IMG/VR virus record: IMGVR_UViG_3300010042_000012
Span: 1-47,145 of that record
Reading direction: 5' to 3' (one strand)
Origin: a virus
DNA: 47,145 bases
Shown in pieces: positions 1-47,145 of this stretch (its first letter is position 1; each line of letters opens with the position of its first letter). A program made the position numbers and the translations under genes. The notes beneath the pieces are model-generated. The model was given only the letters and a program-made list of their open reading frames with translations, was not told the origin of the DNA and searched no databases.

Positions 1-374
1 ACCCACAACTGTACTGCTTTTCTTTCAAAAACTCGGACGCGGCCATTTGGAATTCGTTTCCGCAATCGCAGTGAATCAACCATAGCGATTTCTTTCCGTC
101 TGAACCGGCGTATTTTACAGCGGTTAAAAAATGTATCTTTATGCCTGCTAAGTCCCTCGCTCTGTGGTGCATTTTTCCAACCATTTTCAGTTAATATTAA
201 GTGATCTTCAGTTAATCTGACCCCGTCTATAGTTACAGTGTTATTAAATCCTTTTTCGATTAATCCTTCATGGTGTACCCAGTCTAAACCGTCCCATAAA
301 AGCATGTCAGAGCAAACATTTACCAGAGGCAACCAACCATAATTAGTAAGTACCAAAGTATCTCCGGCTAAGCA
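1..374 (-). other. Hint (intein-type) domain inside the DNA polymerase, N-terminal part
   Basis: From Cys634 (codon 374-372) the polymerase frame switches to a Hint fold. Block A reads CLAGDTLVLTNYGW, with the nucleophilic Cys1. Block B reads RLTEDHLILT, with the Thr-x-x-His pair (His691) that assists the N-S acyl shift. About 66 basic residues follow before the window ends, so the C-terminal blocks with the terminal Asn and any homing endonuclease lie outside. The resemblance is to the phage group annotated as 'Hom_end-associated Hint'. The position, just after the conserved KLVEN of the polymerase, is typical of inteins, which favour active-site motifs. Protein splicing is inferred, not shown. 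Confidence 0.82.
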
Positions 375-2273
375 ATTCTCAACCAATTTTCCCCCATATG
401 TGTCCTCGGCTTTCCACTGCCGGGTCTGCTGATCCAGACCATCATAAACTACATGTGATACCGTTCTTACTGGTTTTTTCTTAGCCGCCTCAGTAGTTAC
501 CATAAATGGTAGCCTGCGCCTTTGTTTAAAGTTTACGTATTCGTAGATCGGTGTTTCCGGGTCTTCTGCATACTCGGCCAGGATTGCAGGATCTTTAGTT
601 CGAACGGCCTCATAGGTCACGTGTATAATCCTTGGATTGATATAACAAAGGCAACGGCCAGACGGTAGTTTTATCTGCAGCCTTTTTTCTTCTACCCATA
701 TTTCCAGGCCGTTCACTTCGAAAACCGATTTAGGCTTATTAATTGCTTGAAATACTGCTTCCTGAACATCGTCCCAAAGCTGAGTGATATTAGGGTTTGC
801 CGCGCGCCACTGTTTTATAATTTCCTTCATGCGCTTCTTCGACAAACCCATCTTGTCACCACCCATTTTTTCTAAAGCCCCTACGCCGCCCTGATAGCCA
901 CAGGCGAGTTCCGCTACCTTACCGATCGCGCGGAGGTAGTAGTTTTCCATACCCTTGGCGATCGTTTCCAGAGGCACATTAAACATCGTACTGGCAGAGG
1001 CTTCGTAGATCTTTCCATGAGTATTAAAAACGTCAAGACGCCATTTTTCACCAGCAAGCCAGGCAATGACACGGGCTTCGATCGCTGAAAAGTCCGATAC
1101 AATAAATTCCTTCCCTTTACCGGCTACGAACGCGGTCCTGATCAGCTGCGAAAGTGCATCGGGAACATTGCCGAACATAATTTCCAGCCCTTCACCGTCA
1201 CCATTGATAACGCACTGCCTGGCTATATCCAGATCGTCTATTCCTTTGTCGTGATCGACCATAAGGAAATTCTTCGGCAGGTTTTGGGGTTGTATCAGCC
1301 TGCCGCCCCATCGCCCGGTACGATTCGCACCGTAGAACTGAAATAAGCCACGGACACGCTGCATTGCACCTACGCAAAGCGTCATAGCCGTATACTTTTT
1401 AATCGAGGTCTTCGACGTTTCCTGCCGGATCTCAAGAACGCGGCGGCTGTCCGGGGAAAGATCAGATCCCTTTAATAACTCCGTAACAGTTTCCTTTTTC
1501 AGATCAGGGACAGATTCGCCCTGACGCTCCAACCATTCCAGGACTTGCGGACCTGAATTCATGTTCTGAATACCTGAGATCTTAAACGCTTCTGCATCGA
1601 GTTTTGTAACGTACTCCGCATTGATACGGATCGCGTTATTGACGATTCCCATATCTAATTCGATCCCCCTTTGGTTGATGATCTGGTCAATATTCCAGAG
1701 TTCGGTTTCGTCTGCCGGAACAGGAATATGCAAGACTTTATCTCGGATTGAAGTCTCTACGACAACATCTTGCACACAGTAGGATTTATACAGCTTCCAC
1801 ATATCGGGGGCGTGCTGCGGCAGATTCCGGGTACGCATACCGTTCACCTTCGTAGGCTTGCAAGGTGTGGAAAAGTAAACAATTAGCTTCTTTCCTTCGG
1901 TCATTTTCTCCTGTTCCAGCCCCATTGCCTTAGCAGTCGCCCCTAAGTTCATCGGCCAGCCAGCCCGAGCCGCCCGGATCATAGTACAATCCCAATGAGC
2001 CGGATCGAGCTGTACCCCTAAATGTTTCGACAAACAGGTAATTTCAAAATTAGCATTATAGGCTGTCTTCAATACGGCAGGATCCAAAATGGCCTGACGA
2101 ATATTAGTAGGCAGGTTGACTTCAGTGAGATCATACATTCGTACCAGCTGATTGTCTACCTTGCAGGCAGCCATGAGTATTTCGAAATCAGGTGATTCTA
2201 CATACTTATAAACCCCGGCATACTTTATGTCAACGCTGCTGAAGGTTTCAATATCAATCGAAAGTACTTTCAT
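1..2273 (-). CDS. polA-like: Family A DNA polymerase (phage type), interrupted by a Hint/intein domain; 3' end outside window
   Basis: Replicative DNA polymerase with proofreading. The reading frame is open from an ATG at 2273 to the window edge (757 complete codons). The N-terminus carries the DnaQ-type exonuclease signature DIET (Asp7, Glu9). Palm motif A is DFSAIEARVIAWLAGE, with Asp394 as a metal ligand. The O-helix-like stretch GKVAELACGYQGG lies about 60 residues later. The conserved segment YGGKLVEN (ending at residue 633) normally runs into a Gln-Ala/Gly-Arg-Asp stretch, but here it is followed directly by CLAGDT, the start of a Hint domain. Motif C (His-Asp-Glu) is not present before position 1 and would have to follow the insert outside the window. 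The start overlaps the stop of the 73-aa gene by ATGA, indicating translational coupling. The family assignment is secure; whether the polymerase is spliced or split is not known. Confidence 0.93.
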   Translation of the reverse strand, partial: MKVLSIDIETFSSVDIKYAGVYKYVESPDFEILMAACKVDNQLVRMYDLTEVNLPTNIRQAILDPAVLKTAYNANFEITCLSKHLGVQLDPAHWDCTMIRAARAGWPMNLGATAKAMGLEQEKMTEGKKLIVYFSTPCKPTKVNGMRTRNLPQHAPDMWKLYKSYCVQDVVVETSIRDKVLHIPVPADETELWNIDQIINQRGIELDMGIVNNAIRINAEYVTKLDAEAFKISGIQNMNSGPQVLEWLERQGESVPDLKKETVTELLKGSDLSPDSRRVLEIRQETSKTSIKKYTAMTLCVGAMQRVRGLFQFYGANRTGRWGGRLIQPQNLPKNFLMVDHDKGIDDLDIARQCVINGDGEGLEIMFGNVPDALSQLIRTAFVAGKGKEFIVSDFSAIEARVIAWLAGEKWRLDVFNTHGKIYEASASTMFNVPLETIAKGMENYYLRAIGKVAELACGYQGGVGALEKMGGDKMGLSKKRMKEIIKQWRAANPNITQLWDDVQEAVFQAINKPKSVFEVNGLEIWVEEKRLQIKLPSGRCLCYINPRIIHVTYEAVRTKDPAILAEYAEDPETPIYEYVNFKQRRRLPFMVTTEAAKKKPVRTVSHVVYDGLDQQTRQWKAEDTYGGKLVENCLAGDTLVLTNYGWLPLVNVCSDMLLWDGLDWVHHEGLIEKGFNNTVTIDGVRLTEDHLILTENGWKNAPQSEGLSRHKDTFFNRCKIRRFRRKEIAMVDSLRLRKRIPNGRVRVFERKAVQLW

Positions 2274-2491
2274 ATCTTAAGTTTTACATTTACAACACAG
2301 ACGCCATAGTAATGTATGAAATTACCCTGTTGGATCTTACACCAGTAGTCGAAACCCTTAATACTTTCTGAGGCCATAAAAACCACCCTATCGTGCGTAT
2401 ATTCAGTAGTATTTCGGTATTTTTGGGCTTCGATTTCTTCCCGGACGAGCTTCTTAAGTCCGTCCGGGAAATTAACAATATTCAATAACAT
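2270..2491 (-). CDS. Small hypothetical protein (73 aa)
   Basis: Begins MLLNIVNFPDGLKKLVREEIE and is 73 residues long. It has mixed charge, no membrane segment and no motif I recognise. The middle (YTHDRVVFMASESIKGFDYW) followed by short hydrophobic strands suggests a small alpha/beta protein. It lies 2 bp after the 258-aa gene and its TGA overlaps the polymerase ATG, so it is co-transcribed and probably co-translated with the polymerase. A role in replication is inferred from position only. Confidence 0.7.
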   Translation of the reverse strand: MLLNIVNFPDGLKKLVREEIEAQKYRNTTEYTHDRVVFMASESIKGFDYWCKIQQGNFIHYYGVCVVNVKLKI

Positions 2492-2493
2492 AG

Positions 2494-3270
2494 TTACATC
2501 ATATCCAGATCGTCCAGCAGCTCAGAGATATTAGGCCTGGCTGCCAACTCAATGAAACGGCGCATAAGATCCTGACAAGCCAGATTATCGACCTTATAGG
2601 TAAGTTCTCCGGCTGCGAAAGAAACCGTTTCAAGTCCGAAAGTCTCTGTTTCCAGTTCTTCTACTTTCTCGGTCAGGTCGTCTATTTTTTCCTCGACTGC
2701 ATCGGAATCGATTTCATATATGACTGAGGGGATGCCAGCCGAAAGCCCGATTGCTTCAGACGATCCCTCAGCAGGTTTTATGATATGTGGCTGCTTAGGG
2801 TCGGCATCGAAACGTTCGACTATAACCATATCCTCGCCCATTGCATGACTGATTTCTTTTATACTGCCTGCGCCAAGACCTATTTTAATCGTGAAAGGTT
2901 TTTCCAGATCGGTAAATGTTTTCGGATTAGGGAAAAGTATTGTCTCAGAACCTGAGACAAGGTGATTTTCTGTTTCGCCTACCTGCCCGACAGGAAAAAT
3001 CCAACCGAGAATTTTACCTTTAAGTAAGGCCGTAAATTTATCGCCGTCACGAACTATTTTATTAGCCTGGAAAATTCCTGAACCCATCCAGTTTTCTTTC
3101 GAAAAATATAGAACTTCGCCCGGCTTAATTACTTTTTTACCGAATACTTCGTCAGCAGGGATGCGAATAAACGTATTCAGGTTGCCGGAGAAAACGAAAC
3201 CGTCTTTTACCTGAATATATGCCGAAAAAGGCTGTGACGGTTGATAAGATATTATATGTACTGGTTTCAT
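2494..3270 (-). CDS. Hypothetical replication-region protein (258 aa)
   Basis: I do not recognise this family. The first 110 residues look beta-rich (SAYIQVKDGFVFSGNLNTF; IKPGEVLYFSKENW). Residues around 200-215 form a short acidic coiled coil (EEKIDDLTEKVEELETET), and the C-terminus is helical. The beta-rich start and the place between the ssDNA-binding protein and the polymerase would suit a polymerase accessory or clamp-like protein, but no diagnostic residue supports that. A hairpin terminator lies upstream (3297-3321), so expression could depend on read-through or on a separate promoter in the short gap. Confidence 0.75.
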   Translation of the reverse strand: MKPVHIISYQPSQPFSAYIQVKDGFVFSGNLNTFIRIPADEVFGKKVIKPGEVLYFSKENWMGSGIFQANKIVRDGDKFTALLKGKILGWIFPVGQVGETENHLVSGSETILFPNPKTFTDLEKPFTIKIGLGAGSIKEISHAMGEDMVIVERFDADPKQPHIIKPAEGSSEAIGLSAGIPSVIYEIDSDAVEEKIDDLTEKVEELETETFGLETVSFAAGELTYKVDNLACQDLMRRFIELAARPNISELLDDLDMM

Positions 3271-3296
3271 ATTACTGTAAGTGATATTATAAGGTA

Positions 3297-3321
3297 AGAA
3301 AAAGGGCGACCGAAGCCGCCC
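3297..3321 (-). terminator. Hairpin terminator with TTCG tetraloop after the DUF2815 gene
   Basis: Read on the minus strand, GGGCGGC-TTCG-GTCGCCC forms a 7-bp GC-rich stem (one G-T pair) closed by a TTCG tetraloop and followed by TTTTT. It sits in the 86-bp gap between the ssDNA-binding protein gene and the 258-aa gene and probably reduces read-through into the polymerase genes. Confidence 0.75.
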
Positions 3322-3356
3322 CCGTTTTTAGGATAATTCTGAAGTGTTAAATCTTA

Positions 3357-3926
3357 TTAGGACATATCCTCGTCGTCTTCATCATCCGCTGCTGAAAGAT
3401 CAGCTCCGAAGTCAACGGCTGCATTAAATACATTCCCTAACGGTTCGTTGTCGCTTACTTTAAGCACTCCGTTCAGTCCAATACCCACCCCTTTTTTACC
3501 GTTACTGTCGTAAGGGAACAGGTTGATAGATAGTTTCGCATTCATACCAGAATAAACCTCGTCAGGATCGCAATTCACGTGAACGCCGAGGGCTTTGCCC
3601 TTTTTAATTACCTGCGGCTTATTCTTCGAGTTGCAATTAAAGAACCAGGAATCGGCGTATGCCGGATCTTCGGATCTTTCTTCGTCCCCGTCGCGGAGAA
3701 TATCGTCTAGTTTTGGTTTTTTATTACCCCATTTGCTACTCATCCCCTGCTTAACTGCCTCGGCGTACGCTACCCGGAATGCTTTTTCGGTTTTAGTGTC
3801 TGACTTAGGGAAAATAAAAGCAGTCGAGTATTTCGGCTCCCCTCCGTCCTGTGCCCGTGGTTCGTTTAAGTGTGCATACGATAAACGACCTTTACCTGTT
3901 ACTACTTTTGTTGTTGGCTCTGCCAT
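3357..3926 (-). CDS. DUF2815-family single-stranded DNA-binding protein
   Basis: A phage ssDNA-binding protein of the DUF2815 family, expected to coat single strands during replication or recombination. Diagnostic patterns are TGKGRLSYAHLNEP near the N-terminus, PKYSTAFIFPKSD (about residues 30-43), a RDGDEE segment (about 79-84), PDEVYSGMNAKLSINLFPYD in the C-terminal half, and KGVGIGLNGVLKV. The last 15 residues are almost all Asp/Glu, as in many SSB-type proteins whose acidic tail binds partners or masks the DNA groove. Length (189 aa) is normal for the family. The gene lies 45 bp downstream of the DUF2800 nuclease gene; the two are commonly neighbours in phages. Confidence 0.88.
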   Translation of the reverse strand: MAEPTTKVVTGKGRLSYAHLNEPRAQDGGEPKYSTAFIFPKSDTKTEKAFRVAYAEAVKQGMSSKWGNKKPKLDDILRDGDEERSEDPAYADSWFFNCNSKNKPQVIKKGKALGVHVNCDPDEVYSGMNAKLSINLFPYDSNGKKGVGIGLNGVLKVSDNEPLGNVFNAAVDFGADLSAADDEDDEDMS

Positions 3927-3971
3927 GCTGTTTGACTGTTTAAACTTAAATTGAAAATATGAAAATTGTTT

Positions 3972-5162
3972 TTATTCGTCTTCTGCGTCTGTTAAAAATT
4001 CGCCTGCGAAATCCATCGAAGCAGTACTGTATTCAGGCCTTTTGTCGGTTCCAGGCACCAGAGCCGGTTTGCCTGGCGGCTTAACGATCTGACCACCTAA
4101 AATTTCCTGGAACTTAGTTTTGCCGACCAGCTTTTCCATATCCCCTAAACCTTTCAACTTACTGTTGAATATCTGTTCAGAAGTGAAACCGTTTTCGACC
4201 AGAGTAGCAGCTACTTCTACTTCGTCTTCGTACTTGCGGTTAGATCGGCCCTCGACTAGTTTCCAGCCCTCGAACTTCTCGCCGCTGAGTGCTTCCTTAA
4301 ACGCGTGATCTTTTACTGAGTTTACCCAATTCGACCAGTAATCCAGTTTTTCAAGTACTGCGATAATTTCTGATTTATCCAGTAAAAAGGGTTGTGGAAA
4401 ATCTTTAACCAGGATCTGCGTATTGTAATCTGCATAAGCCCGGCACTGCCCTGATACTTTACACCAACCACAGTGCGATCCTGCTTTCTGAACTCCTTTT
4501 CCTTCGAATGCCAGTGCTGCCTTTGTCTTAACTTCAGTATCGGCCCAATGCAGCAGCTCCTTTACTGTTAATTCGTAACTGCTATAGTTGTCTTTCCTCG
4601 GCTGAAAGATCGTTACCCGGACGCGCTTAATATCGTAAGCCATTGAAAACCTTAAATAAGCACCAAGGCCGTAAAGCATAAGTTGTTCGTTCTGGAATGC
4701 GTCTACGTAAATGCCTTTACCGTATTTAAGATCGATCACATGCAGCAGATCGTCAGATATAATAGAGTTGTCAGAAGTACCAAAACCGTCAGGAATGTAT
4801 TCGGTCAAATCTAATTTTTCTTCGAGGAAAATAGCTGCGTCAGGCGTTAGCTTTTTAGCGTCCTGGTAATGTCCGAGAACAAAATCGCGGTACTGCTCAC
4901 AATACTCAAGCATTTCGGTTGAGTAATACTTCGACGTTATTACGTTATTCCTGTAATGTGATCTGTCGAAAATACTGTCGATACCTAATTCCTTTTTGAT
5001 CAGGAACTCGCCAACTGAATGCGCTATCGTACCTTCCCGTGATGCGTCAGAACCATTGTCGACTTTTCCCTGCATGAAGTCTTCTTCCAGCTTCGCACTC
5101 GGTGGGCAGGACATCCACCGTTTTGCTCCAGAGCATGAAAGTTTTGCGTGAGCCCGTTCCAA
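3972..5162 (-). CDS. DUF2800 PD-(D/E)xK (RecB/Cas4-like) exonuclease
   Basis: A predicted nuclease of the RecB/Cas4 superfamily acting on phage DNA ends. It opens with the DUF2800 signature AKLSCSGAKRWMSCPPSAKLE. His48 lies in REGTIAH. The PD-(D/E)xK core is visible as GTSD (Asp131) and VIDLKYGKG (Asp144, Lys146), followed by the Q-motif FQNEQLMLY (about 156-164). Cys231, Cys234 and Cys240 (CGWC...QC), with an N-terminal Cys, match the 4Fe-4S ligand pattern of Cas4/AddB-type enzymes. Together with the adjacent DUF2815 protein this looks like a recombination or end-processing pair. The stop of the 159-aa gene lies 2 bp upstream of this start. Confidence 0.88.
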   Translation of the reverse strand: MERAHAKLSCSGAKRWMSCPPSAKLEEDFMQGKVDNGSDASREGTIAHSVGEFLIKKELGIDSIFDRSHYRNNVITSKYYSTEMLEYCEQYRDFVLGHYQDAKKLTPDAAIFLEEKLDLTEYIPDGFGTSDNSIISDDLLHVIDLKYGKGIYVDAFQNEQLMLYGLGAYLRFSMAYDIKRVRVTIFQPRKDNYSSYELTVKELLHWADTEVKTKAALAFEGKGVQKAGSHCGWCKVSGQCRAYADYNTQILVKDFPQPFLLDKSEIIAVLEKLDYWSNWVNSVKDHAFKEALSGEKFEGWKLVEGRSNRKYEDEVEVAATLVENGFTSEQIFNSKLKGLGDMEKLVGKTKFQEILGGQIVKPPGKPALVPGTDKRPEYSTASMDFAGEFLTDAEDE

Positions 5163-5164
5163 GA

Positions 5165-5644
5165 CTAAAGCGCGCTTATCTTATCCAGGAACTCGCGACG
5201 AATGGCGTTGTCGTCCTTGTTTTCGTCATGGAATGCTGTCAGGCCGGAGACACCATAAGACGACAGAACTTCTTTAAGGCCTGCGCGGTTGGTCTTCATC
5301 TTTTCGTTGAATACCGCCCGTAGATCTTCAAGGCTCAGGCGTTCAGATCCCGCGTTTTCTTTCTGATCCTGCTCCAAGGTAATGTTTGCATCCGATTCTT
5401 CGGCTTCGGCTTTCTTTTTCTCCTGCTTAGGTGCCGGACTGGATGAAACTTTCTTAAGCCCTTTCTCTGGAACAAGAGGTTTTACCGGAGCCTCGGCCCT
5501 TTCTTCCGACTGAGCGGTTTCCTGTACTGAAGGAACTGGATAAAATACCGGAGTTTCCTTGGAGCTTGCCTCGGCAGCTGCCAAGACCGACAATGCACTT
5601 ATCAGCTCGGTTGCTGACCCTTTTACAACTAATTCAAAAGTCAT
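5165..5644 (-). CDS. Phage protein with N-terminal strand domain, linker and C-terminal helical domain (159 aa)
   Basis: Three parts can be seen: a short beta-type start (TFELVVKGSATELISAL), a low-complexity Pro/Glu/Lys linker (about residues 30-95), and a helical end beginning SLEDLRAVFNEK and finishing REFLDKISAL. Small phage proteins with this plan (short N-terminal domain, charged linker, 'LEDVRA' helical domain) are frequent next to DUF2815/DUF2800 genes, but their function is not established. The ATG at 5644 overlaps the TGA of the 51-aa membrane protein, so translation is probably coupled. Confidence 0.75.
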   Translation of the reverse strand: MTFELVVKGSATELISALSVLAAAEASSKETPVFYPVPSVQETAQSEERAEAPVKPLVPEKGLKKVSSSPAPKQEKKKAEAEESDANITLEQDQKENAGSERLSLEDLRAVFNEKMKTNRAGLKEVLSSYGVSGLTAFHDENKDDNAIRREFLDKISAL

Positions 5645-5796
5645 ATTCTGTCTACTGGTTTATTTGGAAAATTTATTTTCTTTTTGAAGATCTTACCATT
5701 ATGGCATTCCCTGGCAGGGTTTTTCAGCTCCTTAAGAAGTTTAAAACCGCCCCAGGCCAAAAAGATAGATGAAGTCAATAACGCGATCTCGACCAT
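5641..5796 (-). CDS. Small membrane protein (51 aa)
   Basis: An ATG at 5796 opens a 51-residue frame starting MVEIALLTSSIFLAWGGFKLL, a single hydrophobic helix, followed by a Lys/Arg-rich cytoplasmic-type tail that ends NFPNKPVDRI. It overlaps the end of the 67-aa gene by 22 bp, and its stop overlaps the next ATG (ATGA). That tight packing is the main argument that it is real. No function is recognised. Confidence 0.6.
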   Translation of the reverse strand: MVEIALLTSSIFLAWGGFKLLKELKNPARECHNGKIFKKKINFPNKPVDRI

Positions 5797-5978
5797 TTGA
5801 TATACCGTCTAAAAAGTAAGATGAAAATCAGAGTAACAGCAATCGTAATCAGATTGGTGTTCGGATTGCGGAAAAATAAATCGTAGATGTAATCGATTCC
5901 GCAAGTTAGGCCAGAAAGACCTGTGATGATGATAAAATGAACAACGGTTCGCATATTGACTGTTTCTCTGTTTGACAT
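5775..5978 (-). CDS. Small two-helix membrane protein (67 aa)
   Basis: Two hydrophobic segments are visible, about residues 9-31 (VHFIIITGLSGLTCGIDYIY) and 40-57 (LITIAVTLIFILLF). A basic tail RRYIKWSRSR follows and should face the cytoplasm. No family is recognised. It stands at the head of a short run of coupled genes leading to the nuclease and SSB genes. Upstream is a 50-bp AT-rich gap containing a 7-bp hairpin with an A6 loop (6000-6019). Confidence 0.6.
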   Translation of the reverse strand: MSNRETVNMRTVVHFIIITGLSGLTCGIDYIYDLFFRNPNTNLITIAVTLIFILLFRRYIKWSRSRY

Positions 5979-6028
5979 TGTAAAACTATATTTTCTTTTT
6001 GAATAAAAAAAATTATTCAGAAAAATAT

Positions 6029-6352
6029 CTACTTTTTATTTTTGTACCTTAGTTTGATCTTTAGTTCTCTTAAAATGATCTGCCGGATCTTATACCCTTC
6101 GGTAGTGTCAGGGAACCAGGCTTTCGTATCGTCGATCCCCTTCGGTTTATATTCTTCCAGCTCGGGAAACATTAAACAAGCGTGGTTCATTTCCGAGTGC
6201 TGCCCTTTATAAAAGTTATGATCTCGATAGATCCCCATGTTACGGGCAGCGATAACTATTGCCAGGCACATAAACCGATAATGATGCAGGAGCCTAATAG
6301 CTCGTTTCATTACGAGTAGTTTTTGGATGTTCGTCAGTTCGTGCGGTTTCAT
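6029..6352 (-). CDS. Hypothetical early protein (107 aa)
   Basis: Begins MKPHELTNIQKLLVMKRAIRL. It is mostly helical, with several His/Cys residues (HHYRFMCLAIV; HSEMNHACLMFPELEEY) and a basic end (RELKIKLRYKNKK). The His/Cys pairs are not arranged as a clear zinc site. It follows the 65-aa gene by 3 bp within the operon started by promoter A. Function unknown. Confidence 0.6.
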   Translation of the reverse strand: MKPHELTNIQKLLVMKRAIRLLHHYRFMCLAIVIAARNMGIYRDHNFYKGQHSEMNHACLMFPELEEYKPKGIDDTKAWFPDTTEGYKIRQIILRELKIKLRYKNKK

Positions 6353-6355
6353 TTC

Positions 6356-6553
6356 CTATTGATAAAAAGCGAATCGTTTATTTACTGAGTTTTTGACTAC
6401 CCCGACAACTTTCCCGGTCTTCGAGTGAACTACTTCACCGTCTTCGACAATATAGTTTTCGGAATAGAAATACTTATTGATCAGAACGATCAGGGCTTCT
6501 AAGGTCGCAGCTGAGCAAACCTTGTGGAGTACGTTTATGTCATTTCTGTTCAC
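6356..6553 (-). CDS. Small hypothetical early protein (65 aa)
   Basis: 65 residues starting MNRNDINVLHKVCSAATLEAL. A helical first half is followed by a beta-hairpin-like stretch, VEDGEVVHSKTGKVVGVV. Its ATG lies inside the end of the upstream 162-aa gene (14-bp overlap), so it is translated from the same message. No family is recognised. Confidence 0.6.
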   Translation of the reverse strand: MNRNDINVLHKVCSAATLEALIVLINKYFYSENYIVEDGEVVHSKTGKVVGVVKNSVNKRFAFYQ

Positions 6554-7028
6554 GGGTCGAGATCATAGATTTGATAATGTCTATCCTGGATTTACGATCA
6601 TATCGCGAAAACCAACGGTCTGTAAGGCTGTTATACATTTTTATTGGCTTATAGCTCATAAAATCAGGAAAGTGCGATTTCATAACTTCATAATCATAAT
6701 CGTCTTCATTATGTTTTATAGGATATAGTGATTCCAAGGCTTTTTCGATAGCCGGGCACATAAAAAGATTATCGCCGTTTTTTATTCGGGCTAATGCTAA
6801 TTGCAGAACTTCGATCGATTCAGAATTACTTAGTACGGGGTTTAAATAAGGCCGAACATCTGTTTCGAATTGCAGGAAATTCCGGGCTTCGTTTTCTTCG
6901 AACTTATTAGCTTGTTCTTCGCTGTCGAATAATAAAGCATTATTTGATTGGTTATGCCAGCAGAAATCACCTTTGGTATCTACACCTAAAAACCTTCTGT
7001 TTTCCTCGTTTGTGATTGCGTATTTCAT
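6540..7028 (-). CDS. Hypothetical early protein, first gene after promoter A (162 aa)
   Basis: The first reading frame downstream of promoter A; its ATG is 17 bp beyond the promoter block. The N-terminal 50 residues (MKYAITNEENRRFLGVDTKG...LFDSEEQANKFEENEA) resemble the short strand-helix units seen in many small phage proteins. The rest is acidic and helical. No catalytic motif is seen. Expression immediately after infection is inferred from the host-like promoter. Confidence 0.65.
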   Translation of the reverse strand: MKYAITNEENRRFLGVDTKGDFCWHNQSNNALLFDSEEQANKFEENEARNFLQFETDVRPYLNPVLSNSESIEVLQLALARIKNGDNLFMCPAIEKALESLYPIKHNEDDYDYEVMKSHFPDFMSYKPIKMYNSLTDRWFSRYDRKSRIDIIKSMISTREQK

Positions 7029-7044
7029 ATCTATTTCGTTTAAG

Positions 7045-7081
7045 TGATATGCAAAAGTAAAAATAATATTTTACTATGCAA
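7045..7081 (-). promoter_or_regulatory. Promoter A (copy 1 of a 37-bp repeated promoter)
   Basis: On the minus strand, TTGCATAG begins at 7081 and TACTTTTG ends at 7052, with 19 bp between the -33 TTG and the -7 TAnnTTTG. This is the Bacteroidota vegetative promoter pattern. The block differs from copy 3 (44490-44526) at one base and from copy 2 (12309-12345) at two. It also contains a near-palindrome (GTAAAAT...ATTTTTAC) and a repeated TTGCATA, possible repressor contacts. It drives the 162-aa gene and the genes below it. Confidence 0.85.
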
Positions 7082-7092
7082 GCGATCACAAA

Positions 7093-7121
7093 AAAAAGTG
7101 CAAATAAAATTCACACTTTTT
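7093..7121 (-). terminator. Terminator of the late tail operon
   Basis: On the minus strand, AAAAAGTG and CACTTTTT form an 8-bp stem around a 13-nt loop, followed by a run of T. It lies 20 bp after the stop of the 1206-aa tail gene and just before promoter A, separating late from early transcription. Confidence 0.65.
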
Positions 7122-7141
7122 AAAACTTACAGGAACCAGTA

Positions 7142-10100
7142 TTAGTAATTGTTATCGAACTGCGATTTAATCGTCCAGCCTCCGGCAGCATATTTATATG
7201 TCGTGCTTGATCCTCCATTAACAGATAACGCACTGGTATTAACCGGCCTTAGTGTCCGGTACATAATATAATTATAATCGTCATTATTTGCCAGGACAGT
7301 CACTTCGCATCCATCTTTAAGCGGTAAAGCATATTCGACAGGTGGTCCTGTCCTGCCAGGAAAATTATTATAGACTTCTTTTATAAAGGTTATGAACGAC
7401 CCGGAGGCACCTACGTTGTAAAGTACGTACTCATATAATGTCGGGTCGATATAAGTCAATGATCCGGGACCACCCCCGTTGATCAGCTTAGTTGTCGTTC
7501 CGTTTATGTTCAGCCCTTCCATCAAAGCCATTCCATTTCGGGCGTACAGACTTATATTCCTTCCACCGACACCTAAAACAGAAGTTGCGCCGCTTGCGTC
7601 GAAAATCATTCCGATATTATCGCCGCCGACAGTTGGTGCATTTACTTCGATCCTACCCAGGATCTTTCCTTCGCCGGCACTGCCTGGCTGTAGGTTCGTA
7701 CCGATAGCCGCAAATATTCCAGCAGGATCGTTCCGGAATATCAGTCGGGCTTCACCAAGGAACTGTTCGGCTGCTGCCGGATCTCCTTCAGGCTTTCCGT
7801 AATTGCTGATCGATCCGTTTTCGATCCTTATATTCCCGAACTGCCCCCGATCCATCCAGGCAAAGCCTCGCCCGTTTACTCTGAACGGGGTCTGTCCGGC
7901 ACGACCTTCTTCCTCGGTACCTCCGGCAAAGATCCGGTAGCCCGACGCGTCTTCGTCCTCACTGCCCAAAAGCCCTGCCTGTACTGCGTAACCATCGGGA
8001 TCAGAACTATCCATACCCTCGACCGCGACAAGCAATCTTGAATAGTTTTTACCGTTCTGCAGGATACGCCACGGAGCCGTATTAGCATTCAGAAAAGAAG
8101 TACCTGACCAGAAACGAACCGATTCCGGCTGAGTACCTTTTCCTGATACACCAGCCCAAACTGTACTCTTGTCCCCTGCCAGCTGCAGCAGTCCCGAGGT
8201 TATGATTCCTCCATCTATCGCGGTTGCCGTATTATCGTAATTAAAAGGCTCTACCCAATCGTTCGGGTCGAAATTCTGCCCGTTGAACTTGGTCTCGATC
8301 GACCGTCTAAGCCCTAAATCTTCACTCATCCATAGATCGCCGTCTTCGTAAGGCGCGACCGGCTGTGCGGTAAATAGTTGGATCTCTGCGTCACCGTTCA
8401 GACGGGTAAACTGTTTCTGGTATGATTTCAATACTTTCGGATCACTGACCGGCTGCCAGCCGCCACCCGATCGTTTCGAAACCGTATTAGCCGCGGTATT
8501 GTACCAGTGGTCGCCTGCGTGGAATGCTTCTTCACCTCCTGGCCATGTTGCCGGATTCGTGCCCTGAAACCATGCCGTCACCTTGCCGTTTACGTAGGTG
8601 TCGAGATCTTCGGTAACTGTAACCGCGTAGAACGTATCTGTCGCCGCGCCTATGTCGGAAAGATCCCGATAGTTGCCTTCCGAATCGAGGAATTTTATAT
8701 ATCCCCCGATAGCTCCTAAATCGAGATCGAAGTACGTTTTTCCGTCAAAGGATTGTATACGGCCTGTTTTTATAAAGCGCCCATTTATAGCTGTCGCCCC
8801 GTACGTGAGACTAATCCAGCGAACCCCGTCTATTACAGAATGGAGCGTACCTACTAAAAAATGGTAATAGTTATTGTCCGAATCAGGTAGAAGTTGTTCA
8901 GTACTGAAAATAATATTTCCGTCTTGAAAATCTGTTTTGCTCAACTTGGCGTATATGTACCTGGCCGCATTGTCCTGCATCGTGGTCGAACTTGAATTTA
9001 TTTTCCAGGACACGATTTCTTCTTTCAGCGCGTAATGGATCAGGTATCCCTCAGATACTTCGACCACGTTTGCATCACCTTCGAAATTAGGCTGGAAAAT
9101 AACATCCTGCAGTATGAACTGCTGAGACTTGGCACCGACGACAAGCATTAAGGTTTCAATCGATTCCGGCTTAATTTTCCCACCGTCAAAATACCCGTCC
9201 GTATCAAAGACCATCGCTAAAAGTTCTAAAGTACTCAGCCAGCCGCGCCGCGCGTTGGCCGGATCTCTGAGATCGTTATACTTTATGATCTTATCCGTGT
9301 CCCTAATCTTATTGATAATCTCGACTATCGTTACCGTCTGATAGGTATCGTCCAGTGTAAGATTATATTTATAGGGTTTCAGAATATCACGCCGTAAACC
9401 GATTATACGGCTGCTTTTATCAATCGCGAAATCCGTATCAATTACTTTCACATAATCCCCGATTTCAAATACATTGACGATCGAACCGGCTCCGGCCAAA
9501 CCTGCCAGGTACGGTTCGTAAGGCTGCAGCGCGTACTGTACTTTCGGCGATTTACTTTGCTCCAGGTATTGTTCGGCTTTAAATCTCAGTTCGTTCTCAG
9601 CCACTTCTGTGTATGTCTCCGGCATGATAATATCAAGGATCACATATTCATCACCTACTGACATTTGGAAAGCTACCTCGTCCGGGTTTGGGAACTGCAG
9701 GCCGCGTTCATCTTTATAAGGCAGCAGCGTGAAAGTTTTCGTCGTATGATCGTAACCCGTTTTCGCAACCAGGGAAAAGTCAAAGCCTGCCAGGTTGCCG
9801 GATTTAAAACTAATTTTAGGCTCGTTACCGGATAATATGTACTTAGTATCAGTACCGTCCTTTGCGAACAGGTCGAAATCCATCGACGTATCTCGGAATG
9901 AATTCACGCTGACGACCGAAGTAACTGACCCCGTTCTGTGTGGATAAATGTCTTCCCATACCTGAATTCCTTCTATGATGTCGAAAGCCGCTATCGATTC
10001 CGGGCTGTCGATATATCCAGGATCAGCCAGTTTCAAACGAGGTGAATAGCCTCGGTAATTCGAAGGGATATTTTTATTTCCTCCGAACGGGTAGAGCCGG

Positions 10101-10762
10101 TTTATAATGTCTGAATTGTCTACAGTCTGCCTTTTCAGTTCATAAAGACCGCCTCCTCGCCCATACTCATAAGTGTGCCCTAAGACCTGACCGGCTTTTC
10201 GGATATGTAAAGTATGCGAGTTCGATCCTTGAACTATGTCAAATTCCGTGTCGAATTCCTTGCATATCTGCTGCAGTGCTGACAGGCAGTTCGTATCGTT
10301 GAACGATATTGCTTTCGCTGCTGTCGTCGGAAACTGCCCCTTTATCCAGGAACCGCCGCCGAAAACCCTCGTCAGGTTATTGATCAGTACGTCAAGATAA
10401 AATTCCGCATCGCCGATCAAAGGGAAGTCGCCCGAGGTGCTGAAACCTGAAACGTCCTGATTGAAGAACACCGCACGGCGTAGCGTGTACTGTGGCCCTT
10501 CCAGAATTGTCTCGTAAGTAAAGTTGCGTTCTCCGTTTTTGGTTGCATCAGGCATTTGGTTCATCCGGTATTTTTTACCGAATACGGTTACCTCGAAACC
10601 GATCTCAAGCGGCAGCGGCAGAACTGATTGTATCGTCAGCTTTACTATATCCTGCCCCAATAGATCCTGAGCCTGTTCCGCTTTTACAACAGTACAGGCC
10701 GGTTCACGTAAAAATAAAGGCAGCGTTAAGCCACCTTTTTTAAGTTCGATTTGATCTGGCAT
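7142..10762 (-). CDS. Tail-tip/hub protein (Tal-like, baseplate) of 1206 aa
   Basis: A large protein at the distal end of the tail gene run, expected to form the tail hub that contacts the cell. The first ~400 residues look like the beta-rich hub domains of siphovirus Tal proteins (for example YETILEGPQYTLRRAVFF; CLSALQQICKEFDTEFDIV; GGGLYELKRQTVDNSDIINRLYPFGG, a pattern common in Bacteroidota phage tail proteins). Later parts carry Gly/Asp-rich beta segments with carbohydrate-binding or fibre character (WPGGEEAFHAGDHWYNTAANTV about residues 740-765; NGSISNYG). The C-terminus is beta-rich and may bind the receptor. It follows the 107-aa and LamG/Dit-like genes in the usual tail order. The exact adsorption role is inferred. 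Confidence 0.8.
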   Translation of the reverse strand: MPDQIELKKGGLTLPLFLREPACTVVKAEQAQDLLGQDIVKLTIQSVLPLPLEIGFEVTVFGKKYRMNQMPDATKNGERNFTYETILEGPQYTLRRAVFFNQDVSGFSTSGDFPLIGDAEFYLDVLINNLTRVFGGGSWIKGQFPTTAAKAISFNDTNCLSALQQICKEFDTEFDIVQGSNSHTLHIRKAGQVLGHTYEYGRGGGLYELKRQTVDNSDIINRLYPFGGNKNIPSNYRGYSPRLKLADPGYIDSPESIAAFDIIEGIQVWEDIYPHRTGSVTSVVSVNSFRDTSMDFDLFAKDGTDTKYILSGNEPKISFKSGNLAGFDFSLVAKTGYDHTTKTFTLLPYKDERGLQFPNPDEVAFQMSVGDEYVILDIIMPETYTEVAENELRFKAEQYLEQSKSPKVQYALQPYEPYLAGLAGAGSIVNVFEIGDYVKVIDTDFAIDKSSRIIGLRRDILKPYKYNLTLDDTYQTVTIVEIINKIRDTDKIIKYNDLRDPANARRGWLSTLELLAMVFDTDGYFDGGKIKPESIETLMLVVGAKSQQFILQDVIFQPNFEGDANVVEVSEGYLIHYALKEEIVSWKINSSSTTMQDNAARYIYAKLSKTDFQDGNIIFSTEQLLPDSDNNYYHFLVGTLHSVIDGVRWISLTYGATAINGRFIKTGRIQSFDGKTYFDLDLGAIGGYIKFLDSEGNYRDLSDIGAATDTFYAVTVTEDLDTYVNGKVTAWFQGTNPATWPGGEEAFHAGDHWYNTAANTVSKRSGGGWQPVSDPKVLKSYQKQFTRLNGDAEIQLFTAQPVAPYEDGDLWMSEDLGLRRSIETKFNGQNFDPNDWVEPFNYDNTATAIDGGIITSGLLQLAGDKSTVWAGVSGKGTQPESVRFWSGTSFLNANTAPWRILQNGKNYSRLLVAVEGMDSSDPDGYAVQAGLLGSEDEDASGYRIFAGGTEEEGRAGQTPFRVNGRGFAWMDRGQFGNIRIENGSISNYGKPEGDPAAAEQFLGEARLIFRNDPAGIFAAIGTNLQPGSAGEGKILGRIEVNAPTVGGDNIGMIFDASGATSVLGVGGRNISLYARNGMALMEGLNINGTTTKLINGGGPGSLTYIDPTLYEYVLYNVGASGSFITFIKEVYNNFPGRTGPPVEYALPLKDGCEVTVLANNDDYNYIMYRTLRPVNTSALSVNGGSSTTYKYAAGGWTIKSQFDNNY

Positions 10763-10765
10763 AAT

Positions 10766-11089
10766 TTACTTTTTTAATCTGCTGGTTATAGATCTTCTGA
10801 TCGGCACACCTAATAGTTTATGGCCTTGAGCCATACCGTTTAGGTAATCGACAGCTACAACGCCCATCGCTCTGGCTTGCGTCGACTTCAGTTCCGATAA
10901 TCCTGCATATGTCTTTCGATCATCGGCCAGAATATCTACTATCGCCTCGAAACCCTCTTTAATGTCGGGGTTATTCTGGTACGTCCAATCGATTGTTTTA
11001 TCCTCCAGAATATCCTGTACTGAAGTTAAAAGTTCTTCGATTTCTTCCTCTGTCGGTATTTTAAAAACGTCTTGTTTTACTGGTTCCAT
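10766..11089 (-). CDS. Small tail-region protein (107 aa)
   Basis: An acidic, helical N-terminal half (EEEIEELLTSVQDILEDKTIDW) and a basic C-terminus (GVPIRRSITSRLKK). It lies between the LamG/Dit-like protein and the hub protein with gaps of 5 and 3 bp, so it is part of the tail-tip operon. It could be a tail-tip assembly factor. I do not recognise a family. Confidence 0.6.
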   Translation of the reverse strand: MEPVKQDVFKIPTEEEIEELLTSVQDILEDKTIDWTYQNNPDIKEGFEAIVDILADDRKTYAGLSELKSTQARAMGVVAVDYLNGMAQGHKLLGVPIRRSITSRLKK

Positions 11090-11094
11090 AATTT

Positions 11095-12276
11095 TTATAT
11101 TCTGTTATGTAATACTATTGCATTCGTGCTAAATCCGGTAATGTCTTCTATATTACCCGAAATGACGACGTATTTATCGCCGCCGCCTGAATAACTATGG
11201 TTCAAAGTTACGCCGGTTCCATAGACATTATATGTCTTTGAGCCGTCGCCCCATGAAATAGATAATAATTTCCGGCTCGTTAAGGAGATCGAAACCGAGT
11301 TCCCTGTCACTTTTAAAATACGTTTGACCGGCTCCGGCTCCCTGAGTAACAAATCAAAACGGAGGTGATACGGTCCCGTGTTACGCCATTTGTTTTTAGC
11401 TTTTAAAGGCTGAGCGTGATAAACGTCATATAATAAAGGCTTAGATCCGGCATTGATCTGGAGCCGCTGAGTTCCCGGAGCCTCGAATATTGATCTGACC
11501 TGCAACCACTTCGAAACCAGTTCATCCTGAGTAGACGCTTTTAGCCAGCAGCCGAGTTCTATTTCACGAACATCGAGAACTGGTTTGGTTAGGTCTACTA
11601 CCTCGCCGTGGTAATCGTCCCAATCGAAGGTTAAAGGGTTTTTACGGCCTGGCATATCCAGGATGCCGTCTATACGTTCGATCACGACGCCGAGATCTCG
11701 TAGGTTTACATTATTTATTAGGAAGTCCACAGGTTGTAGCGTTTGATTTATATTGTCGTCGATCTGATCTACTGTCAATGCGTAATCGTAAACTTTCGTA
11801 CTGTCAAGTGAACAATACCCGGCTGTGTTCTTGCCGTTATCATTTACGAGCGCAAAGCCGGTCATATTGAAAGGCCTTGTAAATGTACCCTTTATTTTAC
11901 CGTCCAGAAAAACCGAAATTATTTCGCCCTTCTGAGTAGCTACGAAATGTTGCCAGTAGGTAATCGAAGAATGCAGGTCGATAGAGATCTCGTTATTGAT
12001 TCCAGGGAATTTAAAGATTACAAAGGACTGCATCGAACCTTCTCCGGTCGATTCTGCTTTCACCCAGGATTCGACGCTGAAATCTGCTGCAAAGTTTATT
12101 ACCTGCGGAATGATTTCGGCCTTACCTTCTCCGGGAAAGTATACACAGTTATTGAATTTACCAGGTATAAAACGGCCTGCCTCGATAGCTGCATGGTGCG
12201 CGCCTGGTCCGTAGTCATACGCTACTGTCGAACCATCTGGTTCATCGAAAGGAATATCTAATATTAATTCAGCCAT
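11095..12276 (-). CDS. Dit-like distal tail protein with N-terminal LamG-like domain and C-terminal PKD-like domain
   Basis: Residues about 1-180 form a concanavalin/LamG-type fold: LILDIPFDEPDGSTVAYDYGPGAHHA, FSVESWVKAES, YWQHFVATQKGEIISVFLDGK and AGYCSLDSTKVYDYALT are the usual strands of such domains. Residues about 185-330 look like a distal tail protein core (NNVNLRDLGVVIERIDGILDMP; YHLRFDLLLREPEP). The last ~60 residues, ISWGDGSKTYNV...HSYSGGGDKYVVISG, resemble a PKD-type beta-sandwich. Sugar binding by the LamG part would place an adhesin at the tail tip. The gene precedes the hub gene, as Dit precedes Tal. Domain boundaries are approximate. Confidence 0.75.
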   Translation of the reverse strand: MAELILDIPFDEPDGSTVAYDYGPGAHHAAIEAGRFIPGKFNNCVYFPGEGKAEIIPQVINFAADFSVESWVKAESTGEGSMQSFVIFKFPGINNEISIDLHSSITYWQHFVATQKGEIISVFLDGKIKGTFTRPFNMTGFALVNDNGKNTAGYCSLDSTKVYDYALTVDQIDDNINQTLQPVDFLINNVNLRDLGVVIERIDGILDMPGRKNPLTFDWDDYHGEVVDLTKPVLDVREIELGCWLKASTQDELVSKWLQVRSIFEAPGTQRLQINAGSKPLLYDVYHAQPLKAKNKWRNTGPYHLRFDLLLREPEPVKRILKVTGNSVSISLTSRKLLSISWGDGSKTYNVYGTGVTLNHSYSGGGDKYVVISGNIEDITGFSTNAIVLHNRI

Positions 12277-12308
12277 AAAACAAATATAAAATATTTTTAC
12301 GGTACCGC

Positions 12309-12345
12309 TTGCATAGTAAAATTTTATTTTTACCTTTGCATATCA
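12309..12345 (+). promoter_or_regulatory. Promoter B (copy 2 of the 37-bp repeated promoter)
   Basis: TTG at 12309 and TACCTTTG at 12331-12338, 19 bp apart. The block runs from TTGCATAG to TTTGCATATCA like copies 1 and 3. It drives the plus-strand cassette 12371-13881. Because the XRE-type protein at 13654 belongs to this transcript, autoregulation through this block is a reasonable inference. Confidence 0.85.
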
Positions 12346-12370
12346 AGTTTAAAACAAAACACTTATCAAG

Positions 12371-12619
12371 ATGTATCAATTTAACGAGTTCCCTAAATTA
12401 AAAGCCTTGAAACCTCAGTTCGTAGCTGCAATGCCTCAACGTATCGTTTCAGAGAACAGCGGCCAGAAAGTAGAATTTAAAAACGGCATATCTGGAGCCG
12501 TATTTTCCCGTGGCTTTACACATATCCCTTTTCTGGATGCACCGGCAGGCTATCAGACGATACTGGCGCAACATAAATCTGATCCTCTTATCTGGATCGT
12601 AGTCTTCGCTGAAATATGA
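12371..12619 (+). CDS. Hypothetical cassette protein (82 aa)
   Basis: First gene of the plus-strand cassette, about 25 bp downstream of promoter B. It begins MYQFNEFPKLKALKPQFVAA and has two beta-type stretches (GISGAVFSRGFTHIPF; HKSDPLIWIVVFAEI). The hydrophobic C-terminus is too short and too irregular to call a membrane anchor with confidence. Its stop overlaps the next ATG. No family is recognised. Confidence 0.65.
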   Translation: MYQFNEFPKLKALKPQFVAAMPQRIVSENSGQKVEFKNGISGAVFSRGFTHIPFLDAPAGYQTILAQHKSDPLIWIVVFAEI

Positions 12620-12705
12620 AATATATTCTAATCGCTTCAGCAGTCGTGAGCTGCGGAATTCTCCTGATCGCCTTGTATAATTTCTATTTTAATCCAAAGA
12701 AATAA
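12616..12705 (+). CDS. Tiny membrane protein (29 aa)
   Basis: An ATG at 12616, overlapping the previous TGA, opens a 29-codon frame, MKYILIASAVVSCGILLIAL then YNFYFNPKK. It is a single transmembrane helix with a basic tail. The stop overlaps the next start (TAATG). Its place in a perfectly interlocked gene series is the main evidence that it is expressed. A membrane immunity or toxin-like role is possible but not shown. Confidence 0.6.
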   Translation: MKYILIASAVVSCGILLIALYNFYFNPKK

Positions 12706-13103
12706 TGGAGCCCCCTATCATTTTACCGATAATCGCTATATCTGCCGTATCGGTTTGGCTAATTTATGTTATTATAGTAGGCCACATGAACACTAGCAGA
12801 TCCTTTATTAGATCTGGTTTTAATCCGGTAGCTTTCAATTCCAGCCAATATGAATGGAAACCAGACAAAAACAAGATTAAAGGGCACGTAACTACTTCAT
12901 TCGACGTAACACTAAATAAAGTAACATACCACCCTATAGTATCTATTTACGAACAAGGTACGGGTTGGAAATGTATAGACCTAAGTATTAAGACATTTAA
13001 ACGGCCTGACGGTACTTCTTACCGCCGATTCATGCCGGAGTATTCAGAAGGTGAGGCTCAATTAATAATCTACCAATTTATTTTTAACTACCAAAAACCA
13101 TGA
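12705..13103 (+). CDS. Membrane-anchored hypothetical protein (132 aa)
   Basis: One N-terminal transmembrane helix (about residues 4-27, IILPIIAISAVSVWLIYVII) is followed by a soluble domain of about 100 residues rich in beta-type sequence (KIKGHVTTSFDVTLNKVTYH; GTGWKCIDLSIKTFKRPDG). It overlaps both neighbours by 1-4 bp. The soluble domain could face either side of the inner membrane. Its company, a tiny membrane protein and a lipoprotein, fits a cell-envelope function such as superinfection exclusion; this is inferred from context. Confidence 0.65.
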   Translation: MEPPIILPIIAISAVSVWLIYVIIVGHMNTSRSFIRSGFNPVAFNSSQYEWKPDKNKIKGHVTTSFDVTLNKVTYHPIVSIYEQGTGWKCIDLSIKTFKRPDGTSYRRFMPEYSEGEAQLIIYQFIFNYQKP

Positions 13104-13465
13104 GATCTATTTTCAAATTTTTCGCAATCATTATTTTTGCTATGCTGGGTATTGGCTGCCAGGATCAGGTAATCGAAGTACAGCCAATAAAAGATCAGTT
13201 CATAAATACTGAATGGTCCGTATTTCAGACAAACGACATTAACGGTCGCCCGATCTTCAAAACCTTAAGGTTCAAAAAACCGGATATAGTGGAAATCGAT
13301 TACCGGATCGACAAAACTACGCTTTATACTCCGGTAGGGGAGTTCAACTACCTAACCCAGGAGAATAAAATATGGGTAAAAAACCCCGATAACACCATCG
13401 CCCCAGGTGAGATCGTAGACGGTAAATTCTTATTTGGAGGCGAAACCTTTACACGGGATAAATAA
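13100..13465 (+). CDS. Small lipoprotein (121 aa), candidate superinfection-exclusion protein
   Basis: The signal peptide is MRSIFKFFAIIIFAMLGIGC, with the lipobox LGIGC (Cys20) and Gln at +2. The mature part begins QDQVIEVQPIKDQFINTEWSV and looks like a small beta-barrel (IFKTLRFKKPDIVEIDYR; YTPVGEFNYLTQENKIWVK; EIVDGKFLFGGETF), reminiscent of lipocalin-like or META-like folds of Bacteroidota lipoproteins. Phage lipoproteins made from separate small operons, such as Llp of T5 and Ltp of TP-J34, often block a second infection; the same role here is an inference. The gene overlaps its upstream neighbour by 4 bp. Confidence 0.72.
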   Translation: MRSIFKFFAIIIFAMLGIGCQDQVIEVQPIKDQFINTEWSVFQTNDINGRPIFKTLRFKKPDIVEIDYRIDKTTLYTPVGEFNYLTQENKIWVKNPDNTIAPGEIVDGKFLFGGETFTRDK

Positions 13466-13466
13466 A

Positions 13467-13649
13467 ATGAGTGATACTAAAATAACAAGGCTCTACACTG
13501 ACGGAAAGGTGCGAGATACCGAAGGAAATGTTTTAGGGGAATCCGATTTTAAAAATTTTGCCGGATTATTTATGGACAAAGATGATCACGGAGATTACGC
13601 CGAATTCGGCAAAGTATGGCGTCCTGAGTACTTACCTAAAACAGAATAG
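13467..13649 (+). CDS. Small hypothetical cassette protein (60 aa)
   Basis: The ATG at 13467 is one base past the lipoprotein stop and is preferred over an upstream non-ATG start inside that gene. The protein is acidic and begins MSDTKITRLYTDGKVRDTEG. A beta-hairpin-like start is followed by a loop rich in Asp (MDKDDHGDYAEFGKVW). No family is recognised. Confidence 0.6.
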   Translation: MSDTKITRLYTDGKVRDTEGNVLGESDFKNFAGLFMDKDDHGDYAEFGKVWRPEYLPKTE

Positions 13650-13653
13650 AGAT

Positions 13654-13881
13654 ATGAGTTACAAATCAGAATTATCGAACCGAACGCGAAAGCAGCTGGT
13701 CGGTTTAATCGAATCGTCAGGAATGACCAAGGCAGATTTCGCAAAAAAGGCGGGAGTATCTAAACAAAACCTGAATGCTTTCCGAGTAAATGGCAACCCA
13801 CTAAATTTAAAAACCGTCGAAAATTTGGCATCTGCTTTGGATTTAGAAACTGAATTAACTTTCAAGCCAAAAGTAAAATAA
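13654..13881 (+). CDS. XRE/Cro-type helix-turn-helix DNA-binding protein (75 aa)
   Basis: The ATG at 13654, 4 bp after the previous stop, is chosen over an upstream TTG in the same frame. The body is one HTH_3-like domain: MTKADFAKKAGVSKQNLNAF holds the helix-turn-helix, and NLKTVENLASALDLE the following helices. No dimerisation or protease-sensitive domain is present, so it is more like a small Cro/antitoxin-type regulator than a CI repressor. It is the only clear sequence-specific transcription regulator in the window and is encoded from promoter B. It is a candidate for binding the three repeated promoters. An antitoxin-like role with a neighbour is an alternative. Confidence 0.78.
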   Translation: MSYKSELSNRTRKQLVGLIESSGMTKADFAKKAGVSKQNLNAFRVNGNPLNLKTVENLASALDLETELTFKPKVK

Positions 13882-13882
13882 T

Positions 13883-13919
13883 AAAAACCCCTGGACGAAT
13901 CTACTGTCCAGGGGTTTTT
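13883..13919 (+). terminator. Strong bidirectional hairpin terminator
   Basis: A perfect 14-bp stem, AAAAACCCCTGGAC with GTCCAGGGGTTTTT, closes a 9-nt loop, 2 bp after the XRE gene stop. A/T runs on both sides let it end the cassette (plus) and also stop read-through from the opposing tape measure gene (minus). Confidence 0.92.
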
Positions 13920-14124
13920 CGCTTTACTGTCTTATCTTCTGTCCGATTTCTGTCTTCGGTAACTTACTGATAATAAAAGTGCCAAACAGTAGGACTTAAT
14001 AGACATTAAAATAATATATAATTAATATATTTATATATAGAGAATATAGCCTCTATAGCTCTTATACTCTATATAGTATATTAGCTCTTTAGGACTTTTT
14101 TGTGTCTTCGGTCTTTCTGTCTTT
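13920..14124. other. AT-rich gap with CTGTC repeats between convergent genes
   Basis: About 205 bp without a gene. CTGTC occurs at 13927, 13939, 13950 and 14117, and also in the terminator at 13904. TGTCTTCGGT is directly repeated at 13951-13960 and 14103-14112. Between them, 14007-14096 is almost pure A/T with several short palindromes (for example CTATATAG). The combination could be a replication or regulatory site, or decayed sequence left by insertion of the cassette. No function is demonstrated. Confidence 0.45.
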
Positions 14125-17100
14125 TTAGATACCGTAAGCCCTCAGAGAATTCGTATTTAATTTCCCTAAAAGATCCACAACATCGACCAGCAGAGCCAGG
14201 TTTTTATTATACGCCGTGTTCTGCGCGATCACTGAAAGGTGCCCTACTGAAACGTTCATATCGGTAGCCATTCGAGCCTGGTAGATACGGATTGCATTCG
14301 CCTGCCCGACCAATGCCGAAACTGTTTCTTCGGATGCACCTTTGATTGACCCCTTCATGGCATCGTCTGTGCCCTGGCTTCTGCCGAAGAGATCATTAAA
14401 TCCGTTTTCTTTCGCCCAAGCCTCCAAACCGGACAAGCCCTCGAAATAACTTTCCACGGCAGGAAGTCCGTACTTATCGAACCGGCTTAAATCATCGACG
14501 ATCGAACCGTCACCTTTCGTCAGCGAGTTAGTCATTTCATCAACGAGCTGATCCAGTGCAGGCCCCACGAGCTGAGAAAATAAGAGCTTCGTAGCCACGT
14601 CTGCAATAATATCCCCTACGGTTTTATGTAACGCCTGTGCTGCTGCATCGCCAGCGCGGAAAGCCTCTACGAGTGCATCCCTGAGATTATCCCCAATGTT
14701 CCCGGTCAGATCAACCATGTTCGTTTTAATCTGTTCGGTTGCTTTCTCCATTTCCTCGTTGAAAGCGATCGCAGATTCTAACATCGCCTTGGTTTTATCA
14801 TCGACCTGGTTATTGGTGATCAATGCCTGAGCCATCGCTACGTCAATTTCTGCCCATCCCTTGGCTGTCTCAGTTACGAGATCGGGGTACATTTCCATCA
14901 GAGATCCGAAAGCGTCCTTTTTCTTTTTCGAGAATAGCCCACCGACTAACCCTACAACACCACCCACGATTGCACCAACAGCGGTACCCACACCAGGTAA
15001 TGCCGATCCGATAAGCGCACCCGTAGCAGCTCCGGCACCGACCATGCCTAAAGTCGTTTTCCCATCGACGACATTTTTCTGGCCTTTCTTCGCTTTACCT
15101 TCGTTCAGCTTGTCGATCGCTTCCTGGTACTTCTTAGCTGCATCATCGAACTGAGCTACCCCGGCTTTGATCTGACCGTCGTAATCCTGGTAGAACGGAT
15201 TGTCTTTGTACGCCTTCCCTATGTTCTGATTTAACGCCAGAGCGTACGAATTCTCTGCGGCTAGTCTTTCACTCTCGAATACCCTTTCGGCCTCCCTACG
15301 CCGTTTATTTGCGTCAATAATCCCGGTAATGATCTGTATCACGTTCTGCGCTGCAGCCGCGTACCCGTCCATTGTCAGTTTTCCGCCTTTCGTATAAGAT
15401 TTATTATTCAGCGCGTCCTCAACTTTTAGGGCTGCGCCGGCCAATCCCGAAAGTACCCCTCCGATTTCGCCTAAAGTACCTCCATAGGAACTTAGGGCAG
15501 TTCCGAGATCCGAGATCGCGCCTCCGATAGCAGACCAGACTGCGATCGAGTGCTGCCGGTGTTCTTCTTCGGCATCGTTGACCCGTTTCAGCTGCTGGGT
15601 GTACTCGTCCGTCCCTTCGACCAATGCAGCGAGTTTTTTCTTTTCTGCCTCGAGCCTTAGTTTCGTTTCGTTCCTGGATGATGCCGCGATTATCTTTTCC
15701 AGCTCCTTATACGCTTTCGATTCCTGCGCGTTCCGGGTATTGACTGTTTTTAGTTCTTTTTTCTCAGCCTCATTGATCCGGTCAAGGGCTTTTATATAAC
15801 TCGCCGCTTTCTTATCCGCATAAACTTTATCGAGCTGCACCCTCAGATCCGCGTAATGGTTCTGGATAGCCAGCAGTTGAGTTTCAGAATTTATCTGATC
15901 GACCAGGAATTCATCGAGTAGTTTCTTACGGTCCTTCTGAACGGCAAGTATTCGTTCGGATACTCCCTGACGTTTCGAAATCCCATCAGAAGAAAAGTCG
16001 TTCGGATCCAAACTTTGTTGAATTCGGTTCAACTCGATCAGTTCCTCGGTCAGGCTGCCAGCTTTCTCCCTGGCTGATTCAAGCTGCTTCTCGAATACAG
16101 CCATCGGAGAATCTTTCGCCGTAAGTCGGTTTCTTTCCCCCAAAAGTTTATTGAGATCGATTTTATCCTGGTCGTTAAGGCTTCCAGCATACCCGGCAGT
16201 TTGAAGCGTTTCTAGCCGCTTAATTTCGGTTTTTATGTAATCGAGATAATCCGATCCGTTCTGCCTTAACGTCCTGAACTGTTCTGCAGCGGCTTCGGCT
16301 CCGTAGGTCGTCACCCAACGTTCGTAGACCTCGTACATCTTTTTCTTTTCGTCGATTTCTTCCGCAAACGTCTTTATCCGTTCGTTTTTCTCGTCCTGAG
16401 CCGTTTTCTTTACGTTCGTAGTCTTTCCCCCTGTGATAGCATCCCTGCGCTTCTCCAGCGCGTTTATTTGCTTTTCCAGGGCATCGTACTCTGAACGGGT
16501 TGTCGCTTTCTCCTGCTTATCTTTTAATGCCTTAATTTCTTCGTTGTAATTGGCAACGTTTTTCTTAATGACTTCTTTGATATTGGCTGCCTCCTTGTTT
16601 CTCGATTTACGACGTTGTTCGATCCCGTTATTGACCTGATCCATTAACCCCTTATTGTAATCGAGGATTGATTTTACAGCCGCATCCTTTTGCTCCTGCA
16701 TATTTTTACGCATCACGTCGACAGTATTCACGCCACCACCTCTTTTATTCGAGGCAAGCATTCCAGCAGCCATTGTCTCCAGGAAACCAGGCGCATAGTC
16801 GCCGTCAGCAGATCCCGAACGGATCTTACTTACCTTTTCCAGGTTTGCGTCGATCTGAGCCTGGATAGTTGAGATTCGGATCTGTTCTTTTTTAGCTCGG
16901 ATATAATCCTGAATTGCGACCGTAGATCTTTCCGTAGCTGCATTCTCCAGCGTTATTCCGCTTAGAATATCCGGGTTTAATGCGATCAGCTTTTTTAAGA
17001 TTGATTCTTTCTGTTCCCGTGTCTTTGTTTCATCGGTCAGCTGTTTTCTAAGTAGTTCGATATTGGCAGCCTCTTTCGATATTGCCAGTTCTGATTCGGC

Positions 17101-18231
17101 AGCTGCATCATTCATTCGCTGCTGCGCCTCTGCTGCCTCGGTAGCTTTACCGCCGAATACAATGAAACCGGAAACAAGAGCGGCCAGGGCTGTCGCAGCA
17201 ATCACGTACGGATTCGCTTTTACGACCAGGTTAAACAAGGCCTGAGCCTCGGCAGCTGATTTTATACTACGTGCCAAACTTAGGAAAGCCTGTATTTCAG
17301 TGATCAGAACCGATCTTGTCTGCAGAGCTGCAGTAAGAGCAAGAGCCGCCCGGTAGGTGCCGTAAGTAGCCACCAGAACAGTTATTACGTCGATTACTTT
17401 CTGGTAATTCTCGACCACGCCGATCGTGCCCTTTATAGCCTCTGCGATAATCCCCTGCTGACTTTTCCCAATGTCGTTGAAAGCTGCATCAAAGGCATCT
17501 CCTAACTGAGCGATCAAACCAGGCAAAGATTTCGATTGCGCTTCCATCAGCCCACCAAACATAGATCCTTGTTTTGTCAGGTTCTCGATCACTTTCTGGA
17601 CTTCCGGAAATCCGATTTTACCGGCTTCGACCAGCCCTTTTACGTCCTTTTCAGCGACCCCCATAATTTTAGCCAGTTCTTTGATCATCGGAATACCACG
17701 ACCCGTGAACTGGTTAAGATCCTGAGTATATAACCGGCCTTGCGTCATTGTAGTACCGTACAGGTATGCTATATCACCTAACGGCGCGCCGATACCGGAG
17801 GCTATATCGCCTAATTTTGTTAAGGTCGAAATAACCGTATCGGCCTGTTCCCCGTAGGCTAATAGCTGTTTCGTTGCGGCTGCCGTATCCTTCAAACCAT
17901 AAGGTGTCAGGGCAGCAAACCGTGTGACGTCAGCCATTAATTTATCGGCCTTACCTTTGCTTTGCAGCATGGTTTCGAACGCGATTTCGAGCTGCTGGAA
18001 TTCACCCCGAACCCTTATGATCTGCTGCGGTAACTGAGCCAGGCCGATCGCGGCCAAGCCTCCGGCAGCAGCCCGGCCAAGGTTGCTGAATATAGAATCC
18101 ATTTTACGCGATTCCTTATTGGCCGTAGATGTTAATGATTCAATTCGACGATTCATATTCTGGATCGTCTTGTTAAAATCGGTATCGCCGATATATGCGT
18201 CAAACGATAACGCCCCGTTTCTGTTTTGCAT
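14125..18231 (-). CDS. Tail tape measure protein (1368 aa)
   Basis: The protein that sets tail length and is ejected at infection. It starts MQNRNGALSFDAYIGDTDFN, then long helices (NRRIESLTSTANKESRKMDS) and the classical tape-measure core FQQLEIAFETMLQSKGKADK / LMADVTRFAALTPYGLKDTA, with GIPMIKELAKIMGV about 100 residues later. Long Lys/Glu-rich coiled-coil stretches occupy roughly residues 350-900. A Gly/Ala-rich hydrophobic segment, MVGAGAATGALIGSAL followed by VGAIVGGVVGLVGGLF (about 1060-1095), could cross the inner membrane during DNA entry. The order, downstream of the tail chaperones and upstream of tail-tip genes, is standard, except that the plus-strand cassette lies between it and the tail-tip genes. 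Confidence 0.93.
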   Translation of the reverse strand: MQNRNGALSFDAYIGDTDFNKTIQNMNRRIESLTSTANKESRKMDSIFSNLGRAAAGGLAAIGLAQLPQQIIRVRGEFQQLEIAFETMLQSKGKADKLMADVTRFAALTPYGLKDTAAATKQLLAYGEQADTVISTLTKLGDIASGIGAPLGDIAYLYGTTMTQGRLYTQDLNQFTGRGIPMIKELAKIMGVAEKDVKGLVEAGKIGFPEVQKVIENLTKQGSMFGGLMEAQSKSLPGLIAQLGDAFDAAFNDIGKSQQGIIAEAIKGTIGVVENYQKVIDVITVLVATYGTYRAALALTAALQTRSVLITEIQAFLSLARSIKSAAEAQALFNLVVKANPYVIAATALAALVSGFIVFGGKATEAAEAQQRMNDAAAESELAISKEAANIELLRKQLTDETKTREQKESILKKLIALNPDILSGITLENAATERSTVAIQDYIRAKKEQIRISTIQAQIDANLEKVSKIRSGSADGDYAPGFLETMAAGMLASNKRGGGVNTVDVMRKNMQEQKDAAVKSILDYNKGLMDQVNNGIEQRRKSRNKEAANIKEVIKKNVANYNEEIKALKDKQEKATTRSEYDALEKQINALEKRRDAITGGKTTNVKKTAQDEKNERIKTFAEEIDEKKKMYEVYERWVTTYGAEAAAEQFRTLRQNGSDYLDYIKTEIKRLETLQTAGYAGSLNDQDKIDLNKLLGERNRLTAKDSPMAVFEKQLESAREKAGSLTEELIELNRIQQSLDPNDFSSDGISKRQGVSERILAVQKDRKKLLDEFLVDQINSETQLLAIQNHYADLRVQLDKVYADKKAASYIKALDRINEAEKKELKTVNTRNAQESKAYKELEKIIAASSRNETKLRLEAEKKKLAALVEGTDEYTQQLKRVNDAEEEHRQHSIAVWSAIGGAISDLGTALSSYGGTLGEIGGVLSGLAGAALKVEDALNNKSYTKGGKLTMDGYAAAAQNVIQIITGIIDANKRRREAERVFESERLAAENSYALALNQNIGKAYKDNPFYQDYDGQIKAGVAQFDDAAKKYQEAIDKLNEGKAKKGQKNVVDGKTTLGMVGAGAATGALIGSALPGVGTAVGAIVGGVVGLVGGLFSKKKKDAFGSLMEMYPDLVTETAKGWAEIDVAMAQALITNNQVDDKTKAMLESAIAFNEEMEKATEQIKTNMVDLTGNIGDNLRDALVEAFRAGDAAAQALHKTVGDIIADVATKLLFSQLVGPALDQLVDEMTNSLTKGDGSIVDDLSRFDKYGLPAVESYFEGLSGLEAWAKENGFNDLFGRSQGTDDAMKGSIKGASEETVSALVGQANAIRIYQARMATDMNVSVGHLSVIAQNTAYNKNLALLVDVVDLLGKLNTNSLRAYGI

Positions 18232-18236
18232 AGCGT

Positions 18237-18404
18237 TTACCCTCCTTTTATCATGTTGATTTTAGCCCTTACTGCGTCTTCTGCTTCAGAACTATTATTT
18301 TCTTTTTTCGAGGGTTTGCCCTGGTCAGCCATTACGCGAACCATATAAGGCCATTTTACGCCCCAGGTTAATTCATTAAACGAAATACCAAAATGCGCCC
18401 TCAT
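18237..18404 (-). CDS. Tail assembly chaperone extension (T-like) or small separate protein
   Basis: The frame is open from a stop at about 18505 down to the TAA at 18239-18237. It overlaps the end of the 154-aa chaperone in the -1 frame, the arrangement seen for tail chaperone G/GT pairs. I give the first internal ATG (18404), yielding 55 aa starting MRAHFGISFNELTWGVKWPY and ending AKINMIKGG. If made by frameshifting, the product would be a fusion with the upstream chaperone. No canonical X-XXY-YYZ slippery site is visible in the overlap, so independent initiation is as likely. Confidence 0.6.
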   Translation of the reverse strand: MRAHFGISFNELTWGVKWPYMVRVMADQGKPSKKENNSSEAEDAVRAKINMIKGG

Positions 18405-18430
18405 AGCACCGCGTGAACCAAAAGTGGTTT

Positions 18431-18895
18431 TTATTCCTCCATCGCTTGCGGTATCGTCGTCCGACTTGTCGACAGTAATGCGATAGAGCTTGTAAAATCC
18501 TCAAGGTTCATCGACTGCAGAATGATATTCGTCAGCTTCAGTAAAGTGTCCGGCTTAATTTTCCAGAGGAAAATAGAAGCGAAAAAAGGCGTCAGAAATT
18601 TAATTTTCCATCTGCTGTTCAGGACTGCGATCGCTACGATCCGGGAGGCAATCTTGGCATTCTTCCTAACGACCTGTTTCGATTCTTCAAACCTCTGTAA
18701 ATGGCTTGCGTGTTCAGATCCTAAAATTTCCTTATCAATATCGAGTTTCAGGAATTCAAGCGATAAATAATCTAAGGTTCCTAAATAGGGCTGTTGTATA
18801 AGGTAGGTTTTCCCTCCGGCTTCGAATTCGAGCCCCTCATCGAGTAATATTTTTAACTGATCCCGTTCTGCTTTTACTTCGTCGAATGTATCCAT
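18431..18895 (-). CDS. Tail assembly chaperone (G-like, 154 aa)
   Basis: It lies between the major tail protein and the tape measure gene, where the tail assembly chaperone that holds the tape measure is encoded. It begins MDTFDEVKAERDQLKILLDE, has a short strand pair (LEFEAGGKTYLIQQPYLGT), and is otherwise helical (ASRIVAIAVLN; FFASIFLWKIKPDTLLKLTNIIL). This profile matches the small alpha-helical chaperones of siphoviruses. A second frame continues past its stop (to 18237). A hairpin terminator upstream probably lowers its level relative to the tail tube protein. Confidence 0.72.
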   Translation of the reverse strand: MDTFDEVKAERDQLKILLDEGLEFEAGGKTYLIQQPYLGTLDYLSLEFLKLDIDKEILGSEHASHLQRFEESKQVVRKNAKIASRIVAIAVLNSRWKIKFLTPFFASIFLWKIKPDTLLKLTNIILQSMNLEDFTSSIALLSTSRTTIPQAMEE

Positions 18896-18913
18896 TTTAA
18901 AATGTTATTTACG

Positions 18914-18950
18914 AAAAAACCCCGGCACCAAACCGGTATCGGGGTTTTTT
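18914..18950 (-). terminator. Hairpin terminator between major tail protein and chaperone genes
   Basis: AAAAAACCCCG pairs with CGGGGTTTTTT (11 bp), with an inner ACC/GGT pairing. It sits between the highly expressed tail tube gene and the chaperone gene, and suggests partial termination that keeps chaperone and tape measure levels low. Confidence 0.85.
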
Positions 18951-18971
18951 TCAATCTCAAAAAAGTATCTA

Positions 18972-19481
18972 CTATGTCGCCATTGGTCCGAAAGTAACGG
19001 GCCCAACTCCTGTTTTTTCAGGTAGTAAAGGCTCAACAACAATGTCGATCGCTACTTTACCGGCTTTTGCATAATCGGCGTTTAACTTCGCATAAACTGA
19101 ACCCCTGTTAATTGTCTCGATTAATCCCTTTTTAGGGGTGATTTTAACAGTAAGATCCTGAATATATTTAGCTGAAGGAAACGAGTACGTTGCAGTCGCT
19201 CCTGTTCCGGTAACTGTTCCCCCGAAAGCCTTGGCAAAAGTAGCCAGGTCAGGATCTACTACCGTAACAAGAAAAGGCATTTCGCCTCCCGTCACCTGAA
19301 CATCTAACGCGGTATCACTTTCGTGAGAATAAAGTCGATCCAGGGTAGGATCTCCCTCGACGTGAGTTACCGAGCTATCGCGGTCAGATAGTCCCCAGGA
19401 TGAAAACACCGTTCCAGGGCCGCCGTCTGATACTAAGGGCGCAAACTCGATACTTTTTAACCCTCTGGTTATTGTTCCCAT
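18972..19481 (-). CDS. Major tail (tube) protein (169 aa)
   Basis: Forms the tail tube. It begins MGTITRGLKSIEFAPLVSDG; central strands include DSSVTHVEGDPTLDRLYSHE and TALDVQVTGGEMPFLVTVVD; the end reads KAGKVAIDIVVEPLLPEKTG. Small size, alternating beta strands and position directly after the tail terminator and before the terminator hairpin and chaperones all fit a siphovirus tube protein. Direct sequence similarity to a named family was not recognised, so the assignment rests on gene order and composition. Confidence 0.78.
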   Translation of the reverse strand: MGTITRGLKSIEFAPLVSDGGPGTVFSSWGLSDRDSSVTHVEGDPTLDRLYSHESDTALDVQVTGGEMPFLVTVVDPDLATFAKAFGGTVTGTGATATYSFPSAKYIQDLTVKITPKKGLIETINRGSVYAKLNADYAKAGKVAIDIVVEPLLPEKTGVGPVTFGPMAT

Positions 19482-19492
19482 TTTATGAAAAT

Positions 19493-19903
19493 TTAATAAT
19501 GGTTGTACATTCTTACTTCAATCCTGAAATTAAAAAAGTGTTGTGACAGCTCCGGGACTTCGTTTAAACTGCTGTCTTCGATCCATAATGCGAAAGTTTC
19601 GCCGTCTGTTTCTTCGAGTATAGCCTTAACCAGGTTAACGATTATCTTAAACCTGGCAGAATTGGCTAAAGTCGTAGGAACTCCCTTTACTGTCGACTGA
19701 ATATCCTGAATGTGAATATTGACATTGGCAACCCCGAATTGGCGCGTTCCGTCACCTAAGGTCAGAGATTTTATTACAATGTCTTCCAGCTGAGAATCGT
19801 TTGGCCGCTTGCCTTTGTACACGCCGCCAGAAATCACGCTGGTGATATTCGCGACGTTAAGCAGCCTATAAATTGCATCATCCTGATCCAGTACAGTATT
19901 CAT
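19493..19903 (-). CDS. Tail terminator protein (136 aa)
   Basis: It starts MNTVLDQDDAIYRLLNVANI and contains GGVYKGKRPNDSQLEDIVIKSLTL, then FGVANVNIHIQDI and FALWIEDSSLNEVPELSQHF. This 'short helix, GGVYKG-RP, strand-rich' pattern is seen in siphovirus tail terminator (gpU/gp17-like) proteins that cap the tube and join it to the head. Its position between the gp10-like protein and the tube protein agrees. The start overlaps the end of the upstream gene by 4 bp. Confidence 0.72.
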   Translation of the reverse strand: MNTVLDQDDAIYRLLNVANITSVISGGVYKGKRPNDSQLEDIVIKSLTLGDGTRQFGVANVNIHIQDIQSTVKGVPTTLANSARFKIIVNLVKAILEETDGETFALWIEDSSLNEVPELSQHFFNFRIEVRMYNHY

Positions 19904-20376
19904 CGAATTCTTTTAAAGTCGGATTGTAATTGAGCTTTTAAGCCCGGTAATTCTTGTTTTGCATATTGTTCGGCAGAAGTTAAAACGTCGTAACCTTTTA
20001 ACTCGACCGACTTTGCGTAATTCATTCCAGCGGTTACGATCAAAATAAAGCCTTTCTGGTTGTATGACAAGATTTTCAAGGCTAAAGCCCTTCCTATCAG
20101 ATCGCCCTGTTCGCTTGTAGGCATCGCGCCCGACTTGGTTTTCTTATAGTTATCCTTTTTCAGTTTCCCGTCCTTAGCTATAATATACCCTATCGAGTTT
20201 CGTAAATTCGCTGTCTGATCTTTGTACGTGTCCAGGCTCCGGGCAATATTGACACACTGCTCACCTAAGTACTGCAACCGGGCAACGATTATCTGTTCGA
20301 TTGGCAGTAGGTCGGCCTGCAGTTTCCGCATCACCATTTCACGACTGAAAGTTCGTTTTATACCCATATCCGGCAA
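19900..20376 (-). CDS. HK97 gp10-like neck/tail completion protein (158 aa)
   Basis: The pattern MRKLQADLLPIEQIIVARLQ / YLGEQCVNIARSLDTYKDQT and TANLRNSIGYIIAKDGK matches gp10-type neck proteins: a long N-terminal helix, then a 'T-x-N-L-R-x-S-I-G-Y' strand. Later, GFILIVTAGMNYAKSVELKG corresponds to the typical 'AxxYAxxVE' segment. It ends in a basic helix (AQLQSDFKRIR). It overlaps the head-closure gene by 19 bp and the tail terminator gene by 4 bp. Confidence 0.8.
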   Translation of the reverse strand: MPDMGIKRTFSREMVMRKLQADLLPIEQIIVARLQYLGEQCVNIARSLDTYKDQTANLRNSIGYIIAKDGKLKKDNYKKTKSGAMPTSEQGDLIGRALALKILSYNQKGFILIVTAGMNYAKSVELKGYDVLTSAEQYAKQELPGLKAQLQSDFKRIR

Positions 20377-20675
20377 TGTAGTTGATCAGACCTGAATGAC
20401 TTAACCGTTCCGAGTAAACGAATATCTGTCCCCTGTACGACCCTTACCCTTGTACCGACTTTTACTTCAGCAGTCCCCTTCGGTAGCTGGATCAAAGCCT
20501 GAAAGATATGTGACGTACCGTCAACGTTTATCTGTTTAGCTCCTGAATTGGCCTCGTCCCTGCATTTTGCATGAGTTACGTAATCAGAAACAGGTTCGAC
20601 AGGATCGCCGTCAGTGTTAAAACTTCCCGGTGTCGTTGTCATTACCTGGAGTATATACGGATATTGTCTGACCAT
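20358..20675 (-). CDS. Head-tail joining (head-closure) protein (105 aa)
   Basis: It begins MVRQYPYILQVMTTTPGSFN; the middle CRDEANSGAKQINVDGTSHI and KVGTRVRVVQGTDIRLLGTV form a small beta-barrel typical of head-closure proteins that seal the connector. Size and its order after the adaptor gene and before the gp10-like gene support the call. No catalytic residues are expected. The gene overlaps its downstream neighbour by 19 bp. Confidence 0.72.
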   Translation of the reverse strand: MVRQYPYILQVMTTTPGSFNTDGDPVEPVSDYVTHAKCRDEANSGAKQINVDGTSHIFQALIQLPKGTAEVKVGTRVRVVQGTDIRLLGTVKSFRSDQLHCRIWV

Positions 20676-20676
20676 C

Positions 20677-21003
20677 TTACCAGCGTTTTATTACTCTTAA
20701 TGTAGGTACAGGAGCCGCAAAAACGTCAGGCAGGCCAAGTTCAGCGCAAAGCAAAGAATAAAACAGCTTTACAGCTCCTTTATCCCATTTTTCGGCATAG
20801 CCTCCTTCGGTAATATCTGGCTTGAGCAACAACTCAGGAAGTATCTTAACGATCGCTGTTTTAACTTGGATCGTCGAACCTGGCGTATAATAGCTTGTCG
20901 GATCCAACCCCTGTTCTATTAATGCCGCTTCGGTTTCGACTTCCGATAATTCGATATTGTATCGTAACAGTTTCGCTTCGAAATATTCCTGAATTGTTGC
21001 CAT
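20677..21003 (-). CDS. Head-tail connector adaptor protein (108 aa)
   Basis: An all-helical small protein starting MATIQEYFEAKLLRYNIELS and including EAALIEQGLDPTSYYTPGST and KAIVKILPELLLKPDITEGG-like segments. These match the helical adaptor (gp6/gp15-like) that binds beneath the portal. It lies directly after the capsid gene (16 bp) and 1 bp before the head-closure gene. Identified by order and helical profile rather than by a diagnostic motif. Confidence 0.72.
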   Translation of the reverse strand: MATIQEYFEAKLLRYNIELSEVETEAALIEQGLDPTSYYTPGSTIQVKTAIVKILPELLLKPDITEGGYAEKWDKGAVKLFYSLLCAELGLPDVFAAPVPTLRVIKRW

Positions 21004-21019
21004 TCCTGAACCAGATTAA

Positions 21020-22117
21020 TTATTTACTCCAGCTGGTATTCGCTGTATCTACCAACCATTTGTTTTTAGCGTTCGCCATTACAGGGAATGCATTCGCGAT
21101 CGCAAGACAGGTTTCTACCAAAGGTTCTTCCTGTGCAAAACGTTTGATCAAAACGTGATTACGTTTCACTTTCAGAGATTTCGTAGTTGTTACGAATTCA
21201 TCCGCGAGATCCGTATGGAAAGTATTTCCAAGCGTAGCGGATTCGCTGAACAGGATAACCCCAGGCTCCCAAGGATCTACCGTTTCGCGATCTCCTTTTT
21301 TGTCTTCCAGCGTAATGAAAGATTCGATTACGATAAACTGCGGCAGGCCTGAACCTTTAAGCGCGACATTTAAGGATTGCAAAGACGGGGTCGAGGTCAG
21401 GTTTAATGCCTGAACCAACAAAGGGGCTGCAAAAGAAAGTGTTTCGGCAGATCCAAGAATGGCATCGACAACGGCCTGGGTAGTGAAAGCAAAGTTCAAT
21501 TTCTTGTTCTTAGCCTGCGCCATTTTAACCTGTGTTTTAATCATCGTGATCGGCAAAGAACTTGCTGAATTCGCTGTCGTGATCGGGATCGCAACACCGG
21601 ATTTATTCGCGTTCGGGATCAGAAAATCAACATTGGCATCGGTAACGATACCCTGGTTGTTCTGAGCCGTCAAAGTTACTTTACCTTTCGAAGCTGCCTG
21701 AATAGCTAAGTATTCAAGTTTGGCATTTACGCCGGTATAGCAAAACTCCTGGTCTTCCCAGATCCATTCCAGGATACGGTTTTTAACGTTTGCATCAGTA
21801 GAACCTGCGGCAAGACGTTTCAGACGAGTGTATTCGTTCCACTCACTTTCTGTTTTTTCACGGGCCACACCGATTTTAGCAATGTTTCCTTTCAAGGCTC
21901 CTACGATCTCACGACGTTTACGTGGCGCACGGGCATCCCATGAAATCACGTCACCGGCTACGGGTGCCCCGAACTCGGCTTCAAGCTGTTCCCATTTAAG
22001 GGAATCGGTATAACGCAATGGAAACAATGTAGGGTAGTAGAATTCCGAAAGAGTATACTCGTTCGCTACTGCCTGCATGTCCACCGTATTAAGACCTTCA
22101 ATTAATGATTCTCTCAT
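21020..22117 (-). CDS. Major capsid protein, lambda gpE-like family
   Basis: It forms the icosahedral shell. It opens MRESLIEGLNTVDMQAVANE, followed by YYPTLFPLRYTDSLKWEQLE, GDVISWDARAPRKRREIVGA and AKIGVAREKTESEWNEYTRL, the pattern of 'phage major capsid protein E' (HK97 fold) with the characteristic early 'P-L-x-x-T' and 'R' residues. Length (365 aa) is normal. No long N-terminal delta domain is visible; a separate scaffold gene lies upstream (22760-23464). The C-terminal half includes PWEPGVILFSESATLGNTFH, where gpE-type proteins have the 'p..vvl.....G' strand. Confidence 0.88.
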   Translation of the reverse strand: MRESLIEGLNTVDMQAVANEYTLSEFYYPTLFPLRYTDSLKWEQLEAEFGAPVAGDVISWDARAPRKRREIVGALKGNIAKIGVAREKTESEWNEYTRLKRLAAGSTDANVKNRILEWIWEDQEFCYTGVNAKLEYLAIQAASKGKVTLTAQNNQGIVTDANVDFLIPNANKSGVAIPITTANSASSLPITMIKTQVKMAQAKNKKLNFAFTTQAVVDAILGSAETLSFAAPLLVQALNLTSTPSLQSLNVALKGSGLPQFIVIESFITLEDKKGDRETVDPWEPGVILFSESATLGNTFHTDLADEFVTTTKSLKVKRNHVLIKRFAQEEPLVETCLAIANAFPVMANAKNKWLVDTANTSWSK

Positions 22118-22154
22118 TTCTGTTTCGGTAAAAAGTTAATAAATTAAACAGCTA

Positions 22155-22739
22155 TTACGACAGCCATAAAAGATGTGGATTCACAGCCTTAATCGCAGCA
22201 GTAACAGGAGGTGCGGCCACCTCAAATACCGAAGCACGGATCAAAGCATCCACCACGTTCGTATCGTTTTCCTTGATCAGTACTTCGTGTCCGGTTAGGA
22301 CGATCATACCTGAAAGAAAAGCCGAAGTAGCACCAGCAGATTGAGCCGTAGCAGAGAAGACAGCGACACCATTAGAAACAGCGACACCTAGCGTAGTTGA
22401 TACCGTGATAATATCGTCCGTAGCACCGGATTTATTAATCGAAGTAATCGGGTAGGCTTTTGCACCTACAGCAGACGCAAAGAAATCACCCACTTTAAAA
22501 TTGTGACCTTTTGCAACCTGGTAATCTGTCGCCGTGTTAGTTGCGGCGGCAGTAATACGGGCTGATTTAATCGGCTGGTAAAGGCCGTTCACAGCTTTTA
22601 CGACAGGAGTTCCTGCAGGTACAAGATCGCCCGGCACAAAATAAGACGAATCGAGGGTGATCCCCCCGATTACGTCTTCAAGTTTGGTGGCGAAAACTAC
22701 CCTACGAACTGAGCTGTCCGATTCACGTGAGTTTTGCAT
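22155..22739 (-). CDS. Head decoration/fibre protein (194 aa)
   Basis: A Gly/Ala/Val/Thr-rich beta protein between scaffold and capsid genes, the usual place of decoration proteins. It has FVPGDLVPAGTPVVKAVNG (a 'GD-x-x-x-x-G-T-P' element common in such proteins), LYQPIKSARITAAATNTATD and YQVAKGHNFKVGDFFASAVG. It ends in VNPHLLWLS. It should bind the outside of the mature shell. There is a 37-bp gap to the capsid gene and 20 bp after the scaffold gene. Confidence 0.7.
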   Translation of the reverse strand: MQNSRESDSSVRRVVFATKLEDVIGGITLDSSYFVPGDLVPAGTPVVKAVNGLYQPIKSARITAAATNTATDYQVAKGHNFKVGDFFASAVGAKAYPITSINKSGATDDIITVSTTLGVAVSNGVAVFSATAQSAGATSAFLSGMIVLTGHEVLIKENDTNVVDALIRASVFEVAAPPVTAAIKAVNPHLLWLS

Positions 22740-22759
22740 ATTGGATTTTAATTAAGGTT

Positions 22760-23464
22760 TTAAATGGAAAGTGCTTTTCCAGCTAAACCACCTTCACCTT
22801 TTGCCGCTGCTGTTTTTGCTGCGATAAAGTTTACGGTGTCAGAAGAAACGCCGGATTTACTTTTCGCACCCATGATAGGCAAAACCGACTTATCCAATTT
22901 ATCATCTGCATCAGCCTGAATAAAGTCTGCAGCCGTTTCGGTAAGTTCTTCGAGATATTCTTCGAATTCCTCGTCCGTTTCGAACTTCATTCTTTTAAAA
23001 GCCGCCAAAGTAGTTTTCTTAAACTTATCGTCAGATTTAGCCAATACTGTATTCAACTTTTCGGTGCGCGTCCCGGATACTTTATCGGCTTTCAGTGATG
23101 CAATTTCTTGCAGGACAGGGGCCATAAATTTACCTAAGATCGCCTCGAAATCGGGTTGATCAGTTTTGGTTTTAGGATCGACCTTTGCAGGTTCATCGGT
23201 TTTCGGATCAGTCTTAGGATCTTCATCAGGCCCGTCTTCCTTGCCTTTACGGAAAGTAGTTAACTCGTCGTCAGCCTTTGCGGTCTTAGCAAAATCCATG
23301 AACTTGTTAACGCGGTCAATCTGCGTGTCTATTTCCTCATCCGTAGCCTCATCCTCTAAATCTTCTTCCAGTGCATCCGCGATAGCGTTTACCCTGAAGC
23401 GACGTAAGTTTACGTTTGGGTACTTCACCTTCAAACGCTCCTTAATCTTAATTCTTAGAGACAT
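22760..23464 (-). CDS. Capsid scaffolding protein (234 aa)
   Basis: Highly charged and helical, with a low-complexity linker rich in Asp/Pro/Lys/Thr (about residues 72-105). It begins MSLRIKIKERLKVKYPNVNL, has coiled-coil stretches (EDEATDEEIDTQIDRVNKFM; LEEDL...), and an end typical of scaffolds that bind the capsid (GAKSKSGVSSDTVNFIAAKT). No protease domain (Ser/His/Asp) is recognised. It is the first gene of the minus-strand late run; a TACATTTG -7 box lies 42-49 bp upstream. Confidence 0.75.
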   Translation of the reverse strand: MSLRIKIKERLKVKYPNVNLRRFRVNAIADALEEDLEDEATDEEIDTQIDRVNKFMDFAKTAKADDELTTFRKGKEDGPDEDPKTDPKTDEPAKVDPKTKTDQPDFEAILGKFMAPVLQEIASLKADKVSGTRTEKLNTVLAKSDDKFKKTTLAAFKRMKFETDEEFEEYLEELTETAADFIQADADDKLDKSVLPIMGAKSKSGVSSDTVNFIAAKTAAAKGEGGLAGKALSI

Positions 23465-23505
23465 AGTGCTTTGTAATTCAAAGTTATTTTAAAATGATTC
23501 AGAAA

Positions 23506-23552
23506 CAAATGTAGTGATTATCCGAAATATTATACGATATACAATATATTTG
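23506..23552. promoter_or_regulatory. Divergent late promoter region with two -7 boxes
   Basis: TACATTTG on the minus strand (23513-23506) points at the scaffold gene, and TATATTTG on the plus strand (23545-23552) at the first fibre gene. Both match the TAnnTTTG -7 consensus, with leaders of roughly 35 and 13 nt. Neither has a TTG 19-21 bp upstream, unlike the early promoters, so activation by a phage factor is possible. Inferred. Confidence 0.5.
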
Positions 23553-23571
23553 TTGAAAATAAATTATTCAA

Positions 23572-24600
23572 ATGGGTTTAATCGTAGGTTTCGGAGATTA
23601 CGGCGTGGGCGATATTGTCCAGAAAGCAGACGATTTATATCAACTGCTTTTAGAATTATGTCAAGATCAATTAAGCTGGGATAATATTTTAAATAAACCA
23701 GATCTCTACACTACCGATGAAGTTTATAACAAAAGTGAAATTGACTCTCTCATTACTGAGCAAGAACCGGGAGAACATAGCCATACAATCGAAGACATTA
23801 CAGGATTGTCTGACGAACTTGAGGATCGCTATACTAAATCTGAAACACACGATTTACTTGCAGATAAGGCAGATCTGGAGCACACGCACGAAATAGAAGA
23901 CGTTAACGGCCTGGCCGATGCCCTGGCAGCTTTCGGCGTTCAGATCGTTTCAGTACTCCCTCAGCCGGTCGTTAACGGTAAAATATACATGCTGTATTCA
24001 GGTGGCACAAGATTTCAGAGCTATCTATCAGCAAACGGTACTTATATTTCCCTGGATGCGGTCACATATACCGCGCTGTCGACTGCATTAAACGCATACC
24101 AGTTGAAATTCAACGGCCTAGTAACAGATTATGTTCGGGGCGACGGTACGACGGCCCCGTTGAATAAAGCGGCTGTAGGCCTCGGAAACGTTCCTAATTT
24201 AACCGCTGCAAACTGGCCTATTTCCACGGCTCAGGCTGCGATCAACGATATTAAAGTAGATATTTCAAAAGTCCTGCTAAAAGACGGCAGCCAGACGAAA
24301 ACCTCGGGAGTTCTGACCTTTATGGAATCCCCTCAAGTACCAGAGCCGCAAGGATCTCAGGACGCGGCCAATAAAGGGTATGTCGATCTACTGATAGGCG
24401 AATCGTCCGGTCAGCAGGAATTCGAGTTTCCAGATCCGGCAGAAGAATGGATCGTTAATCATGCACTGAATAAAAAGCCAGACCCAATAATTTTAGTGGC
24501 TGGAAAAAAAGTTCTTTCCGTGATCGAGTACATAGATAACGACATATTAAAAATAATCCACAAAAGGCCGCAGGTCGGTTCTGTAATCTTAGATAAATAA
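23572..24600 (+). CDS. Tail fibre/virion protein with repeated YTKSE and HTIEDI motifs (342 aa)
   Basis: A short N-terminal segment precedes collagen-like fibre motifs: WDNILNKPDLYTTDEVYNKS, HSHTIEDITGLSDELEDRY, YTKSETHDLLADKADLEHTH and EIEDVNGLADAL. 'YTKSEVD' and 'HTIEDI-GL' units are hallmarks of trimeric tail fibre stalks. The last ~60 residues (WIVNHALNKKPDPIILVAG) form a small beta domain that also appears in altered form in the next fibre. It is first in a plus-strand fibre series and its stop is followed directly by the next ATG (TAAATG). A fibre attached to the tail tip is likely. Confidence 0.78.
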   Translation: MGLIVGFGDYGVGDIVQKADDLYQLLLELCQDQLSWDNILNKPDLYTTDEVYNKSEIDSLITEQEPGEHSHTIEDITGLSDELEDRYTKSETHDLLADKADLEHTHEIEDVNGLADALAAFGVQIVSVLPQPVVNGKIYMLYSGGTRFQSYLSANGTYISLDAVTYTALSTALNAYQLKFNGLVTDYVRGDGTTAPLNKAAVGLGNVPNLTAANWPISTAQAAINDIKVDISKVLLKDGSQTKTSGVLTFMESPQVPEPQGSQDAANKGYVDLLIGESSGQQEFEFPDPAEEWIVNHALNKKPDPIILVAGKKVLSVIEYIDNDILKIIHKRPQVGSVILDK

Positions 24601-25815
24601 ATGGCAGCAATTCCAGTTTTAAATGATCTCGATTTACAAAATAATCAGATCATAAACGTTGTTATACATGCGCTATCGTCAGCCCCTACGATACCCACGC
24701 CGGTAAACGCACAGATGTATTTCAATACCGGGGATGAAAAAATTTATATCTACAGTTTAGCGACAACGACCTGGAAACCTATCGGGGGCGGAACTGTTGT
24801 CGGAGGTGCCGGGCTTGCAGAAGTTACTGCTGCTGGCGTCGTCACGCTGTCAGTAAATGTAGATAACGTGACCTTGGAAGTGGTCAGCGATATTGTCGGC
24901 GTGAAAGATCTTGGGATCAGCACTGCGAAACTGGCTGCCGATGCCGTTACAACGGCAAAGATCCTGAACGCGGCGGTTACGTTCGCTAAAATGCAGAATA
25001 TATCGGCTATGACGGTAATCGGCCGTACTGCTGCCGGCAGCGGTGTAGCTTCTGAAATCACGCTGATAAACGATAATACCCTGGCTACAGGCACGGCTAC
25101 GAATATCGCTACGGCTGCTTCAGTGAAAGCCTACGTAGATAGTATTGTCGGTGCGGTAGGATCTTTGATCGGATCGTTTAACGCAACTTCGAATACTATT
25201 TTTCCCGGAATAGCTTCGACCAAGAAAGGCGACTACTGGTACGTTTCAACGGCAGGAACAGTTCAGGGGGTGGCGTTTAATGTAGGCGATGTTTTGATAG
25301 CCAATAAAGCCAACCCGTCAACGACACTTGTAGCCGACTGGATCTTCTTAGAGACTAACCGGGATCAGGCCACGACAACAGTTTTAGGGCTTGTATTTAT
25401 TGCCACGAATGCAGAAGTTCAGACAGGGACAGACGCGAATAAGGTCGTTACCCCTGCCAGTTTATCAGCCAGGACTGCGACCGAAACCCGGACAGGAGTT
25501 ATCGAAATAGCAACCCAAACCGAGACAAACACAGGTACGGACGACACACGCGCTGTAACCCCTCTAAAAATGGTTACTTACGTAGCTACTCAGTTAGCTA
25601 CCGGAAATTATGCGGCAACGATCGGCGACGGCGTAGCAACAAACTATACATTGACGCACGGACTTAATTCGACCGACGTCGCAGTAGAAGTACGTCGTGT
25701 TTCTGACGGTCGGGCCGTTATCGTTGACAGCCGGACGATTTCAGTAACTCAGGTCGAAATAATTTTCGCGAAAGCGATAGGAAGCAATGCGTACCGGGTA
25801 ATTATTAAAAAATAA
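24601..25815 (+). CDS. Tail fibre protein (404 aa)
   Basis: Repetitive Ala/Thr/Val-rich sequence of fibre type. It starts MAAIPVLNDLDLQNNQIINV, a typical fibre head, then ISTAKLAADAVTTAKILNAA (heptad-like) and the recurrent ATATNIATAASVKAYVDSIV. Two 'E-V-Q-T-G-T-D-A-N-K-V-V-T-P' units occur around residues 275-325, a classical tail fibre repeat. The C-terminal 65 residues (GDGVATNYTLTHGL...AYRVIIKK) form a beta domain of the type found at fibre ends. It lies between two other fibre genes, 1 bp before the next start. Confidence 0.8.
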   Translation: MAAIPVLNDLDLQNNQIINVVIHALSSAPTIPTPVNAQMYFNTGDEKIYIYSLATTTWKPIGGGTVVGGAGLAEVTAAGVVTLSVNVDNVTLEVVSDIVGVKDLGISTAKLAADAVTTAKILNAAVTFAKMQNISAMTVIGRTAAGSGVASEITLINDNTLATGTATNIATAASVKAYVDSIVGAVGSLIGSFNATSNTIFPGIASTKKGDYWYVSTAGTVQGVAFNVGDVLIANKANPSTTLVADWIFLETNRDQATTTVLGLVFIATNAEVQTGTDANKVVTPASLSARTATETRTGVIEIATQTETNTGTDDTRAVTPLKMVTYVATQLATGNYAATIGDGVATNYTLTHGLNSTDVAVEVRRVSDGRAVIVDSRTISVTQVEIIFAKAIGSNAYRVIIKK

Positions 25816-25816
25816 T

Positions 25817-28800
25817 ATGGATATTTTAAGCAGTGTTTTAATAGCAGCCGGATTGACAATAACCGATCCTATTACGAGTACATACCCTACTGCTTCAGGC
25901 GCACCATTCTCGGTCACGTCTAACGTGATGAACCCTAACCTAAATGCAGACCGGGTAGATGATTACCATGCAGGAGCTTTATTGAGCCGGGTAAATCATA
26001 CCGGGTCGCAGGCTATTTCTACTATAACAGGTCTGCAATCGGCCTTAGACTTAAATGCGAATAGGTGGATTTCTGGATTTACTACTTTAGCCGATTTACG
26101 TGACGCCACTTCGGGAGGGGTAAAATACTGGACCGAATCGACGGCAAACAGACCTGAAGGGTATGGAACCGTACTCACTTTCGTAGGTATCTCCAATACA
26201 GGGAATTCAGGTGACGGTAGTTGGATAAACCAACTTATGTCAGGAACTTCTGGCTCATGGTATGTGAGGCGAGGATCAGGGACCGCAACAGGGGCAACCT
26301 GGCAGGACACCTATAAATTATGGTCGACACAGCATTTTTCTCAGATCGATATTGACTCCTGGAATTATCAAATAACAGCAATATCACTTAAAGAAGATAA
26401 GTTCCTAAAAGGAAACCTGATACAGGGAACCGGAGTTACCTTGACAGGAGTACTTACGAACAGGCTTGTAGGATCTGGGGATATAACCTTTGCAGCTGCT
26501 TCAACCGTAGATTTATCGGATTACGTCAGTAAAACAACAGCGAATACTATATCCGCATACCATAATTTTTCTGGCGAACTTCAATTCGGTGGGCAAAATT
26601 TCAGATACTTATACGGTACTGCGGCTTATGAACATTTCTACCCCAGAGGCGGCAACGGGTCTGTAACTACGACAGCGGCTTTAAGGGTTTGGGACGGGCC
26701 GAATAATACTTTACGTCAATTACAGTTTGACGGAAACGGGAATTTTAGTTGGGATAATGAGGTAATAGCGACCCGAAATTGGGTTTTTGCAAACGATAAA
26801 TTTGTTACTGGTTTCGGGGCGATCCCCGACTTTAACCTGATAACAAAAGGAGGAGTAAAGTATTTTACCGAAAGTACATTAAACCGTCCTGAGAATTACG
26901 GAACCGTATTATCATTTGCCGGAGTTAGTGGGACAGGGGATTTAATAGAAGGGGGGTGGATGCACCAATTAATTTCAGGTACTTCTGGCGATTGGTACCT
27001 ACGTTTCGGCAGTGGTACTTCAGGAAACCCGATCTACGGGCCTACGTATAAAATCTGGACACAGAAACAATTCAGCCAGACTGATATTAATAACTGGAAC
27101 ACGTCATTCAGCGCGCTTGCTTCGAAGGAAAACGCTTTTTCAAAAGGATCACTTTTGCCGGGTGTAAATGTTACTTTCTCAGGCGCAAGCCTAAATCGTT
27201 TAGTAGGTGCCGGGGATCTGACGATCAATGTTTCTGCTGCTGGAAACGCTTTTACAAATAATGGTGTGGTCGGGGCTGTGCCTATGTACGATACTATTAC
27301 GAGTATTACGGCCAGCCCATTAACAATAAATACTACTTCTGGGTTACTTAATTTCGGAAACCGTAATTTCCAGATAGGGCAAACAAATGATTATAAAGTT
27401 AAGTTTTCAACATCTTTAAACGCTACAGAATTAAAATTTACGAATGTAGACGGATCGACTGCATATACTTTTTTAAGATTCAATGATAATTTCGTATTAA
27501 CCCGAACAGGGATTGGTGGAGGTCCAGGGGTGACATTTAATATGCTGGAAATGTTAGCTAACGGCTCCTTAGCTCTTTACGCAGGAGCTGTCGCCCCGTT
27601 AACGGTAAGTAGCCAGGTATTGAACGTAAACCTGAATGCTGATTTACTGGACGGCTATCACGCTTCAAGTTTATTAGATAGGGCAAACCATACAGGGGCT
27701 TTCGTTTTATCAGCTTCATACACTAATAATCCTAACGGTATTCCGGGAATAGGTTTTTACTATGCTGATAATGTAACTACGAATACGCCTGCGCCGTATG
27801 CCGCTTTTCTGGAAATAAAAAGGGGGACGAACGGTAGATCTCAACTTGCTTTCGATACCGTAAATAGCTCAGGGGCTTTATGGGTGAGATCTCAGGGCAA
27901 TTCGGGTGTTTTTTCATCCTGGTATCAGGTAATGACGACAGCCACTTTCGGAACAGTTTCGAATACAGCTGCCCAGGGTAACGATTCAAGGATTATAAAC
28001 GGCCAGGCTGCTTTCGATCAGTTGCCGTATAAAATGCCTTCTGATCGTCAGATAACAATTAACGGTACTGTTAAAAATATTTTAGATAATCCTGTCTTTA
28101 CGATTTCTGGCGGTTCAGGCATACCGACCGATAGGACGATTACTATTAACGGACTTTCTAAATACCTGAACGACAGCCCAGTGTTTACTGTATCGACAGG
28201 AGGTTCAGGCGGTACCGTTACGCAGGTCGGTTTATCGGCCCCTGCTGGTTTCTATGTGACAAGCGCGCCTATAACGACCTCTGGAAATGTTGCCTTTCAA
28301 TGGGCTGCAGGTTACGAACCACTCCAGTCGAATTGGATCGAGATCTGGAACGCAAAAATGCTAAACGATAGGACACTTAGCGTAAACGGTAATACGTTTC
28401 TACTTCGCAATAACGTCGATCTCGGAACATTCTTAACGTCTTATGACCTGGCCGGATATGCTAAAAACGAAAGGACGATAACCATAAACGGAAATACTCA
28501 GATCATTGGTGGAAATCCTGTTTTCACAATAGCCGGAGGCGGTGGCGGTATGGCGATTGATAGAACTATTACAATTAATGGCAATACTCAGTTCGTAAAT
28601 AATAATCCGAGTTTTACCATTGCAGGAGGTGGCAGCGGTATGCCGGTAGACAGGACGATTACGATAAACGGCAATACTCAGTATGTCAATAATAATCCGA
28701 GCTTTACAGTATCAGGAGGCGGCGGTGGCGGTGTTACCGGCAGTGGTTCAAACCGTAGATTACCTAGATGGAGTTCGGACGGCAGTAATTTAACTGATTC

Positions 28801-29023
28801 ATTATTGATACAAGCCGATCTCTTCGGCGTAGCTCAGTTTGTAATGGGTAGTACCAGCGTAAGGGCCGATCTTGTAGTTCAGGGGCTCGTAATCCCTGGA
28901 GGATATACCGTTTCACAAAGAAACGCGCTGCCGTTTGTCTACGAAGGGGCTATCGTATACCAAACTGACGGAGTGAAAGGATGGTACGGAAATAACGGTT
29001 CGACTTGGGTTAGGTTAGGATAA
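25817..29023 (+). CDS. Large tail fibre protein with pyocin-knob domains and DRTITING repeats (1068 aa)
   Basis: It begins MDILSSVLIAAGLTITDPIT. NADRVDDYHAGALLSRVNHT (about residue 43) and NADLLDGYHASSLLDRANHT (about 610) are two copies of the fibre motif that precedes knob domains. Pyocin-knob-like domains are visible at about residues 84-175, 327-420 and 630-715, each with a Gly-rich 'GVKY-TES--NRP--YGTV' or similar pattern and a final Trp-Tyr stretch. Residues about 743-968 hold six DRTITING-type repeats separated by Gly-rich linkers. The C-terminus (QRNALPFVYEGAIVYQTDGV) resembles fibre tip domains. It is probably a receptor-binding fibre. Confidence 0.85.
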   Translation: MDILSSVLIAAGLTITDPITSTYPTASGAPFSVTSNVMNPNLNADRVDDYHAGALLSRVNHTGSQAISTITGLQSALDLNANRWISGFTTLADLRDATSGGVKYWTESTANRPEGYGTVLTFVGISNTGNSGDGSWINQLMSGTSGSWYVRRGSGTATGATWQDTYKLWSTQHFSQIDIDSWNYQITAISLKEDKFLKGNLIQGTGVTLTGVLTNRLVGSGDITFAAASTVDLSDYVSKTTANTISAYHNFSGELQFGGQNFRYLYGTAAYEHFYPRGGNGSVTTTAALRVWDGPNNTLRQLQFDGNGNFSWDNEVIATRNWVFANDKFVTGFGAIPDFNLITKGGVKYFTESTLNRPENYGTVLSFAGVSGTGDLIEGGWMHQLISGTSGDWYLRFGSGTSGNPIYGPTYKIWTQKQFSQTDINNWNTSFSALASKENAFSKGSLLPGVNVTFSGASLNRLVGAGDLTINVSAAGNAFTNNGVVGAVPMYDTITSITASPLTINTTSGLLNFGNRNFQIGQTNDYKVKFSTSLNATELKFTNVDGSTAYTFLRFNDNFVLTRTGIGGGPGVTFNMLEMLANGSLALYAGAVAPLTVSSQVLNVNLNADLLDGYHASSLLDRANHTGAFVLSASYTNNPNGIPGIGFYYADNVTTNTPAPYAAFLEIKRGTNGRSQLAFDTVNSSGALWVRSQGNSGVFSSWYQVMTTATFGTVSNTAAQGNDSRIINGQAAFDQLPYKMPSDRQITINGTVKNILDNPVFTISGGSGIPTDRTITINGLSKYLNDSPVFTVSTGGSGGTVTQVGLSAPAGFYVTSAPITTSGNVAFQWAAGYEPLQSNWIEIWNAKMLNDRTLSVNGNTFLLRNNVDLGTFLTSYDLAGYAKNERTITINGNTQIIGGNPVFTIAGGGGGMAIDRTITINGNTQFVNNNPSFTIAGGGSGMPVDRTITINGNTQYVNNNPSFTVSGGGGGGVTGSGSNRRLPRWSSDGSNLTDSLLIQADLFGVAQFVMGSTSVRADLVVQGLVIPGGYTVSQRNALPFVYEGAIVYQTDGVKGWYGNNGSTWVRLG
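28043..28720 (+). repeat. Six DRTITING-type coding repeats in the large tail fibre
   Basis: Units start near 28043, 28130, 28366, 28477, 28559 and 28649, each coding D-R-(T/Q)-(I/L)-(T/S)-(I/V)-N-G followed by a loop and a Gly-rich stretch. The last three are close to 80-90 bp apart and very alike at DNA level (for example AAACGGCAATACTCAGTATG with related copies). This suggests recent duplication and a site prone to recombination. Confidence 0.85.
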
Positions 29024-29035
29024 TATCTACATTTG
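29005..29035 (+). promoter_or_regulatory. Predicted promoter upstream of the 191-aa gene and lysis region
   Basis: TTG at 29005-29007 and TACATTTG at 29028-29035, 20 bp apart, fit the Bacteroidota consensus. The start of transcription would be about 30 bp before the ATG at 29074. It lies at the end of the fibre gene and could give the adhesin/lysis genes separate control. Confidence 0.55.
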
Positions 29036-29073
29036 ATAAAAATTAAAACCAGTATAACATAAACAGTAAAATT

Positions 29074-29649
29074 ATGACTAAGGCAGGGATTCCAATCAGT
29101 GAGTTTTTGAAAGAGTATTTTAACCTTTTAGCGATCAGCCAAACGAGCTGTTTCGACTTCGAAATCGATTGTAAACTCGATACCGTAGGCCGGAAATTGA
29201 AGCGCGCTATCGAGGATAGTATCGGCGATGCAATTGATACTTTAACAGATAAAAATAAAAAGATTTACGAGGAACTAGGTGTAAAAGCCAGATCAGCAAA
29301 AAACCCCGACCAGGAATATGAGATCCTGAAACGCGATAACATGGATCTGGCTAAAAACATGAAGCTGGAACAAGAACTTTTTAAAACAAAGATCGATTTC
29401 GAGTTTCAGCCGGTAGTCATTACCGAGGCTCAGAGAAAAGAAGCATATAACAGTGTTCCAGACGATAAAACACAGATCGTTGAATGGAAAGGCTCAAGCC
29501 TAAAAGTTGATAATCTTCACAGTCGTTTCCGGTCACTGATCGCTGAAAAATGGATTGTAATAGAAGGCTCCGAAGCTGCGAAAGAAGCAGAAACCCATGT
29601 AGTAAAATCAATGGATGATGTAAAGAAAATTACCCGTAATAGAAACTAA
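29074..29649 (+). CDS. Hypothetical helical protein (191 aa)
   Basis: Mainly helical and charged: EIDCKLDTVGRKLKRAIEDS, LTDKNKKIYEELGVKARSAK and EILKRDNMDLAKNMKLEQEL. The second half has a possible strand region (IDFEFQPVVITEAQRKEAYN). No membrane segment or signal peptide is seen. It precedes the secreted 848-aa protein by 10 bp. Fibre chaperone or morphogenesis factor is possible from position but not shown. Confidence 0.6.
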   Translation: MTKAGIPISEFLKEYFNLLAISQTSCFDFEIDCKLDTVGRKLKRAIEDSIGDAIDTLTDKNKKIYEELGVKARSAKNPDQEYEILKRDNMDLAKNMKLEQELFKTKIDFEFQPVVITEAQRKEAYNSVPDDKTQIVEWKGSSLKVDNLHSRFRSLIAEKWIVIEGSEAAKEAETHVVKSMDDVKKITRNRN

Positions 29650-29659
29650 CCAAAAAATA

Positions 29660-32206
29660 ATGAGACAATTACTAATTCTTCTACTCTTATTGTCTTCCGG
29701 CCTGTATGCACAAACCAGGCCGGAAATCGATCTACTGCCCGTTACCCGGAGGCTGGACAATTTAGAGAACAGGGTAAAATCTTTGGAATCAGGTAAGCCG
29801 GTTCCGATCGTAAAGAAAGATTGCAAGCGCGGACCTACAATTGTAGACATCAGGAACGTTACTAGTTATGGCTTTGAGGTTCAATTTGACGCTGACAGCG
29901 TTTGGAACATGAAGTACATGGTAACAGGGGCTAAACTTTATATCGACAGCATACAGCCAAGGAAAAATACGTTTGCAGTTGTATTCCCAACTCAGTTTCC
30001 AAACGGCACCTATACTTTTTCAATTGAGGGCATAAACTGCAACGGTTCGAATTCCAGGGTATTTACGATCGCAGGTGGCGTCGATCCGCCGTCTGCTGCT
30101 GAGTGTAAGCCCCAACCTAGTTTCAAGATCAATGGCTTCACAAACCAGTCAGCTACAATTCAGTTTGATGCGGAAGGATTAAAAACTTTAACGTTGGCTG
30201 TCACAAAAGGCAATTCAATCTTAAAAACGACGACGTACAATCCAGACGTAAACACTTTATACTTCCCGTTCGATCAGACTTTACCGGCAGGCGATTATCA
30301 GATCACACTCACGCCGGTTTCATGTACTGCCAAAGTTGCTACTCAGGATTTCAAGATTAAATCGGAAGACGTAGGAACTGTCGAACCTCCTGTCGTTACT
30401 GACCCGGGAGTTTCAACGTATAAGATGATTACTCGCGGTATGCCAGGCCACATGCGCTTACAGAAGCGTATAGTCGGTGAGTACATGCTGGTAACAGATA
30501 GTACGGCAAATGACCTGCGGCCAGGGTACGAGTACCGATACATAAATGGTGCCGAAGTAGTACTCAGCCCTACACCTTTAAAAGATTATCCTTTCGCTAT
30601 TAATAACGGCTTCAGGATCGTTAAGTTCCTATCTAAAAAAGGGATTGGGACCGTAAACCGTTGGCCTGGTGACGGGGTTTCTTCTGAACCTGGTGGTTAT
30701 TATCAGTCAGACGCGGCGATGAGTTATCAGTATAACGGGTCTGCTGCTGTCGAGACTGGCTTTTTTAGTGGATCTCAGTCGGGCTTCGTAAGCCATACCC
30801 CGGCAGGATTTAACCCGTCTACAGAAATGCCGCAATGGGCTGACATAGTCCCGGATGCTAAACTTCCTAACGGCCGTTTCTTTGTGCTGTCCCGTAGCGA
30901 CTGGCCGATTGAACAGATATTCAGAAAAGGAGTAACACACGTCAGGCATAACGAAATTCCCCGACCAAACGGTGACGAAACACTGGCTTTTCAATTAAGG
31001 CTGCAGGGTAAAACATACAGCGACGTTCCGCTATCTACTACGATCTTTGGCGGCAGACCTTCTGATAATCCTACAAAGGAAGAAGTCCAGCGGATGATCA
31101 ACCTACACCAGTACCCGGATGCCCTGCATATCGGGGAAACGATGGAGCAGTCACACGCGATCAATCCAGGATCTAATTGGCTGAAAGATTTTAACGCCGG
31201 CTTTGTCTCGAATCAGAAGAAGCTATTTGACGACAAGGGAATTAAATCACTGAACTGTTTTAATTACTTTCAGTTCTGGCCGAACAGCTATCACCTTGGG
31301 CAGGTTTCAGCGGATTCATCAAAACGGATGTTCCGTCTTGCACCAGACAAGATGCCGTACTCGAACTTCAGTCCAGGCGCGCCACTATCGACCACGAACC
31401 TAATTACTGAAGCTGTATATTTAGGTCCGCCTGACATACAGCAGGATCAGGCTCACGACTTGGCATTTAAACTCATGTTGTTTGATCACATGGGCTACAC
31501 CGGTGGCGTCTTTCTTGCGAGTGAGCATGAGTGGCGACCGAACAACTTTTTCGAATACGTTTACCCAGAAGGCAGATATTACAGCCAGGGTAAGATCCCA
31601 TTGGATCCAAATACGTTAATAACTTCTGTTTATCTATCTCAGGTTTTCGGCAAAGTATTCGTTCAATGGGGCGGTGCCGGTAAAGTCAATGGCGGCAGGA
31701 TCTTCGACAGCCGGACACCGGAGCCGACATACTTTTTCCCGAACGGCTCAAACGATCCAAAAGGGAGTTACCGAAACCCTGATCCGAACGCCGGCAGATA
31801 CTCGGAATGGATAACGAGCCCTGACTTTAAATACGCTAAGGCCGGAGGAATTGGCTATTATGGATATAATGCAGGGACTGATCTTTCACGTTTCGGATTG
31901 CAGGTATATCTTGACACTTGGAACCAGATACCAGAAGACGGTTCGCGTAATTTCCTTTCGTACAGGATTGACGGTGGACAGTGGATTGAAGCGGTTAATC
32001 AATTTGCTGACGATATTATCGATGGGAGAACCAGAAAAGGCGGCTATGTTTACTCAATCCATAAAGCAGGCCGGATCGCCTGGTATTATCTAAACCCATA
32101 TGCAGATAATAAATTTCACGACCTGGAAGTAAAATTCCCGAACGGTAGAATAGCCAGAAATCGCGTGGCCGGTAATGGGATTCATGCGAAAATTGATTCG
32201 CTTTAA
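29660..32206 (+). CDS. Secreted large protein with two beta-sandwich domains and an unknown C-terminal region (848 aa)
   Basis: A Sec signal peptide is clear: MRQLLILLLLLSSGLYAQ, with cleavage after Ala17 leaving an N-terminal Gln. A short coiled coil follows (RRLDNLENRVKSLE), then two related beta-sandwich (Fn3/PKD-like) domains at about 55-137 and 148-235, each ending near a Cys pattern (EGINCNGSNSRV; LTPVSCTAK). Residues about 250-848 form a large domain I cannot name. It includes DALHIGETMEQSHAINPGSN, NCFNYFQFWPNSYHLGQ, FDHMGYTGGVFLASEHEWRP and EYVYPEGRYYSQGK. The mix of strands and Trp/Tyr-rich, acidic segments resembles secreted glycoside hydrolases or lectins, but no catalytic pair is certain. 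A signal peptide is unusual for a virion protein. Confidence 0.75.
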   Translation: MRQLLILLLLLSSGLYAQTRPEIDLLPVTRRLDNLENRVKSLESGKPVPIVKKDCKRGPTIVDIRNVTSYGFEVQFDADSVWNMKYMVTGAKLYIDSIQPRKNTFAVVFPTQFPNGTYTFSIEGINCNGSNSRVFTIAGGVDPPSAAECKPQPSFKINGFTNQSATIQFDAEGLKTLTLAVTKGNSILKTTTYNPDVNTLYFPFDQTLPAGDYQITLTPVSCTAKVATQDFKIKSEDVGTVEPPVVTDPGVSTYKMITRGMPGHMRLQKRIVGEYMLVTDSTANDLRPGYEYRYINGAEVVLSPTPLKDYPFAINNGFRIVKFLSKKGIGTVNRWPGDGVSSEPGGYYQSDAAMSYQYNGSAAVETGFFSGSQSGFVSHTPAGFNPSTEMPQWADIVPDAKLPNGRFFVLSRSDWPIEQIFRKGVTHVRHNEIPRPNGDETLAFQLRLQGKTYSDVPLSTTIFGGRPSDNPTKEEVQRMINLHQYPDALHIGETMEQSHAINPGSNWLKDFNAGFVSNQKKLFDDKGIKSLNCFNYFQFWPNSYHLGQVSADSSKRMFRLAPDKMPYSNFSPGAPLSTTNLITEAVYLGPPDIQQDQAHDLAFKLMLFDHMGYTGGVFLASEHEWRPNNFFEYVYPEGRYYSQGKIPLDPNTLITSVYLSQVFGKVFVQWGGAGKVNGGRIFDSRTPEPTYFFPNGSNDPKGSYRNPDPNAGRYSEWITSPDFKYAKAGGIGYYGYNAGTDLSRFGLQVYLDTWNQIPEDGSRNFLSYRIDGGQWIEAVNQFADDIIDGRTRKGGYVYSIHKAGRIAWYYLNPYADNKFHDLEVKFPNGRIARNRVAGNGIHAKIDSL

Positions 32207-32236
32207 TTATATTCGTAAAATTTAACAAAATCTAAA

Positions 32237-32599
32237 ATGGCAGATCAAACAAGAATTTTAATCGAGGACGCAGATCGGGGTTACGCTTTTGAATTGGTGC
32301 AGAAGGGTATCAGCGTGAATATCGCTGTCAGCTTTGAAAAGTCTACGCTTCGCGACGGAAAGCTGCTGAATAAAAGCAACGAAACGGTGAACATAAACGT
32401 AAACGGTCAGCTCGACAGTACGCAGGGTATCGAATCTCTTTTATCTCAGGATGCGCTGGCAATGGAAATCGCCGGAGTAATGATGGAGAAAATGGCATCG
32501 GGCTATATCTTCGAAAGTCGAGCGAAAGCGGTTTCGGACGAAAGCCAGGCAGCTTTAACAAGTTCTGACACTGAACAGGTTGCTAAATCTAAACGATGA
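32237..32599 (+). CDS. Hypothetical protein (120 aa)
   Basis: It begins MADQTRILIEDADRGYAFEL, then a stretch of beta-type residues (QKGISVNIAVSFEKSTLRDG; ETVNINVNGQLDSTQGIES), then helices (MEIAGVMMEKMASGYIFESR). No membrane segment is found. The stop overlaps the next start (ATGA). It lies between the secreted protein and the membrane/coiled-coil genes. No family is recognised. Confidence 0.6.
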   Translation: MADQTRILIEDADRGYAFELVQKGISVNIAVSFEKSTLRDGKLLNKSNETVNINVNGQLDSTQGIESLLSQDALAMEIAGVMMEKMASGYIFESRAKAVSDESQAALTSSDTEQVAKSKR

Positions 32600-32979
32600 A
32601 AGTAACTAACCAAAAACGAATATTAGCAGCCCTCGCGCTGCTAATATTCGTTTTTGCGGTAGCCTATTTCTGGCCGAAGCAGAAACTACCGGACAACCAG
32701 CCTAAGATCGATCAGGCGAACGATTCAGCACGGTACTATAAGCAGCATGCGGATGAAAAAGAATTACTAAGAAAAAACGCAGAGAATGAAGCCGAAATCA
32801 AACGAACAGAATACGAACTGCTTCGCAATCAGGATTTTAAAATTGATCATCCTACTCTGTGGAATGACATGCGTGAACGCAACCGCGCAGAAATACTCGA
32901 TTCAATCAATGCCGCCGAAGTACGTGACAGCCTTAGAAGACAGCCTAATAATTTTAAAAGCCCTTCGCCCGGCTTATGA
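32596..32979 (+). CDS. Inner-membrane coiled-coil protein, i-spanin candidate (127 aa)
   Basis: An N-terminal membrane anchor (about residues 8-26, ILAALALLIFVFAVAYFW) is followed by a Lys/Glu/Arg-rich coiled coil (RYYKQHADEKELLRKNAENE; AEIKRTEYELLRNQD) and a short basic/Pro tail. This layout matches inner-membrane spanins (Rz-type), which cross the periplasm and disrupt the outer membrane at lysis. It lies in the run that leads to the endolysin. The final ~65 codons overlap another frame (the 133-aa gene), as Rz and Rz1 often do. Spanin identity is inferred from layout only. Confidence 0.6.
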   Translation: MKVTNQKRILAALALLIFVFAVAYFWPKQKLPDNQPKIDQANDSARYYKQHADEKELLRKNAENEAEIKRTEYELLRNQDFKIDHPTLWNDMRERNRAEILDSINAAEVRDSLRRQPNNFKSPSPGL

Positions 32980-33187
32980 AAGTTTAAGAAGATCGAACGA
33001 TTTACTGAGACAGGAACATGAAACCAGAAATAAGGAATATATTTTCCGGGAAACTGCCGCAATTCTGGAAAAAGATAATGCCGAGACGAAACTTACTGCC
33101 GCGATTAAAACCGGGCGAAGGGAAAAGATCAAATCCGGTTTAATAGGGTTTGGCCTTGGCGTTATAGCGGCTGCATTGCTACTCTAA
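32786..33187 (+). CDS. Overlapping coiled-coil protein with C-terminal membrane helix (start uncertain)
   Basis: The frame begins inside the previous gene in another frame. The given start (32786) yields 133 aa with a hydrophobic stretch FAIRILKLIILLCGMTCV, followed by NATAQ, which could be a signal peptide. ATG 32864 (MTCVNATAQKYSIQSMP) is an alternative. The middle is coiled coil (PAYESLRRSNDLLRQEHETR) and the C-terminus is a membrane helix (SGLIGFGLGVIAAALLL). If exported, it would pair with the previous protein as a second spanin-type partner, but no lipobox is visible. Confidence 0.5.
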   Translation: MKPKSNEQNTNCFAIRILKLIILLCGMTCVNATAQKYSIQSMPPKYVTALEDSLIILKALRPAYESLRRSNDLLRQEHETRNKEYIFRETAAILEKDNAETKLTAAIKTGRREKIKSGLIGFGLGVIAAALLL

Positions 33188-33205
33188 CCCATTAATGAAA
33201 CTCAC

Positions 33206-33688
33206 GTGGAGAACAACAAATCTTGGCTGGTCCAATTGGCTACAGCAAAACCTTCCCCGGCTCTGGTTCTTGGCATGTATATTGTAATCGTATCTGTAAC
33301 AGGCGGTTTATTATACTTATTTCGCGAACTCGGGACGGTCAGGCAGGAAGTACAACTTAAAACACAGGCAGATGATGCTAAAGTAAAAGCTGCTTCAGAT
33401 TCGGTACTTTTTGACATTATAAAGCAGAAAAATACGGAACTTCTGAGCCTTAGAAACGAGAATAAGGATTGTAAAAAAGAGGTAGGGGCTTGGGTTGAGC
33501 GATTGATTACATCCGCCGATGCGTCCGCTGAAAAGCGAGAAAAAGAATACAGGGAACGTATTTATAAATTTGAGACTGCTGATTCAAAACGTAGTGTTAT
33601 ATCCGCAAAACGGGAATTACTTTTAAAGAAAGCCGAAACGAACATAAATACACTGGAGCAACACAAATTACAATCCAATGAAAACTAA
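33206..33688 (+). CDS. Membrane-anchored coiled-coil protein (160 aa)
   Basis: The start is GTG at 33206; an ATG further inside (33275) would remove the N-terminal arm. A transmembrane helix lies at about residues 18-39 (ALVLGMYIVIVSVTGGLLYL), then a long coiled coil (RQEVQLKTQADDAKVKAASD; AEKREKEYRERIYKFETADS). It is another inner-membrane, periplasm-spanning candidate. It overlaps the next gene by 11 bp. A role in lysis (spanin-like) is possible from location. Confidence 0.58.
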   Translation: MENNKSWLVQLATAKPSPALVLGMYIVIVSVTGGLLYLFRELGTVRQEVQLKTQADDAKVKAASDSVLFDIIKQKNTELLSLRNENKDCKKEVGAWVERLITSADASAEKREKEYRERIYKFETADSKRSVISAKRELLLKKAETNINTLEQHKLQSNEN

Positions 33689-34148
33689 ATTTCAAATATT
33701 CCTCGGCGGTGCCGTTTTTATGATTACCCTTATCTGCGCGCTGGCTTTCCAGCCAAAGAATGTTTCACAGGAAAAATCGGCACCTGATAAAGTACCGGAA
33801 AAGGTAAAAGCTGTTATCAGTGATCAGATCAGTGCTGATACAATACCGCTGGATTCCTTACTTCCTGATTCTACGAAAGCGAAGATGCGAAGGGTCGATA
33901 TGTTAGGGAAAAAGCTGGATGCGGTAACTCAGAAAACGATCGCTAAGAATAAGATCGAGGAACGCCAAAATATCGTCCTGGAACAACAAGTGGAAAAGGT
34001 AGGCCGGTTAGTTCAGGAAAGCCCTTTCGTCGCACCCTTGCCGGTCAAATCCGATAGCGTCAAGGGCGAACCTTCGGACACGGTACCGGTAACTGTTCCG
34101 GCCACTAAAAAGAAAAAAATATTTAAACGATTATTCGACTGGCTATAA
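33678..34148 (+). CDS. Membrane-anchored protein with Pro/Lys-rich periplasmic part (156 aa)
   Basis: A hydrophobic N-terminus (about residues 7-24, IFLGGAVFMITLICALAF) precedes a Pro/Ser/Lys-rich extended region (SQEKSAPDKVPEKVKAVISD; DTIPLDSLLPDSTKAK), a helix (IEERQNIVLEQQVEKVGRLV), another Pro-rich linker and a basic amphipathic end (ATKKKKIFKRLFDWL). It looks like a TonB- or spanin-like periplasm-crossing protein, or a signal-anchored secreted factor. It overlaps both neighbours by 1-11 bp. Confidence 0.58.
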   Translation: MKTKFQIFLGGAVFMITLICALAFQPKNVSQEKSAPDKVPEKVKAVISDQISADTIPLDSLLPDSTKAKMRRVDMLGKKLDAVTQKTIAKNKIEERQNIVLEQQVEKVGRLVQESPFVAPLPVKSDSVKGEPSDTVPVTVPATKKKKIFKRLFDWL

Positions 34149-34639
34149 TGGGAATTATATTATTTATTCTTGCGTTCGATCTGATCCTTCTTTTCAGTAT
34201 TCAGGCAACGCTGCATACGATCGTTGCGGCCTTTCGGTATAAGAAAGGATTTAAGTATATAGACGACAGATATTACCAGGCCGCGATCGCACTTGATATT
34301 TTTGCAAACGTGGCGTTCGGCACGATGTTCAATGATTGGTTTATAAAGAAGGGCGGCTATCATTACGGGCAGTTTTTCGAAACACTGAGTGCAGCAACAG
34401 GTAAAAACTGGCTCCTTAGAAAGCTGAACTTCTTAGGCCTCGGCCTGGCTGGATCTTTGAACCTGGTTGATTATAAAAATTGGAAGACCGGAGGGCACAT
34501 ACTAAAAGCGGTTAAGGATGAAGAATTCCTGGCTTTAGGATGGAATGACGATATTAAGTGGTATCACACTGTGGTTTTCCTGCTGGTATTTATACCTTTG
34601 TTACCACTCTGCATTAAACTTATACTATGGCTCGTCTAA
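34148..34639 (+). CDS. Multi-pass membrane protein, holin candidate (163 aa)
   Basis: Hydrophobic segments lie at about residues 3-22 (IILFILAFDLILLFSIQAT), 46-59 (AALDIFANVAFG-like) and 140-162 (VVFLLVFIPLLPLCIKLILW). It directly precedes and overlaps the endolysin gene by 13 bp, the normal place of a holin. The central soluble part (YHYGQFFETLSAATGKNWLL) is longer than in most holins, so the call is tentative. Signal-anchor or accessory lysis protein are alternatives. Confidence 0.58.
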   Translation: MGIILFILAFDLILLFSIQATLHTIVAAFRYKKGFKYIDDRYYQAAIALDIFANVAFGTMFNDWFIKKGGYHYGQFFETLSAATGKNWLLRKLNFLGLGLAGSLNLVDYKNWKTGGHILKAVKDEEFLALGWNDDIKWYHTVVFLLVFIPLLPLCIKLILWLV

Positions 34640-35082
34640 AAACACAGGCTGAACTGATTAAAAAGTTTGGTAACCCGTACACGAACCGGGCGAAGTTTGA
34701 AAAGGCCTGGATGGATCTTTGGGATATTCCCGAAGAAATAAACCGCGCTATTCCAGCTCTGCCGAATAAGGTCTACATCAATTTCCTGCTGATCGCACCG
34801 TTCGAAACAGTTCTACGCGAACTGATCGCGTCCGGGCTGCATAAGGAAATAAAAACGTGGGACGGCTGTTTCAATATCAGGACGAAACGAGGCAGCGACG
34901 GTATATCTACCCACGCATGGGGAATCGCTGTCGATATGAACGCGACCTGGAATCCTTTTCGCGGTAAAGTGACCTGGTCTAAGGCTTTTCTTGACGTGTG
35001 GCGACGTAATGGCTGGATCTGCGGTGCAGACTGGTCGGCAGCCTCGAAAGATGGTATGCACTTCCAATTCGAAAATTTTTAA
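34627..35082 (+). CDS. Endolysin, M15-family (VanY-like) zinc peptidase
   Basis: A peptidoglycan endopeptidase that frees progeny at lysis. The zinc site is complete: His96 and Asp103 in STHAWGIAVDMNA, and His145 in GMHFQF near the C-terminus. The preceding GCFNIRTKRGSDGIS is typical of the VanY/L-Ala-D-Glu peptidase group. No signal peptide or cell-wall-binding domain is present (151 aa), so export would depend on a holin, which fits the multi-pass membrane protein encoded just upstream with a 13-bp overlap. M15 enzymes of this size are common phage endolysins. Confidence 0.9.
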   Translation: MARLKTQAELIKKFGNPYTNRAKFEKAWMDLWDIPEEINRAIPALPNKVYINFLLIAPFETVLRELIASGLHKEIKTWDGCFNIRTKRGSDGISTHAWGIAVDMNATWNPFRGKVTWSKAFLDVWRRNGWICGADWSAASKDGMHFQFENF

Positions 35083-35092
35083 AACAATCCAT

Positions 35093-35476
35093 ATGAAACG
35101 ATTATTTCTTTTCGCCCTGCTTATGATCTCGATGCAGGGTTTTTCACAACAAGTTCAAAGGTTCCAAAAGGGGGCTGTTCCAGAAACTATGTTCGCCGCC
35201 CGGATCGTTACTCTGGATCAGGTTTTAGCTTTACCGTACACGAAAGGTCAAGGCTCACCGTATTCGATTATGATCGTACCTAAATCGAGTTCGAACGTAA
35301 AAGAAGTCGAGTTCGTAAAGTTGCGGCTTTATCAGTCAGATAAAGTAATCTCGGCCCCCCTTACGATAAATGCCTGGAACAGTCTCGCTATCGTTTCGAT
35401 CGACGTTGACAATCCTACTTTATTCACCAATTATTTTGTTTACGTAGGTTTCGGACAATTCGTCGAAGGCCTTTAA
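35093..35476 (+). CDS. Small secreted protein (127 aa)
   Basis: The ATG at 35093 is chosen because it starts a signal peptide, MKRLFLFALLMISMQGFSQQ, with Ser-Gln cleavage as in Bacteroidota; an earlier in-frame start inside the endolysin gene would destroy it. The mature part is beta-rich (PYSIMIVPKSSSNVKEVEFV; KVISAPLTINAWNSLAIVSI; FTNYFVYVGFGQFVEGL). It lies 11 bp before the tailspike gene, which also has a signal peptide, so both may form one exported structure. No family is recognised. Confidence 0.68.
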   Translation: MKRLFLFALLMISMQGFSQQVQRFQKGAVPETMFAARIVTLDQVLALPYTKGQGSPYSIMIVPKSSSNVKEVEFVKLRLYQSDKVISAPLTINAWNSLAIVSIDVDNPTLFTNYFVYVGFGQFVEGL

Positions 35477-35487
35477 ATAACTCTGCA

Positions 35488-37950
35488 ATGAAAAGATTAT
35501 TGATTATTGTTTCGCTGTTCTTATCGTTTACCTCGCAGGCTCAGCTGATAGGCTCAGGCCGTAGGGTAGTCCCCGGAGTATCTGCCGAAGGTGTTAAAGA
35601 GTTAGTTTCTGATAAAATACCTGCCTTGACGATTTCTGAATTAAGATCCGGTAAAGCTGACACTGCTAAAGTGATAAATATAACGGACGAAGGTAAATCC
35701 GGTATTTTTAAATTCTCACCTAATACTAATCTGCCTGACGATTCCAGTATGGTTATCATTTCAGGAGGGAGGAAATATATAAGGCCTTACGAAGGGGTAA
35801 TTAATCCTAAATGGTTCGGAGCTAAAGCAGACGGGGTCACGGATGATATTAAATCCATATCTAAGGCCTTAAAATTTGCAAACGATAATTCTTCGGTTTC
35901 AGAGATAAATTTTACGGAGGGAGTTTATTTAGTTTCCGACGTTTGTAGGATTGTCAGAGATAATTTAACATTGTCCGGTTCAGGTAAAGCGATCATTAAA
36001 CTAGCTAATAACGCACTAAAGCCTAATACTAATATAGATAATTCAGGCGACGGCATGATACTATCTGTTGGTAATCTTAAAAGTACCGGCAGGATTGTTC
36101 CGAAAAACATAACCATAAGGAACTTAAGTATAGACGGCAATTATAGCAACCAAAACCCAAATAATAATTTTACGGCTACTAATACCGGAGGGAGGGGTAT
36201 TTTTGTAGTTGCAGAAGGGATAACAATAAGCGACTGCGAAATATATAACTGCTTTTCTGATGGAATATCTATAAGAAGGGCAAGCAATGTTTTGATAACT
36301 CGAAATAAAGTTTACGGTAATGGTTTCGGTGGACTAGCTCAATTTACCAAAAACGGTATAAGTCTGTACGGCAGCAATTCAAATAATACAGATTCATTAA
36401 GTCGCGGGAATTTAGTTGAAAGTAATACTCTGTTTTCTAATTACGATACTGGAATAGCTTTTACAGGGGCTAGCAGCCTGACAATATCAAATAACATAAT
36501 ATATTCCAATAAATTCGGTATCGAAGGACCCCCTGAAGGTAGCACGTCGAATACCACTAATATTCCTCGAGATGTTACTATAATTGGTAACCAAATACTT
36601 CAAAATGGGGAAGGGATAACATTCAATACTCAGGCGGTGAGTAATATAATTATAACAGGTAATAAAATAAAAGATTGCAATAATTCGGCAGTATATATCC
36701 AACAAACCGTAGGTGGGAAAGTTGTTTTTACCGGAAATATAGTCGAAAACTGGAAAATAACAGGTACCGATATTAATAGGCATGGAGTATTATTCGAAGT
36801 AGACGATTTAATATTTTCGAATAATCACGTCTTTATATCTGATAAGGCCCCATTAGGGGGCCGATCGTTTTATCTCACAAGAGCTAAAAAAGCAAAAATA
36901 ACTAATAATATTTTCGATAACCTGTATGATTTTATATCCATAGGACTAAATTCTTCGAACACAAACAGTAACTCCCTCGTCGATATATCTGGCAATACTA
37001 TAAATTCAAGAGTTAGTGCTATAGTTGTAAGTAAAGCAGGTTCCTACTCCTTAGAATACTTAAGTATTCAAAACAATGTTTTTACAAATATAGGCTTTTC
37101 TGCTGCTGGTAGCGGTAATAATTGTATAAGTATATCCAGCAGTATTGGAGGTATTGAAAAAGTACATATCAAGAATAACTTATTATCTGATAATAGAGGG
37201 GTAGGTAAATTTGTTAACCGGGGATTGTCTGTTTCAGCAGGGGTGACTATTACCGAATTGATTATATCTAATAATGACTTCGAAACAAGTCTTCTACCAA
37301 GTATAGATTTGTCGGGCACAGTTTCTATATTGAACAGATCAGAATACAATAAATTCAACGGTTTTTATTATTCAGGGGCCTCCGCTAACAGGCCTACTCT
37401 CCGGGCTGACGAAATAGGGTTCCGATATTTCGATACCGATATATCTCAACAGATTTTTTGGACTGGCACGGTATGGGATAACAACCTAAAATCTTCTACT
37501 TCTGGAACATGGGATGAATCGACTGTTACGAGATTTGTAAACAGTGCGACCGGATCTCCAGAAGCAGGCGTCAGATATGAAGGGCTTAATTTGAAGACTA
37601 CAGGTAGTAATTTCACCCAAATCGCATTTAGGTACCGAACATCAAACGGATTAGTCAAGGCGTTTATTAGAGGTAATGATAGTGGTACGTTAAGCCCTTG
37701 GGTAGAATTATCGACAGATCCGGTCAAAACACTATCTGCTACTGCAAGCGGTGACGGAGTTACTAAAGTAATAACTATACCCCATTCAGTAGGGGCTATT
37801 CCTGCGTACTATTCAGCTACGGCATTAAATGCGGCGTCAGGAAATATCGCATATATAACCGCTAATTCTTCCAATTTTTTCATAAATTATTCGGTAGCCC
37901 CTGTAACAGGTACGTCTAACCTTAGCTATAATATTAGTTATAAGAAGTAA
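35488..37950 (+). CDS. Tailspike-like beta-helix (pectate lyase superfamily) protein with a signal peptide (820 aa)
   Basis: A signal peptide MKRLLIIVSLFLSFTSQAQ precedes the virion-type part. INPKWFGAKADGVTDDIKSI at about residues 103-122 is the classical start of Pectate_lyase_3 tailspikes. It is followed by a right-handed beta helix rich in Asn ladders (ITISDCEIYNCFSDGISIRR; NNIIYSNKFGIEG) to about residue 620. A pyocin-knob-like domain lies near residues 668-745 (TRFVNSATGSPEAGVRYEGL; SGTLSPWVELS). The C-terminal ~70 residues resemble the beta domain ending the 404-aa fibre. It probably degrades or binds a surface polysaccharide. The Sec signal is odd for a tail protein made in the cytoplasm. 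Confidence 0.82.
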   Translation: MKRLLIIVSLFLSFTSQAQLIGSGRRVVPGVSAEGVKELVSDKIPALTISELRSGKADTAKVINITDEGKSGIFKFSPNTNLPDDSSMVIISGGRKYIRPYEGVINPKWFGAKADGVTDDIKSISKALKFANDNSSVSEINFTEGVYLVSDVCRIVRDNLTLSGSGKAIIKLANNALKPNTNIDNSGDGMILSVGNLKSTGRIVPKNITIRNLSIDGNYSNQNPNNNFTATNTGGRGIFVVAEGITISDCEIYNCFSDGISIRRASNVLITRNKVYGNGFGGLAQFTKNGISLYGSNSNNTDSLSRGNLVESNTLFSNYDTGIAFTGASSLTISNNIIYSNKFGIEGPPEGSTSNTTNIPRDVTIIGNQILQNGEGITFNTQAVSNIIITGNKIKDCNNSAVYIQQTVGGKVVFTGNIVENWKITGTDINRHGVLFEVDDLIFSNNHVFISDKAPLGGRSFYLTRAKKAKITNNIFDNLYDFISIGLNSSNTNSNSLVDISGNTINSRVSAIVVSKAGSYSLEYLSIQNNVFTNIGFSAAGSGNNCISISSSIGGIEKVHIKNNLLSDNRGVGKFVNRGLSVSAGVTITELIISNNDFETSLLPSIDLSGTVSILNRSEYNKFNGFYYSGASANRPTLRADEIGFRYFDTDISQQIFWTGTVWDNNLKSSTSGTWDESTVTRFVNSATGSPEAGVRYEGLNLKTTGSNFTQIAFRYRTSNGLVKAFIRGNDSGTLSPWVELSTDPVKTLSATASGDGVTKVITIPHSVGAIPAYYSATALNAASGNIAYITANSSNFFINYSVAPVTGTSNLSYNISYKK

Positions 37951-37989
37951 AACAAGCCTAAAAAATACATTTTTCGTCATAAAACCGCC

Positions 37990-37997
37990 TATCTTTG
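37990..37997 (+). promoter_or_regulatory. Predicted -7 box upstream of the ParB-like gene
   Basis: TATCTTTG matches TAnnTTTG. Transcription would start about 38004, some 12 nt before the ATG at 38016. The -33 region is only a T run (around 37970). The box overlaps one arm of a 9-bp inverted repeat (CCTATCTTT with AAAGATAGG at 38022-38030), a possible operator. Confidence 0.5.
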
Positions 37998-38015
37998 TGC
38001 AAAAACACTCGTTTT

Positions 38016-38633
38016 ATGTATAAAGATAGGTTTTTGCATGAATTAACGTCTTTGGATAATAACCCCAGGACAATATCAGACGATCAGTTTGCGGCCCTCT
38101 GCGAATCGATCGAAAACAACCCGGATTATTTCAATGCCAGGCCTCTGATACTTTCTAATCGGACCGGGCAGCTGGTGATTATAGCCGGAAATATGAGGTA
38201 CAAGGCAGCGAAGTTTCTTGGCCTGCCCATGGCTCCGACTTACCTGATCGAAGACCTGGACGAAGAACGTGAGGAAGAAATCATCATCCGGGATAATATC
38301 AACAACGGTGAATGGGATCTTCGCAAGCTGAAAGATTTCTTTTCACATCACGATCTCAGCAGTTTCGGCTTGGAAGTGGATTGGACAGAGCTGGAAGAAC
38401 AGATCCAGGTTGAAAGAGGCGAAAACGATCCAAGGGCTGAATTCGAAGAACACGGAGATTTCGATTTCGAGAATCAAGCAATTAAACCTTTCAAAACTTT
38501 GATCGTTCATTTCGAAAATTCACTCGCTTATAAAGAATTTCAGGAAAGATTAGAGTTAGAAATTACTGATAAAACCAGATCGACTTATTTCCCCCCTCAG
38601 GAACGAGAAACCGCACCAGATATTTATGAATAG
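38016..38633 (+). CDS. ParB/Srx-fold domain protein (205 aa)
   Basis: The ATG at 38016 is preferred over an upstream TTG that falls in the promoter. The ParB N-terminal fold is visible: LDNNPRTISDDQFAALCESI, RPLILSNRTGQLVIIAGNMR (the GNMR loop with Arg61) and KFLGLPMAPTYLIED, then a helical region. The rest (FGLEVDWTELEEQIQVERGE; KTLIVHFENSLAYKEFQERL) is acidic. ParB-fold proteins near phage terminases may act as CTPases, nucleases or DNA-guiding adaptors; no catalytic assignment is possible here. It overlaps the glycosyltransferase gene by 8 bp, suggesting joint function. Confidence 0.85.
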   Translation: MYKDRFLHELTSLDNNPRTISDDQFAALCESIENNPDYFNARPLILSNRTGQLVIIAGNMRYKAAKFLGLPMAPTYLIEDLDEEREEEIIIRDNINNGEWDLRKLKDFFSHHDLSSFGLEVDWTELEEQIQVERGENDPRAEFEEHGDFDFENQAIKPFKTLIVHFENSLAYKEFQERLELEITDKTRSTYFPPQERETAPDIYE

Positions 38634-39435
38634 CCTTGCCCCGATATTTATTCCCTCGAAAGGGCGACACGATGTAGGTTCTACCTGGAAAGCCTTGGAT
38701 CGAATGGGTGTGGACCGTTACCGGGTGATCGTAGAGCCTCAGGAATACGATCTTTACAGAAAGGTTCTGCCTGCCAGTAAATTAGTAAAACTGGATATGG
38801 ATCTTAAAAGGAATTACGAAACCTGCGATAATATTTCGTACGAAGACAACCCTCGGACGGGATCAGGCGCAGCCAGGAATATGGGTTGGGATATTGCGAA
38901 GCGCGAGGGGCACGAATTTCACTGGATTATAGACGATAACATTCCGAGGTTTTTCGTGCTGAATAACAACATGAAATACGTTGCCAAATATGATACTTTC
39001 GCAAAGATCGAATCATTTATTCAGAACTATGAAAATGTATCAATGGCAGGAATGCAGTACGGTATGTTCGTGCCCCGGAAACAGACGATAGCTCCTTTGA
39101 TTATCAATACCCGTATATTTTCCTGCAACCTGATTAAAACCTCAGCACCGTTTCGCTGGCGCGGACGTTATAACGAGGATGTAATACTTTCTTTGGATAT
39201 GTTGAGCAAAGGCCACTGTACGATGTTATTTCAGGCATACCTATGTCAGAAGCTATCAACGCAGCTGATCAAAGGTGGAAACACAGACGAGCTGTATAAA
39301 GCCGGCACAGAGGAAAAATCACGTATGCTTAAACGGCTATATCCTGATAATGTTGAACTGACGGTAAAATACGGCCGGCATCACCATAAAGTCGATTACG
39401 GCGAATGGAAATATAATAAACTGAAAAGGAAATGA
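38626..39435 (+). CDS. TET-associated-type glycosyltransferase (TAGT family)
   Basis: The protein resembles the TAGT glycosyltransferases that Iyer and Aravind described in phages beside DNA-base-modifying genes. Marks are APIFIPSKGRHDVGSTWKAL (IPSKGR at residues 9-14), RTGSGAARNMGWDIAK (a GARN-type donor loop) and FHWIIDDNIPRFFVL, with the metal-binding Asp103-Asp104. Later WRGRYNEDVILSLDML has the 'NED' motif of GT-A folds. Such enzymes are thought to add sugars to oxidised or hydroxymethylated DNA bases. No TET/JBP oxygenase or thymidylate-synthase-like enzyme is in this window, so the acceptor is unknown. The gene overlaps TerS by 4 bp. Confidence 0.82.
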   Translation: MNSLAPIFIPSKGRHDVGSTWKALDRMGVDRYRVIVEPQEYDLYRKVLPASKLVKLDMDLKRNYETCDNISYEDNPRTGSGAARNMGWDIAKREGHEFHWIIDDNIPRFFVLNNNMKYVAKYDTFAKIESFIQNYENVSMAGMQYGMFVPRKQTIAPLIINTRIFSCNLIKTSAPFRWRGRYNEDVILSLDMLSKGHCTMLFQAYLCQKLSTQLIKGGNTDELYKAGTEEKSRMLKRLYPDNVELTVKYGRHHHKVDYGEWKYNKLKRK

Positions 39436-40022
39436 CTAAAAAACAAGCAAAGCAATACGAGCAGCAACGTCTGCCGATTATAGCAGAGCTACACCGGAAA
39501 GGCTATTCAATGCGTCGCATGGCCGAAGAAATATCGAAACGTTTAGGTTTCGCGAATCCGATTTCCTTGCAAACCGTTCATAAAGACGTGAATACTTTGC
39601 TGAAAGAATGGCGCGAGGCTCGGGTCAGTGAAACAGAACAGTTGATGGAAGACACTTTGTCGCATATCGATTATGCGATTGAAGAACTTTATGAACAGTG
39701 GCAGAAATCTAAAACTGATTACAAGGCCACTTCTGTAAAGAAGAAAGCGGAAGTGACTAAACCGGGCAGACGTAAATTGGATCAGGACGACGCACCGAAA
39801 GCAGAACTCACGCCGTCCAGTATTGAGGACACGACGACTAACGAACTTATGCTTGGCGATCCGCGGTATATCGCTGAGATCCGAAACCAGCTTGCAGAAA
39901 AACGTAAACTGCTTGGCTTATATGCGCCTGAGAAAAAAGACGTAACGTCGAAAGGCGAATCGATCGGAGGCGGTTTCTACGAATTTCTTAAAAAAGTTAA
40001 TAAGTCAGAAGGGCAGCTATGA
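39432..40022 (+). CDS. terS: Terminase small subunit
   Basis: The DNA-recognition subunit of the packaging motor. An N-terminal helix-turn-helix region (LPIIAELHRKGYSMRRMAEE; ISLQTVHKDVNTLLKEWREA) is followed by a coiled coil (VSETEQLMEDTLSHIDYAIE) and the C-terminal element YIAEIRNQLAEKRKLLGLYA, seen in small terminases that bind TerL. Length (196 aa) is usual. The start overlaps the glycosyltransferase stop and the end overlaps the TerL start (ATGA). Confidence 0.82.
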   Translation: MTKKQAKQYEQQRLPIIAELHRKGYSMRRMAEEISKRLGFANPISLQTVHKDVNTLLKEWREARVSETEQLMEDTLSHIDYAIEELYEQWQKSKTDYKATSVKKKAEVTKPGRRKLDQDDAPKAELTPSSIEDTTTNELMLGDPRYIAEIRNQLAEKRKLLGLYAPEKKDVTSKGESIGGGFYEFLKKVNKSEGQL

Positions 40023-41596
40023 CGAAAGAACAGTACGAAGTCGAAGGTGCGGTAATGATGCAGTCATGGGTAAATGATTGGTGTAAATTTGCACGGGAGG
40101 TTTTACGGGTTAATCTGGATAAGGAACAGGAAGCGATTCTCAGTTCGGTTCAATACAACCCGAGAACGTCGGTCGCAAGCGGTACCGCCCGTGGTAAGGA
40201 TTTCGTAACGGCTGTGGCTGCAGTCTGCTTCATGTACCTGACCCCTAAATTCAACGACGAAGGTATACTGATCGAGAATACGAAGGTCGCCCTAACAGCT
40301 CCTACTGACCGGCAGGTGAAGAACATTATGATGCCCGAGATCAGCCGGCTATTCAACAGGGCGAAACGTACCGGGATGCTTTTACCAGGCCGATTAAATG
40401 CGTACGATATACGGACTGAATACGAAGAGTGGTTCCTGACAGGATTCAAAGCTGATGAACATAATCATGAGGCGTGGTCTGGATTTCACGCCGTAAATAC
40501 GATGTTTGCTATCACCGAAGCGACCGGGATCAGGGACGACACTTTCGGCGCAATCGAAGGTAACTTGCAGGGCAATTCGCGTGTAATCCTGGTTTTTAAC
40601 CCAAACACTTCAATCGGTTATGCGGCTAAGAGCCAAAAAGATGATCGTTGGTCTAAGTTCAGGCTCAATTCGCTGACAGCTCCGAACGTGATCGATAAAG
40701 TAGTTTCTATTCCGGGTCAGGTCGATTATGAGTGGATCAAAGATAAACTCGAAAACTGGTGTACGAAGATCCGGCCTGACGAGGTCATGGACGAAGAAGA
40801 CGATTTCGAGTTCGAAGGCCAGTGGTATCGCCCCGAAGATATTTTCCGAATAAAGGTCTTAGGTAAGTTCCCGAAAGTAGGTGAAGACAGTCTTATCCCT
40901 GAACAGTGGATCGAGGCAGCCCAAAAACGTTGGTTGGCTTTCCAGGATGAAGTAAAGGACGTATACCTGGAGCCGCTGAGACTTGGCGTCGACGTGGCCG
41001 GTATGGGCAGGGACAGTTCGGTGTTTGCGTACCGGCACGGGCCGTATCTTCGAAGGTTTTATAAAACGAACTCAGGTGGTCGGGCTGACCACATGGCTGT
41101 TGCCGGCAGGATCGTAAAGGAAATGGATAAGAATATCACTTTTACAGCTATGGTCGATACGATCGGTGAAGGTGCCGGGGTTTATTCCAGAACTACCGAA
41201 CTCGGCTATGAGGACCGAGTATTCAGCTGTAAGTATTCGGAATCGGCAAAGGACGGATCAGGGAAAGATCTTTCAGATGTGACCGGAGAATATAAGTTTG
41301 CAAATATGCGCGCTTACCTGCATTGGGCTGTTCGGGACTGGCTTAATCCAAGAAATAACACGGGGGCGATGATACCGAACGGTGCGGCAGGGCAGAGCTT
41401 TAAGCAGGAAGCGATCGAAATAAAATGGAAGTTTCTCAGTAACGGTTCGATAATGATTGAGGAAAAAGACGACCTGAAGAAAAGGCTCGGCAGATCCCCG
41501 GATGAATTCGACGCATTGGCAAATACATTTTATCCGTTCACTATGAAAAAAACCGCTAATTTTACCGCTATAAGAAACGCTTTCCGTAGACGATGA
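40019..41596 (+). CDS. terL: Terminase large subunit (ATPase and nuclease)
   Basis: The packaging motor. The ATPase domain has a variant Walker A, SGTARGKD (Lys60), and Walker B with catalytic Glu167 in MFAITEATGI, followed by the coupling region VILVFNPNTSIG. The nuclease domain shows LGVDVAGMGRDSSVFAY (Asp325), FTAMVDTIGEGAGVYSR and RSPDEFDALANTF, which supplies the last acidic metal ligand. Length (525 aa) is standard. The gene overlaps TerS and portal by 4 bp each. Confidence 0.94.
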   Translation: MTKEQYEVEGAVMMQSWVNDWCKFAREVLRVNLDKEQEAILSSVQYNPRTSVASGTARGKDFVTAVAAVCFMYLTPKFNDEGILIENTKVALTAPTDRQVKNIMMPEISRLFNRAKRTGMLLPGRLNAYDIRTEYEEWFLTGFKADEHNHEAWSGFHAVNTMFAITEATGIRDDTFGAIEGNLQGNSRVILVFNPNTSIGYAAKSQKDDRWSKFRLNSLTAPNVIDKVVSIPGQVDYEWIKDKLENWCTKIRPDEVMDEEDDFEFEGQWYRPEDIFRIKVLGKFPKVGEDSLIPEQWIEAAQKRWLAFQDEVKDVYLEPLRLGVDVAGMGRDSSVFAYRHGPYLRRFYKTNSGGRADHMAVAGRIVKEMDKNITFTAMVDTIGEGAGVYSRTTELGYEDRVFSCKYSESAKDGSGKDLSDVTGEYKFANMRAYLHWAVRDWLNPRNNTGAMIPNGAAGQSFKQEAIEIKWKFLSNGSIMIEEKDDLKKRLGRSPDEFDALANTFYPFTMKKTANFTAIRNAFRRR

Positions 41597-43044
41597 AAAA
41601 ACTAATTGACATCTTTCAAGAGACAGAACCGGACAAGGTTATCAGATCTCTGCAGAACAAACCATTTAAAGTTCCTGCGTGGTCAGACCTGGAAAAGGAA
41701 TATGAACCACGGATGCACAAAATATTCGATAAAGTCCTTTACCCGGATAAGCAGATCTACGAATCCCGTATCGATCCTGAGACAAACAAAGCAGTCGAAG
41801 TTGCTGCAGGTGAAGAACCGATTACACGTGTTGCGTTAGGCCTGCAGAAACTTGCGGTAAAGCGTATCGTAGAATTTATGTATACGACGCCACCGGATAT
41901 TTCCTGTGAAGATCTGGGCGCGGTACCGGTACGGAAGGAACAGTTCGATTCGTTTAAAAAGATCCTGAAGAAAACGAAGTGGAACTCGATGAACAAAGAA
42001 AGATGCCATATCGTAGAATCGCAATGCGAGTGCGCCGTATACTGGTACTCGAAAACGAGCCCTACGAAAACGTATGGTTTTAATTCAGCCTCAAAACTAA
42101 AGTACCAGGTATTCAGTCCTGAAAAAGGTGATGAGCTTTACCCTTATTTCGATGATTCGGGCGATATGGTTGCATTCAGCCGCATGTTCAGTACTTACGA
42201 CGAAAAGGATCTTGAGATTAAACATTTCGAAACCTGGACGGATGAAAATTACATGAGCTGGAAACTTGAAACAGGTTCTTCAGGCTGGATCGAAGACGAA
42301 GTAAGTAAGCCGCACGGACTGGATCGAATACCTATCGTTTACACACACAGGAAACAGCCTATTTGGGCCGATGCCGATAACGACAAGGTTCACAACCTTG
42401 AAAAGATACTTTCCCGTAACGGGGATATTATCGACTATCACTCAGATCCAATACTTTTACTTTCAGGTGATCTACAAGGTGCACCGGCTAAAGGGGATTC
42501 GAACCGGGTCTTTATAGCCTCCGGCGATGCGAAAGCGCAATACGTATCGTGGGATCAGTCAATAGAATCTACTAAATTCTCGTATGATTATATTCTGCGA
42601 ATGTATTTCCATGAACTGCAGCTGCCGGATCTTTCTTTCGAGAATATCAAAGGCATAGGCGCGCTGTCGGGCGTGGCTCTGGAATTCATGTTCGCGGATG
42701 CACACCTGAAGGTAGGTGACGAATCAGAAATATTCCTTAACTCGATGGAACGTGACTATTCGATCATTAAAGCGTACATGGCTTTGATGAATACGAAATG
42801 GGCTGATTCTATTCAGGACATGGAGATCGAAACCGAGATCAATCCGTTTATTATCTCTGATGCACTGGCTAAAGTCGACCTACTGCTGAAAGCTAACGGC
42901 CAGAAAGCGATCGTACCGCAGGAGCTGTCTGTCCAACTGTCTGGCCTGGCTAAAGATCCTGCGAACGCCTGGAAGATGATACAGGCCGAACAGAAAGCAG
43001 AAATTGATCGAGAAGCTAATATTCCTTTATCGGGCGAAGAATAA
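41593..43044 (+). CDS. Portal protein
   Basis: Forms the dodecameric channel at the packaging vertex. It resembles SPP1 gp6-like portals: LEKEYEPRMHKIFDKVLYPD near the start, then GLQKLAVKRIVEFMY, KAQYVSWDQSIESTKFSYDY, ILRMYFHELQLPDLSFENIK and GIGALSGVALEFMFADAHLK, which lie in the clip/stem and wing region. The tail (DALAKVDLLLKANGQKAIVP) is the usual C-terminal helix. Length (483 aa) and position after TerL agree. It overlaps TerL by 4 bp and the 74-aa gene by 1 bp. Confidence 0.88.
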   Translation: MKKLIDIFQETEPDKVIRSLQNKPFKVPAWSDLEKEYEPRMHKIFDKVLYPDKQIYESRIDPETNKAVEVAAGEEPITRVALGLQKLAVKRIVEFMYTTPPDISCEDLGAVPVRKEQFDSFKKILKKTKWNSMNKERCHIVESQCECAVYWYSKTSPTKTYGFNSASKLKYQVFSPEKGDELYPYFDDSGDMVAFSRMFSTYDEKDLEIKHFETWTDENYMSWKLETGSSGWIEDEVSKPHGLDRIPIVYTHRKQPIWADADNDKVHNLEKILSRNGDIIDYHSDPILLLSGDLQGAPAKGDSNRVFIASGDAKAQYVSWDQSIESTKFSYDYILRMYFHELQLPDLSFENIKGIGALSGVALEFMFADAHLKVGDESEIFLNSMERDYSIIKAYMALMNTKWADSIQDMEIETEINPFIISDALAKVDLLLKANGQKAIVPQELSVQLSGLAKDPANAWKMIQAEQKAEIDREANIPLSGEE

Positions 43045-43268
43045 TGTACATAAGCAATAAATTCAGCCGAGGTGACTTCGTTTACCTGACCACTGACCCG
43101 GAACAGAAAAAACGGGTCGTAATCTGCATAACTGTTTTCGATCGTGACGATCTGTCCTATACTGTTCAATGCGGTACGGAAAGATCGGATCATTACGATT
43201 TCGAAATATCCCTCGAGCCTGATAAAAATCTTTTAATGGGTATCGAACCAACTTTAAAGAATGGCTAA
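43044..43268 (+). CDS. Small head-region protein (74 aa)
   Basis: A small beta-rich protein starting MYISNKFSRGDFVYLTTDPE, with RVVICITVFDRDDLSYTVQC; an SH3-like barrel is likely. It is coupled on both sides (TAATG overlap with the portal, 8-bp overlap with the minor head gene), so it is probably made with the head morphogenesis proteins. Function unknown. Confidence 0.68.
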   Translation: MYISNKFSRGDFVYLTTDPEQKKRVVICITVFDRDDLSYTVQCGTERSDHYDFEISLEPDKNLLMGIEPTLKNG

Positions 43269-44328
43269 AAATTGGGATAACGTACATTTTGAGAATATTG
43301 ACGAAGTACTCAGGATTATACAAAAACTTTACAACGATGCTATACGGAAAGCAGTTAAGCAGGGTTTGAAGGTCAAGTATGATCCTGAAACCTTGTTTAC
43401 GTTCGATGATGCACCAAAGGCACTGCAGAAAGAAGTCGATAAGATCCTACGGGCTTTTCACGATCAGATGGTCGACGTAATCGACGAAGGTACGAATCGG
43501 GCCTGGTTGCTGTCCGGTGATAAGAACGACGAATTGGTTCGTTCGATCGTTCCTGCGGCTAAGTTATCCGAACCAGCCCTAAAACGTTTCATGGGCAGGA
43601 ATCTCGACGCGCTCTTGACTTTCCAGACCCGGAAATCGAACGGCTTGAACTTATCAGATCGAGTATGGAATATTACGAAAGACTTTAAGAACGAAATCGA
43701 ACTCGCCTTGGACATAGGCCTATCTGAAGGTAAATCGGCCAATGAGATCGCTAAAGATGTTCGGCAATACCTGAACGAACCGGATAAGCTATTCCGCAGA
43801 GTGAGGGACAAGAACGGAAAGTTGCAATTATCGAAAGCTGCGAAACAGTACAAGCCTGGCACAGGTGTTTACCGGAGCAGCAGAAAGAACGCGCAAAGGC
43901 TGACCCGTACCGAGATTAATATGGCTTATCGTGAAGCGGATCACGACCGCTGGCAGGATCTCGACTTTGTCGTTGGCTATGAGGTCCGAAGGAGCAACAA
44001 TACTGTTGGCTGTGATATTTGTTCTTCTTTGGTTGGTAGATACCCGAAGACATTTAAGTTCAGAGGTTTTCACCCAAATTGCAAATGTAACTGCATAACG
44101 ATTCTTGCCAGTAAACAGGAGATGGATGAGATAATAGATAAAATCGCTTCAGGCGGATCTAACTCAGGGTTTAAATCGAAAGAAGGGATTTATAAAATGC
44201 CTGAGAATTATACAAGCTGGGTTAAAGCAAACGAAAAAAAGTTATTACGTGCTAAAAACCCAGCTTATTGGATAAAGGATAACTACAAAGACGGAGATCT
44301 TAAAAAAGGGCTGAAATACATTGGGTAG
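43261..44328 (+). CDS. Minor head/head morphogenesis protein (Mu gpF-like)
   Basis: Needed for head assembly or DNA ejection. The Mu gpF/SPP1 gp7 pattern is visible: KNAQRLTRTEINMAYREADH, then VGCDICSSLVGRYP and FHPNCKCNCI. Cys251, Cys254, His271, Cys274 and Cys276 could bind zinc. The N-terminal part (IIQKLYNDAIRKAVKQGLKV) is helical. The final region has TSWVKANEKKLLRAKNPAYW. It is the last gene of the packaging/portal run; about 50 bp later lies a minus-strand open frame. Confidence 0.85.
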   Translation: MAKNWDNVHFENIDEVLRIIQKLYNDAIRKAVKQGLKVKYDPETLFTFDDAPKALQKEVDKILRAFHDQMVDVIDEGTNRAWLLSGDKNDELVRSIVPAAKLSEPALKRFMGRNLDALLTFQTRKSNGLNLSDRVWNITKDFKNEIELALDIGLSEGKSANEIAKDVRQYLNEPDKLFRRVRDKNGKLQLSKAAKQYKPGTGVYRSSRKNAQRLTRTEINMAYREADHDRWQDLDFVVGYEVRRSNNTVGCDICSSLVGRYPKTFKFRGFHPNCKCNCITILASKQEMDEIIDKIASGGSNSGFKSKEGIYKMPENYTSWVKANEKKLLRAKNPAYWIKDNYKDGDLKKGLKYIG

Positions 44329-44378
44329 GTTTTACGCTTAAGCCTCCCAATTGTGTTTCCGTATCTCGAAAGTATTGT

Positions 44379-44495
44379 CTACCTTTGCCAACCGCGAATT
44401 TCTTCCATACGTTTTTTTAATTCATCACGAACTGTTACAGCGGTACGTGATTTTCTTTTTATAAAGCTAAAAATAATTCCGTTTAAGTGTTGCAT
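44379..44495 (-). CDS. Possible small basic protein on the opposite strand (38 aa)
   Basis: An ATG at 44495, inside promoter C, opens MQHLNGIIFSFIKRKSRTAV, continuing TVRDELKKRMEEIRGWQR to a TAG at 44381. The charged helical composition looks protein-like, and the frame fills the gap between the minor head gene and promoter C. However, it is short and has no supporting promoter. It might be a decayed gene. Confidence 0.3.
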   Translation of the reverse strand: MQHLNGIIFSFIKRKSRTAVTVRDELKKRMEEIRGWQR

Positions 44496-44537
44496 AGTAA
44501 AATATTATTTTTACCTTTGCATATCACTTAAACGGAA
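44477..44537 (+). promoter_or_regulatory. Promoter C (copy 3 of the 37-bp repeated promoter) flanked by 13-bp inverted repeats
   Basis: TTG at 44490-44492 and TACCTTTG at 44512-44519, 19 bp apart; the 37-bp block spans 44490-44526. It is bracketed by TTCCGTTTAAGTG (44477-44489) and its exact inverse CACTTAAACGGAA (44525-44537). The right arm overlaps the transcription start region and a nearly identical CACTTAAACG follows copy 1, so it may be an operator. It drives 44544-45602. Confidence 0.87.
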
Positions 44538-44543
44538 AATATC

Positions 44544-45023
44544 ATGGTTCACAGAGACTTAATCATTAAAACTTTCACAGATCAGAAAGGTTTTAAATGC
44601 AGTGTGTTCGATTTAGAAGATATTAACTTAGTCGGTACCCCGATATATGATAGTCCAGCAGAAGCTCAAGATGAAGCGAAGAAATGGATCGATAAATACC
44701 TGGGCGTTCCGCATATCCACGACGAATCAATTATCGACGTAACAGACGAGCCTGCTGAGAAAATCAATTATGAAAGTGCAGATCAGTTAATGGCTGAGGC
44801 TGCGGAAAAGGGTGAGTTTATACAGCTCGATAATGTTCCCGTACAGCAAATGGTGGCAGATTACAACCTTATCCAGGTCACTAAGAAACTCACTTTGGAT
44901 GCAGTCGAAGAAATCGTAAGTGACCTTTTATCCAATTCTACTCTTGATTCGGCTAATGATTATGGTTATCGAAAGGCATTAAATCACCTATCTGAACGCC
45001 TCAATAAACTTCGTGAGATATGA
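44544..45023 (+). CDS. Hypothetical early protein, first gene after promoter C (159 aa)
   Basis: It starts MVHRDLIIKTFTDQKGFKCS. The N-terminal ~55 residues (YDSPAEAQDEAKKWIDKYLG) resemble small DUF-type strand-helix domains common in phage early genes. An acidic middle (DVTDEPAEKINYESADQLMA) and a C-terminal helix (YRKALNHLSERLNKLREI) follow. The ATG lies 6 bp after the right arm of the inverted repeat. A role in early host takeover is inferred only from promoter and position. Confidence 0.65.
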   Translation: MVHRDLIIKTFTDQKGFKCSVFDLEDINLVGTPIYDSPAEAQDEAKKWIDKYLGVPHIHDESIIDVTDEPAEKINYESADQLMAEAAEKGEFIQLDNVPVQQMVADYNLIQVTKKLTLDAVEEIVSDLLSNSTLDSANDYGYRKALNHLSERLNKLREI

Positions 45024-45169
45024 AAGAATACTTCGCAGAATTCGAAACAGTGTCAGGTCAAAACCACTACCGGCACTTTGATTGCGCTAACGAGGATCAG
45101 GCCAATATCGAGGCTCAGGAATACGCAGAGCTGTGGGGTTGGAAAGTTATAACGGTAATCCAGGTTTAA
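45020..45169 (+). CDS. Small acidic early protein (49 aa)
   Basis: The ATG overlaps the preceding TGA (ATGA). It begins MKEYFAEFETVSGQNHYRHF, then DCANEDQANIEAQEYAELWG and WKVITVIQV. The strand-helix-strand pattern is similar to the N-terminal part of the gene before it (a residue run giving 'EAQ-A--WA...W'), so it may be a related mini-domain. No function known. Confidence 0.62.
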   Translation: MKEYFAEFETVSGQNHYRHFDCANEDQANIEAQEYAELWGWKVITVIQV

Positions 45170-45171
45170 GT

Positions 45172-45327
45172 ATGGGCAGGCATAAGAAACACACCAAGAA
45201 ATCACCTGTAAAGTTTCATACTGATACGATAGGTGATAAGTTCAGGCAAACCGTTATCGCTGAAGCGTTAAACGATCCGCTGGCAGACGTCCGACCACTT
45301 TTAGAAACTATTAAACTTCAATACTGA
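45172..45327 (+). CDS. Small basic early protein (51 aa)
   Basis: The ATG at 45172, 2 bp after the previous stop, is preferred over an upstream GTG inside that gene. It begins MGRHKKHTKKSPVKFHTDTI with a strongly basic N-terminus that could bind nucleic acid. The end (FRQTVIAEALNDPLADVRPL) is helical. No family is recognised. Confidence 0.58.
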   Translation: MGRHKKHTKKSPVKFHTDTIGDKFRQTVIAEALNDPLADVRPLLETIKLQY

Positions 45328-45328
45328 T

Positions 45329-45466
45329 ATGGCAAAACCAAAAATAATAAGGTCCGCAATACCAATGGCGGCAGGAGGTACTAAAGGGTATGTAGCTATT
45401 CACTTTCTAAAACCTGCTTGGATGTCCCCTTTCAATGATCTTTGGTTTATTATGCACCCAAACTGA
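45329..45466 (+). CDS. Small hypothetical early protein (45 aa)
   Basis: It begins MAKPKIIRSAIPMAAGGTKG and ends FNDLWFIMHPN. It is 1 bp after the previous stop and 7 bp before the next ATG. Too short to assign; the regular spacing within the early operon is the reason to list it. Confidence 0.5.
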   Translation: MAKPKIIRSAIPMAAGGTKGYVAIHFLKPAWMSPFNDLWFIMHPN

Positions 45467-45473
45467 ATAAAGC

Positions 45474-45602
45474 ATGTATTTAGATATTCACTACTTCCCT
45501 GATAAATCTATTCTTATTATGTTCATGCTGCCGGATAAGATAACTAGGCCAGGTTACGTTCAGCGGTTTACTCATGCAAGCATACGACTTCATCCTAACT
45601 AA
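45474..45602 (+). CDS. Small hypothetical early protein (42 aa)
   Basis: It begins MYLDIHYFPDKSILIMFMLP and ends SIRLHPN. It is the last frame of the early operon; its stop touches the stem of the hairpin terminator. No function is recognised and expression is uncertain. Confidence 0.45.
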   Translation: MYLDIHYFPDKSILIMFMLPDKITRPGYVQRFTHASIRLHPN

Positions 45603-45604
45603 AA

Positions 45605-45634
45605 AAAAGACCTGGCTATAAAGTCAGGTCTTTT
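45605..45634 (+). terminator. Hairpin terminator of the promoter C operon (bidirectional)
   Basis: AAAAGACCTG and CAGGTCTTTT form a perfect 10-bp stem with a 10-nt loop, followed by T (plus strand) and preceded by an A run, so it can work in both directions. It lies between the early plus operon and the minus-strand genes. Confidence 0.9.
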
Positions 45635-45697
45635 TGCGTATTAATCACACTTAAACAAGATATTACCCTCCAGTAAATTCTCATAGGTGCAAATATC

Positions 45698-45904
45698 TTA
45701 TTTCTTTTTAAATAAACCTATTCGCTCCTCTAATATTCGTGCATACAGCAGCATAACATGATACTGATCTTTTAAAAGTCGCTTTTCCCGATCACTTAAC
45801 GACTTATATATGTCTGTGGTCTGGAATTTATACGACTTAACTTTCTTATCCTGGAGCTCTTTAAGCTCGTCTACTACGCGTTGTTCGTGGGGTTGTAGGT
45901 CCAT
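45698..45904 (-). CDS. Small helical phage protein of the 'QRVVDEL' type (68 aa)
   Basis: Starting MDLQPHEQRVVDELKELQDK and continuing YKSLSDREKRLLKDQYHVML / LYARILEERI, this is a member of a widespread group of small phage and prophage proteins with the pattern 'QRVV-E--EL--K---L--F----F--L---E--LL--Q---M--Y--IL--RI'. All are helical and their function is not established. It stands downstream of the exonuclease gene on the minus strand. Confidence 0.7.
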   Translation of the reverse strand: MDLQPHEQRVVDELKELQDKKVKSYKFQTTDIYKSLSDREKRLLKDQYHVMLLYARILEERIGLFKKK

Positions 45905-45929
45905 ACTTTTAATACTTTTAATACTTTTT
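45902..45929 (-). repeat. Three 9-bp tandem repeats at the start of the 68-aa gene
   Basis: AAAAGTATT is repeated directly before and into the ATG (two full copies and AAAAGTATG). The A-rich unit may act as an A/T-rich leader that helps ribosomes bind, or may be simple slippage. Confidence 0.5.
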
Positions 45930-45987
45930 ATATGGTTAATAAATATTTATTGTATTGATCATTTCTGATTGTTTGCGATCATATTCG

Positions 45988-46557
45988 TTATATCATTTCG
46001 ACGCACTCCAGGATTTCCCGGGTAATTTTTACGTCTGATAATGCGTCGTGAAACCCTTCCCCTTCGACAGATAAACCGAAGTGTTTGGCTACTGTTTCCA
46101 GCTTAAAATTACTCATTCTGACACGTTCTTTTTCCAGCTTATAACCTGCAATGATCATCACGTCGATAGAGTGTGACCAGAACCAGGAGCCGAAGAAAGT
46201 GTCCCCGTTCTTCTCGAAAAATACGCGTAGAAAGCCCATATCGAAAGCCTGGCAGTTGTAGCCTGCTGCATAGAATTTATCGGTTCTGTCGAACTGATTT
46301 ACGTACTTGCTCAGTAACTTTTTTAGCTTTTTGAAACCCTCGTGCTGAGATCCATAACCGTACATAATCTTTTTTGTTATCCCTCCAACGGGCGTAACAT
46401 AGTCCTCCGGCAGTTCCTCAAAATGGAATGGTCGCATCTTAATTTCTGCTGTATCAACGATCACGCCGTCGATCTCGATCAATACTGCCAACTGGTGAAT
46501 GCTGTCTTTATGTGAATGCAGTCCGGTTGTTTCTACGTCAAACCAAAATCTTTTCAT
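45988..46557 (-). CDS. DEDDh 3'-5' exonuclease (DnaQ/RNase T-like)
   Basis: It degrades 3' ends of DNA or RNA. Exo I is DVETTG (Asp7, Glu9), Exo II is YNCQAFDMGFLR (Asp106) and Exo III is HDALSDVKITRE (His170, Asp175), which completes the DEDDh set. Length (189 aa) is usual for a stand-alone proofreading-type nuclease. The phage polymerase already has its own exonuclease motif, so this may act in repair, recombination or RNA turnover. It overlaps the upstream 110-aa gene by 4 bp. Confidence 0.92.
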   Translation of the reverse strand: MKRFWFDVETTGLHSHKDSIHQLAVLIEIDGVIVDTAEIKMRPFHFEELPEDYVTPVGGITKKIMYGYGSQHEGFKKLKKLLSKYVNQFDRTDKFYAAGYNCQAFDMGFLRVFFEKNGDTFFGSWFWSHSIDVMIIAGYKLEKERVRMSNFKLETVAKHFGLSVEGEGFHDALSDVKITREILECVEMI

Positions 46558-46886
46558 AAAATTCGGATCGAAAGGTTTAATTCAGCACAGGTTTTTAGGA
46601 AATAATAAGCCGATAAAAAAGCCCATTCATTGCCTGGATCTACCTCAATATCCCAATAGGATTCGGCCCACATTTTCCTAACTTCTTCAGTTGAATACTC
46701 GCGAAAATCCCAATCGGCACCTGTGACTTCCTGCAATATTGCTCGGGTAGCGTTAGTGTCTATTCCTCCCTGACTTAATTCTGCATCGACGCGTAACGCC
46801 ATACTGCCTACTAAATTCGAAACCTTATCGAATATCCGGTCGATCGGAGATCCGCTTTTATAATCTGCTTTGATGTAATACCCCAT
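46554..46886 (-). CDS. Hypothetical protein (110 aa)
   Basis: It begins MGYYIKADYKSGSPIDRIFD; the middle AELSQGGIDTNATRAILQEV and WAESYWDIEVDPGNEWAFLS are acidic and helical. No motif is recognised. It lies between the helicase and exonuclease genes; its stop overlaps the exonuclease ATG, so it probably belongs to the replication/repair operon. Confidence 0.65.
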   Translation of the reverse strand: MGYYIKADYKSGSPIDRIFDKVSNLVGSMALRVDAELSQGGIDTNATRAILQEVTGADWDFREYSTEEVRKMWAESYWDIEVDPGNEWAFLSAYYFLKTCAELNLSIRIL

Positions 46887-46977
46887 AATTGAAAAATCGT
46901 TTTTAAGACCGTTAAAATTTACTACCCTTATAGTTTACTTACCTTACCCCCGAAAGTGTCTCAGATCGAAGAAAAAG

Positions 46978-47145
46978 CTATGCTGTGTACATTTCTATAC
47001 GTGCTTTCACTGCCTGCATAAGTTGTTCTTGTCCCCAAGCCTTTTGATATAACCCTTTTACAACGTCTTCGTCGAACGTTCCTTCGCAGACGATATGTGT
47101 ATTCACGACAGATATTTTCTGCCCCTGACGGTCCAGTCTCGCCAC
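46978..47145 (-). CDS. SNF2-type DNA helicase, C-terminal end only (partial)
   Basis: The last 55 codons of a larger gene entering from the right edge, ending at a TAG (46980-46978). ARLDRQGQK is helicase motif VI of SNF2 proteins (arginine finger region), followed by VVNTHIVCEGTFDEDVVKGL and QEQLMQAVKARIEMYTA, the typical C-terminus of phage SNF2 helicases. The ATPase domain lies outside. It should remodel or unwind DNA in replication. The start and length cannot be judged. Confidence 0.88.
   Translation of the reverse strand: MARLDRQGQKISVVNTHIVCEGTFDEDVVKGLYQKAWGQEQLMQAVKARIEMYTA

What the first reader, a model, noticed from the sequence alone, without database searches (positions are those of the whole stretch)
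1..374. Intein-type Hint domain inside the phage DNA polymerase, directly after the conserved KLVEN motif
The frame is open through the junction: polymerase motifs up to residue 633, then Cys634 CLAGDTLVLT and RLTEDHLILT (His691). The usual next polymerase residues are missing, so the polymerase is either spliced, split, or ended by a Hint domain. In many relatives the residue after KLVEN is not Cys/Ser/Thr, so the C-extein nucleophile would have to be checked. If it does not splice, this would be a non-splicing Hint that regulates or matures the polymerase.
Basis: partly seen in the sequence, partly recalled or inferred. Interest (0 to 1): 0.75.

Follow-up and report, generated by a model that had tools for sequence, protein, structure and literature searches.

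The report
Phage intein hiding an out-of-frame endonuclease
A phage DNA polymerase gene is interrupted by a protein-splicing element (intein), and the same stretch of DNA, read one base out of step, begins a homing-endonuclease gene; more than a hundred related phage inteins are built in the same overlapping way.

Summary
The polymerase frame (minus strand) runs from KLVEN into a Hint domain (Cys634, TEDH/His691) and is open to the contig end. The window is the whole record, so nothing lies left of position 1. Relatives supply the rest: 40 inteins at this EN|C junction are all followed by Cys, and the same-site examples end ...VHN before the polymerase resumes (CVQAIARD, CTQAVARD). At its edges it is an ordinary splicing-type intein.

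The unusual part was missed. From base 172 the same DNA encodes, in the +1 frame, an HNH homing endonuclease. Of 150 distinct related inteins, 134 carry it out of frame (82 in +1, 52 in +2), none in frame. Substitutions switch from polymerase codon position 3 in the Hint part to endonuclease codon position 3 in the overlap. The polymerase-frame linker is predicted disordered and drifts like an unused frame, yet contains no stops. The endonuclease start codon is kept while the overlying polymerase residue changes. Eight relatives look like split inteins around the nested endonuclease.

The nearest published case found (ShiLan, 2025) is an out-of-frame HNH insert without a splicing domain. Splicing, endonuclease translation and cleavage are inferred, not shown.

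The parts
375..2273 (-). N-extein: family A (phage) DNA polymerase residues 1-633, ending YGGKLVEN
   Evidence: 45-51% identical to intein-free phage polymerases, which continue with other residues after EN
111..374 (-). N-terminal half of the intein (HintN): Cys1, VWDG-type block, TEDH block. Extent taken from the L015 model, residues 1-88
   Evidence: Sequence, profile hits, model and fold search of same-site relative L015
3..110 (-). Polymerase-frame linker of the intein, predicted disordered in relatives; open to the contig end
   Evidence: L015 model residues 89-262 pLDDT under 50
2..172 (-). 5' part (57 codons) of the HNH homing endonuclease gene, +1 frame relative to the polymerase, start ATG at 172-170 (MHHRARDLAGIKIHF...); Zn-ribbon CDCG motif; runs off the contig
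   Evidence: PHROG 374, profile 70.9 bits, tblastn to APSE and Caulobacter phage inteins E 3e-13 to 5e-12, substitution pattern

Best explanation
The window holds the first 374 bases of a mobile intein in a phage family A DNA polymerase gene, at KLVEN|C. Read in the polymerase frame, the element makes a continuous polypeptide: HintN, a long structureless linker, then HintC ending VHN, followed by a Cys that starts the C-extein. The Hint halves fold together and splice the polymerase. Read one base out of step from an internal start codon inside the HintN 'GWK-N-A' motif, the linker DNA encodes a separate HNH homing endonuclease that copies the element into empty polymerase genes. The splicing protein and the endonuclease are thus two different proteins sharing one stretch of DNA. 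Shown: the two overlapping coding signals, the HintN half, their conservation in relatives. Inferred from relatives: the missing C-terminal half. Inferred from family knowledge: splicing, endonuclease translation, cleavage and homing.
For: Hint; the model of same-site relative L015 aligns to the Mtu RecA intein at Z 16.6, 1.7 A over 116 residues, with a linker of pLDDT about 33 at residues 89-262. Splicing residues: C1 150/150, HN 146/150, +1 Cys 146/150; at this site +1 Cys 40/40 occupied and 0/68 empty. Out-of-frame HNH: 134 of 150 inteins, 0 in frame; in the set found with the Hint query alone, 69 of 84 out of frame, 0 in frame. Polymerase frame kept open: 5.3 stops expected per HNH core under synonymous reshuffling, 11.2 seen in the third frame, 0 in the polymerase frame; the absence in this set is partly by selection of open frames, but frame-broken cases are only about 8. 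Window alone: 4.0 expected, 0 seen, P 0.007; third frame 6. Codon-position switch: 17 independent pairs, HNH positions 284/218/734 (+1 class) and 193/114/422 (+2 class), HintN at polymerase position 3 (127/95/309); window against L015: overlap 34/15/8 at polymerase positions 1/2/3, Hint 25/13/48; amino-acid identity in the overlap 0.36 polymerase frame, 0.71 HNH frame, 0.35 third frame. Start codon kept in 34 of 40, 11.7 expected from synonymous codon use, while the polymerase residue varies over D, S, R, N, C, H, I, Y. HNH frame matches PHROG HNH families (E 1.6e-62 for L015). One frame change on a tree of 118 HNHs.
Against: The window stops after 57 HNH codons and before HintC, so the rest is by analogy. 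No translation, splicing or cleavage data. The Shine-Dalgarno-like sequence before the start is no better than the protein motif forces (32 against 29.7 expected, P 0.08). In the endonuclease core the first His of the classic motif is Arg (LDRxDN; alignment to I-HmuI, E 0.46), so catalysis is unproven. The start codon is less clear in the +2 class (12 of 21 at the commonest position). The HNH structure could not be predicted (the service did not answer).
Confidence: 0.86

Rival explanations
1. Split intein: the polymerase frame ends a little beyond the contig edge, the HNH gene overlaps, and HintC plus the polymerase C-terminus are a separate, translationally coupled ORF; the polymerase is made by trans-splicing.
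For: Eight relatives are built like this. Two are at the same EN|C site (L044, L128), with the HNH stop and the HintC start overlapping as ATGA.
Against: In those two the polymerase frame stops 84 and 89 codons into the intein; in the window it is open for at least 124. About 37 of 39 same-site elements with an HNH are contiguous.
Confidence: 0.07
2. A ribosomal frameshift fuses HintN to the HNH, so that the overlap is one intein-endonuclease protein made by slippage (the window has TGG AAA AAT G at the junction).
For: A short A run at the junction in the window and in GB2A.
Against: The run is not conserved (L015 has TGGCGTGATG); the RTG start is. A fusion ending in the HNH frame would lack HintC, and HintC is back in the polymerase frame.
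Confidence: 0.03
3. A group I intron that carries an HNH gene, removed from the RNA (as the Sodalis phage SO-1 record states for its relative).
For: GenBank note 'type I self-splicing intron' on SO-1 gp38/gp39; such introns with out-of-frame HEGs are common.
Against: No Rfam match to an intron in the window or five relatives; intein blocks and Hint fold; the host frame is open across about 300 codons; Cys at +1.
Confidence: 0.01
4. The overlap is an artefact: an indel error in the contig, or decay of an in-frame endonuclease.
For: One contig, no reads at hand.
Against: The same architecture recurs in 134 distinct inteins including finished phage genomes (GB2A, APSE-1, SO-1, ST3), with the frame fixed by clade and both frames under constraint.
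Confidence: 0.02
5. A non-splicing Hint that cleaves or regulates the polymerase, as the first reader suggested as an alternative.
For: HintC cannot be seen in the window.
Against: Same-site relatives all keep HN|C and a resumed polymerase; endonuclease-free mini-inteins persist at these sites.
Confidence: 0.01

Closest known systems
Inteins of phage DNA polymerase I-like genes: Hamiltonella phage APSE-1 P45, Caulobacter phage GB2A gp056, Sodalis phage SO-1 gp38, jerseyvirus ST3, EBPR siphovirus 2, Streptococcus phages Javan113 and Javan422
   Same: Same polymerase family, same Hint family, same nested out-of-frame HNH where it is intact; the closest full elements at the exact site are metagenomic (L015, L022, L039, L097)
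   Different: The named isolates use neighbouring sites (GGKL|CEN, GK|CELG, ELA|CGYG), not KLVEN|C; records mostly annotate only 'DNA polymerase'
ShiLan element in mycobacteriophage DNA methylases (PMC11855218)
   Same: HNH endonuclease encoded out of frame with the host gene, host frame open through the insert, patchy distribution
   Different: ShiLan lacks splicing motifs and an intein fold by its authors' own tests; here there is a Hint with conserved splicing residues
Classical large inteins with an in-frame endonuclease, such as the HNH intein of the cyanophage CL131 dCTP deaminase (PMC6293099)
   Same: Hint plus HNH, mobile, in a phage nucleotide or replication gene
   Different: There HintN and the HNH_3 domain lie in one polypeptide; here the endonuclease is a separate protein from another frame
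Fractured genes / split inteins with an endonuclease gene between the halves (Dassa et al. 2009, NAR; from memory, paper not held)
   Same: Eight relatives have HintN and HintC on separate ORFs with an endonuclease between them
   Different: Here the endonuclease is an HNH that overlaps the HintN frame; the 2009 cases, as recalled, used another endonuclease family

Membership tests
Intein | Cys/Ser/Ala at intein position 1 | tested here: met
   Cys634 in the window; Cys in 150/150 relatives
Intein | TxxH block (N3/B) | tested here: met
   TEDH, His691; T55, D57, H58 invariant in A1
Intein | C-terminal His-Asn (HN) and C/S/T at +1 | tested here: inconclusive
   Lies beyond the contig end for the window; in relatives HN 146/150, +1 Cys 146/150 and Ser 2/150
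Intein | Hint (HINT/hedgehog-intein) fold | tested here: met
   Tested on same-site relative L015: model residues 1-88 and 265-302 confident, Mtu RecA intein Z 16.6, 1.7 A over 116 residues
Intein | Uninterrupted host protein once the insert is removed | tested here: inconclusive
   Relatives yes; window truncated
Intein | Protein splicing | not testable with these tools
   Needs expression and mass spectrometry
Large intein with in-frame endonuclease domain | Endonuclease in the same reading frame as HintN and HintC | tested here: not met
   HNH is +1 in the window; 0 of 134 relatives in frame
ShiLan-type insertion | Out-of-frame HNH in an open host frame | tested here: met
ShiLan-type insertion | No splicing domain | tested here: not met
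   Hint present
Split intein | HintN and HintC on separate ORFs | tested here: inconclusive
   Polymerase frame open for 124 codons to the contig end; split relatives at this site stop at 84 and 89
HNH endonuclease | Sequence match to HNH families | tested here: met
   PHROG 374: window fragment E 7e-10, L015 E 1.6e-62
HNH endonuclease | Catalytic H-N-H residues | tested here: inconclusive
   Core not in the window; in relatives the DH of I-HmuI aligns with DR while the Asn is kept (weak alignment, E 0.46)
Group I intron | Catalytic RNA core | tested here: not met
   No Rfam match in the window or in five relatives at gathering scores

The most novel reading that the evidence does not exclude
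A widespread phage intein class has divided its two jobs between two reading frames: the splicing protein in the host frame and the homing endonuclease overprinted out of frame. There are two old lineages fixed in +1 and +2, and the arrangement has given rise to split inteins, because the nested endonuclease already has its own start and its stop can couple to a HintC start (ATGA).
Probability: 0.7. Interest if true: 0.82.

Novelty: new variant of a known kind. Interest (0 to 1): 0.72.

Why it matters
Textbook large inteins carry their endonuclease as a domain of the intein polypeptide. Here the endonuclease is a separate protein overprinted on a linker that only has to stay open. This removes the folding conflict between splicing and endonuclease, lets either part decay alone (endonuclease-free mini-inteins, one intein with a stop only in the HNH frame), and offers a simple route to natural split inteins. 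It also explains why these elements go unnoticed: neither part reaches Pfam or NCBIfam cut-offs, and records label the region only 'DNA polymerase' or call it an intron.

Tried and rejected
Reading left of position 1: impossible, the window is the whole record; the right end of the window encodes the C-terminus of a helicase, not the rest of the polymerase; an exact-match scan with a 25-base piece of the window's own overlap found no second copy. Single-protein searches of viral contigs with the polymerase or the Hint fragment found nothing; an eight-member alignment was too diverse for patterns. A Shine-Dalgarno signal before the nested start: not above what the TEEGWK protein motif gives. 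Group I intron: rejected. Single indel error: rejected by recurrence. Apparent similarity of the polymerase-frame linker to APSE-1 (RFRRKEI): a by-product of the conserved HNH frame, since polymerase-frame identity equals that of the unused frame. Structure of the HNH protein: not obtained. Literature: ten searches; no held paper describes a splicing intein with an out-of-frame endonuclease; subscription papers and preprints are not held, so priority is not settled.

Full report
What was checked. The window is a complete 47,145-base linear virus record. On its minus strand a family A DNA polymerase gene runs off the left end (2273..3, 757 codons). A tblastn of this Hint segment against GenBank phages found 195 records, nearly all inside genes called DNA polymerase.

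What the full relatives look like. Eight phage records were read in full. Their inserts begin with Cys and end VHN or VAHN, the next residue is Cys, and the polymerase resumes. The polymerase frame is open throughout. Translating the inserts in the other frames showed an HNH endonuclease in frame +1 (GB2A, APSE-1, Javan113) or +2 (SO-1, MR14, EBPR2, ST3); Javan422 has a short insert without it. In the window the +1 frame from the ATG at 172-170 reads MHHRARDLAGIKIHFLTAVKYAGSDGKKSLWLIHCDCGNEFQMAASEFLKEKQYSCG. This matches the same HNH in APSE and Caulobacter phages, where the records list only the polymerase.

A larger set. Scans of viral contigs with the Hint alignment and with the two HNH alignments gave about 190 loci. 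Profiles for HintN, HintC and HNH run on all six frames gave 150 distinct contiguous inteins; 134 carry a strong HNH match, 82 in +1, 52 in +2, none in frame. The set found through the Hint alone, which has no bias towards HNH frames, gave 42 in +1, 27 in +2, 9 short inserts without HNH, 6 without a contiguous HintC, and none in frame. The frame follows the HNH lineage: a tree of 118 HNHs needs one change of frame, between two fully supported groups, but 24 changes of insertion site (quick tree); a tree of the Hint parts needs 3 and 24. The +1 group sits at GGKL|CEN, GGK|CVEN, KLVEN|C and in two sites of helicase-like genes (gene identity judged by eye); the +2 group sits at GK|CELG and ELA|CGYG.

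Same site as the window. Forty inteins lie at EN|C, among them L015, L022, L039 and L097 with KLVEN. All have Cys at +1, whereas 68 polymerases with that site empty have I, V, L, A, F, T or D there; intein-free Fusobacterium and Bacteroides phages have ENIVQA and ENVVQA.

Evidence that both frames matter. (a) In 17 independent pairs, changes in HintN fall at polymerase codon position 3, and in the overlap at HNH codon position 3. The window shows the same switch against L015: 25/13/48 in the Hint, 34/15/8 in the overlap, by polymerase position; amino-acid identity in the overlap is 0.36 in the polymerase frame, 0.71 in the HNH frame and 0.35 in the third frame. The linker's own sequence is therefore hardly selected. 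(b) The linker nevertheless has no stops: reshuffling synonymous HNH codons gives on average 5.3 stops per HNH core in the polymerase frame, and the third frame really has 11.2; for the window's 57 codons 4.0 are expected and none seen (P 0.007), with 6 in the third frame. The relatives were collected as open frames, so their openness is partly by selection; the frame-broken cases found alongside number about eight. (c) The HNH start codon lies in the Hint motif GWK-x-A. In 34 of 40 it is RTG or TTG although x is D, S, R, N, C, H, I or Y; 11.7 would be expected from synonymous codon use (nominal P 1.6e-18, not corrected for relatedness). (d) Where the HNH is broken or deleted, the polymerase frame stays open: the second intein of L010 has a stop in the HNH frame only, and mini-inteins of 120-168 residues persist.

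Structure. AlphaFold2 on the L015 intein gives confident residues 1-88 and about 265-302 and an unstructured stretch 89-262 of pLDDT near 33, which is the part whose DNA encodes the HNH. The structured part aligns to solved inteins: Mtu RecA intein Z 16.6, 1.7 A over 116 residues; gp41-1 Z 16.1. Sequence profiles also meet the Nanoarchaeum polymerase intein and PI-MtuI. Single sequences stay below the Pfam and NCBIfam cut-offs, which explains the missing annotation. The HNH protein has a Zn-ribbon-like N-terminus and helix-turn-helix-like C-terminus (weak Pfam hits), as homing endonucleases often do; its core reads LDRxDN where I-HmuI has VDHKD, so cleavage should not be assumed.

Split relatives. 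In L044, L047, L093, L128, L146, L153, L177 and L195 the polymerase frame stops 84-161 codons into the insert, the HNH overlaps it, and HintC begins a further ORF carrying the rest of the polymerase. In L044 and L128, at the window's own site, the HNH stop and the HintC start overlap as ATGA. These look like natural split inteins derived from the nested form. Direction and trans-splicing are inferred.

Comparison with what is known. The closest published finding is the ShiLan element, an HNH read out of frame inside a phage methylase, whose authors found no splicing motifs or intein fold. The cyanophage CL131 dCTP deaminase intein has its HNH in frame. No held paper describes a splicing intein with an out-of-frame endonuclease. 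GenBank annotators marked an overlapping HNH in APSE-1 (P46) and SO-1 (gp39), in SO-1 as an intron, so the ORF itself has been seen; the interpretation offered here was not found. Subscription papers and preprints could not be searched.

Verdict. The window contains an authentic, truncated intein of a phage polymerase whose homing endonuclease is overprinted in the +1 frame. It is a new variant of a known kind. The part inside the window is short, and everything past base 1 rests on relatives.

Noticed in passing
L044, L047, L093, L128, L146, L153, L177, L195: Same HintN and nested HNH, but the host frame stops and HintC plus the rest of the polymerase is a separate ORF; likely natural split inteins. 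L146, L153, L177 and L195 use another polymerase site near the GRW/SG motif with Ser at +1.
   Followed up: partly
L010:4364-6612: One polymerase with two inteins of the two different frame classes; the second has a stop in the HNH frame only. Compared with APSE-1 (empty first site), flanking identity drops near the junction and is complete further downstream, as co-conversion would leave.
   Followed up: partly
L002 (SO-1 gp38/gp39) and L004 (APSE-1 P45/P46): Public records annotate the overlapping HNH as a separate CDS; SO-1 notes it as a type I self-splicing intron, which the data here do not support. Most other records show only DNA polymerase.
   Followed up: yes
L193: A Salmonella-type member with a frameshift in the linker that puts the HNH in frame with HintN, and a stop near the intein start; sequencing error or decay.
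   Followed up: no
window 46979-47145 (-): The right end of the record encodes the C-terminal 55 residues of a phage DNA helicase (PHROG 62 E 8e-9); the missing piece of the genome probably holds the rest of the intein, the polymerase C-terminus and the helicase.
   Followed up: partly
L028, L033, L052, L061, L068, L092, L135, L156, L161, L162: The same nested-HNH inteins occur outside the polymerase, in what look like helicase-type genes (CGxVY and CLQxA junctions); host genes were not identified by search.
   Followed up: no
L205 (Burkholderia phage BcepMigl) and Lactobacillus phage phig1e: Apparently free-standing relatives of the nested HNH, next to replication genes in BcepMigl; candidates for the source of the endonuclease.
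   Followed up: no
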